Below are positions 1 to 64,000 of a stretch of DNA of 64,000 nucleotides, in pieces; the first letter of the stretch is position 1, and each line of letters opens with the position of its first letter. The notes beneath the pieces are model-generated. The model did no database searches. It saw only the letters and a program-made list of their open reading frames with translations, and was not told the origin of the DNA. Source of the DNA: a bacterium BMS3Bbin13 (lineage in GTDB: Bacteria > Pseudomonadota > Gammaproteobacteria > 21-64-14); the NCBI GenBank assembly GCA_002897735.1, contig BDTW01000042.1:44133-108132 (forward strand), read 5' to 3'. A program made the position numbers and the translations under genes.

Positions 1-1
1 C

Positions 2-2674
2 CATGCCGTACGGGTTCAATCGGAGCTGCTGCGGGCCAATCGACGGCTGACCTGGATGGCGCTGTCCGACACCCTGACCGGCCTGCCCAACCGTTGCGCC
101 CTCCTGCAAAAGTTGCCCGAGGCCATGGCCCGCACCCGGCGGGATCAGCGTCTGCTCGCCGTCTGCATGATGGATCTGGACGACTTCAAGTCCGTCAACG
201 ACGCCCATGGTCATGTGGGCGGCGACCAGGTGCTCCGCGAGATCGCCCATCGCCTGCAAGGGGCGACGCGGGAAACCGACACCGTCGTCCGACTGAGCGG
301 CGATGAGTTTGTGCTGCTCCTGGAGGGCATCGAGCGCATGGACGATCTGGAGCAAATCCTGGAACGGGTCCATGTCGCCATCATGGCACCGATCACCCTG
401 GAGAACGGGGGGCGTGCTCAGATCCAGGCCAGTCTGGGGCTTGCGTTCTACCCCTTGGCCAAGGGAGGAGCAACATCCGACGGACTTCTGCGTCTGGCCG
501 ACCAGGCCCTGTACCGGGCCAAGGCCCACAAGGGGAGGCGGACGCAGTGGTGGATATTGGCCGGTGATGTGGAGAAGCCGGAGGCGGTGGAGTGGGGGGG
601 GGAGTCGAAGGTGGAGACCGTGCCCGCCTACGGGGCGGAAGCGGCGCGGCGCCTCGTCTCGTTGCGTGCCCTGCTCGGTGCCGTGACCGAGCGTTTTATC
701 GGGCTCTTCTACGCCGGGCTTGCCCGCGAGTCGGTGACGGCGATGATCCTCGATGCGCTCCCCCCGGGGGATCTCGGCCGCCTCAAGGCGAAGCAGTGCG
801 AGCATCTCAATTTCATCACCAACCCCGTGCTCGAGGAGTCGGCCCACCGCGAGGCCGCCCGGCGCCTCGGGCGGGCTCATGCCGCCGTGGGCGTGGATCG
901 TCCCTGGCTGATTCAGAGCTACGGGCTGTGGATGGATGCGCTGCCGAGCGTGTTCGCGCGCGAGCCGTTGCGGCTGCGCCTCGCACAGCCGGTGCTCGCC
1001 CGGCGCATGGCTCTGGAGGTCGAATTCGAACTCGAAGGCTACGCCGAGGTCGACTGCTCCCTCGATCGGGTCCACGGTGCGATCGAGGATCTTGCCTGGC
1101 ACGCCGAGCAATACACCGACCTGATCGAAGGGGCCGTCCTTGCCCTGCTCGGGCTCGAGCAGGTCGCGGCGGCCACCATCGCCCGCCCCGACGCCGAGGG
1201 TGTATTGCAATACGAAGCGATCGCGGGCGAGCCCTTCCGGTGCTATCTCGAACAACTCAAGGCGGGCAAGACTTTGCCCATCCGGATTGATTTCGAACCC
1301 CCCGAAGGTCGGGGCACAAGCTATGAGGCTTGGCACAGCGGCGAAATTCAGCACGTGTTGCATTACGCCACCGATCCCCGCGTTGTCCCCTGGCGGGAGG
1401 TGGCTTCGGGTTTGGGCATTCGCTCCTCGGCGGCGGTACCGCTTCGCATCGGGGGTGCCCCGGTGGCGCTGCTCCTGATCTTTTCACGCTATGCCGGGGG
1501 CTATACCGGTTCGGCGCAACGGGCGCTGCTCGAGCATCTGCAACGGGTGCTCTCGCTCGGCCTCGAACGCTTGCGCCAAGCCCCCCGGGTGCAGGCCGCG
1601 CCCGAGCGGCGACGATACCGGCACCTCCTCGCCTCGGGGGGGCTCGAGATGTTCTACCAACCGGTGGTGGATCTCAAGCATGGGGAGTTGGTCAAGGTCG
1701 AAGCGCTTGCGCGGCTGCACGAGGACGATGCGTGGTTCACCCCGGATCGGTTTCTGCCCGCCTTCGGCCACGAGGACCTCTACGCCCTGTATCGGCTCGG
1801 TCTTGACCAGGCCCTTCAAGCCCTCGATTCATGGCGGGCACCGGGCCTCGTAGTCGACGTGAGCCTCAATCTGCCGCCGCGGGGATTGAGCGAACCGCGG
1901 TACCTCGAGGCGACTCGACAGGCGCTTGCCGCTCACCCCCTGCCCGCGGGGCGTCACCTCTCGGTGGAGATCCTGGAAACCGAAGAGCTGCAGCAGTCCG
2001 CCTCCGTCGGGTCGATGCTCGCACCGTGGCGCGAACTGGGGGTACAGTTCGCCCAGGACGATCTGGGCAGCGGTCACTCGAGCTTGGTCCGTCTGCGCCG
2101 GATCTGCTTCGAGGAGATCAAAATCGATCGGGGATTGGTGCGAGGGGTCGCGGCCGATCCGTTGCGGGTGCTCAGGTTCATCGCGCGCCTGACCGACCTC
2201 GCCCAAGAGGCGGGTGCGCGGGTGGTGGTCGAGGGGCTGGAAAGCTTGGGGCTCATCGAGGCGGCGGCGATCCTCGGGGCCGACCTCGGCCAAGGCTATG
2301 CGATCGCCCGCCCGCTTGCCGCCGGGGATCTCCTCGCCTGGGCCGGGACACACCCGCCGCTTGCGATCGACCCCGCGCGGCCCCGCACCGCCCTCGGAGT
2401 CCTGGCGGAATCGATCCGTTGGGAACAACGTCTCGCGGCGGTGTCCGCCTGGCCGGAGATCCTTCGTCAGCTCGCCGCCCGACCATGCGCCGAGGGCTGC
2501 TACCTGCACGAGCGGGGGCTGGAAGCTTCCCCGCTGGGCGAGGCCCATGAGGCGATGCACATTGAAATCGCGCGGGACGGAAACCTTCAGAGCCCGGCCT
2601 ACCGGAACCTGCACGAGCGGCATCTGGCGCTGCTGGTCGAGCGGGCGACCGAGGGGGAGAATGGGGCGGATTGA
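2..2674 (+). CDS. c-di-GMP signalling protein, GGDEF / globin-like / GAF / EAL, 5' end outside window
   Basis: This is a bifunctional c-di-GMP enzyme truncated at its N-terminus. The frame is open to the window edge and reads a helical linker into the usual GGDEF entry (DTLTGLPNR), so the Met at 56 is not the true start. Numbered from that Met: GGDEF domain about 1-165 with active-site variant RLSGDEF and an RETD inhibitory site five residues upstream; a globin-coupled-sensor-like helical region about 190-345 with LGRAHAAVGV, where the His matches the proximal haem ligand of that family; a GAF domain about 350-505; an EAL domain about 520-765; then about 100 unassigned residues. EAL residues look intact (KVEALAR, QDDLGSGHSSL, KIDRG, VVVEGLE), so phosphodiesterase activity is likely. 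Whether the SGDEF cyclase site is active is unclear. Haem binding is inferred from one motif. Cytoplasmic unless the missing N-terminus carries membrane segments. Confidence 0.9.
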   Translation, partial: HAVRVQSELLRANRRLTWMALSDTLTGLPNRCALLQKLPEAMARTRRDQRLLAVCMMDLDDFKSVNDAHGHVGGDQVLREIAHRLQGATRETDTVVRLSGDEFVLLLEGIERMDDLEQILERVHVAIMAPITLENGGRAQIQASLGLAFYPLAKGGATSDGLLRLADQALYRAKAHKGRRTQWWILAGDVEKPEAVEWGGESKVETVPAYGAEAARRLVSLRALLGAVTERFIGLFYAGLARESVTAMILDALPPGDLGRLKAKQCEHLNFITNPVLEESAHREAARRLGRAHAAVGVDRPWLIQSYGLWMDALPSVFAREPLRLRLAQPVLARRMALEVEFELEGYAEVDCSLDRVHGAIEDLAWHAEQYTDLIEGAVLALLGLEQVAAATIARPDAEGVLQYEAIAGEPFRCYLEQLKAGKTLPIRIDFEPPEGRGTSYEAWHSGEIQHVLHYATDPRVVPWREVASGLGIRSSAAVPLRIGGAPVALLLIFSRYAGGYTGSAQRALLEHLQRVLSLGLERLRQAPRVQAAPERRRYRHLLASGGLEMFYQPVVDLKHGELVKVEALARLHEDDAWFTPDRFLPAFGHEDLYALYRLGLDQALQALDSWRAPGLVVDVSLNLPPRGLSEPRYLEATRQALAAHPLPAGRHLSVEILETEELQQSASVGSMLAPWRELGVQFAQDDLGSGHSSLVRLRRICFEEIKIDRGLVRGVAADPLRVLRFIARLTDLAQEAGARVVVEGLESLGLIEAAAILGADLGQGYAIARPLAAGDLLAWAGTHPPLAIDPARPRTALGVLAESIRWEQRLAAVSAWPEILRQLAARPCAEGCYLHERGLEASPLGEAHEAMHIEIARDGNLQSPAYRNLHERHLALLVERATEGENGAD

Positions 2675-2783
2675 GGCCCGGGTGCAACGGGATGCGAAGA
2701 TCGAGTCTCCCGCCGGCGTCATCGATGGCGGCGAGGATCCGCACGGGGTCGGCGGTGGCCCGACCTTCCGTAACCTATTGTTT

Positions 2784-2858
2784 TGGTGGGCGATGCTGGG
2801 ATCGAACCAGCGACCCCTGCCGTGTGAAGGCAGTGCTCTCCCGCTGAGCTAATCGCCC
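2784..2858 (-). tRNA. tRNA-Val (anticodon CAC)
   Basis: The minus strand folds as a full 75-nt cloverleaf. The acceptor stem is GGGCGAT/ATCGCCC, the anticodon stem CTGCC/GGCAG encloses TTCACAC, and the T arm carries GGTTCGATCC. The terminal CCA is encoded. Anticodon CAC reads GUG (valine). Confidence 0.97.
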
Positions 2859-2961
2859 GCTTTATTCCTCGACAACCGATCGCGCACTGCTTGCCGGAAC
2901 CCGGTCGAGTGGCAGCCATGCCGGACGATGGTTGCCGCCGTATGCCGTTTCGCTGTTGCGC

Positions 2962-2990
2962 ATTCTACTACGTCCGGCCGCGGCGTCCAG
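2962..2990 (-). promoter_or_regulatory. Candidate promoter for tRNA-Val
   Basis: On the minus strand CTGGAC (2990-2985), 17 bp and TAGAAT (2967-2962) form a sigma70-like promoter about 100 nt upstream of the mature tRNA. The -10 is followed by GCGC, like the GC-rich discriminators of stable-RNA promoters. The remainder of the gene-free stretch 2859-3222 shows nothing else clear. Confidence 0.4.
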
Positions 2991-3222
2991 CGGACCGAGT
3001 CGGTAGCTTCTCGCGTCCCGCGCCGGGCGGGTGTTGTGCGGGAATCGGTGCGCGTAGCGTGGCGCGCCGCCGGCGCCCGGCTGGGCGGCGTCCACCTCGA
3101 GGCGCCACGGCCAAAGCCCCGGGGTCTGCGGGACTTCGCCTTCCCGACGCCGGGCCATGGGCGGCGGGATGTCTGCGGTACCTGCCGTGGGACCGTCCGC
3201 ACCGCTTTCCGGCGGCCGCGAG

Positions 3223-4521
3223 TTACCGGGGGCGCGCGGCACGCAGCATTTTCCGCAAGCGCAGGAACGTGAACAGATGACCCCGGGCGCGGCGCAGCGG
3301 CGGCAGCTCGATGGATACCGCCTCTTTTCCCCCTCGCAGCAGGCGGCGTAGCGATTCCAGCGCCGCACCGCGTACGCGCCGGCGCGGATCCTTCAGCGCC
3401 AGGCCGACCAAGGCACCGAGCGCCTCGGGCGTGTGGAGTCCGCCGAGGACGTCCGCCAGCGTCGCCCGCACCCCCGGATCCGGATGCCGGATCAAGCCGA
3501 TCACGTTGGATACGGCGGTCGTATCATGTACGCCGCGCAACGCCCGGATCGTGACGATCGCGGGCAGCTCGTACACGGCCGCACGGAGCATGTTCCGCCG
3601 AGGCGCATCGGCATTGAGGAACAGCACGCGCAGCAGCCAGGCGCGCTCGGCAGGCCCCACGGGGAGGCGGTCCCCATAGAGGTCGGTTATCCACTCGCGT
3701 CGGAGTTCGCTCAGCACTGCGTCGAGACAAACCCCCGGATACTTCTCGACGACCGCTTGGCACTCGAGCCTGAGTTGGCTTGTGGGACAGAGCGCGCCAC
3801 GGACGAGCGCACGGGCTTCCGCCGGAAGCGGTGCGCTACCGCGCAGCCAGGTCAACCCCAATGCCGCGGTAGAGCGCAGCAAGGGATGCGGGTCGTGCCG
3901 GAGGCGTTGCAGCGCCGGAACCGCATCGGGGTCGCCGATCGTGGCGAGGGCGATTGCCGTCATGAGACGACGGTGCGTCGCTTGGCCGAACGTCGCGCTT
4001 GCGGGTTCGGCCAGGGCAATCGTGAGTGCCGGGACCGCCGACGCACCGAAGCGCACGAGCGCTTCGAAGGCCGCCGAGCCGAGCATGCCGTCGCCGAGTG
4101 CGCCCGCAAGCTCGGGGATCAAACTCAGCATGCCCCGCTCCGCGGCGGCCGCGGCGGCCGCGGGGAGGCGTTCCTCCAGCAGGCCGAGGGAAACGAGTTC
4201 GTCGAGCGGCAAATAGCTCCGCCGTGTAAGCCGGCGCAAGGCCTCGTTCTTGACCACGTACTCGGCCTGCGCGTACTGGGGATGCAGCGAGCGCAACGAA
4301 TGGGCCCGCACGCCCCGGTCGAGCGCAGCCAGCGCCGCGGGCGTGCCGATGGCGTCCAGCATGCAGACCGCGAAGAGTCGGGCTTGGGGCGAAGGCTGCG
4401 TGGGGCCGGCGAGGAAATCCGCGAGCGCCGGTACGGCGCGGGCGCCCAGCAGTAGGATCTCCTCCGCGGCGTGTTCGTGGTCGGCCACGTTCTCGATCAA
4501 CTTTTGCAGCCGAACGTCCAT
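3223..4521 (-). CDS. HEAT-repeat protein
   Basis: A 432-residue alpha-solenoid protein. Repeating 30-35 residue helical pairs with the HEAT pattern run through most of it, for example AIGTPAALAALDRG, AIGDPDAVPALQRLRHDP and IRHPDPGVRATLADVLGGLHTPEALGALVGLALKDP. No signal peptide, membrane segment or catalytic motif is visible, so it is probably a cytoplasmic scaffold or interaction protein. It is the last gene of a minus-strand operon: its start lies 6 bp after the stop of the VIT-like gene, itself just after the DUF211 gene. The context hints at a role linked to metal handling, but this is inference. Related HEAT proteins include phycobilin-lyase-like folds; no such chemistry is suggested here. 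Confidence 0.85.
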   Translation of the reverse strand: MDVRLQKLIENVADHEHAAEEILLLGARAVPALADFLAGPTQPSPQARLFAVCMLDAIGTPAALAALDRGVRAHSLRSLHPQYAQAEYVVKNEALRRLTRRSYLPLDELVSLGLLEERLPAAAAAAAERGMLSLIPELAGALGDGMLGSAAFEALVRFGASAVPALTIALAEPASATFGQATHRRLMTAIALATIGDPDAVPALQRLRHDPHPLLRSTAALGLTWLRGSAPLPAEARALVRGALCPTSQLRLECQAVVEKYPGVCLDAVLSELRREWITDLYGDRLPVGPAERAWLLRVLFLNADAPRRNMLRAAVYELPAIVTIRALRGVHDTTAVSNVIGLIRHPDPGVRATLADVLGGLHTPEALGALVGLALKDPRRRVRGAALESLRRLLRGGKEAVSIELPPLRRARGHLFTFLRLRKMLRAARPR

Positions 4522-4527
4522 CTCCTC

Positions 4528-5055
4528 TCAAACGATGTGCAGCCATACCCCGACGATGCCCATGACGACACCGCCGCCGGCCATCCACAAGGCCCAGCGC
4601 ACCATCCCGCCGTGCACGGCCCGTGCCAGCAGGGCGCCGAGCACGCCGAGCGCAACGACGGCCACCCCGAGGCCCAGCATGCGCACCGGCCGCGGCGCCA
4701 GCATTCCCACCGCGAGCGGGAGCAGTGAGCCGAGGAAGGCGCAGCCGCCCGAGACGAGAGCGGCACCGGCGGACGCGCGCAACGCCCGAGCGCCCTGGCG
4801 CGACTCGATGAGGCGGCCGTGTTCGCCCATATTCAGCATGAACTCAGCGCGGGCCAAATCCCCTCTCGCCTGGGCATATTCCGCAACGAACAGCATGAAG
4901 ATGCCGGCGATTCCCGCAGCCGCTGCAATCCGTAGCGCCAGCGTCGGCGTTATCGCTTCGCCGGAGTCCACCAAGCGCCCCGCCGCGAGCGTGAGCGTGT
5001 TCAGGATACCGTCGGAGAACCCAAGTGCCACCGGCAACAATGCGAACGGTTTCAT
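4528..5055 (-). CDS. VIT1/CCC1-like membrane protein (possible Fe/Mn transporter)
   Basis: A 175-residue integral membrane protein with about five hydrophobic segments. It opens with VALGFSDGILNTLTLAAG, matching the first helix of VIT1/CCC1 proteins (G-x-x-DG-x-x-N). A following charged stretch (EYAQARGDLARAEFMLNMGEHGRLIE) occupies the position of the family's cytoplasmic metal-binding region, but is short. Known members move Fe2+ or Mn2+ out of the cytosol. The protein is at the small end of the family, so transport of a specific metal is not proven. It is the middle gene of the DUF211-VIT-HEAT operon, 21 bp after DUF211 and 6 bp before the HEAT gene. No clear Shine-Dalgarno precedes the ATG; coupling to DUF211 is likely. 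Confidence 0.75.
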   Translation of the reverse strand: MKPFALLPVALGFSDGILNTLTLAAGRLVDSGEAITPTLALRIAAAAGIAGIFMLFVAEYAQARGDLARAEFMLNMGEHGRLIESRQGARALRASAGAALVSGGCAFLGSLLPLAVGMLAPRPVRMLGLGVAVVALGVLGALLARAVHGGMVRWALWMAGGGVVMGIVGVWLHIV

Positions 5056-5076
5056 CGTTCGACTGCGGCCGGCCGA

Positions 5077-5361
5077 TCAGCGGGTGCGGGGAACACGCTC
5101 GACGATGCGTGCGCCGGCCACGATCTCGTCGGTGCTGTGCACCGCTGCGCCGGTGTGCCCGATGGCATCGATCAGCGCATCGTAGTCGATGCCGTCGCCC
5201 TCCACGGTGACTTGCAGTCCCACCGTCTCCTCGTCGATCTCCGTGGTGGTGATGTTGACGCCCTCCACCCCCGCCACCCCTTCGATGGCCTCCGCGATGT
5301 CGACCAGCTCCGGACCGCCGCGCGCCTTGTCCACATCCAGCATGACCCTGCGTACGTTCAC
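5077..5361 (-). CDS. DUF211 family protein
   Basis: A 94-residue small alpha/beta protein. The sequence [12 protein letters not shown]...[52 protein letters not shown] has the hallmarks of DUF211, a ferredoxin-fold family best known from archaea and scattered in bacteria, with no established function. The GTG start is chosen because GAGGAG lies 8 bp upstream and the family's first strand begins immediately; the longer track ORF adds a non-homologous leader. It is the first gene of the operon with the VIT-like and HEAT-repeat genes. DUF211 resembles regulatory ligand-binding domains, so a sensor role for the transporter is possible but unproven. Confidence 0.8.
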
Positions 5362-5851
5362 CCAGCATGCTCCTCTTCCCGCCGGTTGCGTCCGGCCCGA
5401 CTCGGGGTCGATCGCAGGAGCCCGGCTTCCCGCCGGCGTTGCGACCACGCCGATCTTACACGTGCCGCCGCGAACACCACCCGCAGTCACAAGACACGCC
5501 GCCAACCATTCCGAAGCAAGTGTACGGCAGCCCGAAGGCCGCGCCCAGCCCGCCCGTGGCATGAGTGTCGACGTGGTCTGCGCTTCCCCTCGCGGAATGG
5601 GGCGTTGTCGACATCATGTGGATCGGCCTTCCGATCTATCGCAACTATCGTCTTGCGGGCGGCGTACGATGCCGTGCGCGACGGTGTTCTCCTGCCGAGC
5701 CGATCGCCCGGGTCCGGGACGGGATGCCGGAGTGTCGCCCGGCCCGGGCCGATTTCCGCACCATGCGCCGCACTCTGGTACAATCCCGCGCTTGTCCGCA
5801 GCCCAAAACCGCCGATCCGGCCAGACCCCCAGAGAACCCCGGCGAGACCCA
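5362..5851. other. Divergent intergenic region between the DUF211 operon and gltX
   Basis: No convincing gene is seen. ORFs here lack ribosome sites and run through both neighbours' start regions. A TACAAT hexamer at 5779-5784, about 70 bp before gltX, is a plausible -10 element, but no good -35 accompanies it at 17 bp. Confidence 0.4.
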
Positions 5852-7288
5852 ATGTCATTCTCCCCGCCTCCCAGGACCCGCTTCGCTCCCAGCCCTACCG
5901 GTTACCTGCACATCGGCGGGGTGCGTACGGCGCTGTTTTCGTGGCTGCACGCGCGCCGCCACGGCGGCGTCTTCGTCCTGCGGATCGAGGACACCGACCG
6001 CGAGCGCTCGACCGAGGCCTCGGTGAACGTAATCCTCGAGGGGATGCGCTGGCTGGACCTGGGCTGGGACGAGGGCCCGTACTTCCAGACCCGGCGCTTC
6101 GACCGCTATCGGGAGATCCTCGAGCGGCTGCTCGAGGAAGGCAAGGCCTACCGCTGCTACTGTTCCCGTGAGCGGCTCGAGACACTGCGCGCCGGGCAGA
6201 TGGCGCGCAAGGAGAAGCCGCGCTACGACGGGCTCTGCCGCGACCGGCGCGACCCGCCGCCGGAGGGCGCCGCCCACGTGGTGCGCTTCCGCAACCCCGC
6301 CGACGGCGTGGTGATGGTCGACGATCTGATCCGCGGGCGCGTGGCGTTTCAGAATCGGGAACTGGACGATCTCATCATCGCGCGTGCCGACGGCACCCCG
6401 ACCTACAACTTCACCGTGGTGGTCGACGACCACGATATGGGTATCACGCATGTGATCCGCGGCGACGATCATCTCAACAACACGCCGCGCCAGATCAACA
6501 TCCTGCGCGCCCTCGAGGCGCAGCCGCCGGTCTATGCGCACGTGCCGATGATCCTGGGTCCGGACGGCAAGCGCCTTTCCAAGCGCCACGGGGCCGTGAG
6601 CGTGCTCCAGTACCGCGACGAGGGCTACCTGCCCGAGGCCTTGCTCAACTACCTCGTGCGGCTCGGCTGGTCGCACGGCGACCAGGAGGTATTCTCGCGC
6701 GAGGAGATGATCCGCCTCTTCGATATCCGCGAAGTCAACAAGGCCGCCTCCATCTTCAACCCCGACAAGCTCCTGTGGCTCAACCAGCACTACCTGAAGA
6801 CCCTGGAGCCGGCCGTGGTGGCCCGCCACCTCGCTTGGCACCTGCAGCGCCTCGACCTCGATCCGGCTGCGGGCCCGCCCCTCGAAGAGGTCGTTCTGGC
6901 CCAGCGCGAGCGCGCCAAGACCCTGCAGGAGATGGCCCGCAACAGCGCGTTCCTGTTTCGCGAGCCGGAAGGCTACGACGAGAAGGCCGCCGACAAGCAC
7001 CTCGGTGAGGCCCAGCGCCCGATCCTCACCGCCCTGCGCGCCGCGCTTGCGGAACTCGACCCCTGGACCCCGGAGGCCGTGCACGCCACCGTCGGCGGGG
7101 TGGCCGAGGCCGCCGGCCTCAAGCTGGGCAAGGTCGCCCAGCCGCTGCGCGTGGCGCTCACCGGGGGCACGGTATCGCCCCCGATCGACGTTACGGTATA
7201 CTTGCTCGGACGCGATCGGACCCTCGCCCGCATCGCGCGGGCGTTAGGTGCCGGGCCGGGAGCCGGGCGGAGTGGGGTAACTCATTGA
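5852..7288 (+). CDS. gltX: Glutamate--tRNA ligase
   Basis: A class I aminoacyl-tRNA synthetase charging tRNA-Glu with glutamate. The 478 residues match the usual bacterial length. The HIGH-type signature is [15 protein letters not shown] near residue 20, and the KMSKS-type signature is GKRLSKRHG near residue 245. [21 protein letters not shown] is also family-typical. The track ORF begins far upstream; ATG at 5852 is chosen because [17 protein letters not shown] is where GluRS homology starts. Downstream lie tRNA-Ala and tRNA-Glu, the latter the enzyme's own substrate; their promoter overlaps the gltX stop codon. No glutaminyl-tRNA synthetase is seen in the window, so whether this enzyme is discriminating cannot be judged. 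Confidence 0.97.
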
Positions 7289-7313
7289 CATGGAACGGTT
7301 CCCGTCGTAAAGT
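7285..7313 (+). promoter_or_regulatory. Strong promoter for tRNA-Ala/tRNA-Glu
   Basis: A perfect -35 (TTGACA, 7285-7290) and TAAAGT (7308-7313) are separated by exactly 17 bp. The -35 overlaps the gltX stop codon. The TCGCGGC discriminator is GC-rich, as in stable-RNA promoters. The mature tRNA-Ala begins 21 bp downstream of the -10. Confidence 0.75.
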
Positions 7314-7334
7314 TCGCGGCTCGTTTTTGTTCAC

Positions 7335-7410
<76 letters not shown>

Positions 7411-7424
7411 AGTCCAACGAGGCC

Positions 7425-7446
7425 GGGCTCTCAGCCCTGATTTTTT
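7425..7446 (+). terminator. Weak hairpin plus T-run between the two tRNA genes
   Basis: GGGCT-CTC-AGCCC is followed by TGA and six T residues. The stem is only 5 bp, so it may act as a partial terminator or as a processing signal between tRNA-Ala and tRNA-Glu. Confidence 0.35.
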
Positions 7447-7455
7447 CCGGTATCC

Positions 7456-7532
7456 GTCCCCATCGTCTAGCTGGCCCAGGACACCGCCCTTTCACGGCGG
7501 CAACAGGGGTTCGAATCCCCTTGGGGACGCCA
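7456..7532 (+). tRNA. tRNA-Glu (anticodon TTC)
   Basis: A 77-nt cloverleaf that closely follows the classical tRNA-Glu sequence. The acceptor stem is GTCCCCA/TGGGGAC and the anticodon stem CCGCC/GGCGG encloses CTTTCAC. CCA is encoded. Anticodon TTC reads GAA/GAG (glutamate). It sits one tRNA downstream of gltX. Confidence 0.97.
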
Positions 7533-7540
7533 GTACCACA

Positions 7541-7757
7541 CGGGGTCAGGCTTGACTTATGGGTATTTGCAGAGCTTCCTTCCAATGCTTTCAACCCGTT
7601 CATCGATCCCGGACTTCCAAGCTTGCCGCTTATCCAATCGGCCGGTGGCTTGATTGAACCCGGGCCTTCCCGCCCCGGGTGCGTAGCCGGATCGGTCAGG
7701 GGTTCGGCCTTCCGTTGCCCGGGACAATGAATACCCATATGTCAAGCCTGACCCGGT
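7541..7757. repeat. Non-coding element with 27-bp terminal inverted repeats
   Basis: CGGGGTCAGGCTTGACTTAT followed by GGGTATT at the left end (7541-7567) is matched, with about two mismatches, by the reverse complement of 7730-7757. About 160 bp lie between with no credible ORF. The layout resembles a MITE or another element mobilised in trans; the GGGTCAGG-type end resembles repeats often seen near single-strand (Y1) transposases, but that link is from memory. It lies 8 bp after tRNA-Glu and 20 bp from the SWIM/SNF2 cassette. A 12-bp match to one end (CACCGGGTCAGG) recurs at 45387-45398. Confidence 0.7.
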
Positions 7758-7777
7758 GCCTCCCGGTGCCCCCCGGA

Positions 7778-8815
7778 TCATTTCCGTGACCATGCCCGGG
7801 TGAGCGCCGTCAGCGTTCGCTTCTGAAGTTTGAGCTTGCCGCGTTTGGTTTCCCAGTTTGCGACGGTCTGTGAGCTTACGTTCAGCAGGCCCGCGAACTG
7901 GGGGCGCGTCATGGCGAACTGTTTGCGCAGCCGGGCCACCGCCGCGCCGGTAGGAGTAAAAGCCCTCTTTCCCGGAGCCGCTTTTGCGTTGCGGACCTTG
8001 GGTTTCCCGCTTCTTCCCGCCGTATTCTTCTTGGACGATTTTTGCTCGTTCGAGCGGCGTGCGGTTTTCCGCGGCGCTGTTTCTCCTCTTTTCTCCGGCG
8101 GAGTCGTGTCCTCGATATCGATACCGAACACATTCGAGAGATCCTGGTTCGCGAGCCGCCGTCGTTTCCCCCGCCCGGCGGTCGCCACCCGCATATCCAG
8201 ATCCGCCGAGATGAGTTCTAGGTGATCGACCTTGCGCAGCACGAAGAGCAGTTCCGGTTTTTCATCCAGGCGGGCGCCGACCCCGTACAGCACGGCGGCC
8301 ACATGCTTGCACATGACGGCCCAGTCGGGACAGTCGCAATGAAGCTTGATATCCCCGGGTTTGGGGAATAGCCCTTTTTCGGGCTCGGTCACGATTCCCA
8401 TCACGTGGTCGGAGAGGTGCCCCTGCAACAATTCCAACAGGGAGCCGATCCGGCCGGCGCATTGACTGCGTATGTTTTTCCACTTGTCCGGCGCCAGGGG
8501 GGCGATGCGGATGGCGACATTGTATAGCTCCGAACCGGAAACAATGGCCTCGACCTTTCCCTTCTTGATCGCCAAGTGACAGACCGAACCGTTACGGACG
8601 TAGGTCCGTCCGCGCGGCAGGCGGTTGGAGAAGTCGCTGAATCGTTCCAGGTGTTTGCACCAGGCCGCGCCCCAGAAGGTATGGGCGATCTTGCGGCCCC
8701 GGATCTCGATGGGTTCGATGTCCATGCCTTTGTTGTGCAGCTTTTTCATTTCCCCGGCCGTGTTGGCGCGTCGCCTTGCTACCGGCACATAGGGCCGCCA
8801 TCCATCGTAAGACAT
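7778..8815 (-). CDS. SWIM zinc-finger protein with C-terminal HTH
   Basis: A 345-residue protein with two recognisable modules. Around residues 160-185, LHCDCPDWAVMCKHVAAVLY is a SWIM zinc finger (CxC...CxH), a DNA- or protein-binding module. After a basic, low-complexity linker rich in Lys, Arg and Ser, the last 60 residues (VARLRKQFAMTRPQFAGLLNVSSQTVANWE) form an XRE-like helix-turn-helix. It is encoded directly after the SNF2 helicase with a 14-bp gap. SWIM proteins often accompany SNF2 helicases, so the two probably work as one DNA-targeting machine; the HTH would give sequence recognition. The fused HTH is unusual to my knowledge. Base composition looks less GC-rich than the neighbours, hinting at transfer. 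Confidence 0.85.
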   Translation of the reverse strand: MSYDGWRPYVPVARRRANTAGEMKKLHNKGMDIEPIEIRGRKIAHTFWGAAWCKHLERFSDFSNRLPRGRTYVRNGSVCHLAIKKGKVEAIVSGSELYNVAIRIAPLAPDKWKNIRSQCAGRIGSLLELLQGHLSDHVMGIVTEPEKGLFPKPGDIKLHCDCPDWAVMCKHVAAVLYGVGARLDEKPELLFVLRKVDHLELISADLDMRVATAGRGKRRRLANQDLSNVFGIDIEDTTPPEKRGETAPRKTARRSNEQKSSKKNTAGRSGKPKVRNAKAAPGKRAFTPTGAAVARLRKQFAMTRPQFAGLLNVSSQTVANWETKRGKLKLQKRTLTALTRAWSRK

Positions 8816-8829
8816 CGGCTATTCTCCCG

Positions 8830-11571
8830 TCAGACTTGTATCTTGTCGACGTCGAGTGAAACCAGTTCCAGTAGTTCCCGGTTGTTCATTTCAGTCAGCA
8901 GGGTTTCGGCGCCGCCTTCCAGGATGTCGCTGGCCAACGCCGTCTTTTCCGTTATCAGTGCGTCTATTTTCTCTTCCACCGTGCCCTGACAGACGAACTT
9001 GTGGACCAGTACATTGTTCCGTTGGCCGATGCGAAACGCCCGGTCGGTAGCCTGATTTTCCACGGCCGGGTTCCACCAGCGGTCGAAGTGGACCACGTGG
9101 GACGCCTCGGTCAGGTTCAACCCGGTACCGCCGGCCTTGAGTGACAGTATGAAAAAGGGCGGCCCGCTTTCCTGCTGAAAATCGTCCACCAGTCGCTTGC
9201 GCTGTTTGACCGGAGTGCCGCCATGCAGAACCAGTCCGGGCCGGCCGAACTGCTCCGCCAGAAACGAGGCCAACGGGCCGGTTATCTCGCGAAACTGGGT
9301 AAAGACCAGCATCTTCTCCTGGCGCGAGGCGATCTCTTCGCACAACTCGGCCAACCGGGCGAACTTGCCGCTGTCACCGGGATCATACCGCTCATCGCCC
9401 AGCAACTGCGAGGGATGGTTGCAGATCTGCTTGAAGCGTATGAGGTAGGCAAGTACCAGGCCGCGCCGTTTCATCCCGTCCAATGTCTCCAGTGAAGCGG
9501 CCAGTTTTTTGACCTCTCTCCGGTACAACGCGGCCTGGGCCTTGGTCAGACCGCACCACGCATGCACCTCGGTTTTTTCCGGTAGATCGCTGATGATGGT
9601 CTTGTCGGTCTTGAGCCGGCGCAGGATGTAGGGGCGCACCAAGTTGCGCAATGGGGCGTATCGATCGTTTTCTCCGGCGGACAGCGATTTGACGAAGCCC
9701 TTGAATCGCGTCGCCGACCCGAGCAGGCCCGGGCACAGGAAATCGAACAGGGACCAGAGATCGCCGAGCCGGTTTTCTATGGGGGTCCCGGTCAACGCGA
9801 TCCGGGAGGCGGCTTTCAATTTCTTGGTTGCGCGGGTTTGTCGGCTGGCGGGATTCTTTATGGCTTGTGCTTCGTCAAGGATCAGCAACCGCCAGTCCCG
9901 CTCCTGCAGCCAGGATTGTCGCAGCAACATTCCGTAAGTGGTCAGAACCAGGTCGATCCCCGCCAAGTCGGATCCGCCATCCACGGCCCCCGCGAATTTA
10001 GTGCGTCCCTGCACGCCACCTCCGGCCAGGGCATCGATTTCCTGCTTGCACATCTGCGAGGTATGCACGAACAGGCAGCGCAGGGAGGGTCCATAGCGCT
10101 CCAATTCGGTTTTCCAGTTGGCCAGCAGCGACGCGGGCAACACCAGCAGGGAAGGCGTCTTGCAGCCCCGCTTTTTCAGTACCAGCAGCAGCGCAATGAT
10201 CTGCATGGTCTTGCCCAGGCCCATGTCGTCGGCCAGACAGGCGCCGAGTCCCAGTTGTGACAGGAGCCACAGCCAACTGACGCCGCTTCTCTGATACGGG
10301 CGCAGCCGGGTCTTGAGGGCACTGCCGGGGTCGATGCTCTTGAGCGTTTCCGGCGCCCGCAGTTCGTCCAGCAAGGATCCCAGCCACGGGCCCGGTTGGA
10401 CAAAGGCCCATTGCCGATCGTCGCCCGGCACATCCGATCGGCCCAGGTCCGCCGGGGCGCCGGCCAGCAATCGCATTCCTTCGGAAAAGGACAGCCCGTC
10501 TTCGGCCGCTCCGGCGGCGACCTTTTCCCAGTGCGCAAGGGCCTCGGCCAGTTTCTCGCGGTCCACCTCCACCCATCGACCCTTGATGAATACCAGCCCC
10601 TCTTGTGTCGCGAGCAGTGTCCGTAATTCACGTTCGGTCAGGGTTTCGTCACCCAGGGCGATCCCCAGTTTGAAATCCAGTAGCGCATCGGCGCCGAGTT
10701 TGCTTTGTTTGATACTGCCGATCGTGACGCTGACCTGTGGCCGGGTGCGCTTCTTCCACCAGTCGGGCAGGCGGACGATCACACCGCACTGCTCGTAACG
10801 CGGCGTCTCCTTGAGAAATTCGTAGGCCTCGGCCGGGGTCCACGCGAGCGGGTGGTACAGATCGCCGCTCTCGACCAGTTCCCGGATCAGGACACTGGAT
10901 TCGGATACACGCTGCACGGGGGACAACAGGCGGATGAGGGCTTTCTTGTTCCGGGCGCCCGCATACTCCTGCAAGGCCCTGGCCAAGGGTTGGTGGCGGA
11001 TTTGGCCCCGGCTCCGGTGGGAGAGTTCCGGTGCATAGGTCGCCATGAACGCGAACGGATAATCCCGGTCGAGTCGGTTCTCCGCCAAGTGAAAGCAGAC
11101 GCGGCCGACTTGGTGCCAACGTGGTGCGTTTTCTTCCAAGAATGCGCCGAGGCCGCCGTGTCGACGGATTTGTGCGCATACCTGATCGTCGAGCCAGGAC
11201 CAGATGCCGTTCAGCACCTGCGGGGAGAGATACTCGGCGCCGCGCATCGGGGGTACGCCTTCGAGCAGCGATCCCGTTTGGGGTTCGTCGAGTGCACCGA
11301 TGGGATCGGGACGCGCCGGGTCGGCCGGCGTCATCTGACATCGCTCGGCCAGATACCGGCAGGTGAAGGCCCGCCAATAGCCGAGGACGGGGGAAAGATC
11401 GGCGGCGTAGTCCTTCGCCGCCAGTGCAATCAGGCCTTCGGCGATACCTCGCGCAAACGCATCGGCGATTGCGGCCGCCCGCCCGGTTTCCCGGTCGGTA
11501 TCGCCGGCGTCCTCCGCCGGGAACCAGTGCAGGTGTCCCGAGGGCAATACGCCGAGTTCAGATCTGGTCAT
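8830..11571 (-). CDS. SNF2-family DEAD/DEAH-like helicase/ATPase
   Basis: A 913-residue SWI2/SNF2 ATPase. The N-terminal ~430 residues resemble the SNF2-associated domain found in bacterial members. The C-terminal half holds all motor motifs: Walker A DDMGLGKTMQ, LVLPASLLANW, DEAQ-type LILDEAQAIKN, ALTGTPIENRLGDLW, then the second RecA lobe with MLVFTQF, GGTGLNLTEAS and QATDRAFRIGQ. Such enzymes translocate on double-stranded DNA to remodel protein-DNA complexes; some bacterial ones belong to defence systems. It is co-transcribed with the SWIM-HTH gene (14 bp). Cytoplasmic. The physiological target is unknown. Confidence 0.92.
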   Translation of the reverse strand: MTRSELGVLPSGHLHWFPAEDAGDTDRETGRAAAIADAFARGIAEGLIALAAKDYAADLSPVLGYWRAFTCRYLAERCQMTPADPARPDPIGALDEPQTGSLLEGVPPMRGAEYLSPQVLNGIWSWLDDQVCAQIRRHGGLGAFLEENAPRWHQVGRVCFHLAENRLDRDYPFAFMATYAPELSHRSRGQIRHQPLARALQEYAGARNKKALIRLLSPVQRVSESSVLIRELVESGDLYHPLAWTPAEAYEFLKETPRYEQCGVIVRLPDWWKKRTRPQVSVTIGSIKQSKLGADALLDFKLGIALGDETLTERELRTLLATQEGLVFIKGRWVEVDREKLAEALAHWEKVAAGAAEDGLSFSEGMRLLAGAPADLGRSDVPGDDRQWAFVQPGPWLGSLLDELRAPETLKSIDPGSALKTRLRPYQRSGVSWLWLLSQLGLGACLADDMGLGKTMQIIALLLVLKKRGCKTPSLLVLPASLLANWKTELERYGPSLRCLFVHTSQMCKQEIDALAGGGVQGRTKFAGAVDGGSDLAGIDLVLTTYGMLLRQSWLQERDWRLLILDEAQAIKNPASRQTRATKKLKAASRIALTGTPIENRLGDLWSLFDFLCPGLLGSATRFKGFVKSLSAGENDRYAPLRNLVRPYILRRLKTDKTIISDLPEKTEVHAWCGLTKAQAALYRREVKKLAASLETLDGMKRRGLVLAYLIRFKQICNHPSQLLGDERYDPGDSGKFARLAELCEEIASRQEKMLVFTQFREITGPLASFLAEQFGRPGLVLHGGTPVKQRKRLVDDFQQESGPPFFILSLKAGGTGLNLTEASHVVHFDRWWNPAVENQATDRAFRIGQRNNVLVHKFVCQGTVEEKIDALITEKTALASDILEGGAETLLTEMNNRELLELVSLDVDKIQV

Positions 11572-11634
11572 TCATGTGGTTGAGACGTCCGGGAGGAAGG
11601 GTCCCCGCGACCGGCTGCGAATCCGAATCCGTGA

Positions 11635-12840
11635 TCAGGAGGTTCCTTTGGGAGGGGTGATCCCCGGGGGGGAGAGGTCGGGATAGGTGTGTACGCAATT
11701 GCGTCCATGGGCCTTTCCGTAGTAGAGGGCCTCGTCGGCCTCGCGGATGAGTTGAGCCAGCAGTTGCGCGGAGTCCTCCGGGTGGCCGGGGCGGTGGCAG
11801 GAGACCCCGACGGTGATGGTCGTGCGCCGCTCGGTGTCCTGGTGGCGCAATGGATGCTGCGCCACCCGCTTGCACAGGCGCTCGCCGAAGCGCTTGGCGC
11901 CGTCGCAATCGGTATGAGAGAGCAACAGGACGAATTCCTCGCCGCCGAAGCGTGCGAGCAGATCGCCGCGACGCATTCCGGCCTCGAGCAGCTGAGCGAT
12001 CTCGCGCAATACCGCATCGCCCTGACCGTGTCCCCAGGTGTCGTTGATTTTCTTGAAGCGGTCGAGGTCGAGCATGATGAGGCTCAGGGAATCGTCGTAG
12101 CGCAACGAGCGCTGCACGAGGATCTCGCCCTCCGAGAAGAAGAAACGGCGGTTGCGCAGTCCGGTGAGTTCGTCGACCAGGGCCCACTCCTCGAATCGCT
12201 TGCGCAGGCGTTGTGACTCGTCGAGCGCGTCGGAGAGCGCCCGGGTACGTTTGCGAACCTCGGTCTCGAGGTCGCGCGCGAGACGGTTGCTGTGCAGGAG
12301 TTGCCCCACGGCACCGGCGAGCGTTGCGGCGAGTCGCTCGTGCCAGCGGGTGAATTGCCCGGGGTCGGCATGGGCGAGGCTGAGGACGCCGAGCACCTCG
12401 GGCGTCCCGTCGCTGCCGGGGATGGGGGCGGCGATCAACGAGCCGGCGTTTGGCTGGCCCGGCCCCGCCGGTTCCTGAGCGCAGTCCGCGCAGTGTTGCA
12501 GCGTCGCGGCGACGGCCGCGCGGCCGATCACTCCCTCGCCGGGCGCGATCCGTTCGGCTCCGGGCAGAGGTCCCGGTGCCGGGGCATCGGGACCGAGCAG
12601 GTCGGCGACGTCGCGCGCGGCGACGCGTTCGAGCCGCTCGCCGCGCAGCAGATGGATCGAAGCGCTCTGTACGCTCGGATGGCCGAGCACGATTTCCAGA
12701 ACGGCGGACAGCAACGCCTCCTCGCCCTGCCCGTCAGCCGGCAGGGCCCAGGTGGCGCCGAGCACCGAGAGGGCGTCGAGCAGGTTCAGGACGCCGTCCT
12801 GCAGGTCGCGGACTACGTCGCGTAACGGTTCGCGGCTCAT
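11635..12840 (-). CDS. GAF-GGDEF diguanylate cyclase
   Basis: A 401-residue cytoplasmic diguanylate cyclase making c-di-GMP. A GAF-type sensor spans about 30-190 (ending with VLGVLSLAHADPGQF...), a coiled-coil linker about 195-240, and the GGDEF domain about 245-395. The catalytic motif is ARFGGEEF, with LDLDRFKKINDTWGHGQGD for the metal site and RRGD five residues upstream as inhibitory site, so an active, product-inhibited enzyme is predicted. The track ORF is longer. ATG at 12840 is chosen because it overlaps the HDOD stop as ATGA, indicating translational coupling. The GAF ligand cannot be read from sequence. Confidence 0.92.
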   Translation of the reverse strand: MSREPLRDVVRDLQDGVLNLLDALSVLGATWALPADGQGEEALLSAVLEIVLGHPSVQSASIHLLRGERLERVAARDVADLLGPDAPAPGPLPGAERIAPGEGVIGRAAVAATLQHCADCAQEPAGPGQPNAGSLIAAPIPGSDGTPEVLGVLSLAHADPGQFTRWHERLAATLAGAVGQLLHSNRLARDLETEVRKRTRALSDALDESQRLRKRFEEWALVDELTGLRNRRFFFSEGEILVQRSLRYDDSLSLIMLDLDRFKKINDTWGHGQGDAVLREIAQLLEAGMRRGDLLARFGGEEFVLLLSHTDCDGAKRFGERLCKRVAQHPLRHQDTERRTTITVGVSCHRPGHPEDSAQLLAQLIREADEALYYGKAHGRNCVHTYPDLSPPGITPPKGTS

Positions 12841-13730
12841 GCGCCGTGCTCCGCCATCTCCCGGGCGGTCTCGCGCAGCGACTCGGCGGTCGGCGCCAAC
12901 TCGTCGCGCAGGTGGTTCGCAAGCCTCGGGGCGATACCCAAGGCGGCGAGGGTCGTGTCGTCCCACGGCGTTTCCGAATCGCCGGCCAGGATCCCGTCGG
13001 CCCAACGTGAGGCAAGCCCCACCAGGGCGCACAACCCCCAGTCTTCGCCGCGGTAGCCGCGCTCCGCGTAGTGCGCCGCGACGTGCGGCAGCGGTCCGGG
13101 CAGTCGCCAGCGCCACAGCAGCCACGCCCCGGCCTGTCGGTGATTCATCTGCAGATAGCGTTCCTCCAGGCTGCTCAGCGGCGTGTCGTCACGTCCGCGC
13201 GGACCCAGCAACGGTTCCATCACGTCCGGGCGCAGGAAGACCAGTGCGATGATTCCGATACGGTGCAAGAGGCCGCCGAGATAGGCGAAATCTTCGGAAA
13301 TCGTAGAGGACGCAGCGGTCCCGGCGTTCACCAGCGGCGACAGACGCTGCGCCGCGAGCGCGGTGAGCAGTGAGGACAGCCAGTAGTCCCGGGGGCGGAA
13401 GTTCGCACAACGCCGGGTGTCCAGCGGTTCCATGAGGCACATGCCCATGGCCACGCCGCGCACCAGGGTCAGCCCGAGCACCCGGACCGCATCCTGCACC
13501 GAGTGCACGCGCCCCGCCATGCCGTAGTAGGCGGAGTTGGCCAGCCCGAGGATGCGCGCGGTGAGAGGCGGGTCGCGGTTTAGGGCCTGGGCGATCGCCG
13601 CGTAGTTTGCCCGGTCGTTGCTGAGGGTCGCAGAGAGTTCCCGGATCGCCAGCGGCAGCGGCGGCAACTCGCGCAGTCTCAGTAGGGCGTGCTCTACGGC
13701 CACATTCCGCTCTGTGGTTGCCCCTGTCAT
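12837..13730 (-). CDS. HDOD domain protein
   Basis: A 297-residue HDOD protein, a catalytically dead HD-fold used in bacterial signalling. The sequence LRELPPLPLAIRELSATLSN and DPPLTARILGLANSAYYG is the family's opening, with GLTLVRGVAMGMCL and YLGGLLHRIGIIAL following. The metal-binding HD pair of true HD phosphohydrolases is absent, as expected for HDOD. It is directly followed by the GAF-GGDEF cyclase with an ATGA overlap, so it likely modulates that enzyme or shares its signal. No transmembrane segment is seen. Confidence 0.9.
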   Translation of the reverse strand: MTGATTERNVAVEHALLRLRELPPLPLAIRELSATLSNDRANYAAIAQALNRDPPLTARILGLANSAYYGMAGRVHSVQDAVRVLGLTLVRGVAMGMCLMEPLDTRRCANFRPRDYWLSSLLTALAAQRLSPLVNAGTAASSTISEDFAYLGGLLHRIGIIALVFLRPDVMEPLLGPRGRDDTPLSSLEERYLQMNHRQAGAWLLWRWRLPGPLPHVAAHYAERGYRGEDWGLCALVGLASRWADGILAGDSETPWDDTTLAALGIAPRLANHLRDELAPTAESLRETAREMAEHGA

Positions 13731-13810
13731 ACGTCAGCGGACTCGTTTTTCTTCAGGTTTCTTCCCGCGGGCCGTCATCGGCTCGCCGGCGCCGTCTCCA
13801 GTATAGCAAC

Positions 13811-13838
13811 ACGGCGCCCCGCCCGGGCGGGGCGCCGT
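13811..13838. terminator. Perfect 13-bp-arm GC hairpin
   Basis: ACGGCGCCCCGCC, a 2-nt loop and its exact complement form a very stable stem with no T-run on either side. It lies between the DUF190 stop and the HDOD start. It may act as a terminator for the crcB-DUF190 pair or as an RNA-stabilising structure. The rest of 13731-14073 shows no gene. Confidence 0.45.
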
Positions 13839-14073
13839 GCCGCCTCCAGTGGCGGTCGTCCGATGTTCGCTTAGTGGTTTCAACTACAAGTGCCCGCCGG
13901 GGCGCGGCGGAATGCGTGCGCGCGGTCCCCGGCGAACGGTACGGCGGGGGCCTATGGTGCCTCCGATACGCCGCCCACGGCCGTGCGGGTGCAGGGCCGT
14001 GATTCCGGATCGATGATCGCCGAGGGGGCTCGGGCGCACAAAGGCTTGCCGCGAGGGGGTGCGCCGGCGCTTC

Positions 14074-14445
14074 TCAGTCGTTCCCGGGCGCAGGGGCCGC
14101 GGGGGACGAGGGGCTTTGTGCACCCGACCCGCAATTGCAGCGCGCCGACCACGAAACGATATGGCCGGGCGGCATCAGTGCTTCGATCAGCTCGAGAGCA
14201 CTTTCGACGACCTCCGGTTCGTCGAAGAACTCCACCACCAGCGGCAGGTGGGCGGTGAGGCGCAGCAGGTCGGCGGAGTGCACCACGCCGCGCGCGCCGA
14301 AACCGCTGATCGCACGGAACACCGTCATGCCATGCACGCGGCGGCGGTCGTGCAGAATCGAGAGGATCTCCTCGAGCAGCAGGTGATGATCGCGGTGGTC
14401 GCCCTCGACGAGATAGATGCGCACGACGGTGACGTCTTTGAGCAT
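14074..14445 (-). CDS. DUF190 protein (PII-like)
   Basis: A 123-residue protein of the DUF190 family, small ferredoxin-fold proteins structurally like PII signal proteins. Recognised by VVRIYLVEGDHRDHHLLLEEIL, GMTVFRAISGFGARG, HSADLLRLTAHLPLVVEFFDEPE and the closing ALELIEALMPPGHIVSW. The last ~20 residues form a Ser/Pro/Ala-rich tail with CNC, of unclear role. It lies 47 bp downstream of crcB; DUF190 next to CrcB is a common arrangement and suggests it modulates or senses for the fluoride channel. A GGAGG precedes the start. Confidence 0.88.
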   Translation of the reverse strand: MLKDVTVVRIYLVEGDHRDHHLLLEEILSILHDRRRVHGMTVFRAISGFGARGVVHSADLLRLTAHLPLVVEFFDEPEVVESALELIEALMPPGHIVSWSARCNCGSGAQSPSSPAAPAPGND

Positions 14446-14492
14446 GCCGGTCTCCTCCCGGTAAAGTGAGTCTTTGTCGCCGGTGCCCCCGG

Positions 14493-14867
14493 CTACAGTT
14501 TACGTGATAGATAGGCGCCGGCGAAGGCGGCGCTGAAGCCGATCACGACCGACAGGGTCACGTAGGCCAGCGCCGCCGCCAACCGACCGTCTTCGGCGAG
14601 CAGCAGCGATTCCATCGTGAAGGTGGAGAAGGTCGTGAACGCCCCGAGCCCTCCGGTGAGCAGCCCGGCGCGCAGTTCCGGTGAGACGACGACGCGTTCC
14701 AGGGTCTCGAAGAACAAAAAGCCCATCAGGAACGAGCCCAGCACGTTGATGACGAGCGTCGCCCAGGGGAAGCGATGCCCGGCTACCGTCTGTATCAGCA
14801 TCGTCATGCCGTAGCGGGCCCACGCTCCGGCCACGGCGCCGAGGCTCACCGACAGGAACAACCACAT
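14493..14867 (-). CDS. crcB: Fluoride ion channel CrcB/Fluc
   Basis: A 124-residue inner-membrane protein with four predicted helices, the standard Fluc monomer (works as a dual-topology dimer exporting F-). Family motifs are GAVAGAWARYG at the start, TLVINVLGSFLMG in helix 2 and GGLGAFTTFSTFTME in helix 3. A strong AAGGAGG precedes the ATG. The leader was checked for the fluoride riboswitch; its conserved core was not found. DUF190 lies downstream in the same operon. Confidence 0.95.
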   Translation of the reverse strand: MWLFLSVSLGAVAGAWARYGMTMLIQTVAGHRFPWATLVINVLGSFLMGFLFFETLERVVVSPELRAGLLTGGLGAFTTFSTFTMESLLLAEDGRLAAALAYVTLSVVIGFSAAFAGAYLSRKL

Positions 14868-14955
14868 ATGTATCCTCCTTCTTCATAACGGAACCGTCGC
14901 CGGGACGGGGGCAAGAATAGCATGCCGATCGGCGCAAAGTGGGCGTTCATGGGCT

Positions 14956-15117
14956 TCATCCGCCATCGCGGGTGTCGCCGAGTATGTCCACGTCACGGGA
15001 AAGCCGGAGCATGCCGAGCCGCCGCGCAAGCAGGCGGGCATCAGGAGCGCCGACGGTGATTTGCAGCTCCCCCGGCGAATTGCGGCGCCGGGGGACTGCC
15101 GGAGAGTTCGGGCGCAC
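14956..15117 (-). CDS. Possible small ORF after hyfB2 (53 aa)
   Basis: A GTG-started frame begins 1 nt after the hyfB2 stop and runs 53 codons to a TGA at 14956. It is below the ORF-track size limit. The product (RPNSPAVPRRRNSPGELQI...DVDILGDTRDGG) has balanced, protein-like composition in its second half, but no recognised domain and no Shine-Dalgarno. It could be a coupled small protein, a decayed gene tail or chance. Otherwise the 250-bp gap 14868-15118 holds only the crcB leader. Confidence 0.25.
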   Translation of the reverse strand: MRPNSPAVPRRRNSPGELQITVGAPDARLLARRLGMLRLSRDVDILGDTRDGG

Positions 15118-15118
15118 T

Positions 15119-17239
15119 TCAATTTATCAGCATCAGGGCCGCGGCGAGCAGCAGCGCCAGTACCACACTCGAGAGGATGAAGGCGGCGTAGAGCGTCACC
15201 CGCCCGCGATGCATGCGCGCAAGCCCGCTCGATGCGGCGTTCGCCGCGGCGACCAGCGGGCGCAAGGTCCAGCGCTCGGCGACGTGCACGAGACGGGTTT
15301 CGCGCTCCAGGCCTATCCGGAACACGCCGTGCTGGTGCTGTTGCTCGTCGACTATGGGGTGGAGCAGGGTATCGAAGAGTACCCGCACGGGAGCGGAGAA
15401 GGCGGTGGCGGTATAGAGCATCTCCGGCTGCAACTGCGACAGGCCGGCGTCCCAGGCCCGCACGCGCCGCGTCCGTGCTCCGCGCAGCAAGCGGACCGCG
15501 AGCCAGACGCAGAGCAGCGCGATGGTGATCACGGCGAAGGCGAGGGCGGTGGACATGGCGAAGACCACCGGTGTGGCGGCGCCGCCCGAATGCACGACGA
15601 CCAGCGAGCGCAACGGCAGCACGCCGCGCCCGATCTCGGCGCCTATCCCCGAAAGCGCGGTTGCCAGGCCGGCGGGAAGACCTTGGGGGATGCCGAAGAA
15701 GGCGGGTACCAATGCGTTGGTGGGATCGGCGCCGGCCAGCGGGTGCACCAGTGCGCCGAGCAGTGGAATGACGGCGGTCGCGGAGACGCCGAGCGCCAGG
15801 CACACGCCCGCCAGCAGCCACATCGGCAAGGATGCGCTCATCGGCGCGACGCGCGCGTTGGCGGCATAGGACGAACGTGGCCGGCCGAGCAGTGCGGTTC
15901 CGGCGAGCGACACGAAGCAGGTGAGCGCAAGTCCCGCGGTAAGCGCGAGCAGCGCGCCGGAGAGAGCGAAGACGAGGCGAACGGGCACCGAAGCGATCGC
16001 CACCACGCGCAACAGCGATTCAAGCACCAACCACTCACTTACGAAGCCGTTGAACGGCGGCAGCGCGGCGATTGCGATCGTGCCGATGAGAAAGGCCGTG
16101 GCGAACATCGGTACGCGTCGCATGAGCCCGCCCAATTGGTCCAGATTGGCGGTACCGGTCGTTTGCTCGATGCCGTCGGCGCCGAGAAAGAGCAGTGTCT
16201 TGAAGGCGGAGTGGTTGAGCATGTGGTAGAGCCCCGCCACCAGCGCGATGGCGCCGAGCACCGGGTGGCCGTAGGCGACGAAGGCGAAACCGGCACCGCT
16301 TGCCGCCACCACGATGCCGAGGTTCTCGATGGAACTCTCGGTGAGCAGGCGGCCGATGTCGCGTGCGAGGATCGCGTAGAGGATGCCGAGCAGCGCGGTG
16401 ACGGCGCCGGTCACCAGCACCAGCAGCCCCATCCACGGTTCGTGGATCGCGAGCGGGCCGTCGATGGTCCATAGTGCGAACACGCCGAGGTTGATGGTTG
16501 CTCCGGAGAACAGCGCGCGCGCCGCGGGCGGCGCGGCGGCATAGCCGTCGTTCATCCAGAGATTGACCGGGGCGATGCCCGTTTTCACTCCGAAGCCGTA
16601 GAAGGTGAGCAGAAAGCCGGTCCAGCGGATAGCCGGCGGCAGATCGCCCGCGCGTTGGGCGATCACGGCGAGATCCGGGCTGCCGGCGCCGGCGGCGAGT
16701 ATCAGCAGTCCGGCAAGCCCGGCGATGGTACCGGCCTCGCTGAACGCGATGGTGCTGAGCGACGCCCGCCAGCGTTGCTCGCCCTCTATGCGAAAGCTCA
16801 CCAGGCCCCACAGCGCCAGCGACATGATCTCCCAGGTGAATATGAAGGAGAGGACATCGCCCGCGGTAAGCACCGCGAGCAGGGCCGCGAACAGCACCGT
16901 GTAGAGGGTGAGAAACAAAACGGCCCGCCGGGGCGGTTCACGCCCGGCGCCGGCGGTCGCGCCCGCGAGCGTGGCCGCGTATACGCAGGCGGCGATAACG
17001 ATAAAGAAGCCTCGCAACGGATTCAGCGTAAACAGCATCGATCCGAGCAAAGACAGGGGGACATGCGCCGACAGCGTGTGCCCCAGCATGGCCAGTACAC
17101 CCGCGGCCAAGGCCAGCGCCGCGGCGCTCCATCCGGCCAAGCGGTGCAGGTTGCGCCCGATCGGAGAGCCGGCCAGGACGGCACCTCCCAACGCCGCGAG
17201 CAAGGCAACGAAAACCAAAGTAAACAAGGTCCAGATCAT
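15119..17239 (-). CDS. Proton-translocating HyfB/NuoL-like subunit, second paralogue
   Basis: A 706-residue antiporter-like membrane subunit with about 16 helices. It carries the NuoL/HyfB core: LSFIFTWEIMSLALWGLV with the conserved Glu, FGVKTGIAPVNLWMNDGYAAAP with its Lys, and the broken-helix region ESSIENLGIVVAASGAG...HMLNHSAFKTLLFLG. It is the last gene of the Hyf-type operon and sits 26 bp after a close paralogue. Alignment by eye shows near-identical central and C-terminal blocks (for example RGVLPLRSLVVVHSGGAATP in both), while the N-termini differ more. A notable difference is WMNDGYAAAP where the paralogue has WLPEAHGSAP, so the second copy has lost the usual Asp/Glu-Ala-His-pattern at the half-channel. 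Confidence 0.9.
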   Translation of the reverse strand: MIWTLFTLVFVALLAALGGAVLAGSPIGRNLHRLAGWSAAALALAAGVLAMLGHTLSAHVPLSLLGSMLFTLNPLRGFFIVIAACVYAATLAGATAGAGREPPRRAVLFLTLYTVLFAALLAVLTAGDVLSFIFTWEIMSLALWGLVSFRIEGEQRWRASLSTIAFSEAGTIAGLAGLLILAAGAGSPDLAVIAQRAGDLPPAIRWTGFLLTFYGFGVKTGIAPVNLWMNDGYAAAPPAARALFSGATINLGVFALWTIDGPLAIHEPWMGLLVLVTGAVTALLGILYAILARDIGRLLTESSIENLGIVVAASGAGFAFVAYGHPVLGAIALVAGLYHMLNHSAFKTLLFLGADGIEQTTGTANLDQLGGLMRRVPMFATAFLIGTIAIAALPPFNGFVSEWLVLESLLRVVAIASVPVRLVFALSGALLALTAGLALTCFVSLAGTALLGRPRSSYAANARVAPMSASLPMWLLAGVCLALGVSATAVIPLLGALVHPLAGADPTNALVPAFFGIPQGLPAGLATALSGIGAEIGRGVLPLRSLVVVHSGGAATPVVFAMSTALAFAVITIALLCVWLAVRLLRGARTRRVRAWDAGLSQLQPEMLYTATAFSAPVRVLFDTLLHPIVDEQQHQHGVFRIGLERETRLVHVAERWTLRPLVAAANAASSGLARMHRGRVTLYAAFILSSVVLALLLAAALMLIN

Positions 17240-17265
17240 GCGCGCCTTATCCTTCGGCCGGGAGG

Positions 17266-19374
17266 TTACAAGGAAAATTTCATAGCCATCAGCGCGGCGA
17301 ACAACGTCGCCAGCACCCAGGTGGCGTAGAGCGTGACGGCGCCTTGGTGCAGCCAGGCCAGTGACCGCCCAATCGCCTTCACCGCATAGGCCACCGGGTT
17401 CAGGAACAGACGATCAACGAGGTGGACTACGCGCGTTTCGCGTTCGAGGCCGAGGAGAAAGCCGCCTTGAGAGTGTTGCCGTTCTTGCACGACGGGGCGC
17501 AATAGGGACTCGAAGAGCACCCGCACGGGGGCGGAGAAGGCGGTGGCGGTGTAGCCCATCTGCGGTTGCAGGCACGGCAGGCCGGCGTCCCAGACGCCGA
17601 CGCGGCGGGTGCGGCGCCGACGCAGCAGGCGCGTCGCACCCCAGGTGCTCAGCAACAAAAGGGCGATCACCGCGAATGCAAGTGCGGTGGACATCGCAAA
17701 GACCACCGGTGTGGCGGCCCCGCCCGAATGCACCACCACCAGAGAGCGCAACGGCAGCACGCCGCGTCCGACCTCGGCGCCTATCCCCGACAAGGTGGTG
17801 GTCAGTCCGGCGGGCAGCCCATGAGGTGTGCCGAAGAAGGCCGGGACCAGCGCCGCGGTGGGGTTGGCGCCGGCCAGCGGTCGAACCAGCCCCCCCAGCA
17901 GCGGAATCACCGCGGTGGCCAGTACGCCGAGCCCGAAACAGACCACGACGAGTCCCCACATCGGAATGGTCGCGCTTACCGGTGCCGGCGCCGCTGCGGC
18001 GACCACTTCGGAACGCGGCCGCCCAAGCAGCGCCGAGCCCGCCAGCATTACGAAGCAGGTCATCGCGAGCCCGACGGTCAGTGCGAGCATCGCCCCCGAG
18101 AGCGCGAAAACGGCGCGCACCGGCTGCGAGGCGATCTCCACCACTCGCAACAGCGATTCGAACAGCAGCCACTCGCTGACGAAGCCGTTGAAAGGCGGTA
18201 GTGCGGCGATCGCCAGCGCGCCGATGAGAAAGGCCGTGGCGAACACCGGCATGCGCCGCATGAGTCCGCCCAACCGATCCAGGTCGTGGGTGCCGGTCGC
18301 CTGGTCGATGCCGGCCGCCCCCACAAACAGCAAAGTCTTGTAGGCGGAGTGGTTGAGCATGTGGTAGAGCCCGGCTACCAGCGCCATAGCGCCGAGCACC
18401 GGGTGGCCCAGCGAGACAAAGGCAAAGCCCGCTCCCAACGCCGCCACCACGATCCCCAGGTTCTCGATCGAACTTTGCGCAAGCAGCCGTTTCAGATCAC
18501 GCTCGGTAAGCGCATAGACGATACCGGTCAATGCCGTCACCGCGCCGACGAAAAGAACGAGCAGCGCCATCTGTGGGTGATGGATCGCGATGGGACCGTC
18601 GATGACGAAGAGTGCAAACACGCCGAGGTTGAGCGTCGCGCCGGAGAGAATCGGTGAAACCGATCGCGGGGCCGAACCGTGCGCCTCGGGGAGCCAGGCA
18701 TTGACGGGCACGATGCCGGCCTTGACGCCGAAGCCGAAGAACGTGAGCAGAAAAGCGATCCACAATGCGCCCGCCGGCAGTTGATTCCCCGCCGCCGCGA
18801 TGGACGACAACGCCGTGCTATGTGCATGGGAGGCGAGTATGAAAAGGCCGGCCATGCCGGCCAGCGTTCCGGCTTCGCTCAACATCAGTGTCAGATAGCC
18901 CGCCGCGACCGGGCGCGCTTCCCGAGAGTGGAAGGTGACCAGCCCCCAGATAGCCAACGCGCTGATTTCCCAGAAGAAGACGAAAGATACGATATCGGCC
19001 GCGGTGAAGAATGCGAGCATGCCGGCGTATAATATCGCGACCAGGGTGAGAAACAGGGCCGCCCGATGGCGCGGGTACTGCGCCGCGTCGCGAACCAGCA
19101 GGGGAGTTGCGGCCAGGAATACGACAGCGGTGACGATGAGAAACAACCCCCGCAGCGGATTCAGCACAAAGCCGATCGGTTCCAGCAACGAGAGGGGACC
19201 GAGGGAAAAGGTTGCGCCGCCGGTCGATATGGCCTCTACCCCGGCGACGAACACCAATCCGCTCGCCGCGAAAAAGGCGCACCCGCCCGCCCAGGATCGA
19301 GCCCGGGCCGGCGAAATCCAGGCCGCTACGATACTCGCGGCCAGAGCGGCGAAAGCGGTAGCGAACCACGTCAT
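17266..19374 (-). CDS. Proton-translocating HyfB/NuoL-like subunit, first paralogue
   Basis: A 702-residue multi-spanning antiporter-like subunit related to HyfB (E. coli about 670 residues) and NuoL. Diagnostic stretches: DIVSFVFFWEISALAIWGLV (conserved Glu), FGVKAGIVPVNAWLPEAHGS (conserved Lys and the LPEAH motif) and HMLNHSAYKTLLFVGAAG. It should form one of the proton- or sodium-pumping modules of the complex. ATG at 19374 is chosen because homology starts there and it overlaps the stop of the NuoB-like gene; the track ORF adds a leader from another gene's frame. It is duplicated immediately downstream. Confidence 0.92.
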   Translation of the reverse strand: MTWFATAFAALAASIVAAWISPARARSWAGGCAFFAASGLVFVAGVEAISTGGATFSLGPLSLLEPIGFVLNPLRGLFLIVTAVVFLAATPLLVRDAAQYPRHRAALFLTLVAILYAGMLAFFTAADIVSFVFFWEISALAIWGLVTFHSREARPVAAGYLTLMLSEAGTLAGMAGLFILASHAHSTALSSIAAAGNQLPAGALWIAFLLTFFGFGVKAGIVPVNAWLPEAHGSAPRSVSPILSGATLNLGVFALFVIDGPIAIHHPQMALLVLFVGAVTALTGIVYALTERDLKRLLAQSSIENLGIVVAALGAGFAFVSLGHPVLGAMALVAGLYHMLNHSAYKTLLFVGAAGIDQATGTHDLDRLGGLMRRMPVFATAFLIGALAIAALPPFNGFVSEWLLFESLLRVVEIASQPVRAVFALSGAMLALTVGLAMTCFVMLAGSALLGRPRSEVVAAAAPAPVSATIPMWGLVVVCFGLGVLATAVIPLLGGLVRPLAGANPTAALVPAFFGTPHGLPAGLTTTLSGIGAEVGRGVLPLRSLVVVHSGGAATPVVFAMSTALAFAVIALLLLSTWGATRLLRRRRTRRVGVWDAGLPCLQPQMGYTATAFSAPVRVLFESLLRPVVQERQHSQGGFLLGLERETRVVHLVDRLFLNPVAYAVKAIGRSLAWLHQGAVTLYATWVLATLFAALMAMKFSL

Positions 19375-20108
19375 GGCTCGAGGGCGTCGCTGCCCCGTCC
19401 CGGTTGCAACTGGCCGGCGGCGAGCAACAGGCCATGCGCGATCGCGAGCGGCGGGGGCGGGCAGCCGGCGATGACGAGGTCCACGGGCACCACATCTCCC
19501 GCGCCGCCGATGCTGGCGAAACTCCGGCCGAAAACGCCGCCGTTGATTGCGCAGACACCCATCGCCACCACCCGCTTCGGCTCCGGCATCGCCTCGTAGG
19601 TCTTGCGCAACGGCAGGCGCATCGCCTCGGTGACCGGCCCGGCGACCAGCAACACGTCGGCATCGCGCGGCGTGGCCGTGACGAAGATACCGTAGCGGTG
19701 CAGGTTGTACGGCGGCGCGTCGATCAGGCGCACCTCGCCCATGCAAGCGCCGCAAGCGCCGGCGTCGAGGTAGCGCACGTTGACCGAGTGGCGAAAGCGG
19801 TGCGGCAAGGGGTTGGACGCCGCATCACGCCATGCGCCCCATTGCGCATCTTCCCGCCATGCGAGATCGCCGTCGGGCCGGCGACAGCGCTGACAGTGCA
19901 CACAGTGCACGAAATCCACGCCGACCGCATCCCCGCGCGCCGCTATCGCTCCGCCGGGGCAGATTGCGGCCATCCGCGCCGCGGCCTGTGCCGCGAGCGG
20001 CTGCGAGACCGGTCGACCGGGGGTCGCGCCCGCCGGCAGGTGCTCGGCGTCGAGGCCGGATTCGCTGCGGATACCGTCGATCAGACTGTGTGCTACCCAG
20101 TTGGCCAT
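19371..20108 (-). CDS. NuoB/HyfI-like Fe-S subunit with N-terminal ferredoxin-like segment
   Basis: A 245-residue peripheral electron-transfer subunit. The C-terminal ~150 residues follow HyfI/NuoB: GACGACMGEVRLIDAPPYNLH, GPVTEAM, GVCAING and IAGCPPPP supply the four cysteines of the terminal [4Fe-4S] cluster in CxxC spacing, as in group 4 hydrogenases rather than the adjacent CC of complex I. The N-terminal ~100 residues contain AAICPGGAI and HCVHCQRC, four cysteines in ferredoxin-like order, which could hold an extra cluster. No separate ferredoxin gene is present in the operon, so this segment may replace HyfA or HyfH. The start is fixed by the TGATG overlap with the large-subunit gene. 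Confidence 0.88.
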   Translation of the reverse strand: MANWVAHSLIDGIRSESGLDAEHLPAGATPGRPVSQPLAAQAAARMAAICPGGAIAARGDAVGVDFVHCVHCQRCRRPDGDLAWREDAQWGAWRDAASNPLPHRFRHSVNVRYLDAGACGACMGEVRLIDAPPYNLHRYGIFVTATPRDADVLLVAGPVTEAMRLPLRKTYEAMPEPKRVVAMGVCAINGGVFGRSFASIGGAGDVVPVDLVIAGCPPPPLAIAHGLLLAAGQLQPGRGSDALEP

Positions 20109-21673
20109 CAGCGATCGTTCTCCGCTACCGAAAGTCCGAAGCTTGCCATGATGATCGGGAAATCCTGGAATGTGGCACCCTCCACCGCGCGGTGGAAGGC
20201 ATGCCAGTTGCGGTACCCCGGCGTGCCGGCCGACCAGCGTTGCACACGGCCGTCCGCGTCGAGTCGCAGCCAGTCGAAGAATGCCCCGGACGGCGCCTCG
20301 GCCCAGCCGAGGGCGGAACCCTCGCACGGCTCCCAGCCGGTGGCCGCCGCACCGCTCGGCAGGGCGTCGAGCGCCGCGCCGATCAACGCACCCGAGTCCT
20401 CGATTTCATGGAAGAACACCCGCATGCGCGCGTAGCCGTCACCCTCGGATTCCACCGCCACCGTGGGAGGCAGGCACGCGTAGCCGGCATAGGGCAGGGC
20501 GCAGCGCAGGTCCAGGGAACGGCCGGAAGCGCGTCCGACCGGGCCGACGGTGGCGTAGCGCGCGGTGAGCGCCGCATCGAGCGCGCCCACCTCCTCGATG
20601 CGATCGAGAAAGCTCGAACTCGCCTCCAGCAGCCGCCGGTATCGGCGTATACGTGTCACGATCAAGGGGAGTTCGGCGCCGAGCGTCGCCAGCGCGCCGG
20701 CATCCAGGTCGCGAGCGAGTCCGCCGGGGGCGATCAGGCCGAACAAGTAACGGTGGCCGCCGACGCGTGCGGCGAGGCGCAGCAGCGCCTCTTCCAACTC
20801 CTGGCCCATGGCCTTTCCGACCGCCAGGCCGGTGGAACCGGCAAGCTCCGCCATCACCGCCATGTGGTAGCGCATGCGCTCGAGCTCGGCAAGCACCACG
20901 CGCAGGCGACGCGCCCGCTCGGGTACCACCGTGTGCGAGATGCGTTCCGCCGCCTGGCACAAGGCCAGTGCGTGCGCCACGGCGGCATTGCCGCTGAAGC
21001 GTTCCGCGAGCAGCAGCACGGCGGGCACCGGCAGGCCTTCGGCGATCTTCTCCACCGCCCGGTACTTATAGAACAGTCGTGTGTGGGCGAGGCGGATCTG
21101 TTCGCCGGGACCTTCGAGCACGTAGAGCCCCGCCTCGAGGTAATCGCCCCACACCGGTCCGACCGGAAAAACGACGCTCCCGGATTCGGTGAGTTGGCGC
21201 CGCGGGTGCCACGTGGAGGCACGCTCGGCGCTCGCCGATGGGGTCGTCGCGGCGTAGCGTCGGCACATCGGCGCGACGGCCTCCGGCCAGACGTCGTCGT
21301 GGAGCACGAAGTCCCCGAGGAAGGGATGTCCGGAAAAATGCAGCCCGAACAGATCCTCGGCCTCGCGCTCGTACAAGTCGGCCGCATAGATGCGGTCGCT
21401 GATGGTCGGCAGTTCCCCGCTTGCGCTCGTCCCGATCGAGACGAGCACGTGGTCCGCCGGATGGAAGAAGAAATAATGCAGGGTAAAGCCGCAATCGAGA
21501 TCCTCGGCGAGCAGTGTCGCAAACTCGAAACCGTACTCGTGGGTCAGCAACTCCACGAGGACCGAAACCGCTCCGGGCACCGCGGCAAGTTCCAGCCGAT
21601 CTTGCTTGAGCCGGGATGATTCGAGGCCCGGATGATCGGCCAGCGCCTCGGCCAATGTCGTGAGCCGACTCAC
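20108..21673 (-). CDS. NuoCD-like fused large subunit lacking NiFe ligands
   Basis: A 521-residue fusion. Residues about 1-165 match the 30-kDa NuoC fold (ADLYEREAEDLFGLHFSGHPFL), and about 170-521 match the 49-kDa NuoD/HyfG large subunit (GPVWGDYLEAGLYVLEGPGE, HTRLFYKYRAVEKIAEG, MAELAGSTGLAVGKAMGQELEE). In HycE/HyfG the first NiFe pair sits in an RxCGxC motif; here the equivalent reads ERFSGNAAVAH, with both cysteines lost. The C-terminal DPCxxC region reads FPIIMASFGLS, also without cysteines. It therefore cannot be a NiFe hydrogenase. The GTG start overlaps the hyfF stop (GTGA). This fits the energy-converting hydrogenase-related (Ehr) complexes; its substrate is unknown. Confidence 0.9.
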   Translation of the reverse strand: MSRLTTLAEALADHPGLESSRLKQDRLELAAVPGAVSVLVELLTHEYGFEFATLLAEDLDCGFTLHYFFFHPADHVLVSIGTSASGELPTISDRIYAADLYEREAEDLFGLHFSGHPFLGDFVLHDDVWPEAVAPMCRRYAATTPSASAERASTWHPRRQLTESGSVVFPVGPVWGDYLEAGLYVLEGPGEQIRLAHTRLFYKYRAVEKIAEGLPVPAVLLLAERFSGNAAVAHALALCQAAERISHTVVPERARRLRVVLAELERMRYHMAVMAELAGSTGLAVGKAMGQELEEALLRLAARVGGHRYLFGLIAPGGLARDLDAGALATLGAELPLIVTRIRRYRRLLEASSSFLDRIEEVGALDAALTARYATVGPVGRASGRSLDLRCALPYAGYACLPPTVAVESEGDGYARMRVFFHEIEDSGALIGAALDALPSGAAATGWEPCEGSALGWAEAPSGAFFDWLRLDADGRVQRWSAGTPGYRNWHAFHRAVEGATFQDFPIIMASFGLSVAENDR

Positions 21674-23124
21674 GGCGTACCCCCGAGCAGGGCGGCGGCC
21701 TGGTGGACCAGCCGAAGCAGCGGCGGCGGCAGATAGAAGCCGAACACCAACAGCGGCAGGAAGGCGATCGCCATCGCAAACACGCTGCTCACCGGAAGCG
21801 GGTGGGCGGGAGCGCGCTCGGGCGCGGGTTGGCGAAACACGATGCCGCCGATCTGATACACGATGGCGATGAAGGCGACCACGATAAACACGGTCAACAG
21901 GCCCGTGGCCAGGTACTCGCCGGCCCCGAACCCGGCGCGCAGAATCTGAAACTCGGAGATAAAGATGGCGAAAGGCGGTGCGCCGGCGATGGCCAACGCA
22001 CCCAGCAGCAATGCCCAACCGACCAGCGGCGAACTGCCGAGGAGTCCGCTGCTGCCTCGTATACGCTGCGTGCCCAGGGTGATTGCGGCAAGACCCGCGG
22101 CATAGAAGCAGAATGACTTGGTCAGGGCATGGGCGAAAAGCTGGTACACCGTACCCAGATGGGCGGCGGGGGTGCCCAGTCCGCAGGCGGTGAGGATGAT
22201 GCCCATATGCTCCACCGTGGAGTAGGCGAACAGGCGTTTGAAATCGGTGACCTGAAGAATGAGGAACGCGGCCGCTCCCACCGAAATGAGGCCGGCGACC
22301 AGGTACCAGGCGTTTGCATCGGGGATGCCGGGGTTACGCGCCAGCGCCGGGTACAGGCGCAGAATCATGTACAGCGCGGCGCTGGTCTCCACACCGGAGA
22401 GCAACGCACAGACCGAGGCCGGCGCCTGGCTGTGCGCATCCGGGAGCCAGGTGTGCATCGGAACCAGGCCGGCCTTGGCGCCGAAGCCGACCAGCGCGAG
22501 CACGAAGCCGGTGAGCAGCACCGCAGGCGGTATGTGCGGCGCGGCGGCGACCAGTCCCGCCCAGCTTGGCGGTTGGCCCGCATGGTGGACGCCGTAGTAG
22601 ATCACCAGGATGCCCAGCAGCGCGATCATCGCGCCCATGGTGGTGAGGGCGACGTACTTCCAGGCCGCTTCCAGGGCCTCGGCGCGGTCTTCGTAGGCCA
22701 CCAGGAAGGCGGAGAAGATGGTGGTGAGTTCGATCGCTATCCACATCACCGCAAGGTTGGTGAGCAGGGGCACCGCCAGCATGGAAGCGAGAAAGAGATT
22801 GAACAGCGGGTAATACTGGCGGTAGCGGGGCGCAACGCGGCCTGCCTCGCGGTGGCGGGCCTCGAGGTAACCGATCGAATACAGCGAAGCGGTCACGCCC
22901 ACGAAGGCGACCAGCAGCAGATACAGCGCACCCAGCGCATCCAGCGTAAACCCGCCGTGCGCCCCCACCAGCGTTCCGGCCGCCATCACGTCCCGCGCGG
23001 CGACGACGGCCAGACCCAGCACCGCCAGGGCGGAGGCCAGGGTGACCCACGGCGCGGCGCGGCGGCCCGCCACGGTGAGCAGCGCCGCGCCGATCGGAAG
23101 GATGAGGATGAGAGGGAGTATCAT
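21670..23124 (-). CDS. hyfF: HyfF/NuoM-N-like membrane subunit
   Basis: A 484-residue proton-channel subunit with about 14 helices. Diagnostic segments are LAVMWIAIELTTIFSAFLVAY (conserved Glu), FGAKAGLVPMHTWLPDAHSQ (conserved Lys, LPDAH), FKRLFAYSTVEHMGIIL and FAHALTKSFCFYAAG. HyfF of E. coli is 526 residues. The start is ATG at 23124, overlapping the hyfE stop as TGATG; a TTG one codon upstream is the track's alternative. It belongs to the seven-gene Ehr-type operon. Confidence 0.92.
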   Translation of the reverse strand: MILPLILILPIGAALLTVAGRRAAPWVTLASALAVLGLAVVAARDVMAAGTLVGAHGGFTLDALGALYLLLVAFVGVTASLYSIGYLEARHREAGRVAPRYRQYYPLFNLFLASMLAVPLLTNLAVMWIAIELTTIFSAFLVAYEDRAEALEAAWKYVALTTMGAMIALLGILVIYYGVHHAGQPPSWAGLVAAAPHIPPAVLLTGFVLALVGFGAKAGLVPMHTWLPDAHSQAPASVCALLSGVETSAALYMILRLYPALARNPGIPDANAWYLVAGLISVGAAAFLILQVTDFKRLFAYSTVEHMGIILTACGLGTPAAHLGTVYQLFAHALTKSFCFYAAGLAAITLGTQRIRGSSGLLGSSPLVGWALLLGALAIAGAPPFAIFISEFQILRAGFGAGEYLATGLLTVFIVVAFIAIVYQIGGIVFRQPAPERAPAHPLPVSSVFAMAIAFLPLLVFGFYLPPPLLRLVHQAAALLGGTP

Positions 23125-23807
23125 CAACGGCGCTCGTGCAAGGTGGCCATGTGTCCGACGCGGGTGCTGCCGGTCACCGCTCCTATGGAACGCAGGAGCA
23201 GCCCGATGACCAACGCCGCAATGGGGACGTCCACCGCCGCGGCGATCTCGGCGATGATGGTCAGGTCATGAACGATCGAGATCGATGCGAAAAAGGCGCC
23301 GCTTTCCATGATCAGCAGGCCCATGAGTTGGGCCACGCCCTCGCGGCGTACCGCTACCGTGAAGGCCCCGAAGAAGATCGCTATGAGGCCGGTAGGTAAA
23401 TTGATCGCCGCGAAGGGCCGTGCGGGGATGGCATGGACCAGCGGCTGACTCACGATCCAGGCGGCGAACGCCAGCCCGGCGGCGATCAACAGCGACAGGG
23501 GGACGGAAAGCACGTGGTCGACTTCGCGCCGCCCGTAGACCTTGGCCCCCGTCGCCCAGACCAACACCAACGGCACGGCCACCACTTTGGTACTGAAGGT
23601 GATCAGCGCCACCCAGGCGAGATGGGTGCTGTGCAGGGCCACGGCGAGTACGACGGCCGAGGCGCTGAGCATCAGCGCATGCGACATGAACAGATACAGG
23701 GTGCCGCGCATCTGCCGTGCCACGATCACGCCCAGGCCGGCGAGCACGAACAGCGCGGCGAAAAAGCCGTCGAACGCGCGGGCGAGTTCCAGGGCATGCG
23801 GGCTCAC
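23124..23807 (-). CDS. hyfE: HyfE/NuoK-like membrane subunit
   Basis: A 227-residue membrane protein with about seven helices, matching HyfE (E. coli 216 residues). Typical parts are GTLYLFMSHALMLSASAVVLAVAL, LGVIVARQM, FTVAVRREGVAQLMGLLIMESG and a C-terminal NuoK-like module (FFASISIVHDLTIIAEIAAAVDVPIAALVIGLLL). It overlaps hyfC by ATGA and hyfF by TGATG. HyfE contributes a small NuoK-like proton path between the HyfC anchor and antiporter subunits. Confidence 0.9.
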   Translation of the reverse strand: MSPHALELARAFDGFFAALFVLAGLGVIVARQMRGTLYLFMSHALMLSASAVVLAVALHSTHLAWVALITFSTKVVAVPLVLVWATGAKVYGRREVDHVLSVPLSLLIAAGLAFAAWIVSQPLVHAIPARPFAAINLPTGLIAIFFGAFTVAVRREGVAQLMGLLIMESGAFFASISIVHDLTIIAEIAAAVDVPIAALVIGLLLRSIGAVTGSTRVGHMATLHERR

Positions 23808-24766
23808 GAGAGTCCCACCAGTCTGACGCTCATCGCGAACACGCAGATCACGAAGGCGGTGGCCAGGAACTCGCTGATGCGGAACAGGCGCAACTTCGCG
23901 AGGCTCATCTCGACGGTCGCCAGCACCACCAGAAACACCAGTATCTTGGCGAGCACCAGGGGGATGGCGAGGAAGATGTTACTCCAGGCCATGGTGGTCG
24001 CGAGCCCCCAGGGGGTGAGCAGCACGTTGAGAAAGATGATCGCGAGCAGCATCAGTTTCATCGACCCGCCCCATTTCATCAGGGCGGCGCCCGGCCCCGA
24101 ATACTCGAGGTTCTTGGAATGTCCGATCATGGCGATCTCGGTTTTGCCGGCGGCGTTGTCGACCGGAATGCGGTCGTTCTCGGCGAGGATGAGCATGAAG
24201 AAGGCGACCAGCACCAGCAGGTGCGCGGGCTCGAGGCTCGACGCCCAGGACGCCGAGAATGCGGCGTTTACCGCGTAGGGGATGGTCGAATTGGCGATAT
24301 AGGAGACGCTGAAGAATACCATGATGAACACGGGCTCGGAGAGAAAGCCGACCATGCGCGTGCGGCTTGCCCCGACCGGGCCGTATACGTTTCCGGTATC
24401 CATGGCCGCCAGTGCGACGAAGAATCCGCCGAGCGCAAGGAAGAAGCCGGCCGCGACCATGTCGCCCATGAAGGCGAAGAACAGCGGATAGGCGGTGAGC
24501 GCCGGTACCAGCAGGACGACGAAGATCGGCATCACGAACTGTATCCGCGGCGCAAAGCGAAACACCCAGGAAGAATCTTCGGAAATCAGCTCTTCCTTGG
24601 TGAAGAGTTTGGCGATGTCGCGGTAGGGCTGGAAGATGCTCGGGCCGTGCTTGCCCTGCAACATCTCCTCGATGCGCGCGAGCACACCGCTTACCAGCGG
24701 TGAGAAGAAGACCAGGAAGGCGGCTTGGAGAAGATTGGCGAGCAGATGATGAACGAGATCCGGCAC
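23804..24766 (-). CDS. hyfC: HyfC/NuoH-like membrane anchor subunit
   Basis: A 320-residue membrane protein with about eight helices that couples the peripheral arm to the proton pumps. Family motifs: SGVLARIEEMLQGKHGPSIFQPYRDIAKLFTKE near residues 25-60, and AENDRIPVDNAAGKTEIAMIGHSKNLEYSGPGAAL near 195-230, the conserved loop facing the large subunit. E. coli HyfC has about 320 residues. GTG start preceded by TGAGGAGGG. It is the first gene of the operon; a palindrome 175-190 bp upstream may be its operator. Confidence 0.93.
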   Translation of the reverse strand: MPDLVHHLLANLLQAAFLVFFSPLVSGVLARIEEMLQGKHGPSIFQPYRDIAKLFTKEELISEDSSWVFRFAPRIQFVMPIFVVLLVPALTAYPLFFAFMGDMVAAGFFLALGGFFVALAAMDTGNVYGPVGASRTRMVGFLSEPVFIMVFFSVSYIANSTIPYAVNAAFSASWASSLEPAHLLVLVAFFMLILAENDRIPVDNAAGKTEIAMIGHSKNLEYSGPGAALMKWGGSMKLMLLAIIFLNVLLTPWGLATTMAWSNIFLAIPLVLAKILVFLVVLATVEMSLAKLRLFRISEFLATAFVICVFAMSVRLVGLS

Positions 24767-24940
24767 ACACCCTCCTCACACGGGGCACCATTCCCGCGGC
24801 TTAAACAGCTGCCACCTGTAGCAGGAGTTATCAGCCGAGAGGGCGATTCCGGCGCGCGCCGCGGCGAACTCCTTCGCCGTTGGGCAGAGATTACCCCCGA
24901 CCCCCGCGCCGATGCAAGCATCGTTTCACTCTTGGCGGCC

Positions 24941-24956
24941 CGCAATTTAAATTGCG
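24941..24956. promoter_or_regulatory. Perfect 16-bp AT-rich palindrome upstream of the hyf operon
   Basis: CGCAATTTAAATTGCG is a perfect dyad standing out from GC-rich flanks, 175 bp before hyfC. It looks like a dimeric regulator site. A second, 12-bp palindrome (GATGCAAGCATC) lies at 24911-24922. The gene-free region 24767-25218 otherwise shows no coding sequence or clear RNA. Confidence 0.5.
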
Positions 24957-25218
24957 TCTGAAAAGAAAAATCTCGTGGGATGAGTTGAGTAAGATCGGAG
25001 GTGTTCAAGGACTCCGCTCTCATTACCCGCGAGGTGAGATGCGAAGCGGATCGTGCGGAGCGCTCCGCCCTTCAATCTCGAATCCTCCACCGAGACGCCC
25101 ACCTCGCAAGGGGGCGGCTATTGACAGGGGGAGTGCTTTCATGCTCCGGAATTTCCGAAAAGACGGCTGCTTCGGTGCGCGAGTGATATCGGTCGAAGGA
25201 ACGATAGGCTGCGGAAAT

Positions 25219-25248
25219 AAAAAAGGGCGGCCCCTCGCGGGGCCGCCC
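25219..25248 (-). terminator. Intrinsic terminator of the phosphoesterase gene
   Basis: On the minus strand a perfect 10-bp GC stem (GGGCGGCCCC with a 4-nt loop) is followed directly by six T residues. It lies 11 bp after the phosphoesterase stop and separates that gene from the hyf operon. Confidence 0.9.
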
Positions 25249-25259
25249 GGCGGACGGGA

Positions 25260-26813
25260 TCAGTCACTCATGGATACGTCGTCGCCTCCGCGATCGCGGC
25301 CTACCCGCGTGCCCGTGCTCGGGCGCAGGAACAACCGGCCCATATGCGCGCCGCCACGGAAGTCGAACAGGTTCCGGAGCGAACCGGCCTTGGCGTCGAA
25401 GGACTGATCGCCGATGCGTCCCAGGTGCCAGTTGTCCTCGATGAAGCGCAGGATGGAAGACTGGTCGGTGATGCTGTGGTCGACGAAGTTCTTCCGGGCC
25501 CACGGCGAGATCACCAGCAGCGGCAGGCGCGGACCGTAGCCGCAACGGTCGGGATAGGCGCCGGTGGCCGTTTTCCCGCAGGTGCCGGGACCGGTCAGGG
25601 CATCGTAGTTCGGGTCGTTGGACTGGTTGACGATCGGGGCGAGCACGTGGTCGTACCAGCCGTCGGAGTCGTCGTAGGAGATGACGACGGCGGTGTGCTT
25701 CCACTGCGGCAGGCGCTGGAGCCGGTTCAGAGTCTGCACGAGGAAGGTCTGCTCGTCGAGCGGGTCCGAGTAACCGGCGTGACCGTCCTGGTACTTCTTG
25801 GCCTTGAGGAAACTTACCGCCGGTAGATCGCCGGCTCGTGCCGCGGCCCAGAAATCGCGCAGGTCATACTGGTGCTTCGCCTGATCGGTGCGCCCGATCA
25901 TCGCCACCGATGTCGGTGGGAGGTGATGCGGATTCGCGGTGGAGGCGTAGTACTGAAACGGCTCGTGGTGCGGGCTGTAGTCGAGCACCGTCCGGTCGGC
26001 GATGTTGATGCTCGTGGCGCCGCACACGGCCTTCCCGTCGATGCGCGCCGTCGGCCGAAAGCCGCCCTGGAACCATCCCCAGGTGACGTGCGCGGCGTTG
26101 AGCAGGTTGCCGACATTGGTCCCGCGCATGGCCAAGGTCGGTTTGTTGGTCGGCGAGCAGTCGTCGTAGGTCGGATTCAGGTCGCCGATTACGGTCCCGT
26201 TGGCGACCTTGTTCGGTAGGTTGGCGGGGGTGGCCCCGTGGGTCTGCCCCGCGACCAGGTTGAGCGCGCCGACCGTCGACGGTCCGAAGGTGGTGCCGAA
26301 CGAGTTGTCGCTCATGGCGAAGCGTTGCGCGTAGTTCCACAGCGCCGTAACGGTATTGCCGTCGTAGTAGCCCATCACCTGCGACGGATTACAGCCGTCG
26401 TAGGTCGCGCCCGTCGACTCGACGAAGCGATCCATGAGGCCCGCGTCGGCGGCGCGCTGCTCGGCGGCGTAGGCATGGTCCATGTCGCAGGTCATCGCCT
26501 GTGAGCGATTGAGGCGGAAGGGGTTGGCGCTGTTCGGGTTGTGTGTGAGCAGGTAGCGGGTGAGGCCGTTGACCGACGGCGTGCCGGGTGCCGCGGTGAA
26601 GCGGGGCTCGCCCGGGGGGTTGGCGGCATGCGGGTAGGTGGCGAAGTAGTGGTCGAAGGAGACGTTCTCCTGAAAGATGACCACCAGGTGTCGGATGGGT
26701 GTGGCCGCCGGACGCGCATGTGCCGCCGGGCCGAATGCGCCGAATGCACCGAGCATGAGTCCGCCTAGAGCGAGTGCTCCGGCCTTGATGTGATGCAGGT
26801 TTTGCATTTGCAT
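25260..26813 (-). CDS. Secreted phosphoesterase (acid phosphatase/phospholipase C family)
   Basis: A 517-residue exported hydrolase of the alkaline-phosphatase-like phosphoesterase family. Residues 1-35 form a Sec signal peptide (LALGGLMLGAFGAFGPAAHA). The N-terminal catalytic motif is QENVSFDHYFATYP, with Glu-Asn and Ser/Asp as expected for this family. Later motifs are SYDDSDGWYDHV, GYGPRLPLLVISPWARKN and ITDQSSILRFIEDNW. Members cleave phosphomonoesters or phospholipid head groups in the periplasm or outside the cell. ATG at 26813 is chosen because it starts the signal peptide, with GGAGAA upstream. A Pho-box promoter and an intrinsic terminator make it a single-gene unit, probably induced by phosphate starvation. 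Confidence 0.92.
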   Translation of the reverse strand: MQMQNLHHIKAGALALGGLMLGAFGAFGPAAHARPAATPIRHLVVIFQENVSFDHYFATYPHAANPPGEPRFTAAPGTPSVNGLTRYLLTHNPNSANPFRLNRSQAMTCDMDHAYAAEQRAADAGLMDRFVESTGATYDGCNPSQVMGYYDGNTVTALWNYAQRFAMSDNSFGTTFGPSTVGALNLVAGQTHGATPANLPNKVANGTVIGDLNPTYDDCSPTNKPTLAMRGTNVGNLLNAAHVTWGWFQGGFRPTARIDGKAVCGATSINIADRTVLDYSPHHEPFQYYASTANPHHLPPTSVAMIGRTDQAKHQYDLRDFWAAARAGDLPAVSFLKAKKYQDGHAGYSDPLDEQTFLVQTLNRLQRLPQWKHTAVVISYDDSDGWYDHVLAPIVNQSNDPNYDALTGPGTCGKTATGAYPDRCGYGPRLPLLVISPWARKNFVDHSITDQSSILRFIEDNWHLGRIGDQSFDAKAGSLRNLFDFRGGAHMGRLFLRPSTGTRVGRDRGGDDVSMSD

Positions 26814-26946
26814 GAATCGGTTCTCCAGTGCGTTTGCCGCGCCGCCCGGCGTTTGCTTTCCATTGCGGCCCGCGCGGCGGTGGGTGGGACGCCCGCCTCG
26901 CGGACTCGCCGGGGCACGTCGGGCACCGCAGGTCGGGACGCGAGCC

Positions 26947-26991
26947 AGGGTAGGGCGGCGCAATGACCTGAAGGTGATCGAACGATGACAG
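26947..26991 (-). promoter_or_regulatory. Pho box and -10 element
   Basis: On the minus strand three 7-bp half-sites occur in tandem with exact 4-bp spacers: CTGTCAT, CGATCAC and AGGTCAT (26991-26963). The first is the exact PhoB consensus. Ten bp after the last comes TACCCT (26952-26947), the expected -10 distance. The layout matches PhoB-activated promoters. The leader to the phosphoesterase ATG would be about 130 nt. The rest of 26814-27341 shows no supported gene. Confidence 0.75.
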
Positions 26992-27341
26992 TTTGGTTGC
27001 CGGTGGTGCCGGAGCCGGTATGGAGGAGTGCACGGGGCCGTATATGGGACGGAACGGGTTGCGGGTGGGCGTGGTGGTGAGGGCCGGGAGATGCCGGAGT
27101 TGCGGTATGCCGCCGGGCAAGGACCGGGCCGGCGGCGGCACCGGGGCGAATGGGGCGAACGGGGGCGGGAGCGGTCGGTACTGCAAGTTACTGCTGCGTC
27201 AATGGACGGTTCCGCCGGCCCGAACCGGCGCCGCCGCAACGCCGCGCGTAAGGCCATGCGCATAACGGGCACGCCGCGGGTCGCGGCCGAGTAGGGGGCG
27301 TCGAAGACGGAGTGACACGCCCGCCGGGCGTGTACGGGGGC

Positions 27342-27548
27342 TCAGGTCGGGTGATTTTGCCGCGGCTCCGCGGCGTGCTCGATCACCTGCGCTTGCGCGT
27401 CGGGCTCACCCTCGCTTTCCTTCATCGCCTTGCGGAAGCCGCGGATCGCAGTACCGAGATCCGAGCCCAGCGACTTGACACGCTTGCCGCCGAACAGCAC
27501 CAGTGTGATAAGCAGGATGACCAGCAGTTCCTTGAGGCCGAAGTCCAT
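27342..27548 (-). CDS. tatA: Sec-independent translocase subunit TatA
   Basis: A 68-residue single-span inner-membrane protein. ELLVILLITLVLFGGKRVKSLGSDLGTAIRGFRKAMKE has the short N-terminal helix, the FG hinge and the amphipathic helix of TatA, followed by a charged tail. The E. coli protein is 89 residues, and the TatA/TatE type is favoured over TatB by the short tail. AGGAG lies about 9 bp before the ATG. No tatB or tatC is nearby, so it is an orphan tatA or tatE copy here. The upstream AT-rich stretch 27640-27665 offers -10-like elements (TATTAT, TATACT). Confidence 0.88.
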   Translation of the reverse strand: MDFGLKELLVILLITLVLFGGKRVKSLGSDLGTAIRGFRKAMKESEGEPDAQAQVIEHAAEPRQNHPT

Positions 27549-27994
27549 AACCTGTGCTCCTGAAACCCGGCGGCGGGTGGTGAAACGGGTTCGGGGTGGG
27601 CGGCAAACCCCCTTCCCCGCGACCGTCGCGATATGACCGATAATCATAATAGTATACTACCGCGGGCCGTATAGCGTAATAGCAGGGAGTATTCGCGCCC
27701 GAAGCGGTCGCTCAACGGGTCGCCGCGAGGAAGATCGCCCCGCACAGGACTGCGTCGATCGTTACCCCCGGCCGGTACAAGGTGTGGAGATGGAGGGCGA
27801 AATCCACCCTGCCCGACGTCGCGCGCGCGGGCGGAGCCGGGCCGGTGCAGCCATCTTTGTGTGCGCTTTCCCCTACTTGCCGAAACCGGGTAAGCTTCGG
27901 GATCCTGGTGGGTGGCGGCCTTCGAGCCGGTATCCTCTTCATGAGCGGTTTTCGGCCGCGTTTCAGGCGGAGGCGGTCGGTACCGGTCGGGGGC

Positions 27995-28621
27995 ATGGCG
28001 CAGACGAGGCGGCTCAGACTCGGTGTATTCACTTTGGTCGCCGTGTTGGCGGCCGGGGTCTCCGGGTGTGCCACGCCGCCCGCGAACCCGCGCAATGCCT
28101 GTGCGATGCTCAAAGAGGAATCGGGGTGGTACCGCGATGCCCAGCGTGCTTATAAGCGCTGGGGTGTCCCCATCCAGGTGCAGCTCGCTATCATCTATCA
28201 GGAGTCGCGGTTTCGGCATGACGCCAAGCCGCCGCGCGGGCGGCTGCTGTGGGTGATCCCCTGGGGCCGCGTGTCGTCGGCCTACGGTTACGCCCAAATC
28301 CAGGACGGAACCTGGCGGTGGTACCAGCGGGCGACCGGTCACTACGGCGCCGACCGCGACGACTTCGGGGATGTGACCGATTTCATCGGTTGGTACGTCT
28401 CGATGGTGCACCGCACCCTCGGGATCTCCAAGTGGGACGCCTATCATCAATACTTGGCCTACCACGAAGGCCCCGGCGGCTACAGGCGTCATACCTATCG
28501 GAAAAAGCCCTGGTTGATGCGCGTGGCGCGCAAGGTCGCGGCCAACGCCCGGCGCTATCGCGCGCAGATCGCGCGTTGCCGGGGCGAGCTCGAAAGCGGT
28601 CCCTGGTGGTGGCCGTTCTGA
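27995..28621 (+). CDS. Lipoprotein lytic transglycosylase-like (SLT domain)
   Basis: A 208-residue predicted lipoprotein. The start at MAQTRRLRLGVF gives a signal peptide ending in the lipobox VSGC at about residue 24. The lysozyme-like SLT domain follows: VPIQVQLAIIYQESRFRHDA with the likely catalytic Glu, then SSAYGYAQIQDGTWRWYQ and the late YHEGPGGY motif. Such enzymes cleave the MurNAc-GlcNAc bond of peptidoglycan with anhydro-MurNAc formation, here probably at the outer membrane's inner face. An alternative ATG 18 codons upstream would bury the signal peptide. Upstream to tatA (27549-27994) is a divergent promoter region without genes. Confidence 0.8.
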   Translation: MAQTRRLRLGVFTLVAVLAAGVSGCATPPANPRNACAMLKEESGWYRDAQRAYKRWGVPIQVQLAIIYQESRFRHDAKPPRGRLLWVIPWGRVSSAYGYAQIQDGTWRWYQRATGHYGADRDDFGDVTDFIGWYVSMVHRTLGISKWDAYHQYLAYHEGPGGYRRHTYRKKPWLMRVARKVAANARRYRAQIARCRGELESGPWWWPF

Positions 28622-28824
28622 GGCCCTTCGGGGCACTCGGCGGGGACGTCGTGTGCCCGGAGGGAATGTCGGATGCGCGCCATGCGTCTTTCCTCGGGAT
28701 GTGATGTAAGGATCGTGGCCGTCCCGGAGCCGATACGCCGGGGCGTTATGGGTATGCCCGACGCAGCGGGCGGCCGGGGCAAGGGCCTTGCCCCGGGGCG
28801 TAATGAGACCGACTGGAGGTGAAT

Positions 28825-29421
28825 GTGCTGAAATCGATGCGATGGTGGGGCGGAGCGCTGGCCCTGGCGGCGGTGCTGGGCGTGGCCGGTGTGGTTTCCG
28901 CCGCCGGAGCGCCGCGCGGAGCCACGACCGCCGCCGGGCAGGCCAAGATCGAGAAGGTGATGGCCCGCTTCGCGGCCGCCCGCTGGATCGCCGAAGGCGT
29001 CGGCAAGCGCGTCATCTATGTCTTCACGGATCCGAACTGCCCGTATTGCCGCAAGCTCTTCGAGGAACTCCAACCGTATATCGGCACGCGGGATCTGCAG
29101 GTGCGCTGGATCGTGGTCGGGTACCTGACCAGTACCAGCCGGGGCAAGGCCGCCGCGATCCTTGCCGCCAAGGATCCGTTCAAGGCGCTGAAGTACAACG
29201 AGCGCCACTTCGGGCGTAACGGCGACCTCGGCGGCATCGACGAGATCCTGCCCTCCGCCCGAATCATCGGCGAACTGGAGAAGAACTACCGCCTGTTGGA
29301 GGCAACCGGCGCCGACGGCGTACCGGCCATGGTCGTCGTCGATCGCGAACGGGGGCCGACCCTGGTCCCGGGCGATCCAAGTCCCAAGGATCTGCGCAAG
29401 ATCCTCGACAACCTGCGCTGA
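28825..29421 (+). CDS. Short DsbG/DsbC-like thioredoxin-fold protein
   Basis: A 198-residue exported thiol-disulfide protein. Residues 1-28 form a signal peptide ending VVSAAGA. The thioredoxin-fold core starts at VIYVFTDPNCPYCRKL, with the redox pair as CPYC, and continues through TSTSRGKAAAILAAKDP and GADGVPAMVVVDRERGP (cis-Pro). This is the DsbC/DsbG type, but the N-terminal dimerisation domain is nearly absent, so it may act as a monomer. The GTG at 28825 is chosen because GGAGG lies 5 bp upstream; the GTG at 28819 would overlap that site. A fuller DsbG is encoded at 42.0-42.9 kb. Confidence 0.85.
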   Translation: MLKSMRWWGGALALAAVLGVAGVVSAAGAPRGATTAAGQAKIEKVMARFAAARWIAEGVGKRVIYVFTDPNCPYCRKLFEELQPYIGTRDLQVRWIVVGYLTSTSRGKAAAILAAKDPFKALKYNERHFGRNGDLGGIDEILPSARIIGELEKNYRLLEATGADGVPAMVVVDRERGPTLVPGDPSPKDLRKILDNLR

Positions 29422-29439
29422 CCCGACCGGTGCGCCCGC

Positions 29440-30141
29440 TCAGCGGGCGTCTGCGATGCCCGGTTCATTCAGCAAGGCCTCGATCCCGGAGAGCGAGTCA
29501 AGCACGGCGTCCGGTCCGCACGGCAGGCGCTCGGGTGTTCGGCCGCCACGGTTGATCCAGGCGGTGCGAAAACCGAAGCAGGCGGCGCCGGCGACGTCCC
29601 AGCCGTTGGACGAGTGGAACAGGATCGCGCTGGGCGCCGTGGCGAGGTGCTCGACCGCCAGCCGGTACACGCGCGGATCGGGCTTGTAGACCCCGAGCGG
29701 GTCGACCGAGAGCACCGCATCGAATGCACCGGAGAGCCCGGCCCCGGAGATCGCCGCCTCGAGCATGGCCGGCGCGCCGTTGCTGAGGATCGCCAGTGTC
29801 AGGCCGCGCCCGCGCAACCGCGCCAGTGCGGGGGCGACGTCTGAGTAAATGCGCGGCATGTCGTATGCCGCCATGAGATCCGCATGCAGTCCGGTATCGC
29901 CGATTCCGTGCGCTGCCATCGCGTATCCGAGTGCCTCGGCGGTCACGGTGCGGAAATCCACGTAGCGGCCCATGAGGCTGCGCAACCAAGTGTATTCGAG
30001 CTGTTTGCGCCGCCACAGGGCGGAGAGTGCTTCGGCGTCGGCGCCGAGGCGCGCCCGATGGGCACGCACCACGGAGTCGACGTCGAACAGCGTTCCGTAG
30101 GCGTCGAAGACGCAGGCGCGGATCGCGCCCGCCGCATTCAC
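29440..30141 (-). CDS. Haloacid dehalogenase, type II (HAD superfamily)
   Basis: A 233-residue cytoplasmic HAD hydrolase of the L-2-haloacid dehalogenase group. Motif I is VFDAYGTLFDVDSV with the nucleophilic Asp; motif II is LAILSNGAPAML; the Lys/Asp region is GVYKPDPRVYRLAV; and FHSSNGWDVAGAACFGF is the signature stretch of type II dehalogenases. The RKQLEYTWLRSLM cap segment also fits. The real substrate may be a small 2-haloacid or another phosphate-free acid. It overlaps the stop of the upstream hypothetical gene by ATGA, so the two are co-translated. Confidence 0.88.
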   Translation of the reverse strand: MNAAGAIRACVFDAYGTLFDVDSVVRAHRARLGADAEALSALWRRKQLEYTWLRSLMGRYVDFRTVTAEALGYAMAAHGIGDTGLHADLMAAYDMPRIYSDVAPALARLRGRGLTLAILSNGAPAMLEAAISGAGLSGAFDAVLSVDPLGVYKPDPRVYRLAVEHLATAPSAILFHSSNGWDVAGAACFGFRTAWINRGGRTPERLPCGPDAVLDSLSGIEALLNEPGIADAR

Positions 30142-30515
30142 GCGTCGACTTCCCGGTAGCCGAACTCACCGCGCCACTGTCCGCGGCGGTAGTCGATCCG
30201 CAACCAGTGCGGAGTGAAGGGTCCGGGTCGGCGGATCGGGAAATCGGTGAGCTGGGGTGCGTGCTCGGGGTCCCCGATGCGGCAACCGGCCGTCATCACC
30301 GGTCGGAAGCGCACCACGAAGGTCCCGGCCACCGGTGTCACGTCGGGCTCGTCGCCCTGATCGCGGAAGCGAACCGCTTTACGTATCAGGCAACTGAAAT
30401 AGAGTTCCATTTCGACGAGCAGCGGCGTGCGGCGCGCGGCAAGCGCGCGTTGCGCCGCCCGGCTGACCTCCACCCGCAACGGGCGTCCGCCGAGATCGAT
30501 CACGGTCGGTTCCAT
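30138..30515 (-). CDS. Uncharacterised protein coupled to the dehalogenase
   Basis: A 125-residue protein I do not recognise. It shows a compact pattern with one hydrophobic strand-rich core (LLVEMELYFSCLIRKAVRF, GTFVVRFRPVMTAGCRI) and a C-terminal basic/aromatic tail (WLRIDYRRGQWRGEFGYREVDA). No signal peptide or membrane segment is visible. Two conserved-looking cysteines are present (FSC, AGC). The ATG is preceded by GGAGAAACCC. It overlaps the dehalogenase start by 4 bp, which suggests a shared pathway or complex. Confidence 0.7.
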   Translation of the reverse strand: MEPTVIDLGGRPLRVEVSRAAQRALAARRTPLLVEMELYFSCLIRKAVRFRDQGDEPDVTPVAGTFVVRFRPVMTAGCRIGDPEHAPQLTDFPIRRPGPFTPHWLRIDYRRGQWRGEFGYREVDA

Positions 30516-30727
30516 GGGTTTCTCCTGTCGGTTTCAGGCGGGCCGTTTCCCCGTTCAGGTCTTCCGTTGCCGTCGGCGCGGGCCGGTCCATGGCGGTGTC
30601 TTCTTGGCGTGGCCCGTGGGGGCGTGTGGACGGCCGGCGGTCGGCCCCCGTCACCGGATGGTGCGGCACGCAGGCGGGACGTGCGTGCAAGATGTCCGAC
30701 TCGATTTTGAGGCAAGGATTTCGCACC

Positions 30728-31294
30728 TCAGGCCTGCTCCAGCCAAGCCCGCAGCCGCACAGCCTGGCGTTTCAGCATCTCGGGATCGCGGCGCGCGTGG
30801 GCCACCAGCGTGATGCCTTGCAGCATGGCCACGAAGTAGGCGCCCAGCCCCTCGGCATCGCCGCGGCCCAGGGTGCGAAACTGTCCGATCGCCCAATCGA
30901 CCTGCTGCTGGAGGACCCCGTCGGCCTTCTTCGCCAGCGGGGCGGTTTCCTTGTCGAGTTCCTGGCAGAGGCTGCCGACCGGACACCCGTGTCGCGCGAG
31001 TTCTTCGCGATGGGCCTCGACGAAATCGATGAACGCCGCGAGCCGGCGGCGCGGATCGGGCAGGGTCCGGTCCCATTCGTCGAACAGGTCGCGGAACTCG
31101 GCGGTGCGACCCTCGATCACCGCGGCGCCCAGGTCATCCTTTGTCTTAAAGTAGTAATAGATGTTCCCGAGCGGGATGCCCGAGGTCTTGGCGATGTCGG
31201 CCAGCGTGGTCGGCCGGAAGCCCTGGCGGTGGATCAGGGTCCGGGCGGCAGCCAGCAGGCGCTCACGCTTGTCACTGACACGGGGCATCGGCAT
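30728..31294 (-). CDS. TetR/AcrR family regulator
   Basis: A 188-residue repressor. The N-terminal HTH is LADIAKTSGIPLGNIYYYFKTKDDL, and the all-helical remainder forms the ligand domain with a LfrR/YcdC-like C-terminus (HGCPVGSLCQELDK). The latter resembles TetR proteins with a conserved GCPVGSLxxEL motif, sometimes redox-linked; two cysteines are present. AT-rich DNA at 31295-31320 (AAACTAACTTAG and flanks) upstream is a likely autoregulatory site. The gene it controls is not obvious: nearest neighbours are the dehalogenase pair downstream and the Arg/Trp-rich protein divergently upstream. The 395-bp gap 31295-31689 shows nothing else beyond the next gene's leader. Confidence 0.88.
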   Translation of the reverse strand: MPMPRVSDKRERLLAAARTLIHRQGFRPTTLADIAKTSGIPLGNIYYYFKTKDDLGAAVIEGRTAEFRDLFDEWDRTLPDPRRRLAAFIDFVEAHREELARHGCPVGSLCQELDKETAPLAKKADGVLQQQVDWAIGQFRTLGRGDAEGLGAYFVAMLQGITLVAHARRDPEMLKRQAVRLRAWLEQA

Positions 31295-31689
31295 AATTCA
31301 GTCATAAAACTAACTTAGACCATACGCCCATCCCCCCGGCTGTCAAGGGGGACGCTTCGCGACCGGCAAGGGAAAGCCGCCGCCGCCCCGGACCAAGTTC
31401 AGGGGCCGGCTCCGGGGGCATTGCCGCTCTTCCGTCACGGTCCGGAGCGGGATGCCCGGTGGTTTCGGTCAGGGCGTTATCGGTTCGTTGCCCAGGTTTC
31501 CGTCGGGCCATCGGCGACGCACGCCGGGTTCCCCGGGCGCTGTCGTGGAGGGGGCGGTCGTCCGTTCAGGCGCCGTTAAGTTGCGCGGGCGTAGGATCGA
31601 GGTCATGGAACGCCGGCCCCGCAGTCCGCGGAGGCTCCGCAGGAGCGGTGACGATGACGGGTCTCAACCGATGCACGAAGGAGGGCTCG

Positions 31690-32076
31690 ATGAAAAAGCT
31701 GATGATTGCCGCGGTCGCCGGTCTGGCGCTGGCCTCCGCCTCCGGCCGGGCGCTCGCCGACGGTGATGACGCGGGGATCTTCGCGCTGGGGGTGGTGATC
31801 GGTAGCGTACTGGCCCCGCAGCCGGTGTATCGCTACTATGCTCCGCCCGCGACGGTCACTGTGGTGCCGGGCGGCTATTACACCTATCGCTACCGCCCCT
31901 ATTTCTCGTATCGCTACCGCCCCTATTTCTACGGATACTCGCGGTGGCGCGCCCGCGAGTGGCGTGAGCATGCATGGCGGCGGCACGTATGGCGACGGCG
32001 TGCATGGAGACGGCACGAGCGGCGCGAACATGAGTGGCGCCGCCGCGAGCGGCGCGAGCACCGCCGGTGGCACTGA
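31690..32076 (+). CDS. Small secreted Arg/Trp/His-rich repeat protein
   Basis: A 128-residue protein with a clear signal peptide (MKKLMIAAVAGLALASASGRALA). The next ~60 residues hold a hydrophobic patch and a Tyr-rich stretch with the tandem repeat YRYRPYF. The C-terminal ~45 residues are a five-residue periodic array built on WRRH/WRRR and ERREH units, with a net charge that is very positive. ATG at 31690 follows AGGAGG. No domain is recognised. Similar small Tyr/Arg-rich exported proteins occur as metal- or envelope-linked hypotheticals; function here is unknown. Confidence 0.75.
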   Translation: MKKLMIAAVAGLALASASGRALADGDDAGIFALGVVIGSVLAPQPVYRYYAPPATVTVVPGGYYTYRYRPYFSYRYRPYFYGYSRWRAREWREHAWRRHVWRRRAWRRHERREHEWRRRERREHRRWH

Positions 32077-32195
32077 GGCGAGGACGGAATCCAGGCGCCG
32101 TCAGGCGACAGAAAATGCGGCTGTGCCGAATCGGTACCTCCGGCGCAGCCGCTGAGCGCCGGCGCAATCGCTGCGCAAGGTACGGGGTGCCGCGG

Positions 32196-32672
32196 TTAGG
32201 CGGGGTTCTCGCCTGCGTTTCCGTCGGTCTGCGGCTCGCCGGGGGCGATGGCCACGAGGACGCTGCACGGCGCCTGTTCCAACAGCGAGGCGCTGACCGA
32301 GGCGCCCTGCCACCATCGCGCCAGGCGGCTGCGATTGCGATGTCCGACCACGACGAGGTCGGCGCCGATCTCGCGCGCGACGTCGGCGATACGCTCGGAC
32401 GGCTGTCCCTGCACCATGCGGCCCTCGACGGCGAGTCCGCGGTTGCGCAGCCGTTCGACGCCTTGCTCGAGGACCTCCCGATAGCGGGCGATGTCGCGGT
32501 CGACCGCGTGTCCGGCGTCGAAGCCTTCGCCGAGCGCGATCTCCGGTGCCAGGTCGAGTACCGCCAGCAGGCAGGTCTTGGCACGGCATGCCGCGGCCAC
32601 CTCGGCGCCCTCGCGCAGCGCCAAGCGGCCCTCACGGGACCCGTCATAGGCCAGTAGAATCATGCGGTACAT
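32196..32672 (-). CDS. Universal stress protein (UspA family)
   Basis: A 158-residue single-domain UspA protein. It begins MILLAYDGSREGRLAL, the standard first strand with Asp for nucleotide binding, and contains ADLVVVGHRNRSRLARWWQGASVSASLL near residues 105-135, the G-x2-G-x9-G(S/T) loop region. The second Gly is replaced by Asn, so ATP binding may be altered. The tail SVLVAIAPG is typical. Cytoplasmic. It is not clearly in an operon; the gene-free stretch 32673-32840 precedes a repeat cluster. Confidence 0.88.
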   Translation of the reverse strand: MYRMILLAYDGSREGRLALREGAEVAAACRAKTCLLAVLDLAPEIALGEGFDAGHAVDRDIARYREVLEQGVERLRNRGLAVEGRMVQGQPSERIADVAREIGADLVVVGHRNRSRLARWWQGASVSASLLEQAPCSVLVAIAPGEPQTDGNAGENPA

Positions 32673-32840
32673 CGTCGCAGGACCTCAGGAATGCGGTGGG
32701 GTGCCCGCGAAGTGGATTCTACGCCGGGCGCGGTACTCCCACTACGCCCGATAATCATGGCGCGACTGCGGCGGCGGGAAATCGCTCTATCTCCATCGGT
32801 GCCAGCCGGGTAAGCCCGGCCCACAAGACGTGCAGAGGAG

Positions 32841-32940
32841 CCCCCGTAGGGCGGGCCTCGGCCCGCCAACAACGTTGCGGGAACCCGCCGCGATCGCTCA
32901 CGGGTCCCGCGACATCGGCCGGGCGAGCCCGGCCCTACTC
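32841..32940. repeat. Pair of GC-rich palindromic repeats
   Basis: Two units with the pattern GTAGGGC + palindrome. The first has GGCGGGC/GCCCGCC arms at 32850-32867; the second, on the other strand, has GGCCGGGC/GCCCGGCC arms at 32917-32934. The second merges with the end of emrB: the TAG of the GTAGGGC motif serves as the emrB stop codon. The same family recurs three times at 51040-51172. These look like REP-type repeats. Confidence 0.7.
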
Positions 32941-34473
32941 GGTGGTCGGTGCCGGTGCCGCACCTGTGCCGCTCCGGGCTCCAATCCGGGATCCGCGCAG
33001 CAGCAGGATCATCGGCACCATGGCCACGAAGCTCCACGCAATCAAGGTGAAGGCGTCGGCGAACGCGACCATCCGGGCTTGGCGCCCGAGTTCCAGGCCG
33101 AGCACCGCGGCGGCGCGCGGGTCGGTCGGGGTCAGGTGCAGGCGGTCCAGGTACAGGTACAGGGACGGGTTGAACGGTTGGATGTGTCCACCCAACTGGT
33201 TCCAGACCACCCGGGCCTGACGGGTCATCACCGTAGTGACGATGGAGATCCCGATCGAGGAACCGATGGTGCGCAGGAGACTGTACATGCCGGCGGCCTC
33301 CGCGGACTGCTCCGGGCGCAGGGTCGTGAACGCCACCGCCGCCAACGGCACGAAGATCATCCCCATTCCGAGCCCCTGCACCACGATCGGCCAGATGACC
33401 CAGAACGGGCTGATGTAGAGGTTGTAGTGCGTCGTTGCGAAGGTGCCGATGATGCTCAAGAGGATCCCGGCGGTGATGAGCGGGCGCGCTCCGACCCGGT
33501 TGATCAGACTGCCCACCAGAAACATGCTGAGCATGCTCGCGATACCCCGCGGGGCCATTACCAGTCCCGTGGTGAAGGTGGGGTAGCCGAGCAGCGATTC
33601 GAGCATCATGGGTTGCAGCACCAGCGTTCCGTAGAGTCCCAGCCCGAATACCGCCAGGAGCAGGCTCGAGGTCGAGAAGTTGCGATCCCGGAAGATGCGC
33701 AGGTCGAACAACGACCTTTCCCGGTGGACCAGTCCGTGCCAGACGAAGCCGAGGAACCCGATCACGCTGAGCAGCGCGGCGATCTGGATCGTGTGCGAAT
33801 CGAACCAGTCGTCCTGGTTGCCGCGATCGAGTACGAACTGCAGTCCGCCGATCCCGAACGAGAGCAGTGCCAGGCCGAACCAGTCCATGGTCCGCGGTCG
33901 CCGCTTGGTGTCGGGCACGGCGTGCCAGATGGCCAGCATCGCAAAGATCCCGACCGGGACGTTGATATAGAACGTCCAGCGCCAGCTTAGGACCTGGGTC
34001 AGGTAACCGCCGAGCGTCGGCCCGAGGATCGGGCCGATCATCACGCCGATGCCCCAGATCGCCATGGCCTTGCCGCGTTCCTCGGGCGGGTAGGTGTTGA
34101 CCAGAATGGACTGGGAGAGCGGCACCAGCGAGGCGCCGAACACGCCCTGCAGCAGGCGGAACACGACGATCTCGGTGAGACTGGTGGACAGCCCGCTGAG
34201 CGCGGAGGCGATCACGAAGCCGAGGACGCTCAGCAGCAGGTAGCGCTTCTGGCCCAGGCGGTCGGTGAAATAGCCGGTGAGCGGCATGAAGATGCCGGAG
34301 GCCACCAGGTAGCTGGTGAGCACCCAGGTGATCTGGTCGGGTGAGGCGGAGAGCTGGCCCTCCATGTGGGGCAGCGCCACGTTGACGATCGTGGTGTCGA
34401 GTACCTGCATCACCGTGGCGGACATGACCGCCACGGTGATCAGCGCCCGCTCCGACCCTGCTCTGGTCATCAT
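32935..34473 (-). CDS. emrB: EmrB/QacA-type MFS drug exporter
   Basis: A 512-residue DHA2-family antiporter with 14 predicted helices. Motifs: DTTIVNVALPHMEG in helix 1, GYFTDRLGQKRYLL in the first cytoplasmic loop (motif A), RLLQGVFGASLVPLSQ (motif B) and GPILGPTLGGYL in helix 5 (motif C of exporters). It works with the EmrA-like adapter encoded 33 bp upstream to export hydrophobic drugs across both membranes through an outer-membrane channel; no tolC-like gene is nearby. The operon order is marR-emrA-emrB. The gene ends inside a palindromic repeat. Confidence 0.93.
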   Translation of the reverse strand: MMTRAGSERALITVAVMSATVMQVLDTTIVNVALPHMEGQLSASPDQITWVLTSYLVASGIFMPLTGYFTDRLGQKRYLLLSVLGFVIASALSGLSTSLTEIVVFRLLQGVFGASLVPLSQSILVNTYPPEERGKAMAIWGIGVMIGPILGPTLGGYLTQVLSWRWTFYINVPVGIFAMLAIWHAVPDTKRRPRTMDWFGLALLSFGIGGLQFVLDRGNQDDWFDSHTIQIAALLSVIGFLGFVWHGLVHRERSLFDLRIFRDRNFSTSSLLLAVFGLGLYGTLVLQPMMLESLLGYPTFTTGLVMAPRGIASMLSMFLVGSLINRVGARPLITAGILLSIIGTFATTHYNLYISPFWVIWPIVVQGLGMGMIFVPLAAVAFTTLRPEQSAEAAGMYSLLRTIGSSIGISIVTTVMTRQARVVWNQLGGHIQPFNPSLYLYLDRLHLTPTDPRAAAVLGLELGRQARMVAFADAFTLIAWSFVAMVPMILLLRGSRIGARSGTGAAPAPTTE

Positions 34474-34506
34474 GCGTCACCGGCTTGAGGGGGTGCCGGT
34501 CCCGAT

Positions 34507-35517
34507 TCAGCGCACACCGGGCTGCGGCGGGTCGGAGACGGTGGTATCGATGGTGACTTCGGCGCTGGTGCCGACCCGCAGGGGGAGGCGCGGGTCGGGG
34601 TCGGTGATGCGCACACGCACCGGGACGCGTTGGGTGACCTTGACCCAGTTGCCGGTGGCGTTCTGGGGCGGCAGCAGCGAGAACGCCACGCCGCTCGCGC
34701 CCCCGATGTGTTCCACGCGCCCGTGGAAGGGGTGCCCCGGGTACATGTCTACGTGCACCGTCGCCGGCTGTCCCGCCCGGATCCGTTCGAGCTTGGTCTC
34801 CTTGTAGTTCGCGTTGACCCACCATTCCTGATTACAGATCAGCGCGAAGAGCGGCACGCCGGGTGAGACGACGTCGCCCGGGCGTAGCGAGAGCGCCGCG
34901 ATCTTGCCGGTGCAGGGGGCCGTCACGCGCGCATACCCCAGTTCGACCCGGGCCTGTGCAAGCGCCGCGGCGGCCGCGCGCAGGCGTGCATTGCGCGCCC
35001 CGCCCGCACCCAGGGTCGCACGTGCCTGGTGCATTCGCGACCCGGCGAGGGAAAGCTGTGCCCGTGAGCCGCGTACGGCGGCATCGGCGTCCTCGACTTC
35101 CTGGATCGAGGCGTAACGGCGCTTGAGCAGGCTGCGCAGCCTGCGCGCGCGCTCGCGGAGGTTGGCGAGCAGTACCTTTCGCTCGCGCACCGCGGCCCCG
35201 GCGGCGCGCACCGCGGCCGCCTGCGCCTGCAGGGTCTCGCGCACGATGCCGAGTTCCGCACGGGCATGGTCCACCGCGAGTTCGAACGGACGCGGGTCGA
35301 GCGAGAACAGCGGCGCGTCGTCGGCGACGTCCTGCTGGTCGTGCACGAACACCCGGTCCACACGACCGGAGACCTGTGCGGCGACGCGCACGACGTGGGC
35401 GTCGACGAACGCGTCGTCCGTGCTCGGATAGTGCCGGGCGTGTTCCCAGTAGAGATAGCCCCCGGTCGCGACGGCGAGGCCCGCCACTGCGACGAGGGTC
35501 CATGTCATCACGCGCAC
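34507..35517 (-). CDS. emrA: EmrA-type periplasmic adapter (HlyD/membrane fusion protein)
   Basis: A 336-residue inner-membrane-anchored adapter. One N-terminal helix (LVAVAGLAVATGGYLYW) is followed by PSTDDAFVDAHVVRVAAQVSG, the signature of EmrA-like biotinyl-lipoyl domains. A long coiled-coil hairpin spans about 85-190, then the second lipoyl half (YARVTAPCTGKIAALSLRPGDVV) and beta-barrel (NQEWWVNANYKETKLERIRAGQPATVHVD). The GTG at 35517 sits 7 bp after AGGAGG and is preferred over the ATG three codons later. It partners EmrB. Confidence 0.92.
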   Translation of the reverse strand: MRVMTWTLVAVAGLAVATGGYLYWEHARHYPSTDDAFVDAHVVRVAAQVSGRVDRVFVHDQQDVADDAPLFSLDPRPFELAVDHARAELGIVRETLQAQAAAVRAAGAAVRERKVLLANLRERARRLRSLLKRRYASIQEVEDADAAVRGSRAQLSLAGSRMHQARATLGAGGARNARLRAAAAALAQARVELGYARVTAPCTGKIAALSLRPGDVVSPGVPLFALICNQEWWVNANYKETKLERIRAGQPATVHVDMYPGHPFHGRVEHIGGASGVAFSLLPPQNATGNWVKVTQRVPVRVRITDPDPRLPLRVGTSAEVTIDTTVSDPPQPGVR

Positions 35518-35564
35518 CGAACCACCTCCTGGATATCCCGGGGTTGCAGCCTCGCGCGGGCCGC

Positions 35565-36002
35565 TCAGACGCCTTCGATCCGTTCCTTGATGTGCAGCAG
35601 CACCCGCGTGCAACGTTCCAGGTCGCGCGCCGGGATCCCCGCCAGCAGTTCGCGGCGCAGCTCGGCGGCCACCGCCTCGATACGCGGCAGCACCGAGCGC
35701 GCGCGCTCGGTCAGATACACATTCTTGCTGCGCCGGTCGTGCTCCGATTCGCGGCGCACGATCCAGCCGTCGCGGGCCATGCGGTCGAGCAGGCCGACCA
35801 GCGTCGCCCCTTCGATCCCGACGCGCCCGGCCAGTTTCTTCTGGACCATGCCATCGCCGTCGCGTGCCAGCTTCAGCAGCACCAGCCACCGCGCCTGGCT
35901 CAGGCCGAGGGGCTTCAGGCGCTGGTCCAGGCGCTGACGCCAGGCGCGCGCCGTCTCGCAGAGCAGCGCCCCGAAGTTCTCCGGCACACGGGCACCGGCC
36001 AT
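35565..36002 (-). CDS. MarR family regulator of the emrAB operon
   Basis: A 145-residue winged-helix repressor. The core is LSQARWLVLLKLARDGDGMVQKKLAGRVGIEGATLVGLLDRMARDGWIVRRESEHDRRSKNVYLT, the classic MarR HTH plus wing with the conserved DxRxK. It probably represses its own emrAB operon and is released by drug-like ligands, as with EmrR (MprA) and related proteins. The ATG at 36002 is chosen as homology starts there. A perfect dyad lies 23 bp upstream. Confidence 0.92.
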   Translation of the reverse strand: MAGARVPENFGALLCETARAWRQRLDQRLKPLGLSQARWLVLLKLARDGDGMVQKKLAGRVGIEGATLVGLLDRMARDGWIVRRESEHDRRSKNVYLTERARSVLPRIEAVAAELRRELLAGIPARDLERCTRVLLHIKERIEGV

Positions 36003-36024
36003 GAAAGCCCCCAAAACGATAAGG

Positions 36025-36037
36025 TAACGAATCGTTA
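36025..36037. promoter_or_regulatory. Operator-like dyad upstream of marR
   Basis: TAACGA-A-TCGTTA is a perfect 6-1-6 inverted repeat within AT-rich DNA, between the marR start and the preceding ABC permease stop. Position and symmetry suit a MarR-type operator controlling marR-emrA-emrB. Confidence 0.6.
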
Positions 36038-36087
36038 GTCTACGAACGAATAGTACACAAATCAAGTTCCGGCGGTGCCGGCGTGCG

Positions 36088-37197
36088 TCAATACATGCGA
36101 TGACGAAACAGCCAGCCGGCGAGGGCCAGCGAGACGACACCGATCAGCGCCATGGGCCAGAGCTGGGCGAACAGCAGGGAGAACGGGGTCTCCTCCAGGA
36201 ACACCCCCCGCAGTACGATCATCAGGTAGCGCATCGGATTGAGGAGGGTGAGCTTCTGTACGATCTCCGGCATGTTGGCGATGGGCGTGGCGAAGCCCGA
36301 GAGGATAATGGCCGGGACCAGGAACAGAAACGCCCCCACCATGCCCTGCTGCTGGGTGGCGGACAGGGAGGAGATCATCAGGCCCACACCGATGGCCGAT
36401 AGCAGGAACACGGAGACGCCCGTATAGAGGGTCGCCAGGCTGCCGAGCAACGGCACCCGGAACCAGAGCACGGCCAGTGCGATGATGAACGTGGCCTCGG
36501 CGAGACCGATCAGCAACCCCGGCAGCGCCTTGCCGAGGAGGATCTCGACCGGGCGCAGCGGTGTCACCAACAGTTGGTCGAAGGTGCCCTGTTCCCGTTC
36601 CCGGGCGACCGACATCACGGTGACCATCATGGTCACCACCAGGGTCAGCAGCCCCACGATCCCGGGCACGATGAACCAGCGGCTCTCGAGGTTGGGATTG
36701 AACCAGGCGCGCACGGCGAGGTGCGCGGGCGGCGCGGCCAGGCCGTGCCCGGCGGCCCAGTGTTCATTGAAACGGATGACGATGCTGCGCACGTAATTGA
36801 GGGCGATGAGCGCGGTGTTGGAGTTGCGCCCGTCGAGGAGCACCTGCAGGTCGGCGGGACGCCCGGCCTGCAGGTCGCGGCTGAAGCGCGGCCCGATATG
36901 GACCACGAGCAATGCGCGCCGGTCGTCCAGGGTCGGTGCGATCTGTCCGGCGCGGGTGATCCGGGCGACCTCGCGGAAGTTGGGCGAGCCGCGGAAATCG
37001 GCCACCAGTTCGCGCGCCGCCGGCCCCGGGTCCTCGTTGTAGACCGCGAACGGGACGTGGTTGAGGTTGAAGCTGGCGGCATAGCCGAATACCAGGAGCT
37101 GAATGATGGGCGGGCCGATCAGTACGAGGCGACTCTGCTTGTCCTTGAGCAGGGTCAGGAACTCCTTCTTGACCAGGGCGATGATCCGCTGCCACAT
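36088..37197 (-). CDS. ABC-2 type transporter permease (YbhR-like)
   Basis: A 369-residue permease with one N-terminal helix, a large extracytoplasmic domain and five C-terminal helices, the ABC2-membrane-3 layout. Start LVKKEFLTLLKDKQSRLVLIGPPIIQLLVFGYA and the late VAREREQGTFDQLLVTPLRPVEILLGK are family-typical. It pairs with the permease encoded 23 bp upstream and the fused two-domain ATPase, as in E. coli YbhFSR. ATG at 37197 begins the homology; the longer track ORF is a leader in another gene's frame. Last gene of the efflux operon. Confidence 0.92.
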   Translation of the reverse strand: MWQRIIALVKKEFLTLLKDKQSRLVLIGPPIIQLLVFGYAASFNLNHVPFAVYNEDPGPAARELVADFRGSPNFREVARITRAGQIAPTLDDRRALLVVHIGPRFSRDLQAGRPADLQVLLDGRNSNTALIALNYVRSIVIRFNEHWAAGHGLAAPPAHLAVRAWFNPNLESRWFIVPGIVGLLTLVVTMMVTVMSVAREREQGTFDQLLVTPLRPVEILLGKALPGLLIGLAEATFIIALAVLWFRVPLLGSLATLYTGVSVFLLSAIGVGLMISSLSATQQQGMVGAFLFLVPAIILSGFATPIANMPEIVQKLTLLNPMRYLMIVLRGVFLEETPFSLLFAQLWPMALIGVVSLALAGWLFRHRMY

Positions 37198-37220
37198 GGG
37201 ATGTCCTCTGCGCGGTGCGC

Positions 37221-38366
37221 TTACTCCAGCCGTTTGCGGGCGTGGTGCCGTGCCAACCCGAGGAAGATGGCCGCGATTGCGATGAGCGCCAGCGCATTGG
37301 GCACGATGATGTGCCACAGGTCGCCGGCCAGGAACACGGTCTGCAGGATGAAGACGAAGTAACGGGCCGCCACGAGGTAGGTGATCCCCTGCACCGCCTG
37401 CGGCATGCTGCCGATGTCGAACACGAAACCCGAGAGCACGAAGGCCGGGAGGAAGGTGGCGATGATCGCCGTCTGTCCGGCCACGAACTGGTTCTTGGCG
37501 ATGATCGAGATCAACAGCCCCATGCCGAGCGCGGCGAGCAGGAACAGCGCCGCGCAGAGGAACAGCACCGCAAGCGAGCCGCGCAACGGAACGTGGAACA
37601 ACCATACCGCCATGGCCACCGACAACGCCATGCCGCCCATGCCGAGAATGAGATAGGGGATGAGCTTGCCGAGCAGCACCTCGCGCATCGCCACCGGCGT
37701 GACCATGAGCGCCTCCATGGTGCCGCGTTCCCACTCCCGTGCCATCACCAGCGCGGTGAGCAGCGCGCCGATCAGGGTCATGATCACCGCGATCAGCCCC
37801 GGCACGAGGTAGTTGCGGCTGCGAAGCTCGCTGTTGAACCACACGCGCGGGTCGAGCCGGACCGGGATGCGCAATGCGACGCCCCGGGCGCGCGCCCGCT
37901 GGCCCAGCCAGCCGATCCATACCCCCTCCACGTAGCCCTGGATCAGCCGGGCGCTGTTGGCGTCGACGCCGTTGACGATCAACTGGATCGGCGCACCGTG
38001 CGGTCCGCGCAGGCGCCGCGCGAAATTTGCGCGCAGGCGTATGATCGCCTGCACCCGGCCCTGCATGAGCGCCTCGGTGGCCCTCGCCATGTCGGGCAGG
38101 GACAGCGGGGCGAAATAGCGCGAGTGATAGAACGCGCCGGTGAAGCTCGCGGTGTCGGCGCTCGGTTGGGCCACCACCAGCGCCACGGGCACGTGCTTGG
38201 CGTCCAAGGACACGCCGTAACCGAAGATCAGCAGCAGCACCACCGGCAGTAGGAAGGCGATGGCGATACTGCTCGGGTCGCGCAGGATCTGAAGAAACTC
38301 CTTGCGCACGAGTCCCTCGAGACGCATGGCGGCGCCGCCGCGTCGCATGGGCGCCGGCGTGTTCAC
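37221..38366 (-). CDS. ABC-2 type transporter permease (YbhS-like)
   Basis: A 381-residue inner-membrane permease. LEGLVRKEFLQILRDPSSIAIAFLLPVVLLLIFGYGVSLDA opens the typical first helix, and REWERGTMEALMVTPVAMREVLLGK is the coupling region before the last five helices. It overlaps the ATPase gene by ATGA and precedes a second permease by 23 bp, so the transporter is likely a heterodimer. Substrates of the E. coli counterpart include cationic drugs and chelators; specificity here is unknown. Confidence 0.92.
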   Translation of the reverse strand: MNTPAPMRRGGAAMRLEGLVRKEFLQILRDPSSIAIAFLLPVVLLLIFGYGVSLDAKHVPVALVVAQPSADTASFTGAFYHSRYFAPLSLPDMARATEALMQGRVQAIIRLRANFARRLRGPHGAPIQLIVNGVDANSARLIQGYVEGVWIGWLGQRARARGVALRIPVRLDPRVWFNSELRSRNYLVPGLIAVIMTLIGALLTALVMAREWERGTMEALMVTPVAMREVLLGKLIPYLILGMGGMALSVAMAVWLFHVPLRGSLAVLFLCAALFLLAALGMGLLISIIAKNQFVAGQTAIIATFLPAFVLSGFVFDIGSMPQAVQGITYLVAARYFVFILQTVFLAGDLWHIIVPNALALIAIAAIFLGLARHHARKRLE

Positions 38367-40171
38367 GCCGCCGCCCCCCGCTCCCGCTCGTGTTCCTCGA
38401 TCAGTGCGATGAAGGCGTCCTCCATGCTCGGGTGGGTATGCCCCGGAGTGCGTGCGCGCGCCTTGATCTCGCGCGGGGTGCCGAGGGCCAGGATCTCGCC
38501 GGCGGCGATGAGCATGAGCCGGTCGCAGTACTCGGCCTCCTCCATGGAGTGGGTGGTCACGAGCACCGTGACGCCCCGTTCGGCGAGCACGTTGATGCGC
38601 CGCCAGAAGCCGCGCCGCGCGACGGGGTCGATTCCGGAGGTGGGTTCGTCGAGGAACAGGATCCGCGGCTCGTGCATGAGCGCACAGGCGAGCGACAGGC
38701 GTTGCTTGAACCCCAGCGGCAGCTCGCCGCTGACGGCCTCGCGCACCGGTGCGAGATCGAACCCGGAGAGCGCCCAGGCGATACGCTCGCGCCGGCGTCG
38801 CCCACCGAGGCCGTAGGCGCCCGCGAAGAACTCGAGATTCTCGCGCACGCTCAGGTTTCCGTAGAGCGAGAACTTCTGCGACATGTAACCGATGCGCGCG
38901 CGTACATCGGCGGCGGCGGTGCGCAGATCGGCGCCGGCCACGCGCAGCTCGCCGCCGCTCGGTGGCAGCAGGCCGCAGAGCATGCGGAAGGTGGTCGATT
39001 TTCCGGCGCCGTTGGCCCCGAGCAGACCGAAGACCTCGCCGCGCCGTACCTCGAAGGTGAGGTTGCGCACCGCATAGAAGTCCCCGAAGCGGCGCTGCAG
39101 GCCGCGCACCTCGATCACCGTGTCATGCTCGGCGCCGGCGTCGGGGGGCGCGTCGGCCGGGGCCGGCGCCGCGACGGCGCCCGCGCCTTCGGCGTCCGCG
39201 CCGTCGCGCAAGGTGGCGATAAAGCTGTCCTCGAAGCGCGGCGCGATCGGCTCGATGGAGACGCCCCGGACGCCCGGCAGCAGCCGTTGCAGGTCGGGCG
39301 TGATGTGCGCGGCCATCACCAAGCGGATGTGTTCGCCCTGAATGACCGCATCGACCACGTCCGGGGCGTCGGCGAGCCGCTCGTGGACGGTGCGTTTCTT
39401 CAGCGATTCCGGAACGCTCACCGCGTAGGTGCGCCCGGCCAGCGGCGTCGTGAACCGCTGCGGGGGGCCGCGGCCGAGCACCTCCCCCTCGTGGATCAGG
39501 ATCACCTCGTCGCAGCGCTCGGCCTCGTCCAGATAGGCGGTGCTCAGGAGCACGCTCATTCCCTGCTCGCGTACCAGCCGGTAGACGATGCTCCACAGTT
39601 CGCGACGCGAGAGCGGGTCCACGCCGACCGTGGGCTCGTCGAGCAGCAACAGTCGCGGCGGGCGTATCAGCGTGCAGGCGAGACCGAGTTTCTGCTTCAT
39701 GCCCCCCGAGAGATGGCCGGCGAGCCGGGTGGTGAACGGCTCGAGCCCCGTCATGCGCGTGAGTTCCTCGTAGCGTGCCGCGCGCTCGCCCTTGGGCACC
39801 CCCTGCAGCCGCGCGTAGAGATCGAGATTCTCCTGCACGGTGAGGTCCTCGTAGAGGCCGAATCGCTGCGGCATGTAGCCCAGCGCCGACTGCACCGCGA
39901 GCGAGTCGTGCGTGGCGTCCAGGCCGAGCACCGTGACCGCGCCGGCATCGGGCACCAGCAGGCCCGCGGTGGTGCGCATGAGGGTGGTCTTGCCGGCCCC
40001 GTCCGGTCCGACCAGACCCGTGACCTGTCCGCTGCGTACCTCGAGGTTCACACCGCGCAACGCCTGTACGGTGCGCCCGCCGGTGCGGAAGGTCTTGTCC
40101 ACGTCGCGGAAGGTGAGCACGATGTCGGACCCGGCGATCGGCCCCGACGCGGGTGCCGGGGTCCCGGTCAC
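38363..40171 (-). CDS. Fused double ABC ATPase (YbhF-like)
   Basis: A 602-residue cytoplasmic protein with two nucleotide-binding domains in one chain. First NBD: GLVGPDGAGKTTLM (Walker A), LSGGMKQKLGLA (signature), LLLLDEPTVGVDP (Walker B). Second: GLLGANGAGKSTTF, a weaker signature ELPLGFKQRLSLA and ILFLDEPTSGIDP. A low-complexity linker rich in Ala/Asp/Pro lies near 340-360. It drives the two permeases encoded downstream. It overlaps the adapter gene by ATGA. Confidence 0.94.
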   Translation of the reverse strand: MTGTPAPASGPIAGSDIVLTFRDVDKTFRTGGRTVQALRGVNLEVRSGQVTGLVGPDGAGKTTLMRTTAGLLVPDAGAVTVLGLDATHDSLAVQSALGYMPQRFGLYEDLTVQENLDLYARLQGVPKGERAARYEELTRMTGLEPFTTRLAGHLSGGMKQKLGLACTLIRPPRLLLLDEPTVGVDPLSRRELWSIVYRLVREQGMSVLLSTAYLDEAERCDEVILIHEGEVLGRGPPQRFTTPLAGRTYAVSVPESLKKRTVHERLADAPDVVDAVIQGEHIRLVMAAHITPDLQRLLPGVRGVSIEPIAPRFEDSFIATLRDGADAEGAGAVAAPAPADAPPDAGAEHDTVIEVRGLQRRFGDFYAVRNLTFEVRRGEVFGLLGANGAGKSTTFRMLCGLLPPSGGELRVAGADLRTAAADVRARIGYMSQKFSLYGNLSVRENLEFFAGAYGLGGRRRRERIAWALSGFDLAPVREAVSGELPLGFKQRLSLACALMHEPRILFLDEPTSGIDPVARRGFWRRINVLAERGVTVLVTTHSMEEAEYCDRLMLIAAGEILALGTPREIKARARTPGHTHPSMEDAFIALIEEHERERGAAA

Positions 40172-41208
40172 GGACCCGTGCAGCCCGCCGGGCGTCCGGC
40201 GGCGCCCGGCGGCGCATTCAGGGGGATCTCGACCGTGGCCGGCATGCCCAGGCGCAGCTCGCCTTGCGGATTGCAGGCGTAGACGCGCACTTGGTAGACG
40301 AGGTGCGTGCGCACCTGCGGGGTCTCCACGGGCTTGGGGGTGAACTCCGCGGTCGGCGAGATGAAGCCGACCCAGCCGGCGTAGCGCTTACCGGGGTAGC
40401 TGTCGGTGGTGATCCACGCGCGCATGCCTTCGCGGATCCGTCCGAGATCGGGTTCCGGGACATAGGTGCGTACCCACATCGGATTGGTGAGTGCCAGGGT
40501 GTAGACCGGTCGCTGTGGTGAGGCCATGTCGCCCGGTTCGAGGAGGCGGTCCTGGATGATCCCGTCGGCGGGGGCCTCGAGCCGCGCGTCGGCGAGCCGG
40601 CGTCCGGCGAGTGTGAGTACCGCCTCGTCCGCCTGCAGCGTCGCCTTCGCGGCGGCGATGTCCTCCTTGCGCGGGCCGGCGAGCACCAGCTTCAGGGTCT
40701 CCCCGGCGGCCTCGAGCCGCGCGCGCGCCGCCACGGCGATCGCCGTGGCGGCATCGTCGGCGGCCTGCGGTACGAGTTTGCGGCGCGCGAGATCGCGCTG
40801 GCGCCGCTCGTTGAGCGTCGCGTTGTGGGCCTCGGCCTTGGCGGCGGCCACGTCGGCGCGCACCTTGCGGATCTCCTCCGGGCGGCTGCCGGCCAGCAGT
40901 CGCGCCACCACTTGGCGTTGCGCCGCCACCCGGGCGCGCGCCTCGTCCGCCGCCGCCTTGAGTCGCCGGGTATCGAGACGTGCCAGCAACTGGCCGGTCC
41001 GGACGCGGTCGCCCTCGCGCGCCTCCATGGCGACGATGCGTCCGCTGTCGTTGAAGGCGACTTCCACCTGACGGATGTCCACGTTCCCGTACAGGATCAG
41101 CCGGTCGGCGGACGCGCCGCCGTGATCCGTGCGCCACCACCAGGCCCCGCCGCCCACGGTGGCGAGCACGAGCAGGATGGGCAGCAGGATACGGGCCTTG
41201 GGTTTCAC
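40168..41208 (-). CDS. HlyD-type periplasmic adapter (YbhG-like)
   Basis: A 346-residue membrane-fusion protein with an N-terminal anchor (ILLPILLVLATVGGGAWWW). DIRQVEVAFNDSGRIVAMEAREGDRVRTGQLLARLD is the lipoyl half, then a coiled-coil hairpin about 80-190 with GSRPEEIRKVRADVAAAKAEA, and the second half AARLEAPADGIIQDRLLEPGDMASPQRPVYTL. This is YbhG-like. It links the ABC exporter to an outer-membrane channel. It overlaps the TetR gene by ATGA and the ATPase gene by 4 bp. Confidence 0.93.
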   Translation of the reverse strand: MKPKARILLPILLVLATVGGGAWWWRTDHGGASADRLILYGNVDIRQVEVAFNDSGRIVAMEAREGDRVRTGQLLARLDTRRLKAAADEARARVAAQRQVVARLLAGSRPEEIRKVRADVAAAKAEAHNATLNERRQRDLARRKLVPQAADDAATAIAVAARARLEAAGETLKLVLAGPRKEDIAAAKATLQADEAVLTLAGRRLADARLEAPADGIIQDRLLEPGDMASPQRPVYTLALTNPMWVRTYVPEPDLGRIREGMRAWITTDSYPGKRYAGWVGFISPTAEFTPKPVETPQVRTHLVYQVRVYACNPQGELRLGMPATVEIPLNAPPGAAGRPAGCTGP

Positions 41209-41894
41209 GGTGCGGTTTCCTCTTGGGTGACGATGAACGCGCCGAGCGGGGCCGGGGCGCCGGCCCCCGAATAGAAGAGCCGGACGGTATGGTCCACGAG
41301 CCGTGCGACCCGCGCCGGTTCCGCCGGCACGTCGAACACCCGGCGTGCGACGGGCAGGGCGAGGAACGGGTGCAGGGCGAGACTCATCAGCGAGAGCGCC
41401 GCGAGTTCCGGGTCGAGGTCGGCGCGCAGCCGCCCCGCGGACACCTCGCGTGCGATCAGCTCGGCCAGCCCCGAACCGCCGGGGACGGCGTAGGTGCGCA
41501 CGAATTCCTCGCGGTACTCCCCGTCGGGGGCGAGTACGTCGCGGGTGAGGAGGGCGGCCAGCCAGGGCGCGGCGGCGAGCGTACCCATGAGGCTCGCGAC
41601 GAAGGCGCGGATCGGATCGCGCTCGGTGGAACCGGCAAAGAGGAGCCGGCGTAACCGAGTCAGTACCGGCGCGGCGGTCTCTTCGAAGATGTGCCGGTAG
41701 AGACCGCGCTTGTCCCCGAAATAGTAGTGGACCATTGCCGGGTTGACGCCCGCCTCGCGCGCGATGCGGCGCAACGACGCGCCGGCGTAGCCGTGTGCGG
41801 CGAACAGGCGTCGCCCACTGTCGAGCAGCGCCTCGCGCACCGCGGCCTCGCCGTGGCCCGATCGTCCCGTGACCGATCTCGCCTCGTGGCTCAC
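41205..41894 (-). CDS. TetR family regulator of the ABC efflux operon (CecR-like)
   Basis: A 229-residue repressor with HTH SLRRIAREAGVNPAMVHYYFGDKRGLYRHIFEE and an all-helical ligand domain. It is the first gene of a five-gene operon (TetR, adapter, ATPase, two permeases), the arrangement of E. coli cecR-ybhGFSR, so it probably autoregulates the exporter. The track start, a GTG at 41960, would lie inside the operator-like dyad; the GTG at 41894 preceded by GGGAAGGG is preferred, though uncertain. Confidence 0.88.
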   Translation of the reverse strand: MSHEARSVTGRSGHGEAAVREALLDSGRRLFAAHGYAGASLRRIAREAGVNPAMVHYYFGDKRGLYRHIFEETAAPVLTRLRRLLFAGSTERDPIRAFVASLMGTLAAAPWLAALLTRDVLAPDGEYREEFVRTYAVPGGSGLAELIAREVSAGRLRADLDPELAALSLMSLALHPFLALPVARRVFDVPAEPARVARLVDHTVRLFYSGAGAPAPLGAFIVTQEETAP

Positions 41895-41952
41895 GTCCCT
41901 TCCCAACGGATCCAATGGGATCTTCCCGCCGGACGCGTGCCCGACAGTCCCA

Positions 41953-41968
41953 TTAAACACTCGTTTAA
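41953..41968. promoter_or_regulatory. TetR-type operator dyad
   Basis: TTAAAC-ACTC-GTTTAA is an inverted repeat with perfect 6-bp arms, AT-rich against GC-rich flanks, 59 bp upstream of the chosen TetR start. It is a good candidate for the autoregulatory operator of the efflux operon. Confidence 0.6.
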
Positions 41969-42031
41969 CGATCGGTCAAGGGGACGGCGTCAGGCACCGA
42001 TGGGATCGAGCGGTCGGCCGGTGCCGGTGCG

Positions 42032-42874
42032 TCAGCCGGCCGGGGCGCAGCGCCCGTCCCGGAAGGGCCCGATGGTCTTCATCATCCGGCTCACGGCGCC
42101 TTTCGGGAGGCCCTGCAGGAGCACCGGTTTTCCCCGGCGATTGCAGTAGAGCAGGGTGGGGGTGGCGACCTGACCGGCCTTCGCCAGCAGCTTGGTATTG
42201 GCCTTCACCTTGGCCCGGACGGCCGCGGACGGATTCGCCACGGGGGTGACGCCGCCCTCTTCCCGGGCGACATCGAAGCCCTTCTCATTCTTCGCCAGCG
42301 CGGCCGCCGGGTCCTTGGCGGTCAGCAGGGCCGCGGATTTTCCGGTGCTGCTGGGCTTGAGGAAGGCCACCGGGATGAAGCGCACCCGTACGCGGCCCGC
42401 CTTCACCAGGGGCATGACCTCGGCGTAGAACTTGTGGCAGTAGATGCAGTTCGGATCGATGAAGGCGGTGAGCAGCGGTCCTTTCCGGCCCACGGTAAAA
42501 CCGGCGGCCCGCACGCTGCCGAGCGCGAACTTCGCGGCCGGCATCGGCTTGGAGATCAGCCCCAGGCGCTCCATCGCCGCACGCGTCTCGCTGGCGCCGC
42601 CGGGACCGATCAGGTTGCCGAGCAGCAGGTACTGATCGTCGCCCGTGAGCCAGCCGACCATCTTGCGGCCCCGGATCTCGAGCAGCACGCCGGTCAGTCC
42701 CGCAGGGCCCGGGAAGAGCTTCTCGACCCGGGCACGCCCGTGGCTGATGCGGGCGATGTGTTCGCTGGCCTGTTTCAGGGTCGGCGCGGCGCCTGCCGGG
42801 GTGGACCACAGGACTCCGGTCAGGACCAGCGACGAAAGGAGTACGGAGAGCGCAGCGGTGCGTGTGCGTGGCAT
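42032..42874 (-). CDS. dsbG: Thiol:disulfide interchange protein DsbG/DsbC-like
   Basis: A 280-residue periplasmic disulfide isomerase. A signal peptide (LLSSLVLTGVLWSTPAGA) leads to a DsbC/G dimerisation domain about 30-100, then the thioredoxin fold beginning LLTAFIDPNCIYCHKFYAE, with active site CIYC, and closing with cis-Pro TPTLLYCNRRGKPVLLQGLP. DsbG of E. coli is 248 residues. It likely reduces or isomerises wrong disulfides or protects single cysteines, fed by a DsbD-type partner not seen here. Single gene; flanked by the TetR operator region and a divergent DUF2249 gene. Confidence 0.9.
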   Translation of the reverse strand: MPRTRTAALSVLLSSLVLTGVLWSTPAGAAPTLKQASEHIARISHGRARVEKLFPGPAGLTGVLLEIRGRKMVGWLTGDDQYLLLGNLIGPGGASETRAAMERLGLISKPMPAAKFALGSVRAAGFTVGRKGPLLTAFIDPNCIYCHKFYAEVMPLVKAGRVRVRFIPVAFLKPSSTGKSAALLTAKDPAAALAKNEKGFDVAREEGGVTPVANPSAAVRAKVKANTKLLAKAGQVATPTLLYCNRRGKPVLLQGLPKGAVSRMMKTIGPFRDGRCAPAG

Positions 42875-43101
42875 CGGAGGTTCCTTGTGCCTGCGTGGGT
42901 CGGGCCGCCGCAGTCCGCGGAACCGCTCCCCGATGGCGGGTCGGTCCCGATGCGGGCGAGTCGCGAACCATTGTACCCAGGATGGTGCGGCCCGGACTAC
43001 CGTCCTGTGAATACCCCTGCGCGGCTCCGGGGAAAGGGGGATCCTCGATGATGCGTCGATCCTCTTCGTCGACGATCTTTGAATAGTCCGTGCGTGCCGG
43101 A

Positions 43102-43140
43102 TTGACAGCCGCCCCTTAAGGAGTAAACAATATACAACTT
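43102..43140 (+). promoter_or_regulatory. Promoter with NsrR-like site upstream of DUF2249-hemerythrin
   Basis: A perfect TTGACA (43102-43107) and a weak -10 (AACAAT, 43126-43131) with 18-bp spacing. Overlapping the -10, AAGGAGTAAAC-A-ATATACAACTT (43118-43140) is an 11-1-11 dyad; the right arm matches the NsrR half-site at 9 of 11 positions, the left at 6. nsrR itself lies 0.9 kb downstream. The rest of 42875-43240 has no gene. Confidence 0.5.
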
Positions 43141-43240
43141 ATACGGCTTCCGCGCGGAAGGGCGCATGCCCCGGCGCCGCCGGTCCCTCGTGAGGGCGGC
43201 GCCCGCGCCGGATGAAGACAATCGAAACGGAGGGTTCCCG

Positions 43241-43498
43241 ATGGCAGGACCGGTCTTCAACTTGGTGAATCAGGCGCCCCACGTGTTCGATGCACGCGGC
43301 GTCGCCAAGCGGTTTCGCCATGCGGCGATTTTCGGTGCTCTCGATGCCCTGCGCCCCGGGGAGACGATGCGCTTCCTGAACGACCACGATCCCCTCCCGC
43401 TGCTGGAGCAGATGAGGACCCGTTACGGGGACACCGTACACATGGCCTATGTAGAGCGCGGGTCCGGGCGCGTGGTCATCGATTTCGCGAGGCGCTGA
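43241..43498 (+). CDS. DUF2249 domain protein
   Basis: An 85-residue cytoplasmic protein of the DUF2249 family. VFDARGVAKRFRHAAIFGALDALRPGETMRFLNDHDPLPLLEQMRTRYGD shows the core, with the NDHDPLPL signature. DUF2249 proteins are found next to hemerythrins and in denitrification/NO-linked clusters; several are thought to bind cofactors or metals. ATG at 43241 follows GGAGG by 7 bp. The hemerythrin gene starts 1 bp after the stop, so they form one operon. Confidence 0.88.
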   Translation: MAGPVFNLVNQAPHVFDARGVAKRFRHAAIFGALDALRPGETMRFLNDHDPLPLLEQMRTRYGDTVHMAYVERGSGRVVIDFARR

Positions 43499-43499
43499 G

Positions 43500-44057
43500 G
43501 TGTCTCTCCTGCGCGAGGCGCCGGGCTTCGACGACCCCGTGGGCCTGCTCGCGGCCTGCCATGGACGGATCGAGGATCAGTGCGCGATGCTGGTTCGGCT
43601 GCCGGCGCATCTGCAGGCGAACGGCCCGGACGAGGCGGCGCGGCGCGCGGGCGAGCGAGCGCTGCGCTACTTTGAGACCGCCGGGCGCCATCATCACACC
43701 GACGAGGACGAAGACCTGTTCCCGTTGCTGCTGCGCCGTGCCGGGATCGCGGGCGAATCCGCGCTGGCGCGGCTGATCGGCGAGTTGGGTGTCCAGCACC
43801 TCGAGCTCGAACGGCTCTGGTTGGGGTTGCGGCCGTTGCTGGAGCGTATCCGCGAGGGGGACGTCGTGGCCCCGGACGACCTGCCGGTGGAGGCGTTCGC
43901 TCATGTCTATCGTCGCCACATGTCCCGGGAGGACGAGCAGGTGCTGCCCTATGCGCGGCGGGTGTTGTCCGAGGACGAGCGGCGGGTCCTCGGCGAGTGC
44001 ATGGCGCGGCGTCGGGAGGCGGTGCCGGGCGGCGCACCCCGGTCGCCCCGCGGATGA
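43500..44057 (+). CDS. Hemerythrin domain protein
   Basis: A 185-residue four-helix hemerythrin-like protein. Fe-ligand candidates are AACHGRI near residue 20, GRHHHTDEDEDLFP near 65, QHLELERLW near 100 and VYRRHMSREDEQVLP near 140, giving the H...HxxxE...H...HxxxxE spacing of a di-iron site. Roles of such proteins include sensing or scavenging NO or O2 and Fe-S repair (as YtfE/RIC). GTG start 1 bp after the DUF2249 stop. Converges with nsrR. Confidence 0.88.
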   Translation: MSLLREAPGFDDPVGLLAACHGRIEDQCAMLVRLPAHLQANGPDEAARRAGERALRYFETAGRHHHTDEDEDLFPLLLRRAGIAGESALARLIGELGVQHLELERLWLGLRPLLERIREGDVVAPDDLPVEAFAHVYRRHMSREDEQVLPYARRVLSEDERRVLGECMARRREAVPGGAPRSPRG

Positions 44058-44060
44058 CCG

Positions 44061-44513
44061 TCAGGGATCGGCGCGCGTCCGGTCCGCGGGGTGCAGTCGT
44101 TGCGAAACGGCGGGATTGACCAGATCGGCGAGGGTATATCGGTCGAGTGCTGTAAGAAACGCCGCGCGTGCGTCGGCGACCGCCCCCTTCAGCGCGCAGC
44201 ACGGGTCGAGGAGGCAGTTCGCGGGGTGGTCCTCGCCCATGCATTCCACCACCGCCAGGGATCCCTCCATCCGGCGCACCACCTCGCCGAGGTTGATCTG
44301 TGCGGCCGGGCGGGCGAGTTGCAGGCCGCCGCCCTTGCCGCGTCGGGTGATGAGGTATCCGGTGTGTGCCAGCCCATGGACCACCTTGAGCAGGTGGTTG
44401 CGGGAGATCCGGTAGCGCTCGGCGATCTCGGAGATGGTGCCGGTCCTCCCCGGTCGGCCGCCCAGGTACATGAGTACCCGCAGAGCGTAGTCGGTGTAAC
44501 GGGTCAGACGCAT
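44061..44513 (-). CDS. nsrR: Nitric-oxide-sensing repressor NsrR
   Basis: A 150-residue Rrf2-family regulator. It begins MRLTRYTDYALRVLMYLGG, with SRNHLLKVVHGLAHTGYLITRRGKGGGLQL as winged HTH, both NsrR hallmarks. Three cysteines for a [4Fe-4S] or [2Fe-2S] cluster lie in VVECMGEDHPANCLLDPCCALK near 92-110; the doubled CC gives one extra. NO destroys the cluster and releases target promoters. ATG at 44513 is chosen as homology starts there. It converges on the hemerythrin gene (3-bp gap), whose promoter carries an NsrR-like site. Confidence 0.93.
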   Translation of the reverse strand: MRLTRYTDYALRVLMYLGGRPGRTGTISEIAERYRISRNHLLKVVHGLAHTGYLITRRGKGGGLQLARPAAQINLGEVVRRMEGSLAVVECMGEDHPANCLLDPCCALKGAVADARAAFLTALDRYTLADLVNPAVSQRLHPADRTRADP

Positions 44514-44726
44514 CGGCGTCGGTGCGGTCCATTGTCCGGGGTCGCCGCGCGGCGACCCGCCGGAAGCATGCAGATTGTGGTATCCAGTATACAGGTTCAT
44601 GTGGAACCGTCGCTACGGGGCCGCCGCTCCCGCCGGGAACCCTACACAGGGGACGCGGTCTCACTTTTCGTTCCACCGGATCGACCGGAATCAGCCACGA
44701 ACCAAACCGAGATCGAGGAGAGCCCC

Positions 44727-45125
44727 ATGGATTATGCAAGCGCGGAGAATCAGATCGCACAGGTGGAGCAACAGGGCCGGACGACGCTGCAGAAAATGCA
44801 GACGCTGGCCCAGAAACTGCGCTCCTCCGCCACCGATGAGACCACCGGCCGCGAGCGGGCCATGGACCTGCGCGAAGTTGCGCTGTCCGTTCAGCAGCAG
44901 AACCAGTCCGTGGTGGCGCTGGTCGATCAGATGGCCGAGTACATCAAGACCCTGGAGGGGCAACTGCAATCGCACCCCAACCCCACGATGCAGCCGCGCG
45001 GCTGGGGCAACCGGGCCCCGATGTCGGGCGGCGGTTTCTGGGGCAGCATCACCAGCGGCTTGGGTATGGGCGCCGGATTCGCGGTGGCCGACGACGTGGT
45101 CGGCGGCCTGTTCAATATGTTCTGA
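44727..45125 (+). CDS. Uncharacterised coiled-coil protein with Gly-rich tail
   Basis: A 132-residue protein I do not recognise. Residues 1-80 are strongly helical and heptad-like (AENQIAQVEQQGRTTLQKMQTLAQKL, VALSVQQQNQSVVALVDQMAEYIKTLEGQL). Residues 95-132 are Gly-rich and hydrophobic (MSGGGFWGSITSGLGMGAGFAVADDVVGGLF), which could insert in or associate with membrane. GAGGAG precedes the ATG by about 6 bp. No signal peptide. Upstream (44514-44726) is an AT-richer divergent promoter region shared with nsrR. Confidence 0.75.
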   Translation: MDYASAENQIAQVEQQGRTTLQKMQTLAQKLRSSATDETTGRERAMDLREVALSVQQQNQSVVALVDQMAEYIKTLEGQLQSHPNPTMQPRGWGNRAPMSGGGFWGSITSGLGMGAGFAVADDVVGGLFNMF

Positions 45126-45134
45126 ACGCTGAAC

Positions 45135-45380
45135 TTGACATCCTCCCCGGCATGAATGCCGGAGATTCCTACGGCGCTCAGGCGCGGCATTGAGCCGCTC
45201 CCGAGTCGCTTCGGCGGGTTCCTGCTTCATCGGGGCAGGTTGCGGCGCGCAGCGCCCAACACTTACGGCCTCTCCACAGGCTTCACTTCCCGCCTGCCCG
45301 GCGGTAGGTCTTGCAACATCCACATTATAGGACGGCTGCGCCGTCCGCGCTATCCTTCCCCGCCCTGAACGGCGGGGCTT
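45135..45380 (-). mobile_element. Internally deleted IS200/IS605-family (TnpB) element
   Basis: Both subterminal hairpins of this class are present: CCGGCAT-GA-ATGCCGG at 45147-45162, in the family context GACATCCTCC...GGAGATTCCTACGG, and CCCCGCC-CTGAAC-GGCGGGG at 45358-45377. On the minus strand the DNA between them carries a decayed TnpB C-terminus (ACGEAV...PMKQEPAEATRER) followed by the right end, which in intact elements gives the reRNA/omegaRNA 3' part. The RuvC and zinc-finger coding regions are missing, so it is non-autonomous. An additional hairpin (GACGGC/GCCGTC) lies at 45331-45345. This fills most of the gap 45126-45426. Confidence 0.7.
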
Positions 45381-45426
45381 GCCGCGCACCGGGTCAGGTC
45401 CCGGGTCCCGGCGCCTTCCGGCGGAA

Positions 45427-46284
45427 TTAGCCCAGCAGCACCCAACCGAGCGCGCCGAGACCCGCCGCCACGCAGTAGAAGGCGAACGGGCGCAGCGCCT
45501 GGAATTCATGGCGGTTGAAGTAGCGCATGAGGATCCAGGCGCTCGCATAGGCAAACACGCCCGCCACCAGTCCGGCGAGGAACACCAGCCCCACGCTCAT
45601 ATGCGCGTGGGCGGCGAAGAGCTTCGGTACCTCGAGGAGCCCGGCGGCGCCGATGATCGGCGTGGCCATCAGGAACGAGAAACGCGCCGCGTCCGCGTAG
45701 TCGAGCCCGGTCCCGAGCCCGGCCACCAGCGTCACGCCGGAGCGCGACATTCCGGGGATCAGCGCCAACGCCTGGGCGAAGCCGATGAGCAGCGCCTTGC
45801 CCCAGGAGAGGGTGTCCGGTCGGCGGTCCGCGCAGCGGTGTTTGAGCCGGTCCCCCGCCAGCAGCACCACACCGTTGAGTGCCAGGAACGCGGCTACCAC
45901 GCCGGCATCCGAGAACAGCAGGCGCAGGTGCTTTTCGAACGCCAGGCCCAGCAGTCCGGCGGGCACCGTCGCCACGACCAGCAGCCAGAACAGCCGCGCC
46001 TCGGGATTGTCCGCACGCCCGCGCGCGCGCGCCACGCCGGAGAACAGTGCCATCCAGTCGCGTCGAAAGAACAGGAACAGGGCGCCGGCGGTGCCCAGGT
46101 GCAGGACGACGAGGAACGGGAGGAAGTCCGGATTGTATCGGTTCAGGTTCCAGTGCAGCAGGGTGGTGAGTAGCACGCCGTGCCCCAGACTGCTGATGGG
46201 AAACAGTTCCGTAATGCCCTGCATTACGGCGAAGAGCAGGATATGCGCGGTGTCGATCAAGGGGGTGGTGTCCCGGCGGCGCAA
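45427..46284 (-). CDS. uppP: Undecaprenyl-diphosphatase UppP/BacA
   Basis: A 285-residue inner-membrane enzyme that recycles the lipid carrier undecaprenyl pyrophosphate for peptidoglycan and other polymers. Motifs: AVMQGITELFPISSLGHG (the (E/Q)-rich first motif) near residue 20, and IPGMSRSGVTL near residue 175. About eight helices. The start is uncertain: the track's start is a TTG without ribosome site, and a TTG eight codons later lies nearer the homology. It ends 47 bp from the IS605 remnant. Confidence 0.92.
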   Translation of the reverse strand: MRRRDTTPLIDTAHILLFAVMQGITELFPISSLGHGVLLTTLLHWNLNRYNPDFLPFLVVLHLGTAGALFLFFRRDWMALFSGVARARGRADNPEARLFWLLVVATVPAGLLGLAFEKHLRLLFSDAGVVAAFLALNGVVLLAGDRLKHRCADRRPDTLSWGKALLIGFAQALALIPGMSRSGVTLVAGLGTGLDYADAARFSFLMATPIIGAAGLLEVPKLFAAHAHMSVGLVFLAGLVAGVFAYASAWILMRYFNRHEFQALRPFAFYCVAAGLGALGWVLLG

Positions 46285-46428
46285 GGAAGGTTTGCCGGTC
46301 GGGGCGGATGGCCGCGGCCGCTCCGGCCCTGCGCCGCGGGCGTGTCGGCGACGCGCAACGATGGTACCCTAAGCGCGCTCGCAGATGAACCGCACTCGCA
46401 GATGAACCGCGTCGGTAAGGGAGGGTAG

Positions 46429-47025
46429 ATGCAGCTCAAAGAGCGTGTGCGTAACATCCTCCTCAAGCCGAAGCACGAATGGGAGGTCATCGCCGGCGAG
46501 GACACCACTATCGGCGCGCTGTACCGCGGGTACATCGTCCCGCTCGCGGCCATCGGGCCGGTGGCCCTGTTGATACGCTTCTCACTCATGGGCGGGGGGA
46601 TGCCGGGCGGCGGACACCCCCAACCCTCACCCCTGCCCGGTCCGGGCCAGGCGGTACTCGCATTCGCCCTCAACATGGCGGCGGTGTTCGTGGTGGCTCT
46701 GTTGGTGGATGTGCTGGCGCCGATTTTCGGCGGGCGCAAAAACCCGGTCCAGGCACTGAAGGTCGCCGCCTATGCCAGTACCCCGGGCTGGATCGCCAGC
46801 GTGTTCGTGCTGGTCCCGATCCTGACCGTCCTGGCGCTGGCGGCGGGGGTGTACGGACTGTATCTCCTCTATCTCGGTCTGCCGCCCGTAATGGGGGCGC
46901 CGCGCGAGCGCGCGCTGGGCTATACCATCGTGGTGGTGATCGCCGTGGTGCTGGTCTATATCGCGATGGGTCTCATCGCCGGGATGGTCATGTCGCCGAT
47001 GATGCCGTCGGGGCCCGGGCATTGA
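46429..47025 (+). CDS. YIP1 family membrane protein
   Basis: A 198-residue membrane protein. The amphipathic start LKERVRNILLKPKHEWEVIAGE and TIGALYRGYIVPLAAIGPVALLI are the YIP1 signature, followed by four more helices with KNPVQALKVAAYASTPGWIASV and a Pro/Gly-rich loop (GGGMPGGGHPQPSPLPGPG) after helix 1. Function of bacterial YIP1 proteins is not established. GGGAGG precedes the ATG. Confidence 0.88.
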   Translation: MQLKERVRNILLKPKHEWEVIAGEDTTIGALYRGYIVPLAAIGPVALLIRFSLMGGGMPGGGHPQPSPLPGPGQAVLAFALNMAAVFVVALLVDVLAPIFGGRKNPVQALKVAAYASTPGWIASVFVLVPILTVLALAAGVYGLYLLYLGLPPVMGAPRERALGYTIVVVIAVVLVYIAMGLIAGMVMSPMMPSGPGH

Positions 47026-47047
47026 GGACACCGCGGCGGGGCGCCCG

Positions 47048-47761
47048 TCACGGTACGCGGATACCGATCCGTCGCAGGGCGGTGTCCATCTGATCGGCCC
47101 AGCCGCGGTTGGCGCTCGGGCTGGCCGGGCTTGGATGGGGAACCCAGCCGGTGGCGACGCCGCTGCCGGCGAGCACCTCTGCGATGCGGGTTTGGGCGAA
47201 GCGGCCCACGCCCAGCACATGGCGCGGCGCCAGGGTGCGGACCGAGCGGGCGAGCGCCCGGTCGCAGGCCGCGAACAGCCCGGCGCGCTCCACGGCCGGC
47301 AGCCGGTCCGGCGTGCGGTTGCGCCCGGTGCTCTCCATGAAGCACAGCGGGCAGTAGTTGATCACCAGAAAGCGGGCGAAGAAACGTCGCGGCGTGCCGA
47401 ACCGTTCGCGCGCCCATCCCCACAGGCGCCCTCCGCTGACCTCGCGGCGCCGGCAGGCGAAGCCGAGCACCGGTCGCTTGGGGTGCTCCCGGCGCGGTCG
47501 CGCGACCGGGGCCTCGATGCCCAGCCAGTCGCGCACCATCTCCACGTCGCCGAACGGCACGCCGGTCTGGGCCATGCCCCATGGGCCGGGGTTCATGCCC
47601 ACCAGGATCACCTCGCGGGTGCCGGTACCGTAGCGGCGCAGGTAGTCGCGGTGCGGCGCCCAGGCGTATTCGAGGGGGTTGTACACGTGGGTGACCGGTG
47701 CCGCGAAGCGCAGCCCCGCCACCTCGGCGCCGAGCCGGCGCGCGGTCGTCACCAAGTCCAA
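47048..47761 (-). CDS. SMUG1-type uracil-DNA glycosylase
   Basis: A 237-residue base-excision repair enzyme removing uracil (and oxidised uracils) from DNA. Motif I is GMNPGPWGMAQTGVPFGD and motif II HPSPASPSANRGW, both almost as in animal SMUG1. VINYCPLCFMESTGRNRTPDRLP is also family-typical. The track ORF starts further upstream; TTG at 47761, 8 bp after AGGGAGG, is preferred, with GTG at 47752 as alternative. It converges with the YIP1 gene. Confidence 0.9.
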   Translation of the reverse strand: MDLVTTARRLGAEVAGLRFAAPVTHVYNPLEYAWAPHRDYLRRYGTGTREVILVGMNPGPWGMAQTGVPFGDVEMVRDWLGIEAPVARPRREHPKRPVLGFACRRREVSGGRLWGWARERFGTPRRFFARFLVINYCPLCFMESTGRNRTPDRLPAVERAGLFAACDRALARSVRTLAPRHVLGVGRFAQTRIAEVLAGSGVATGWVPHPSPASPSANRGWADQMDTALRRIGIRVP

Positions 47762-48141
47762 TCGCCCGCCCTCCCTGCGCCCGGACCGGCGGCGGCAGGT
47801 GCCGCGCCGCAGTCCTGTGTCGCCCGCCGCACCGCGGCACGGGGGGATGGCTCGCGCCGGTTTCCGAACACCCGCGGGGTCTCCCATCCATCTCCTCGCC
47901 CCCGCTTTCGCGCGAGAGGGCAACGGCCTTTCAAATCAAACGATATGAGATCCATGGAGTGATCCGGATTCAATGGCCGGGGGTGAGGGGGGGCATAGCG
48001 GACTTCGACGCCACTGTAGGTGATTCGATGGGGGCGTGGCAATCGCCCCGACTCCGAGCGTGCGCGAGGTGCCGACGGTGCGTTATTGTAATACAGTCGT
48101 GGGACTGGGATGCGGCCGTGCCGCTCGGTGTGGAGGGGGCT
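47762..48141. other. Divergent intergenic region between SMUG and pncA
   Basis: No supported gene. The ORFs crossing it are shadows. TTATTGTAATAC at about 48083-48094 could serve as the -10 area for pncA; no confident -35 was found. Confidence 0.35.
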
Positions 48142-48795
48142 ATGGGTACCGAGCCGGATTGGGAACACGCGGCGTTGCTGGTGGTGGACGTGCAGCCGGA
48201 CTTCATGCCCGGCGGTGCGCTGCCGGTGTCCGAAGGCGACCGGATCCTCGCGCCGCTGCGCCGGCTGCTCGAATCCGGTCGTTTCCGGCACCGGGTCGCG
48301 ACCCAGGACTGGCATCCGCCCGGGCACATCTCCTTCGCCAGCCGTCATTCGGGGCGCGCGCCGTTCGACACCCTCGGACTCTACGGTCATCCGCAGATGC
48401 TGTGGCCGGATCACTGCATACGAGGCACGGCCGGCGCGGCGTTGCACCCGGCCCTGCCCTGGGAGCGCGTCGACCTGATCCTGCGCAAGGGGACCGATCC
48501 GCAGGTCGACTCCTACAGCGGATTTCGCAACAACTGGGATCCGCGCGGCGAGCGCCCGCCCACGGGGCTGGCCGGCTACCTGCGCGAACGCGGCGTGCGC
48601 GAGGTCTATCTGTGCGGGCTGGCGCGCGAGGTATGCGTGAAGTGGACCGCGGAGGATGCCGTGGAGGCCGGCTTCCGGACCCGCCTGCTGTGGGACCTGA
48701 CCCGCGCGGTCGACCCCGGGGCCGACGAGGCGTTGCGCGCCGATCTGACACGCCGCGGCGTCGAGATCATCACCTCGGATCGGCTGCCGGGATGA
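48142..48795 (+). CDS. pncA: Nicotinamidase (pyrazinamidase family)
   Basis: A 217-residue enzyme hydrolysing nicotinamide to nicotinate for NAD salvage. The catalytic triad is present: Asp in VVDVQPDF near residue 16, Lys in LRKGTDPQVDSYSGF near 118, and Cys in LCGLAREVCVKWTAEDA near 160. Metal ligands are in QDWHPPGHISF (Asp, His, His). GGAGG lies just before ATG 48142. It overlaps srkA by ATGA. Confidence 0.94.
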   Translation: MGTEPDWEHAALLVVDVQPDFMPGGALPVSEGDRILAPLRRLLESGRFRHRVATQDWHPPGHISFASRHSGRAPFDTLGLYGHPQMLWPDHCIRGTAGAALHPALPWERVDLILRKGTDPQVDSYSGFRNNWDPRGERPPTGLAGYLRERGVREVYLCGLAREVCVKWTAEDAVEAGFRTRLLWDLTRAVDPGADEALRADLTRRGVEIITSDRLPG

Positions 48796-49835
48796 GCGGC
48801 GGGGGACTCGATGACGGGCGCACCGGGGCGGATGACGCGGGCGGCCCGGACGAGGCCGCAGCGCCGTACGCGCGCCTCGGTCCGGAGACGGTACTGGCCG
48901 CGGTCGAGAGCGCGGGCTACTCCTGCGACGGGCACCTGCTCGCGCTCAACAGCTACGAGAACCGGGTCTACCAGGTCGGCATCGAGGATGCGCCGCCGCT
49001 GGTCGTGAAATTCTACCGCCCGGGGCGCTGGAGCGACGCGCAGATCCTGGAGGAGCACCACTACACTCTGGAGTTGGCCGAGCGGGAGATCCCGGTGGTG
49101 GCGCCGCTCGTCGACGGCGAAGGTCGTACCTTGCTGTGCCATGGTCCGTTTCGCTTCGCACTCTATCCGCGTCGCGGCGGGCGCGCTCCGGACCTGGAAG
49201 ACCCCGGGCAGCTCGAGCAGTGCGGGCGGTTTCTGGGACGTATCCATGCCTACGGCGCAGTGCGCCCATTCGAGCACCGCCCGGAGTTGAGCGTCGAACA
49301 GTTCGGGGTCGAGTCCTATCGCTACCTGCTCGAACACGGCTTCATCCCGCGCGGCCTGGAGGCGGCCTACCGCACGCTCGCCGAAGACCTGATTGCGCGC
49401 GTGCGCGCCTGCTACGAGCGCGCCGGTACACCGGCGCGGCTGCGTCTGCACGGGGACTGCCACCCCGGCAATATCCTGTGGACCGACGAGGGTCCGCACA
49501 TCGTCGACTTCGACGACGCGCGCACCGGTCCCGCCATACAGGATTTGTGGATGTTCCTGTCGGGCGATCGGGCCTTCATGACCGCCCGACTCGCGGACCT
49601 GCTGGAGGGTTACACGCAGTTCCAGTCCTTCGATCCCCGGGAACTGCATCTGATCGAGGCACTGCGCACGTTGCGCATGCTGCACTACGCGGCCTGGATC
49701 GCGCGACGCTGGGGCGATCCCGCCTTCCCGCGGGCGTTCCCGTGGTTCGCCGGCGGTCGCTACTGGGACGAGCACATCTTGTCGCTGCGCGAGCAGGCCG
49801 CGCTCATGGACGAGCCGCCGCTGGTCTGGTCATGA
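48792..49835 (+). CDS. srkA: Stress response kinase A (Ser/Thr kinase SrkA/YihE)
   Basis: A 347-residue kinase of the APH-like fold. Landmarks: LLALNSYENRVYQVGIED at the glycine-rich-loop position, VVKFYRPGRWSDAQILEEH with the ATP-binding Lys, LRLHGDCHPGNILW as catalytic loop and HIVDFDDARTGPAIQDLWMF as the metal-binding Asp loop. SrkA counteracts stress-triggered cell death and often lies beside dsbA in enterobacteria; here a DsbA-like gene follows one gene later. The N-terminal 25 residues are a low-complexity extension. ATG overlaps the pncA stop. Confidence 0.93.
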   Translation: MSGGGLDDGRTGADDAGGPDEAAAPYARLGPETVLAAVESAGYSCDGHLLALNSYENRVYQVGIEDAPPLVVKFYRPGRWSDAQILEEHHYTLELAEREIPVVAPLVDGEGRTLLCHGPFRFALYPRRGGRAPDLEDPGQLEQCGRFLGRIHAYGAVRPFEHRPELSVEQFGVESYRYLLEHGFIPRGLEAAYRTLAEDLIARVRACYERAGTPARLRLHGDCHPGNILWTDEGPHIVDFDDARTGPAIQDLWMFLSGDRAFMTARLADLLEGYTQFQSFDPRELHLIEALRTLRMLHYAAWIARRWGDPAFPRAFPWFAGGRYWDEHILSLREQAALMDEPPLVWS

Positions 49836-49868
49836 CCGTGGTGCCGGACGCGCGCCCGGTGCGGTCGG

Positions 49869-49874
49869 TATAAT
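49869..49874 (+). promoter_or_regulatory. Consensus -10 (TATAAT) directly before a start codon
   Basis: TATAAT ends 6 bp before the ATG at 49881, so transcription would begin at or next to the A of ATG. No Shine-Dalgarno fits in the gap. No good -35 is visible at 17 bp. Confidence 0.5.
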
Positions 49875-49880
49875 CGCACC

Positions 49881-50273
49881 ATGGAATTTTTCGCCGCCGT
49901 CGCGTGCCGTCCGGCCGCCGCGCGCCTGCATGCGCGGCTGACCGTGGCCGATTTGCCGTGCTGGTGCGCCTCCATCGAGCGGGTGCTGGCCGATCACGGT
50001 GCGGACGGCGAGATCTATACCGTGTGGGGGCGGTTCCGGGTGCACCGCGAGGAGATTCGCGACGGTGTGCGCTTCACGCTGCCCGGTTGTCCCAACGCGC
50101 TCGCGTGGACCGTGCGCCGTGACGAGTCCGCGGGGCTGTTGGTCCATTGCACCATCGATCGCCGCGACCCCGATCCGGATTTCGTCGCCTCGCTGCAACG
50201 ATTCGTCGCCGACTGGGCGCACGGATTGGCACGGCTGGCGCAGGATCCGGGGGAGGGCGCACGGGCGTCATGA
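49881..50273 (+). CDS. Uncharacterised protein, possibly leaderless
   Basis: A 130-residue protein I do not recognise. It has mixed alpha/beta character (GEIYTVWGRFRVHREEIRDGVRFTLPGCPNALAWTVRR, then LLVHCTIDRRDPDPDFVASLQRFVADWAHGLARL). Three Cys/Trp-rich spots (LPCWCAS, LPGCPN) stand out. No signal peptide or membrane helix. It sits between srkA and the DsbA-like gene on the same strand, but the -10 element just ahead suggests its own transcription. A small hairpin (GGAGTT-GAA-AACTCC, 50295-50309) lies after it. Confidence 0.75.
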   Translation: MEFFAAVACRPAAARLHARLTVADLPCWCASIERVLADHGADGEIYTVWGRFRVHREEIRDGVRFTLPGCPNALAWTVRRDESAGLLVHCTIDRRDPDPDFVASLQRFVADWAHGLARLAQDPGEGARAS

Positions 50274-50328
50274 TCGTGGATCCGGACTATACTTGGAGTT
50301 GAAAACTCCCGGGTGTGGCGCGGTGGTC

Positions 50329-50952
50329 ATGGGCAAACCGACACGGTTGGTCACGGTGTTCGTCGACTATATCTGTCCGTTCTGCTATGTGGGCGTGGCC
50401 CGTCTGGACGCCTTGCGCGCCACCTATGATCTGCGGGTCAACTGGTGTTTCCTGGAGATCCGTCCGGGGAATTCCCCGGACACCGAGCCGGTGGAGACGC
50501 CGCCCTACGAGCCGGAGCGGCTCAGGCGCAAGATGGAACGTCTCGCGCGCATGGCCGAGGAGGAGGGTCTGCATTTCGCCGATCTCACGGTGTCGACCAA
50601 CTCGCATCGGGCACTGCTGCTGGCGGAGGCGGCGAAAGAGGACGGGCGCGAGCCCTTCTATCGATTGCACCGGCGCATCTACCACGCCTATTTCGGCGAG
50701 GGCCGCAACATCGGCCGGGAGGCGGTGCTGTGTGAACTGGCGGCGGAGTGCGGGCTGGGTCCGCGCACCCCCGAACGCGCCTGGTCCGAACCGCGCTACG
50801 AGGAGCGCTTGGCGCGTAACCGCTTGCTGGCCATGCAACTCGATGTCACGGATACGCCGACCTACTTCTTCGGTGACACCCGGGTGGCCGGCGCGGTGCC
50901 GACCGGGCGGCTCGCGGAGGCCGCGCGCGTAGGCGATGTCCCGGTCCACTGA
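50329..50952 (+). CDS. DsbA-family (FrnE-like) thioredoxin-fold oxidoreductase
   Basis: A 207-residue protein of the DsbA/2-hydroxychromene isomerase-like group. FVDYICPFCYVGVARLD carries the redox pair as CPFC near residue 17; a helical insertion follows and the cis-Pro region is TDTPTYFFGDTRVAGAVP. No signal peptide is seen, so it is probably cytosolic, like FrnE, rather than periplasmic DsbA. FrnE-like proteins help in oxidative stress. ATG at 50329 is chosen as the first Met with homology. Confidence 0.88.
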   Translation: MGKPTRLVTVFVDYICPFCYVGVARLDALRATYDLRVNWCFLEIRPGNSPDTEPVETPPYEPERLRRKMERLARMAEEEGLHFADLTVSTNSHRALLLAEAAKEDGREPFYRLHRRIYHAYFGEGRNIGREAVLCELAAECGLGPRTPERAWSEPRYEERLARNRLLAMQLDVTDTPTYFFGDTRVAGAVPTGRLAEAARVGDVPVH

Positions 50953-51039
50953 CCGGGATGTTGGGAAGGCCCCGGACGGGAATGGCGCTTAGCCAAACCC
51001 CCGCCGTTCGAGGCGGACCGAATGGTGTCGATCGTCGTC

Positions 51040-51172
51040 GGCGGGGCGAGCCCCGCCCCACGGGATTTTTGGTTGGGGTGATTGGGTAGGGCCGGGCTCG
51101 CCCGGCCGACGTCGTTGGAATTCCCGCGGCGGCGTTGCGATTTCGGGTGTTGTCGGCGGGGCGAGCCCCGCC
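51040..51172. repeat. Three GC-rich palindromic repeats (REP-like)
   Basis: Three units share the GTAGGGC + palindrome pattern seen at 32.85-32.94 kb: GGCGGGGC-GA-GCCCCGCC at 51040-51057 and again at 51155-51172, and GGCCGGGC-TC-GCCCGGCC at 51090-51107 in opposite orientation. Flanking bases (GTCG..., CCCTAC) are also shared. They occupy most of the 50953-51235 gap. Confidence 0.8.
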
Positions 51173-51235
51173 CTACGGGGAACCCGCTTCGGTCGTTCGA
51201 GCGACCGGCGTGCAGATTCGGCCGCCTCTGCGCGT

Positions 51236-51439
51236 TCAGTAGTGCGGCGGCGGCGTCTCCTCCGAGGCGGGTGCCACGGGGGACGGGGCGAGTTCGCGCA
51301 CCTGTTCCATCAGTCGTTCCACGCGTTCCCGGAGCCGGTCGATCATCCGCTGCTGTTCCACCACGGCGCGGTCGAGCGTCTCGATGGCCGCCTCCTGATG
51401 TGTGAGGCGGATCTCCAGATCGGTCATACGCTGTTCCAT
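51236..51439 (-). CDS. slyX: SlyX protein
   Basis: A 67-residue coiled-coil protein. MTDLEIRLTHQEAAIETLDRAVVEQQRMIDRLRERVERL is one long amphipathic helix, and it closes with PPPHY, the SlyX hallmark. E. coli SlyX is 72 residues; function is unknown. ATG at 51439 is chosen from homology and a nearby GAGGTGG; the track start is far too early. Confidence 0.92.
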   Translation of the reverse strand: MEQRMTDLEIRLTHQEAAIETLDRAVVEQQRMIDRLRERVERLMEQVRELAPSPVAPASEETPPPHY

Positions 51440-51578
51440 GGTCCACCTCGCTCGTCGTGACCTCTCCGGCACCCGCCGTGCGGTCCGGTTCCGCCCATGG
51501 TAACGCAGCAGGGCGCTTGCGGGGCGACTCCGTATGGGCTTGTGATATTCTGAACGCGATGATAAGGGATGTGCGGTC

Positions 51579-51785
51579 ATGCTGGATGAAGAAGTAGAGG
51601 CGACTAAGTGCAGGTTAGGTGAACTGCGCGTGGAGCACCGTGACCTGGACGACGCCATCGCCCGCCTCTCATCCGATCCCCTGGTGGATCAGTTGCAGCT
51701 GCGCCGGCTCAAGAAGCGCAAACTGTTGCTGAAGGATCTGATCGCCAGACTGGCGAGCCGGCTGATACCCGATCTCGACGCATGA
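51579..51785 (+). CDS. YdcH/DUF465 family protein
   Basis: A 68-residue protein. EVEATKCRLGELRVEHRDLDDAIARLSSDPLVDQLQLRRLKKRKLLLKDLIARL matches the DUF465/YdcH pattern, with the LKKRKLxLKD signature. It is a short helical hairpin with a coiled-coil character. Function unknown. It converges with arfB downstream and diverges from slyX. Confidence 0.9.
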   Translation: MLDEEVEATKCRLGELRVEHRDLDDAIARLSSDPLVDQLQLRRLKKRKLLLKDLIARLASRLIPDLDA

Positions 51786-51817
51786 GCACGGGTGTCCGGG
51801 CGACGTCCCCGGCGTTC

Positions 51818-52240
51818 TCAATCCTCGGACGCGACCGCACCGCGGAGCCGCTTGGCGGCCCCGCGGCGGCGCTTGTCTTCCAGACGGCGTTTCCTTTCCG
51901 CGCTGCTCGGGCGGGTCGCGACGCGCGGCACCGGGGGCTGTGCGGCGCGCCGGATCCAGCGAACGAGGCGCTCGCGGGCATCGCGCCGGTTGCGCTCGCG
52001 CGTACGAAATCGCTGCGCCTCGATGATGAACACCCCGCGGGTGTTGATTCGCCGCCCCGCCAGGCGCCGCAGCCGCGTGCGCACCTCCTCGGGGAGCGAG
52101 CGCGAGCCGGCCACATCGAAACGCAGTTGCACCGCGGTGGCCACCTTGTTGACGTTCTGGCCGCCGGGCCCCGAGGCGCGGATGAACCGCTCCTCGATCT
52201 CGTCCTCGTCGAGCGAGAGATTGAGGGTGACATGGATCAT
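51818..52240 (-). CDS. arfB: Alternative ribosome-rescue factor ArfB
   Basis: A 140-residue peptidyl-tRNA hydrolase (YaeJ) that frees ribosomes stalled on broken mRNA. The catalytic loop RASGPGGQNVNKVATAVQLR contains GGQ. The C-terminal basic tail (AERKRRLEDKRRRGAAKRLRG) enters the mRNA channel in characterised homologues. Length is as in E. coli (140). Confidence 0.95.
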   Translation of the reverse strand: MIHVTLNLSLDEDEIEERFIRASGPGGQNVNKVATAVQLRFDVAGSRSLPEEVRTRLRRLAGRRINTRGVFIIEAQRFRTRERNRRDARERLVRWIRRAAQPPVPRVATRPSSAERKRRLEDKRRRGAAKRLRGAVASED

Positions 52241-52316
52241 CGGGTCAGGGTACGCGCCGGCATGCGGCCCCTCAAGTCGGATTCGGGCGCCGTCGCCGCG
52301 GTGCCGGGATAGGCCG

Positions 52317-52610
52317 ATGCCCCGGGGAACGGCGAACTGGTATGTCTATATCCTCGAGTGCCGCGACGGCACTTTCTATACCGGAATCACCACCGATCCG
52401 GTACGCCGCCTTGCCGAGCACAATCGCGGCGCTTTGGGTGCCCGCTACACGCGCGCCCGGCGCCCGGTTCGCCTGGTCTATCAGGAGCCGGCGGCCTCGC
52501 GCGCGGCGGCCTCGCGCCGCGAGCATGTCCTGCGGCGTCTGCACCGTGCGGACAAACGGACCCTCGTGGCCGCCGGGTCCGCGGAAGACCGTGTCGTTTC
52601 CGTCGAATAG
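52317..52610 (+). CDS. GIY-YIG domain protein (UPF0213-like)
   Basis: A 97-residue single-domain GIY-YIG nuclease-like protein. WYVYILECRDGTFYTGITTDPVRRLAEHNRG shows the YVYIL...YTGIT form of the GIY-YIG motif, the conserved Arg and the HN. The E. coli member YhbQ is about 100 residues and acts on DNA in vitro. ATG at 52317 is chosen from homology. It starts 76 bp from the arfB start, divergently. Confidence 0.92.
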   Translation: MPRGTANWYVYILECRDGTFYTGITTDPVRRLAEHNRGALGARYTRARRPVRLVYQEPAASRAAASRREHVLRRLHRADKRTLVAAGSAEDRVVSVE

Positions 52611-53131
52611 TTCCGCTATTCGACTACGCGCGGATCCCGCCCGCCTTTTCGTCGGGGCCGTGGCACGGATGCCCGCCGCCGTGTGACCGTTCGGTTCGGG
52701 CTTGGCGGGACTGTTCTCCGTCCCGGCATCTGCGTCGCCCCTCTCTGCGTCGTAAACCGCGAGGCCGGTATTCCACATCGCCGCCGCATACCAGCGCGGC
52801 GGAAAAAGGAGTCGAGAGAGGGGAAACAGCGCCCGGGCGCATAGGGCCGTCCGTGGCGCATTACAGGGGCGCCCTCCCGAGTATTCGCGGTCCCTTTGGG
52901 GGGCCGTCCGCCCGTTGGGCGGCCGAAGGCATTCTTTCTTCTATAATAATAAGCACCATATGAGCGGGAAATTGCGCAACCATGCCCGGGGGGCTTGACA
53001 TCCCAAAATTTATTTTCTAACCTTTACGTAAGATATATATACAGAGAGGCCCAATGGCCTGCGTTCGGCGGGATCTGTTTTCAGATACGGACGCAGGTGA
53101 TCGAAATCAAAGCGAAGAGGAGGGCGAAGGA
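52611..53131 (+). promoter_or_regulatory. Gene-free AT-rich leader of the dsrE2 cassette
   Basis: No gene is supported. From about 52930 the composition changes sharply to AT-rich. It contains a TATAAT at 52942-52947, a perfect TTGACA at 52995-53000, and a TTACGTAA palindrome at 53024-53031 followed by a run of TA repeats. The TTGACA has only a weak -10 (TAACCT) at 17 bp, as expected for MerR-controlled promoters with poor spacing. The MerR two genes downstream is the likely regulator. Confidence 0.45.
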
Positions 53132-53743
53132 ATGGCGACCTCACCGGAAAACATGCGGCGGGAACAGCTCGATTCATGGTTCGACCAGCGCCTGGGTGAG
53201 CGGCTTCCCGAAAAACTGAAGGAGATCGAGGCGGCGAAAACTCCTTCCATGACGATCATCGTCACCAAGGGCACGCTGGACTGGGCCTATCCACCGTTCA
53301 TTCTGGCTTCCACCGCCTCCGCGCTGGGCTGGGAGGTGTCCACATTTTTCACCTTCTACGGTCTGCTGCTGCTGAAGAAGGATCTCGGCACCACGCTCAG
53401 TCCGCTTGGCAATCCGGCCATGCCGATGAAGATGCCGTTCGGTCCCCGGTGGTTCCAGAACATCGAGTGGCCGATACCGAACCTGATCATGGCAAACGTC
53501 CCCGGCTTTGAGAAGTTTGCCACGGCCCTGATGAAGAAGACTTTCAAGAACAAGGGGGTGGCCACGGTCGAGGAACTGCGTCGGTTATGCCTGGAGGCGG
53601 GCGTGAAAATGATCGCCTGCCAGATGACGGTGGACGTGTTCGGTTACAGCCGGGATGACTTCATTCCCGAGGTGGCGGACTACGCGGGTGCGGCCAGTTT
53701 TCTGCCGGTCGCGCAAAAAAGCGACGTAACGCTGTTTATCTGA
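53132..53743 (+). CDS. dsrE2: DsrE2-type (DsrE/DsrF-like) sulfur-carrier-family protein
   Basis: A 203-residue protein of the DsrE2/peroxiredoxin-like group. TIIVTKGTLDWAYPPFILASTASALGWEVSTFFTFYGLLLLKK is the N-terminal core with a hydrophobic, possibly membrane-embedded helix; KGVATVEELRRLCLEAGVKMIACQMTVDVFGYSRDDF carries the conserved Cys in IACQMT, and the C-terminus reads KSDVTLFI. In sulfur oxidisers DsrE2 lies with tusA and rhodanese and is thought to move persulfide sulfur. Neither is present here. ATG at 53132 is preferred over the earlier Met because GAAGGA precedes it. First gene of a three-gene cassette. Confidence 0.88.
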   Translation: MATSPENMRREQLDSWFDQRLGERLPEKLKEIEAAKTPSMTIIVTKGTLDWAYPPFILASTASALGWEVSTFFTFYGLLLLKKDLGTTLSPLGNPAMPMKMPFGPRWFQNIEWPIPNLIMANVPGFEKFATALMKKTFKNKGVATVEELRRLCLEAGVKMIACQMTVDVFGYSRDDFIPEVADYAGAASFLPVAQKSDVTLFI

Positions 53744-53816
53744 TCCTTCAGTCGAATCACCCCCGGTGTGGCCGGGGGCCTACCTCCACTGAGTCAATAA
53801 ACACTCGGGTGACACC

Positions 53817-54125
53817 ATGAATATCACGAAACTGCCCATACGTGGAAAAGAACCGGACATCAGGGCGTTTGCCGAAATCGATCCGGAAAAATCGGGTCCG
53901 CAGCACGCCGCGGTCCTGATCCATACCAACGGCGCCCTTGACGAATCGGCCGCCCGGCATGTGATTCATAAGCTGAATCAGGTCGAGGGGGTTTCCGAAA
54001 CACGGTTCACCCTCGAAAAGGATCATCTGATCATGGTGGCCTATGACCAACATGCTGTAAAAGCGGTGCAGTTGCTGGAAAAGGTGAGGGAACTCGGACA
54101 TGAAGCACAGCTCGTCGGGCTGTAG
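53817..54125 (+). CDS. Small ferredoxin-fold (HMA-like) protein without CxxC
   Basis: A 102-residue protein. AAVLIHTNGALDESAARHVIHKLNQVEGVSETRFTLEKDHLIMVAYDQHAVKAVQLLEKVRELGHEAQLVGL follows the beta-alpha-beta-beta-alpha-beta order of heavy-metal-associated domains, but the metal-binding CxxC is replaced by TNGALDES. It has no cysteine, so it does not bind metal in the usual way; binding of a partner, such as DsrE2, is a guess. It is the middle gene of the cassette, 73 bp after dsrE2 and 10 bp before merR. Confidence 0.75.
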   Translation: MNITKLPIRGKEPDIRAFAEIDPEKSGPQHAAVLIHTNGALDESAARHVIHKLNQVEGVSETRFTLEKDHLIMVAYDQHAVKAVQLLEKVRELGHEAQLVGL

Positions 54126-54135
54126 AGGGACGCAC

Positions 54136-54651
54136 ATGCCGGGAAAACAGGAGATCAGTGCCGCCGACCGGAACGGACCCGACTATAAAATCGGCGAGGT
54201 CGCCGGGCTGCTGGATACGACTCCCCGAACATTGCGGTTCTACGAGGAACAGGGCATGTTGACGCCGTTCCGGACCGCCAGGGGGACGCGGCTCTATTCG
54301 CAAGAGGATATTGCGCGCCTGCGTGTCATTCAACATCTGGTGCGTCTCGATGTGCCCTTGCGCACCGTCCGCGAACTGGCCGTTGCCCGACCTGAAAGCC
54401 GAAGCGGAGACGAGGCCAGTCACAAGGTCTTCGCGTTGTTGAACGAACTCCGCCTGGATGTGGAAGAGAAGAAACGGGAATGTCAGGATGCGCTGCGGCA
54501 GATCTCCGCCGCCCTGCAACTCGTCGAGCAGTGTTTCGGATGCCGGAACAAGCCCACTTCCCGGGGCTGCAAAGGCTGCCCGGTGGAGGCGCAAACCGAT
54601 AAGTCGCGCCTGTTCCACCTGATTTTGGATCAGGGGAAAGCCATGAGATAA
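54136..54651 (+). CDS. MerR family regulator with C-terminal Cys cluster
   Basis: A 171-residue activator-repressor. The N-terminal winged HTH is YKIGEVAGLLDTTPRTLRFYEEQGMLTPFRTARGTRLYSQEDI; a dimerisation helix follows to about residue 130. The tail holds CFGCRNKPTSRGCKGCP, four cysteines in CxxC...CxxC pairing, typical of a metal, Fe-S or thiol sensor. It probably controls its own cassette (dsrE2, small protein, merR) from the odd promoter near 53.0 kb in response to sulfur, metal or redox signals. ATG at 54136 follows GAGGG. It converges with nifJ. Confidence 0.9.
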   Translation: MPGKQEISAADRNGPDYKIGEVAGLLDTTPRTLRFYEEQGMLTPFRTARGTRLYSQEDIARLRVIQHLVRLDVPLRTVRELAVARPESRSGDEASHKVFALLNELRLDVEEKKRECQDALRQISAALQLVEQCFGCRNKPTSRGCKGCPVEAQTDKSRLFHLILDQGKAMR

Positions 54652-54673
54652 CCCCGTGCGCGGACCGGCCGTT

Positions 54674-57600
54674 TCAGTCCTTCGGGGGTTCGGGCGGCTG
54701 ATCCACGCCGGCGTCGTGCGCATAGCGCCGGAAGCGCGCGTCGACGTCTTCCTGGGCGGCGCGCAGAAGCCGCTCGGCATTCTCGGGGTTCGTTTTCCAC
54801 AGCAGGCTGAAGCGCGTCTCCGTCAAGGCGAAGTCCCGGTACGGGATCGACGGGCGGGCGTAGTCGAGGCGCAGCGGATTCTTTCCCTGCGCGGTGCGTC
54901 GCGGGTCATAGCGCAACAGCGGCCAATGCCCGCTCTTCACCGCCAGCGTCTGCTGGCGCAGGTTGTTCGCCAGGTCCACGCCGTGCGCGATGCACGGGCT
55001 GTAGGCGATGATCAGCGACGGTCCCGGATAGGATTCCGCCTCCAGGAACGCACGCAACGTCTGCACGTCCTTGGCGCCGAACGCCACCTGCGCCACGTAT
55101 GCGTTGCCGTAGTCCATGGCGATGCGGGCGAGGTCCTTCTTGGCGCCCGGTTTCCCGGCCGCGGAGAACTTCGCGACCGCCCCGCGCGGCGTGGCCTTCG
55201 ATGTCTGGCCGCCGGTGTTCGAATAGACCTCGGTGTCCAGCACCAGAATGTTCACGTCGCGGTCCGAGGCGAGCACCTGGTCGACCCCTCCGAAGCCGAT
55301 GTCGTAGGCCCAGCCGTCACCGCCGATGATCCATACGCTGCGCCGGATCAGGAACTCGGCGAGCGATTCGAGCCGTCGCGCGGCGGGGTCGTCCAGCTCG
55401 CGCAGCCGTGTGCGCAGTTGCGCGATCCGCTCGCGCTGTTCATGGATGCCGGCCTCGGTGGATTGATCGGCGCCGGTCAGGGCGTCGATCGGCTCGTCGC
55501 CGATCGACGGGCGCAACGCCTCGAGCAGGACGCGCGCCTGGCGGGCCTGCTGGTCGATCGCGATGCGCATTCCCAGCCCGAACTCCGCGTTGTCCTCGAA
55601 CAGCGAGTTGGACCATGCCGGGCCGCGGCCCTCGGCGTTGGCGGTCCACGGCGTCGTCGGCAGATTGCCGCCGTAGATCGAGGAGCATCCGGTCGCGTTG
55701 GCGACCACCATGCGGTCCCCGAAGAGCTGGGTGGCCAGACGCAGATAGGGCGTCTCCCCGCAGCCCACGCACGCGCTGGAGAACTCGAACAGCGGCTGCA
55801 GCACCATGGAGCCCTTGATGGTCTCGCGGCGCAGCCGGGCGCGGTCGTACTCCGGGAGCGACTGGAAGAATGCCCAGTTGGCGCGTTCCGCCTCCTGCAG
55901 CGGCGCGTGCGGCGCCATGTTGAGTGCCTTGCGGTCGGGATCGCGCTTGTCGCGGATCGGGCAGATCTCGACGCACAGGCCGCAGCCGGTGCAGTCCTCG
56001 GGGGCCACCTGGTAGCTGATGTGCAACCCGGGCTCGAAGTCCCGGCCCTTGACCGGCACGTGCTTGAAGCTCGCCGGGGCGGCATCGGCGAGTTGCGCCG
56101 GGAACAGCTTGCTGCGGATCGCCGCGTGCGGACACACGAACGGGCACTTGCCGCAATGGGTGCACAGGTCCGGCTCCCATACCGGGATCTCGACGGCCAG
56201 GTTGCGCCGCTCCCAGGCCGCGGTTCCGAGCGGATAGGTGCCGTCGACCGGCAGGGCGCTGACCGGGAGGGCGTCGCCGCGCCCGGCGATCAGCTCGCCG
56301 GTGAGGCGGCGCACCGATTCCGGGGCCTCGGCGGGCAGCGGCGCAGGCCGGTCGAAACCGCCGGTGACGCGTCCCGGAACCGCGACCCGGTACAGGGCCA
56401 CCAGCGCCGCCGAGATCGCACGCAGGTTGGCCTCGACGATGTCCGGTCCGCGCTTTCCGTAGGTCTTGCGTACGGCATCGCGGATCGCCTCGATCGCCTC
56501 GTCGCGCGGCAATACCCCGCTGATCGCGAAAAAGCAGGTCTGCATGACCGTGTTGACGCGCGTCCCGAGACCGTTCTCCTCGGCGATGCGGTAGGCGTCG
56601 ATGGCGTGGAACTCCAGGTGTTTTTCGAGGATCCGGCGCTGCATCTCGCGCGGCAGGGTGTCCCATACGGCGTCCGGTGCGGCGGGTGAGTTGAGCAGGA
56701 ACACACCGCCCGGCGCGGCATGGGCGAGCACGTCGTAGCGCTTCAGAAACTGCGACTGGTGACAGGCGACGAACTGCGCCTCCTCGGTGCCGATCAGATA
56801 CGGCGCCCGGATGGGTTGCGGGCCGAAGCGCAGATGGGAGACGGTGACCGCGCCGGCCTTCTTGGAGTCGTAGACGAAGTAGCCCTGCACGTGCAACCCG
56901 GTTGCACCGCCGATGATCCGGATGGAGTTCTTGTTCGCGCTGACGGTCCCGTCGGAGCCGAGGCCGTAGAAGACGCAGTGCGTCGCGGAGTCGCCGGCCT
57001 CGGTGCGGAAGCGTGCGTCCCACTCCAGGCTGGTGTGGCTCACGTCGTCGTGGATCCCGATCGTGAAGGGGTGGCGCGGGCGTTCGCGGCGCAGCTCGTC
57101 GAACACCGCCTTCGCCATGCCGGGGGTGAATTCCTTGGACGAGAGCCCGTAGCGCCCGCCCGTCACCACCGGGAACTCCTCCGGCCGCGGCCCGTCCTGC
57201 GTCCAGGCGCGGGCGAGCGCCGTGGCGACGTCCTTGTAGAGGGGCTCGCCGTCGGCGCCGGGTTCCTTGGTGCGGTCGAGTACCGCAATGCGACGCACGC
57301 TCCGCGGCAGTGCGGCGAGGAACCGCCCGGCATCGAACGGCCGGTACAGGCGCACCTTCAACACACCGACCCGCTCGCCGCGGGCGGTGAGGTGGCGGAC
57401 GCTTTCCTCGACGGTCTCGGCGCCGGAGCCCATCAGGATCACCACGCGCTCGGCGTCGGGGGCGCCCACGTAGTCGAACGCCCGGTATACGCGCCCGGTG
57501 AGTGCGGCGAAGCGTTCCATCACCCCCTCGACGATCCCCGGCATGGCCTGGTAGTAGGGGTTGACGCGCTCGCGACTCTGGAAGTACACGTCCGGATTCT

Positions 57601-58261
57601 GGGAACTGCCGCGCAGCACGGGATGCTCCGGGGACAGCGCACGGGCGCCATGCTCCGCGAGGCGCGCGGTGTCGATCATTTCCGCCGCCAGTTCTTCGGT
57701 CACGGGCTCGATGTCGTCGATCTCATGCGAGGTGCGGAAGCCGTCGAAGAAGTGGACGATGGGGATGCGCGACTCCAGTGTGGCGGCCTGCGCGATGAGT
57801 GCGAGGTCGGCGGCCTCCTGGACGGAGTTCGAGGCGAGGATCGCGAAGCCGGTGGCGCGTGCCGCCATCACGTCGGAGTGGTCGCAGAAGATCGACAGGG
57901 CGTGGGTGGCGAGCGAGCGGGCCGCCACGTGGAAGACCGCCGGCGTCAGCTCGCCGGCGATCTTGTACATGTTCGGCAGCATCAGGAGCAGGCCCTGCGA
58001 ACTGGTGAAGGTGGTGCTCAGTGCACCGCTCTGCAGCGCGCCGTGTATTGCGCCGGCCGCGCCCGCCTCGCTCTGCATCTGCACGATCTCGGGGACCGCA
58101 CCCCAGAGATTGGTCCGACCCTGCGTCGCCCACGCATCGGCCAACTCGCCCATGGGGGAGGCGGGGGTGATCGGATAGATCGCGATGACCTCGTTGGTCA
58201 GGTAGGCGATACGCGCGACGGCCTCGTTGCCGTCGAGAATGGCGGTACTCCGGTGCGCCAT
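54674..58261 (-). CDS. nifJ: Pyruvate:ferredoxin (flavodoxin) oxidoreductase, single chain
   Basis: A 1195-residue homodimeric-type PFOR converting pyruvate + CoA + oxidised ferredoxin to acetyl-CoA + CO2. Order of domains: PYR-type (IYPITPASPMGELADAW), domain II/III including GSDGTVSANKNSI and CoA-binding, then a 2[4Fe-4S] ferredoxin domain (CTHCGKCPFVCP and CTGCGLCVEICP near 690-755), proximal-cluster cysteines (SACVGCGETPY, TGCSSIYGGN) and the TPP domain (IGGDGWAYDIGFGGVDQVL with VYSNTGGQ). Full usual length, no frameshift. ATG at 58261 begins the homology. Its electrons could reduce ferredoxin for the Ehr-type complex; that link is speculative. In an autotroph it could also run in reverse. 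Confidence 0.96.
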   Translation of the reverse strand: MAHRSTAILDGNEAVARIAYLTNEVIAIYPITPASPMGELADAWATQGRTNLWGAVPEIVQMQSEAGAAGAIHGALQSGALSTTFTSSQGLLLMLPNMYKIAGELTPAVFHVAARSLATHALSIFCDHSDVMAARATGFAILASNSVQEAADLALIAQAATLESRIPIVHFFDGFRTSHEIDDIEPVTEELAAEMIDTARLAEHGARALSPEHPVLRGSSQNPDVYFQSRERVNPYYQAMPGIVEGVMERFAALTGRVYRAFDYVGAPDAERVVILMGSGAETVEESVRHLTARGERVGVLKVRLYRPFDAGRFLAALPRSVRRIAVLDRTKEPGADGEPLYKDVATALARAWTQDGPRPEEFPVVTGGRYGLSSKEFTPGMAKAVFDELRRERPRHPFTIGIHDDVSHTSLEWDARFRTEAGDSATHCVFYGLGSDGTVSANKNSIRIIGGATGLHVQGYFVYDSKKAGAVTVSHLRFGPQPIRAPYLIGTEEAQFVACHQSQFLKRYDVLAHAAPGGVFLLNSPAAPDAVWDTLPREMQRRILEKHLEFHAIDAYRIAEENGLGTRVNTVMQTCFFAISGVLPRDEAIEAIRDAVRKTYGKRGPDIVEANLRAISAALVALYRVAVPGRVTGGFDRPAPLPAEAPESVRRLTGELIAGRGDALPVSALPVDGTYPLGTAAWERRNLAVEIPVWEPDLCTHCGKCPFVCPHAAIRSKLFPAQLADAAPASFKHVPVKGRDFEPGLHISYQVAPEDCTGCGLCVEICPIRDKRDPDRKALNMAPHAPLQEAERANWAFFQSLPEYDRARLRRETIKGSMVLQPLFEFSSACVGCGETPYLRLATQLFGDRMVVANATGCSSIYGGNLPTTPWTANAEGRGPAWSNSLFEDNAEFGLGMRIAIDQQARQARVLLEALRPSIGDEPIDALTGADQSTEAGIHEQRERIAQLRTRLRELDDPAARRLESLAEFLIRRSVWIIGGDGWAYDIGFGGVDQVLASDRDVNILVLDTEVYSNTGGQTSKATPRGAVAKFSAAGKPGAKKDLARIAMDYGNAYVAQVAFGAKDVQTLRAFLEAESYPGPSLIIAYSPCIAHGVDLANNLRQQTLAVKSGHWPLLRYDPRRTAQGKNPLRLDYARPSIPYRDFALTETRFSLLWKTNPENAERLLRAAQEDVDARFRRYAHDAGVDQPPEPPKD

Positions 58262-58425
58262 GGCGGCCCTTCTCGAATTACATCGGGGATGTGATGGACG
58301 GCGGGAACCCGGGCGCGACAACCGACCCCGCGCCCCGTACGGCTACTGTAGAGATCGGCGTGCGGGGCGGCATTGACGCCGGTCAAGAACCGCAGACGGG
58401 GGGGGCCGCGGTGCCCCGGTTCCGG

Positions 58426-61164
58426 TCACCGGGGCGGCGGCCCGCGCGTGACCTGCACCAGATCGCCCGGACGCAGCCAGCGGGCGTAGGCCGCCCGGAT
58501 CCGGGCGGCGCTGAGGTGGAGATAGCGGCGCGCGGCGCGCGTGGGCTCGTCGAGGGGCAGCTTGTCCACGGCGCGGGCGAGCAGGCCCGCGCCGATATCG
58601 TCGATGCTCGCCTCCGAGAGCGGGATCTCACGCAGTGCCAGGGCCTTGGCCCGGTGCAGTTCCGCGGCGCCCACCGGCGTGGTCTGCATTTGCTTCAGGT
58701 CGCGTACGACGATCGCGCGGGCGCGCGCGGCGTTGCGCGGATCGCAACCGTAGGACACGACATAGACGCCCCGGGTACGGTTGATCTCGAAGTTCGAGGA
58801 TACGTAGTAGACCAGCCCCCGCTCCTGGCGCAGGTCGCGGTACAGGCGCGTCGCATAGAAGCCGCCGCCGAGCACGTGATTGCCGAGTTGCAGGGCGTAG
58901 TAGTCCGGATTGGTGCGCGTCAGGCCCAGGGTCTCGGCGAGCGTGACCTGGTCCTGGATGCGTCCGGCGTCCGGCACCCGGGTGGTCGACGGGCGGTTCG
59001 GCGGGACCGGCGGCAGCCAGGTGTTGGGTCGCGGGCCGTGCGCCTTCCACGAGCCGAAGTACCGGTCGACGACGGCGCGGGCCCGTCGCGGGGTAATCTT
59101 GCCGATGACGACGATGGTCGTGAGATCGGGCCGGAAGGTCTTGCGGTAATAACGTCGCACGTCGCGTAGCGTCAGGGATCCGATGGTCGCGGGCGTGGCC
59201 TCCCGGAGCGTGGGGTCGTTGTGCGGATACAGGGCGGCGTGCAAGGCGCGCCCGAAAAGGTAGGCCGGGCTGTGCAGCTCGCCGGCGGCGGCGGCCGCCT
59301 CCTGCGTGCGCACCACCTTGAAGGCGGCGGGCGGAAGCGCCGGGTGGCGCAAATTGGCGGCCAGCAACTGCACGCCGCGATCGAAGTGATCGGCGAGCAC
59401 CTGGAGGGAAAAGTCGTAGCCGGCGGACTCGTCGGCGGCGATCGCGTCCAGCGCCCGTTGGAAGGCCAGGCGGCCCAGGTGGGTGGTGCCGTAGCCGAAC
59501 AGGTCGGAGAGTACGCCCGCGACTCCCTCCTGTCCCCCGGGCGCTTCCAGGTCGGCGTTGGTGCGCACACGCCCGTAGACGTTCACGGTCGGGCTGACGG
59601 TCTCGCGCTGCACGATCAGCCGCAGCCCGTTGGGCAGTACCATGCTGACCGGATGCAGTGTCGACGGGGGTACGGTGAGCCGGTTGAGCGCATGCCGCGC
59701 CCACTCGGGCAGGTGTACCGTGCGCGCGGCGTGCGGGGCGAACGATTCCTTGCCGCCGTAGCCCTTGTCGGAGACCGGTCGACTCGAGGACTCGGGTGTG
59801 AGGACCGCGATCACGGCGTGGCGCGGATCCAGCCAGCGGCGCGCCACGCGGTCGACGTCGCGCGGCGTGACCCGATCGATCGCCGCGATATCGTCCCGCG
59901 GTGAGCGGCGCCCTTCCACCGCCACGCTCTGCGACCAAGTGTCCGCCAGCTCGGGAATCGAGTTCGCCCAGAACGCCGCCCCCGCCCGTTCGCGGCGCTT
60001 GGCCGCGGCCACCAAGTCCGCGGGTACGCCGTGCTTGGCGATCCCGGCCAGGACGTGCCGGAGGTTCGCGACCACGTGTCGGGAGTCGCCGCCGCGCGGG
60101 AAACCGAGCGCGGCGATGCCGAATCCGGCCCCCGGCCAGGCGCTCACCGAGTAGCCCGCGCTCAGGGCCTTGCCCTTCGGCACCAGGGCGTAGAGGCTGC
60201 CGCGCCGGCTGTTGAGGACGTCGGCCAGGACCTGTGCGGCCGCGTAGTCCGGGCTGTCGGTGCCGGGCATGCGCACGGCCAGTACCGCCAGGCCGTAGCC
60301 CCGGTCGGTGGTCAGGTGCAGCGTTGCCGGCGTGACCGGGCGCAGGTGGATGGCCGGCCGGGGCGGGAGGCTGCGGCGCGGGATCGCGCCGAACAGCTCG
60401 CGTACCCGGCGCAGCGCCCGTTCCGGCCGCACGTCGCCCGCGATCACCAGGATCGCGTTGTTGGGTGCGTACCACGCCTCGTGGAATTTGCGCAGCATCG
60501 CCCCGGTGGTGCGCTTGAAGGAGGCGCGTGTCCCGAGCGCGTCATGCGCATAGGGGGTGCCGTGGAACAGCCGCGCGAGCAGGCGACGGTAGAGGCGGTA
60601 GTCGGGGCTCGAGAGATCCCGGGCCACTTCCTGATCGATGGCGCCGCGCTCGCGCCGCCACAGCGCCTCGTGGTCGAGCACCCCGCGCATCCGGATCGCC
60701 TCGATGTGCAGCGCGATGCGCAGGTCGCGGGCCGGCACGGTGAAGAGGTATTGCGTGACGGTCTGCTGGGTGTCGGCATCGAAGTCCCCGCCCATGGCCG
60801 CCCCGATGTAGGCGAGCTGGTTCGCGGACAGCCCGGGGCTGCCGCGGAACATCATGTGCTCCTGGGCATGGGCCATGCCGGGGAAGCCGGGCGGCGCCTC
60901 GTTCGATCCGACGAGATAGTTGATCTCGGTGGTGACCACCGGCGCGAGCGGGTTGCGGACGATGACCACGCGCAGGCCGTTTTTCAGAGTCGCGCGCAGG
61001 ACACCGGGGGTGTGGCCCGCGCGTGCACCGGGGGTCGCGATCAACGCGATAACGGCCGCCAGGACCGCCGCCAGCCGGCGAGTGTGTCCTCCGGGCCTCG
61101 GAGCAGGGCGGACGCCGATCGTCCACCGGTTCCACGATGACTCGGTTCGTAGGTTGGTTGGCAT
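58426..61164 (-). CDS. Two-domain M16 zinc metallopeptidase (pitrilysin/insulinase family)
   Basis: A 912-residue secreted or periplasmic peptidase. A signal peptide or anchor (LAAVLAAVIALIATPGARA) ends near residue 50. The first M16 unit (about 55-480) contains the inverted zinc motif HAQEHMMF (HxxEH) in GFPGMAHAQEHMMFRGSP. The second (about 500-905) has the fold's VRTNADLEAPGGQEGVAGVLSDLFGYGTTHLG but no HxxEH, so it is the inactive half. It probably degrades peptides in the periplasm. ATG at 61164 follows GGGGAG; the track ORF is longer. 164 bp from nifJ, same strand. Confidence 0.93.
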   Translation of the reverse strand: MPTNLRTESSWNRWTIGVRPAPRPGGHTRRLAAVLAAVIALIATPGARAGHTPGVLRATLKNGLRVVIVRNPLAPVVTTEINYLVGSNEAPPGFPGMAHAQEHMMFRGSPGLSANQLAYIGAAMGGDFDADTQQTVTQYLFTVPARDLRIALHIEAIRMRGVLDHEALWRRERGAIDQEVARDLSSPDYRLYRRLLARLFHGTPYAHDALGTRASFKRTTGAMLRKFHEAWYAPNNAILVIAGDVRPERALRRVRELFGAIPRRSLPPRPAIHLRPVTPATLHLTTDRGYGLAVLAVRMPGTDSPDYAAAQVLADVLNSRRGSLYALVPKGKALSAGYSVSAWPGAGFGIAALGFPRGGDSRHVVANLRHVLAGIAKHGVPADLVAAAKRRERAGAAFWANSIPELADTWSQSVAVEGRRSPRDDIAAIDRVTPRDVDRVARRWLDPRHAVIAVLTPESSSRPVSDKGYGGKESFAPHAARTVHLPEWARHALNRLTVPPSTLHPVSMVLPNGLRLIVQRETVSPTVNVYGRVRTNADLEAPGGQEGVAGVLSDLFGYGTTHLGRLAFQRALDAIAADESAGYDFSLQVLADHFDRGVQLLAANLRHPALPPAAFKVVRTQEAAAAAGELHSPAYLFGRALHAALYPHNDPTLREATPATIGSLTLRDVRRYYRKTFRPDLTTIVVIGKITPRRARAVVDRYFGSWKAHGPRPNTWLPPVPPNRPSTTRVPDAGRIQDQVTLAETLGLTRTNPDYYALQLGNHVLGGGFYATRLYRDLRQERGLVYYVSSNFEINRTRGVYVVSYGCDPRNAARARAIVVRDLKQMQTTPVGAAELHRAKALALREIPLSEASIDDIGAGLLARAVDKLPLDEPTRAARRYLHLSAARIRAAYARWLRPGDLVQVTRGPPPR

Positions 61165-61700
61165 GTCGCTCTCCCCGGGAGCCGGCACATTCTTTTGTAG
61201 GACCGCGAAGCGGGATCGGGGTTCCGGCCTCCGGGCAGGTAGGGCGTCGGCGCAATGCGGGCCGGATCCACGGTGCCCCATCCTATGCCCGGCGCGCGTT
61301 CCGGTGTACCACCGGTCACGGCCATCGTGGTCGGGGCCGACATCGGAATGCCCCTCGCCGCGGTCCGCCCGCCGTTGTCGCGCCGTGGTGTCGAGGTGCG
61401 ATAAACGCCTATATTACAGCAAGTTGAAAACCTGCTCGCAGTGATGTGACGGTGCGAGCCCGATCCGGAAACTCCCGGCGGGTCCGATGATCCTGCGAAC
61501 GGGAAGGTCGTGCGCACGAGATCGAGCGGAGTCGCGGGGGTCCGGGGCGTGCGCCCGCTTTTGCGCCGGTACCGCGGATCGCCTAAGATTCTTTAAGACT
61601 CCAATGAGCGATACGGACCGGTTGCGGGCAACGGGTGCCGACACGGCCGCAGGAGGCGGGGCGTCGGCGAGCGGGGCTCGGGCCGCCGGGGGGTGGGCGG
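61165..61700. other. Divergent intergenic region between M16 peptidase and two-component genes
   Basis: No gene is supported. AT-rich DNA with TATATT around 61410-61416 is the most promoter-like spot. An in-frame ATG at 61603 belongs to another frame from the kinase and lacks support. Confidence 0.35.
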
Positions 61701-62480
61701 ATGCAGGGACAGACCATGGCTCCACCACTGTCGTTACGCCGGCTGCTACGCGTAGTGCTGGCGTGGTTCGTTGCCGCGAGTCCGGGGGTCACGACCGCGA
61801 TGGCGGGCGATCCGGGCGAGGCCGCTTCGGGGGATCTCCAGCGCAAGTTTGCGGTGCACGTGCAATGTGCCACGGAACGCGAACGCACTGCGCTCGCCCG
61901 GGAGTTGCACGACGAGTTCGGCAGTGTCTTCACCGCCCTCAGTCTCGATTGCACCCATGTCATCCGGACCCTTCCTCCGGAAAACACCGCGGCGCACGAA
62001 CGCCTGTCGGAGATGAATGAACTCATCGAGCAGGCCCTGAACTCCATGGAACGGCTGCTCACCGATCTGCGTCCGCAGGTTCTGGATGATCTGGGGCTGA
62101 GGTCGGCGATCGAATCCGAGGTCCGGGCGTTCGGCAAACGTACCGGCATCGCGTGTACGATACGAGCGCCCGAGGAAGAGGTTGCGCTTGCGCCCGAACG
62201 GGCCGCCGCGCTGTTTCGGGTCGTTCAGGAATCTCTGACCAACGTGGCCCGATACGCCGGGGCCTCGTGCGTGCAGGTCGTGTTGCGGCGAATCGATGCG
62301 AACCTGTCCCTGGAAGTGCGCGACGACGGGCGCGGAATCGAGCCCGATAAGATCGCCGATCCCAACTCCTACGGGATCCTGGGAATGCGGGAGCGTATGC
62401 AGTTGTTTGGGGGGCGGTTCGAGATCGAAGGGAGTCCGGGGCGCGGAACGCGGGTGCACGTGACACTCCCGATGGGGTGA
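61701..62480 (+). CDS. NarX-type sensor histidine kinase without sensor domain
   Basis: A 259-residue kinase. After an N-terminal hydrophobic stretch (LLRVVLAWFVAASPGVTTA), HisKA_3 follows with ERTALARELHDEFGSVFTALSLD, His the phosphoacceptor, then the ATPase lobe with FRVVQESLTNVARYAGAS (N-box), LEVRDDGRGIEPDKI (G1) and YGILGMRERMQLFGGRFEIEG (G2). No input domain is present. By the positive-inside rule the basic SLRRLLR before the helix would place the kinase outside, so the true start may be the ATG at 61800, giving a soluble 226-residue kinase. It is coupled to the response regulator. Confidence 0.88.
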   Translation: MQGQTMAPPLSLRRLLRVVLAWFVAASPGVTTAMAGDPGEAASGDLQRKFAVHVQCATERERTALARELHDEFGSVFTALSLDCTHVIRTLPPENTAAHERLSEMNELIEQALNSMERLLTDLRPQVLDDLGLRSAIESEVRAFGKRTGIACTIRAPEEEVALAPERAAALFRVVQESLTNVARYAGASCVQVVLRRIDANLSLEVRDDGRGIEPDKIADPNSYGILGMRERMQLFGGRFEIEGSPGRGTRVHVTLPMG

Positions 62481-62509
62481 TGGACCCGGTTCCGCAGAGG
62501 TTGGGTCCA

Positions 62510-63142
62510 ATGAGAATACTGATCGTCGATGACCATCCGGTGGTCCGCCAGGGCCTGAGGCGCATGCTCGAAGCGGCCGACGATCACCTGGTCTGTGCCG
62601 AGGCCGGGGATGCGGAAGGTTGCCTCGAGCGGTTGCAGGCGGAAGCCTTCGACGTAGCGGTCCTGGACGTGTCCCTGCCGGGACGCAGCGGCGTCGAACT
62701 GCTTAAGCAGATCCACCGGCAGTGGCCCAAGCTGCCGGTCCTGATCCTTACCATGTACCCCGAGGAGCAGTACGCGGTGCGCGTGCTCAAGGCCGGAGCG
62801 GCGGGTTTCCTGAACAAGCGCAGCGTGGCCTCCGAACTGGTGGCCGCCGTGCGCAAGGTGGCGACGGGCGGGCGTTACCTCTCACCGGCGGTGGCCGAGA
62901 GTCTGGCCGCCGCCATGGCCCGTCCGGACAAGCCGGCCCACGAGAGGCTCTCGGACCGGGAGTTCCAGATCCTGCGTATGATCGCGGCGGGATCCCGGGT
63001 CTCGGATATCGCGACCAAGCTGTCGCTGAGCGTGAACACCGTGAGCACGTATCGGGTCCGGGTCCTGAGGAAGCTCGATCTGCGTCACAACGGCGAGCTG
63101 ATGCATTACGCGCTTCAGCACGGTATCGCGGGCCACGAATGA
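62510..63142 (+). CDS. NarL/FixJ-type response regulator
   Basis: A 210-residue regulator. Receiver domain MRILIVDDHPVVRQGLRRML with phospho-Asp in VAVLDVSLPGRSG and Lys in GFLNKRS; C-terminal LuxR HTH LSDREFQILRMIAAGSRVSDIATKLSLSVNTVSTYRVRVLRKL. ATG at 62510 gives the normal family length and has AGAGG about 9 bp upstream; the earlier GTG/ATG at 62477/62480 overlap the kinase stop and are alternatives. Works with the kinase just upstream. Confidence 0.94.
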   Translation: MRILIVDDHPVVRQGLRRMLEAADDHLVCAEAGDAEGCLERLQAEAFDVAVLDVSLPGRSGVELLKQIHRQWPKLPVLILTMYPEEQYAVRVLKAGAAGFLNKRSVASELVAAVRKVATGGRYLSPAVAESLAAAMARPDKPAHERLSDREFQILRMIAAGSRVSDIATKLSLSVNTVSTYRVRVLRKLDLRHNGELMHYALQHGIAGHE

Positions 63143-63220
63143 TCCCCGGCCCGGCCGCGTCCGGGGTCCGCAAGTCGTTGCGGGGGGCGGGGCGTACGTC
63201 GCCGCCCCCCGCTCCGTTTT

Positions 63221-63904
63221 CTACGATCGATCCGAATCGCCGGCGTGCTCGCCGCGTTCCAGCAGATAGACCGATTCGATGAGCGTATCGAGCCCCAGTT
63301 CCTGAAAGCGCCGGTGCTCACCCAACACGTCGCGCCGCGCAAGCCGGCGGATCGCGAACGCGCCCTCGTACAGCGCCGTCACCTCCGCCTCGCTCACGGA
63401 GAACGGCGGCCCGGCCATGGCCTCCTGCGGATATTCGAAGGTGATCAGCAACCCCCGTGCCGTGTCCGGCAGGAGCGCCGCGAGCTTCGCCGCGTAGCGC
63501 GCCCGCAACTCCTCCGGCAGCGCGATGAGGGCGGCCCGGTCATAGAACAGGCGCGCCGGCGTCACGTCCTGCGCACACAGCCCGAAGAAGTCGCCGCACC
63601 ATATGCATATCGGGGGGTCCTCCCAGCGCTCGCAGTGCCCCGTGGACCGGTGCACCGGCGCACGGCCCTGCTCGGTGAAGAACGATTCGACGGCGATCGG
63701 GCTGACTTCCACGCCGATCACCGAATGCCCCCGCCGGGCGAGCCATTCGAGGTCCACGCTCTTGCCGCACAGTGGTACGAATACCGCCTCGCCCGCGCGT
63801 GGGTCGAGCCTCGGGAAGAACTCGGCCAGATTGGGGTTGACCCGGTCCAGATGGAACCCGGTACGTCCTTCCCGCCAGCGTTGTTGCCATGACTCCGGAT
63901 CCAT
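63221..63904 (-). CDS. tpm: Thiopurine S-methyltransferase
   Basis: A 227-residue SAM-dependent methyltransferase. WQQRWREGRTGFHLDRVNP and FVPLCGKSVDLEWLARRGHSVIGVEVSPIAVE (SAM-binding) are TPMT signatures; FYDRAALIALPEELRARYAAKLAALLP and GLLITFEYPQEAMAGPPFSV follow as expected. Bacterial Tpm proteins methylate Se or Te species and can give resistance to tellurite. Cytoplasmic. It starts 18 bp after the likely stop of the gene beyond. Confidence 0.95.
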   Translation of the reverse strand: MDPESWQQRWREGRTGFHLDRVNPNLAEFFPRLDPRAGEAVFVPLCGKSVDLEWLARRGHSVIGVEVSPIAVESFFTEQGRAPVHRSTGHCERWEDPPICIWCGDFFGLCAQDVTPARLFYDRAALIALPEELRARYAAKLAALLPDTARGLLITFEYPQEAMAGPPFSVSEAEVTALYEGAFAIRRLARRDVLGEHRRFQELGLDTLIESVYLLERGEHAGDSDRS

Positions 63905-63922
63905 TTCTGCGCCTCCTGTTCT

Positions 63923-64000
63923 TCAGTGATCGGGCTTGTCGAGTCGTCGATCCACGGGCCGGCGCCGTCGGGCACGCCGCACCAGTACCACTCGCAGCGT
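63923..64000 (-). CDS. C-terminal end of an unidentified gene (partial)
   Basis: The minus strand holds an open frame from the window edge to a TGA at 63923, ending RRARRRRPVDRRLDKPDH. Only 25 residues are visible, so no identity is possible. Position, 18 bp before tpm, and the basic tail are compatible with an operon neighbour such as a membrane protein's cytoplasmic tail. Confidence 0.35.
   Translation of the reverse strand, partial: TLRVVLVRRARRRRPVDRRLDKPDH

Follow-up and report, generated by a model that had tools for sequence, protein, structure and literature searches.

On the strength of sequence comparisons, the genes encoding DsrE2, a small HMA-like protein and a MerR-family regulator very probably form a MerR cassette that regulates itself, has a single promoter and uses interchangeable sulfur carriers. 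The three genes are co-directional (forward strand, 53132-54651) in the window, i.e. the whole 64-kb stretch of DNA analysed, which belongs to contig C42 of the draft genome G000 (2.69 Mb) of a gammaproteobacterium, a class assignment based on survey kinship labels and the taxonomy of matches. We regard the cassette as real and uncharacterised and as a variant on the MerR-operon theme. It is a good candidate for a unit, not described before, that responds to sulfur or redox state, and its most likely inducer is either sulfane sulfur or an Fe-S/redox signal bound by cysteines. The gene positions agree with those in the preliminary description, including the end at 54651, and the cis-acting part begins at about 53009, i.e. 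5' of the start given there (table 1).

Table 1. Features of the cassette, with positions in the window.
Feature	Position	Strand	Basis
Candidate -35 element TTTATT, weak (3/6 to TTGACA)	53009..53014	+	Position relative to operator
Predicted operator of MerR, TTCTAACCTTTACGTAAGAT, occupying the 19-bp spacer	53015..53034	+	PWM and pattern searches
Candidate -10 element TATATA, sharing the palindrome's last base	53034..53039	+	19-bp spacing, sequence
5' UTR stem-loop, arms CCTGCGTTCG / CGGACGCAGG, inner ATCTG-TTTT-CAGAT	53057..53098	+	Sequence, fold
dsrE2, encoding a sulfur carrier from the DsrE2 clade with an extended N-terminus	53132..53743	+	NF047629, PF13686, tree and Cys columns
Intercistronic GC-rich hairpin without T-run, not an intrinsic terminator	53760..53779	+	Sequence, fold
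HMA-fold small protein without CxxC, conserved H36 and H70	53817..54125	+	Profile, AlphaFold2/Foldseek
MerR-family regulator, C-terminal CxxC-x8-CxxC	54136..54651	+	Pfam, alignment, AlphaFold2

Genomic setting of the cassette

The cassette stands out as an island of 58% GC, its three genes individually having 55-61% GC against approximately 69% in the flanks. The promoter is indeed AT-rich, as had been proposed, with about 52% GC at 52.9-53.25 kb against the same flanking value. The island appears to combine an HMA-like/MerR unit, partly of foreign origin, with a dsrE2 gene of the lineage's own type. Chance or mis-called open reading frames can be ruled out, as all three genes have relatives and conserved residues. 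The stem-loop in the predicted 5' UTR has 10-bp arms and a modest folding z-score of -1.85, and both this hairpin and the intercistronic one are weak compared with shuffled sequences; a general scan for intrinsic terminators gave nothing convincing and a search of Rfam gave no named RNA element.

The three proteins

The DsrE2 protein matches the curated NCBIfam model NF047629 over its full length (profile positions 5-159 of 159) and above its cut-off (212.4 vs 210 bits), and it also matches the Pfam family DrsE_2 (PF13686); the start of the gene is backed by a match to the N-terminus of its own paralogue. In an alignment of 26 sequences C163 occurs in all and C153 in 20. The host genome carries a second dsrE2 (73% to the cassette copy), which adjoins trpD-like and polA-like genes and is kept in the sister genome. 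The nearest relatives of the cassette gene are the dsrE2 genes of the genus itself (73-74% identity), and it groups with those two in the tree (support 92/82); neither the HMA-like gene nor the cassette MerR was matched in the sister genome. The statement that DsrE2 usually travels with TusA holds (tusA is present in 18 of the 25 DsrE2 loci examined), the cassette gene being an exception with no tusA matched within the 3.6-kb locus around it. The host genome nevertheless encodes five TusA proteins. At one locus (L152, G000:C25), tusA, DsrE3-like, lipoate-binding-protein-like (lbpA-like) and radical-SAM lipoate-synthase-like genes stand in a row, the latter families being assigned by eye. The same gene make-up characterises the sHdr-LbpA sulfur-oxidation pathway (PMC6067878, PMC11582611), and the locus is probably an sHdr-type sulfur-oxidation locus of the host genome.

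The HMA-like protein (102 aa) is devoid of Cys altogether, which agrees with its initial portrayal as an HMA-like protein lacking CxxC. Its score against Pfam HMA is 16.5, with a cut-off of 24.8, and its HMA and CopZ matches all remain below cut-off; its family profile, however, matches the HMA domains of copper ATPases in the PDB. The AlphaFold2 model (pLDDT 86) has the HMA fold (beta-alpha-beta-beta-alpha-beta), and Foldseek aligns it with an HMA domain of ATP7B (TM 0.94) and with MerP (TM 0.90). About 30 relatives of roughly 75-120 aa, likewise without CxxC, are spread across the class, mostly standing alone; none of those tested passes the Pfam cut-off, and the family has no name in the libraries searched. 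Two histidines are conserved in the alignment, H36 in more than 90% of the sequences and H70 in all of them, and the strand order of the fold suggests that they should lie close together beside the place of the lost CxxC. Many small CxxC-less HMA-like proteins (L038-L066, e.g. L076:7274-7555 and L078:6871-7143) end in ...xHAxLxGL and have two conserved His. The contig scan with so short a protein was insensitive and gave one distant match.

The regulator matches Pfam MerR_1 (4.8e-20) and ends, as first noticed, in a CxxC...CxxC tail, specifically C133-x2-C136-x8-C145-x2-C148, with all four cysteines invariant in the 13 aligned sequences of the subfamily. AlphaFold2 predicts a long dimerisation helix (residues 91-133) with the four Cys at its end, and PDB matches agree with a MerR build. 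It is at the end of this long helix that MerR regulators bind their effectors. The best named NCBIfam models are ZntR and CadR, and the best PDB matches CadR and CueR, but the protein is below every NCBIfam equivalog cut-off: it scores 37-56 bits against the metal-sensor models (ZntR/CueR/CadR/MerR(Hg)), whose cut-offs are about 143-168. These scores and the Cys spacing rule out ZntR/CueR membership. Membership in SoxR is ruled out as well (32.1 vs a cut-off of 116.9; CX2CX8CX2C vs CX2CXCX5C in SoxR). The CxxC-x8-CxxC motif could as well hold a Zn ion or an Fe-S cluster.

A predicted operator shared by related cassettes

A palindrome of about 20 bp, ATCTTACGTTAACGTAAGAT, is found upstream of most cassettes and is perfect in genome G125. 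In MerR-activated promoters (CueR, ZntR, MerR) the operator lies in a 19-bp spacer between the -35 and -10 elements. This is the arrangement seen in G334, G133, G033 and G218 (L072-L075), where TTGACA directly precedes a palindrome that fills the 19-bp spacer, and the same geometry, TTTATT-19-TATATA, is predicted from the sequence upstream of the window cassette. A symmetric PWM, built from nine sites of other genomes with the window site excluded, gives the latter 28.6 bits, as against 7.7 for the best remaining site in the 64 kb; in 20,000 shuffles of the local region the local score was never attained. A search with an IUPAC pattern, which includes the window's own letters, had 0.00 matches expected in shuffles. 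The site agrees with the perfect palindrome of L071 at 16 of 20 positions, a value equalled by two of 2000 permuted palindromes in the same upstream 201 bp.

Within the 2.69-Mb host genome it is the sole site with up to three mismatches, by which a wider regulon is ruled out there. Elsewhere, additional pattern matches in AT-rich genomes do not exceed a reversed-pattern control, and G133 has an extra one-mismatch site upstream of an apparently unrelated ORF. Diverged copies with lower scores occur in G259 and G236, while G379 has a weak candidate alone. Since the palindrome is also present near MerR in G172 and G090, where the HMA-like gene is absent, it goes with the regulator rather than with the HMA-like protein. 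The operator, its 19-bp geometry and the single genomic site together support autoregulation of a single operon. Self-regulation, as put forward in the preliminary description, is thus borne out to the extent of a predicted operator, found upstream of homologous cassettes as well as of the window cassette.

Occurrence in other genomes

Our surveys were samples, comprising 369 genomes of the class and 399 of the phylum (about 770), in which other loci were delimited by simple ORF calls and several neighbours were named by eye. A lack of co-occurrence elsewhere had been set down beforehand as counting against a unit: a second dsrE2-HMA-merR trio was indeed not found in this sample, but the HMA-like/MerR pair recurs in eight families. 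The pair is adjacent in ten genomes of two classes (G000, G259, G148, G125, G334, G133, G033, G218 and G236, with G379 from the other class). A tusA gene lies between HMA-like gene and merR in two unrelated genomes, G334 and G133 (Pfam TusA, 1e-15 or better); the CPxP motif reads CSAP in these proteins, with the Cys kept. A sulfur carrier is absent from seven of the ten cassettes, and dsrE2 joins the pair once in the sample. The gene order is reversed in G236, the regulator of G379 has a related but rearranged Cys cluster, and in G125 a gene for a COX1-like membrane protein directly follows merR. Genus-mates of G133 lack the cassette-type MerR, i.e. its distribution is patchy. Outside these cassettes, a sigma54-activator-like gene, an intact DsrE2-family gene and a gene for a CxxC-less HMA-like protein stand in a row in G081 (L076:5547-7555).

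Several further loci deserve mention. The G081 row represents a second regulator type accompanying a DsrE2/HMA-like pair. In G044 (L077:6923-7406) a broken dsrE2 with internal stops and an HMA-like gene are divergently oriented, and the same genome has intact dsrE2 copies at other places. In G178 (L044:624-1788) a CxxC-less HMA-like gene adjoins a persulfide-dioxygenase (ETHE1)-like gene, a family assigned by eye. In G172, G084 and G090 (L095, L097 and L098) the same Cys-rich MerR is found 5' of an unnamed 'ARGWK' protein of about 230-270 aa, which replaces the HMA-like protein; it has the signature GARGWK...TSVLIHDxLDH, is negative in Pfam and NCBIfam where tested, and is accompanied by the same operator type in G172 and G090. 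Spread by plasmids was considered and rejected: plasmids gave no match to the HMA-like protein and a single, distant one to the Cys-rich MerR over its full length, in Methylorubrum extorquens CM4. This plasmid gene (L068:4998-5657), missing from the plasmid gene table, encodes a Cys-rich MerR of the subfamily and is flanked by cobalamin and C1-transfer genes; a weak site resembling the operator lies at L068:4859.

Possible mechanism and the nature of the signal

We propose that a MerR dimer would bind the 20-bp palindrome in the over-long 19-bp spacer and that modification of the Cys loop at the end of the dimerisation helix (C133, C136, C145, C148) would make it untwist the promoter, whereupon dsrE2, the HMA-like gene and merR would be transcribed as one mRNA. 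The signal would most likely be reactive (sulfane) sulfur, which the carrier encoded in the operon itself (DsrE2, or TusA in the relatives) might pass on, and the CxxC-less HMA-like protein may be a docking or adaptor partner, not a metal chaperone. We give about an even chance to the general scheme, a self-regulated cassette in which the Cys4 loop, responding to a signal that is likely sulfane sulfur, switches on all three genes. Its full elaboration is put forward tentatively: a MerR-type sulfane-sulfur sensor with a loop charged by the carrier from its own operon, a metal-free docking partner of the HMA fold, and a one-promoter switch that moves horizontally.

Three points favour sulfane sulfur: TusA is the cargo twice and DsrE2 once, a DsrE2-family gene adjoins a CxxC-less HMA gene in G081 (a broken one in G044), and the ArsR-type SoxR/sHdrR regulators provide a precedent for carrier-linked sensing. 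The proposed scheme also draws on the five tusA genes of the host, including the one in the sHdr-like gene row described above, and on the persulfide-dioxygenase-like neighbour of an HMA-like gene in G178. Points against it are the single occurrence of dsrE2 with the pair, the seven cassettes devoid of any sulfur carrier, the weak -35 element and a Cys motif that would equally suit Zn or an Fe-S cluster. The main rival is an Fe-S or redox signal, with the four Cys holding an Fe-S cluster in a SoxR-like sensor of redox state, NO or iron, and DsrE2 or TusA serving sulfur supply or repair under stress. The position of the Cys-rich loop, as in SoxR, its four invariant Cys and the COX1-like gene directly downstream of merR in G125 would fit such a sensor; yet the cysteine spacing and the SoxR score given above speak against it, and superoxide-dismutase, fumarase or NO-reductase genes were not recognised as recurrent in the neighbourhoods examined. 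On balance we deem it unlikely, if still worth serious consideration.

The original suggestion of a sulfur, metal or redox response narrows towards sulfur or redox, given an HMA-like protein without the classical Cu/Zn chaperone site and tusA as cargo in two cassettes. A classical metal response is less likely, as the regulator fits none of the metal-sensor models and its partner lacks the CxxC metal site. A regulator of the Zn/Cd/Cu/Hg type, with the HMA-like protein and DsrE2 buffering or sequestering the metal, would agree with the HMA fold of the partner and with ZntR, CadR and CueR as best matches. These matches, however, are far below cut-off, CxxC is absent throughout the aligned HMA-like sequences, the Cys pattern differs from that of ZntR/CueR, and no efflux ATPase or transporter was recognised within the cassettes examined, all of which makes the idea improbable. 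Finally, dsrE2 may be a passenger, a paralogue inserted behind the MerR promoter and ahead of the HMA-like/MerR pair with no functional link to either. The single sighting of the trio, the affinity of the gene to the genus's own copies and the absence of the cassette from the sister genome can be read this way. Against it, dsrE2 is intact, keeps the invariant C163 and sits exactly downstream of the operator, and in other genomes carriers have independently become associated with the module or its HMA partner (TusA in two families, a DsrE2-like protein in G081); we hold this explanation to be very improbable.

Relation to known systems

For cytoplasmic sulfur sensing in sulfur-oxidising bacteria, the described sensors that we found are of the ArsR, CsoR and Fis types. 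Among the open-licence papers searched, none had DsrE2 and MerR together or described the trio, nor did we find a MerR-type sulfane-sulfur sensor in this literature; the word 'MerR' is absent from the review PMC9774590. If our preferred reading, sensing of sulfane sulfur, is true, the cassette would be a sulfur switch built on a protein family for which sulfur sensing is not known. A MerR subfamily with its own conserved operator, four invariant Cys and swappable carriers is a small, testable system, and it suggests what the widespread, unnamed HMA-like proteins without CxxC may do.

Several known systems resemble the cassette in part. With CadR, ZntR, CueR, NmlR and SoxR its regulator shares the DNA-binding domain, the long dimerisation helix and C-terminal effector Cys, as well as the operator inside a 19-bp spacer that is common to MerR-family activators; it differs from them by its CX2C-X8-CX2C loop and its own operator sequence, and the cassette differs from their operons in having no efflux or redox-defence cargo. 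The HMA-like protein is similar to the CopZ/MerP/HMA metallochaperones in fold and, weakly, in sequence, whereas their metal-binding CxxC is absent from it and its aligned relatives. The tusA-dsrE2 modules, including TetR-tusA-dsrE2 in Thiothrix and G016, likewise encode a DsrE2 with the active-site Cys, and some have an adjacent regulator of their own, but the cassette has the HMA-like protein in place of TusA and MerR in place of TetR. In Hyphomicrobium, the ArsR-type regulators SoxR and sHdrR detect sulfane sulfur by means of two Cys, which TusA may serve to load (PMC11582611). Cys-based sulfur sensing beside sulfur-transfer genes, as with ArsR-, CsoR- and Fis-type sensors (SoxR/sHdrR, SqrR, BigR, CstR, FisR; PMC9774590, PMC11582611), is what we propose for the cassette too, where the putative sensor belongs to a different protein family.
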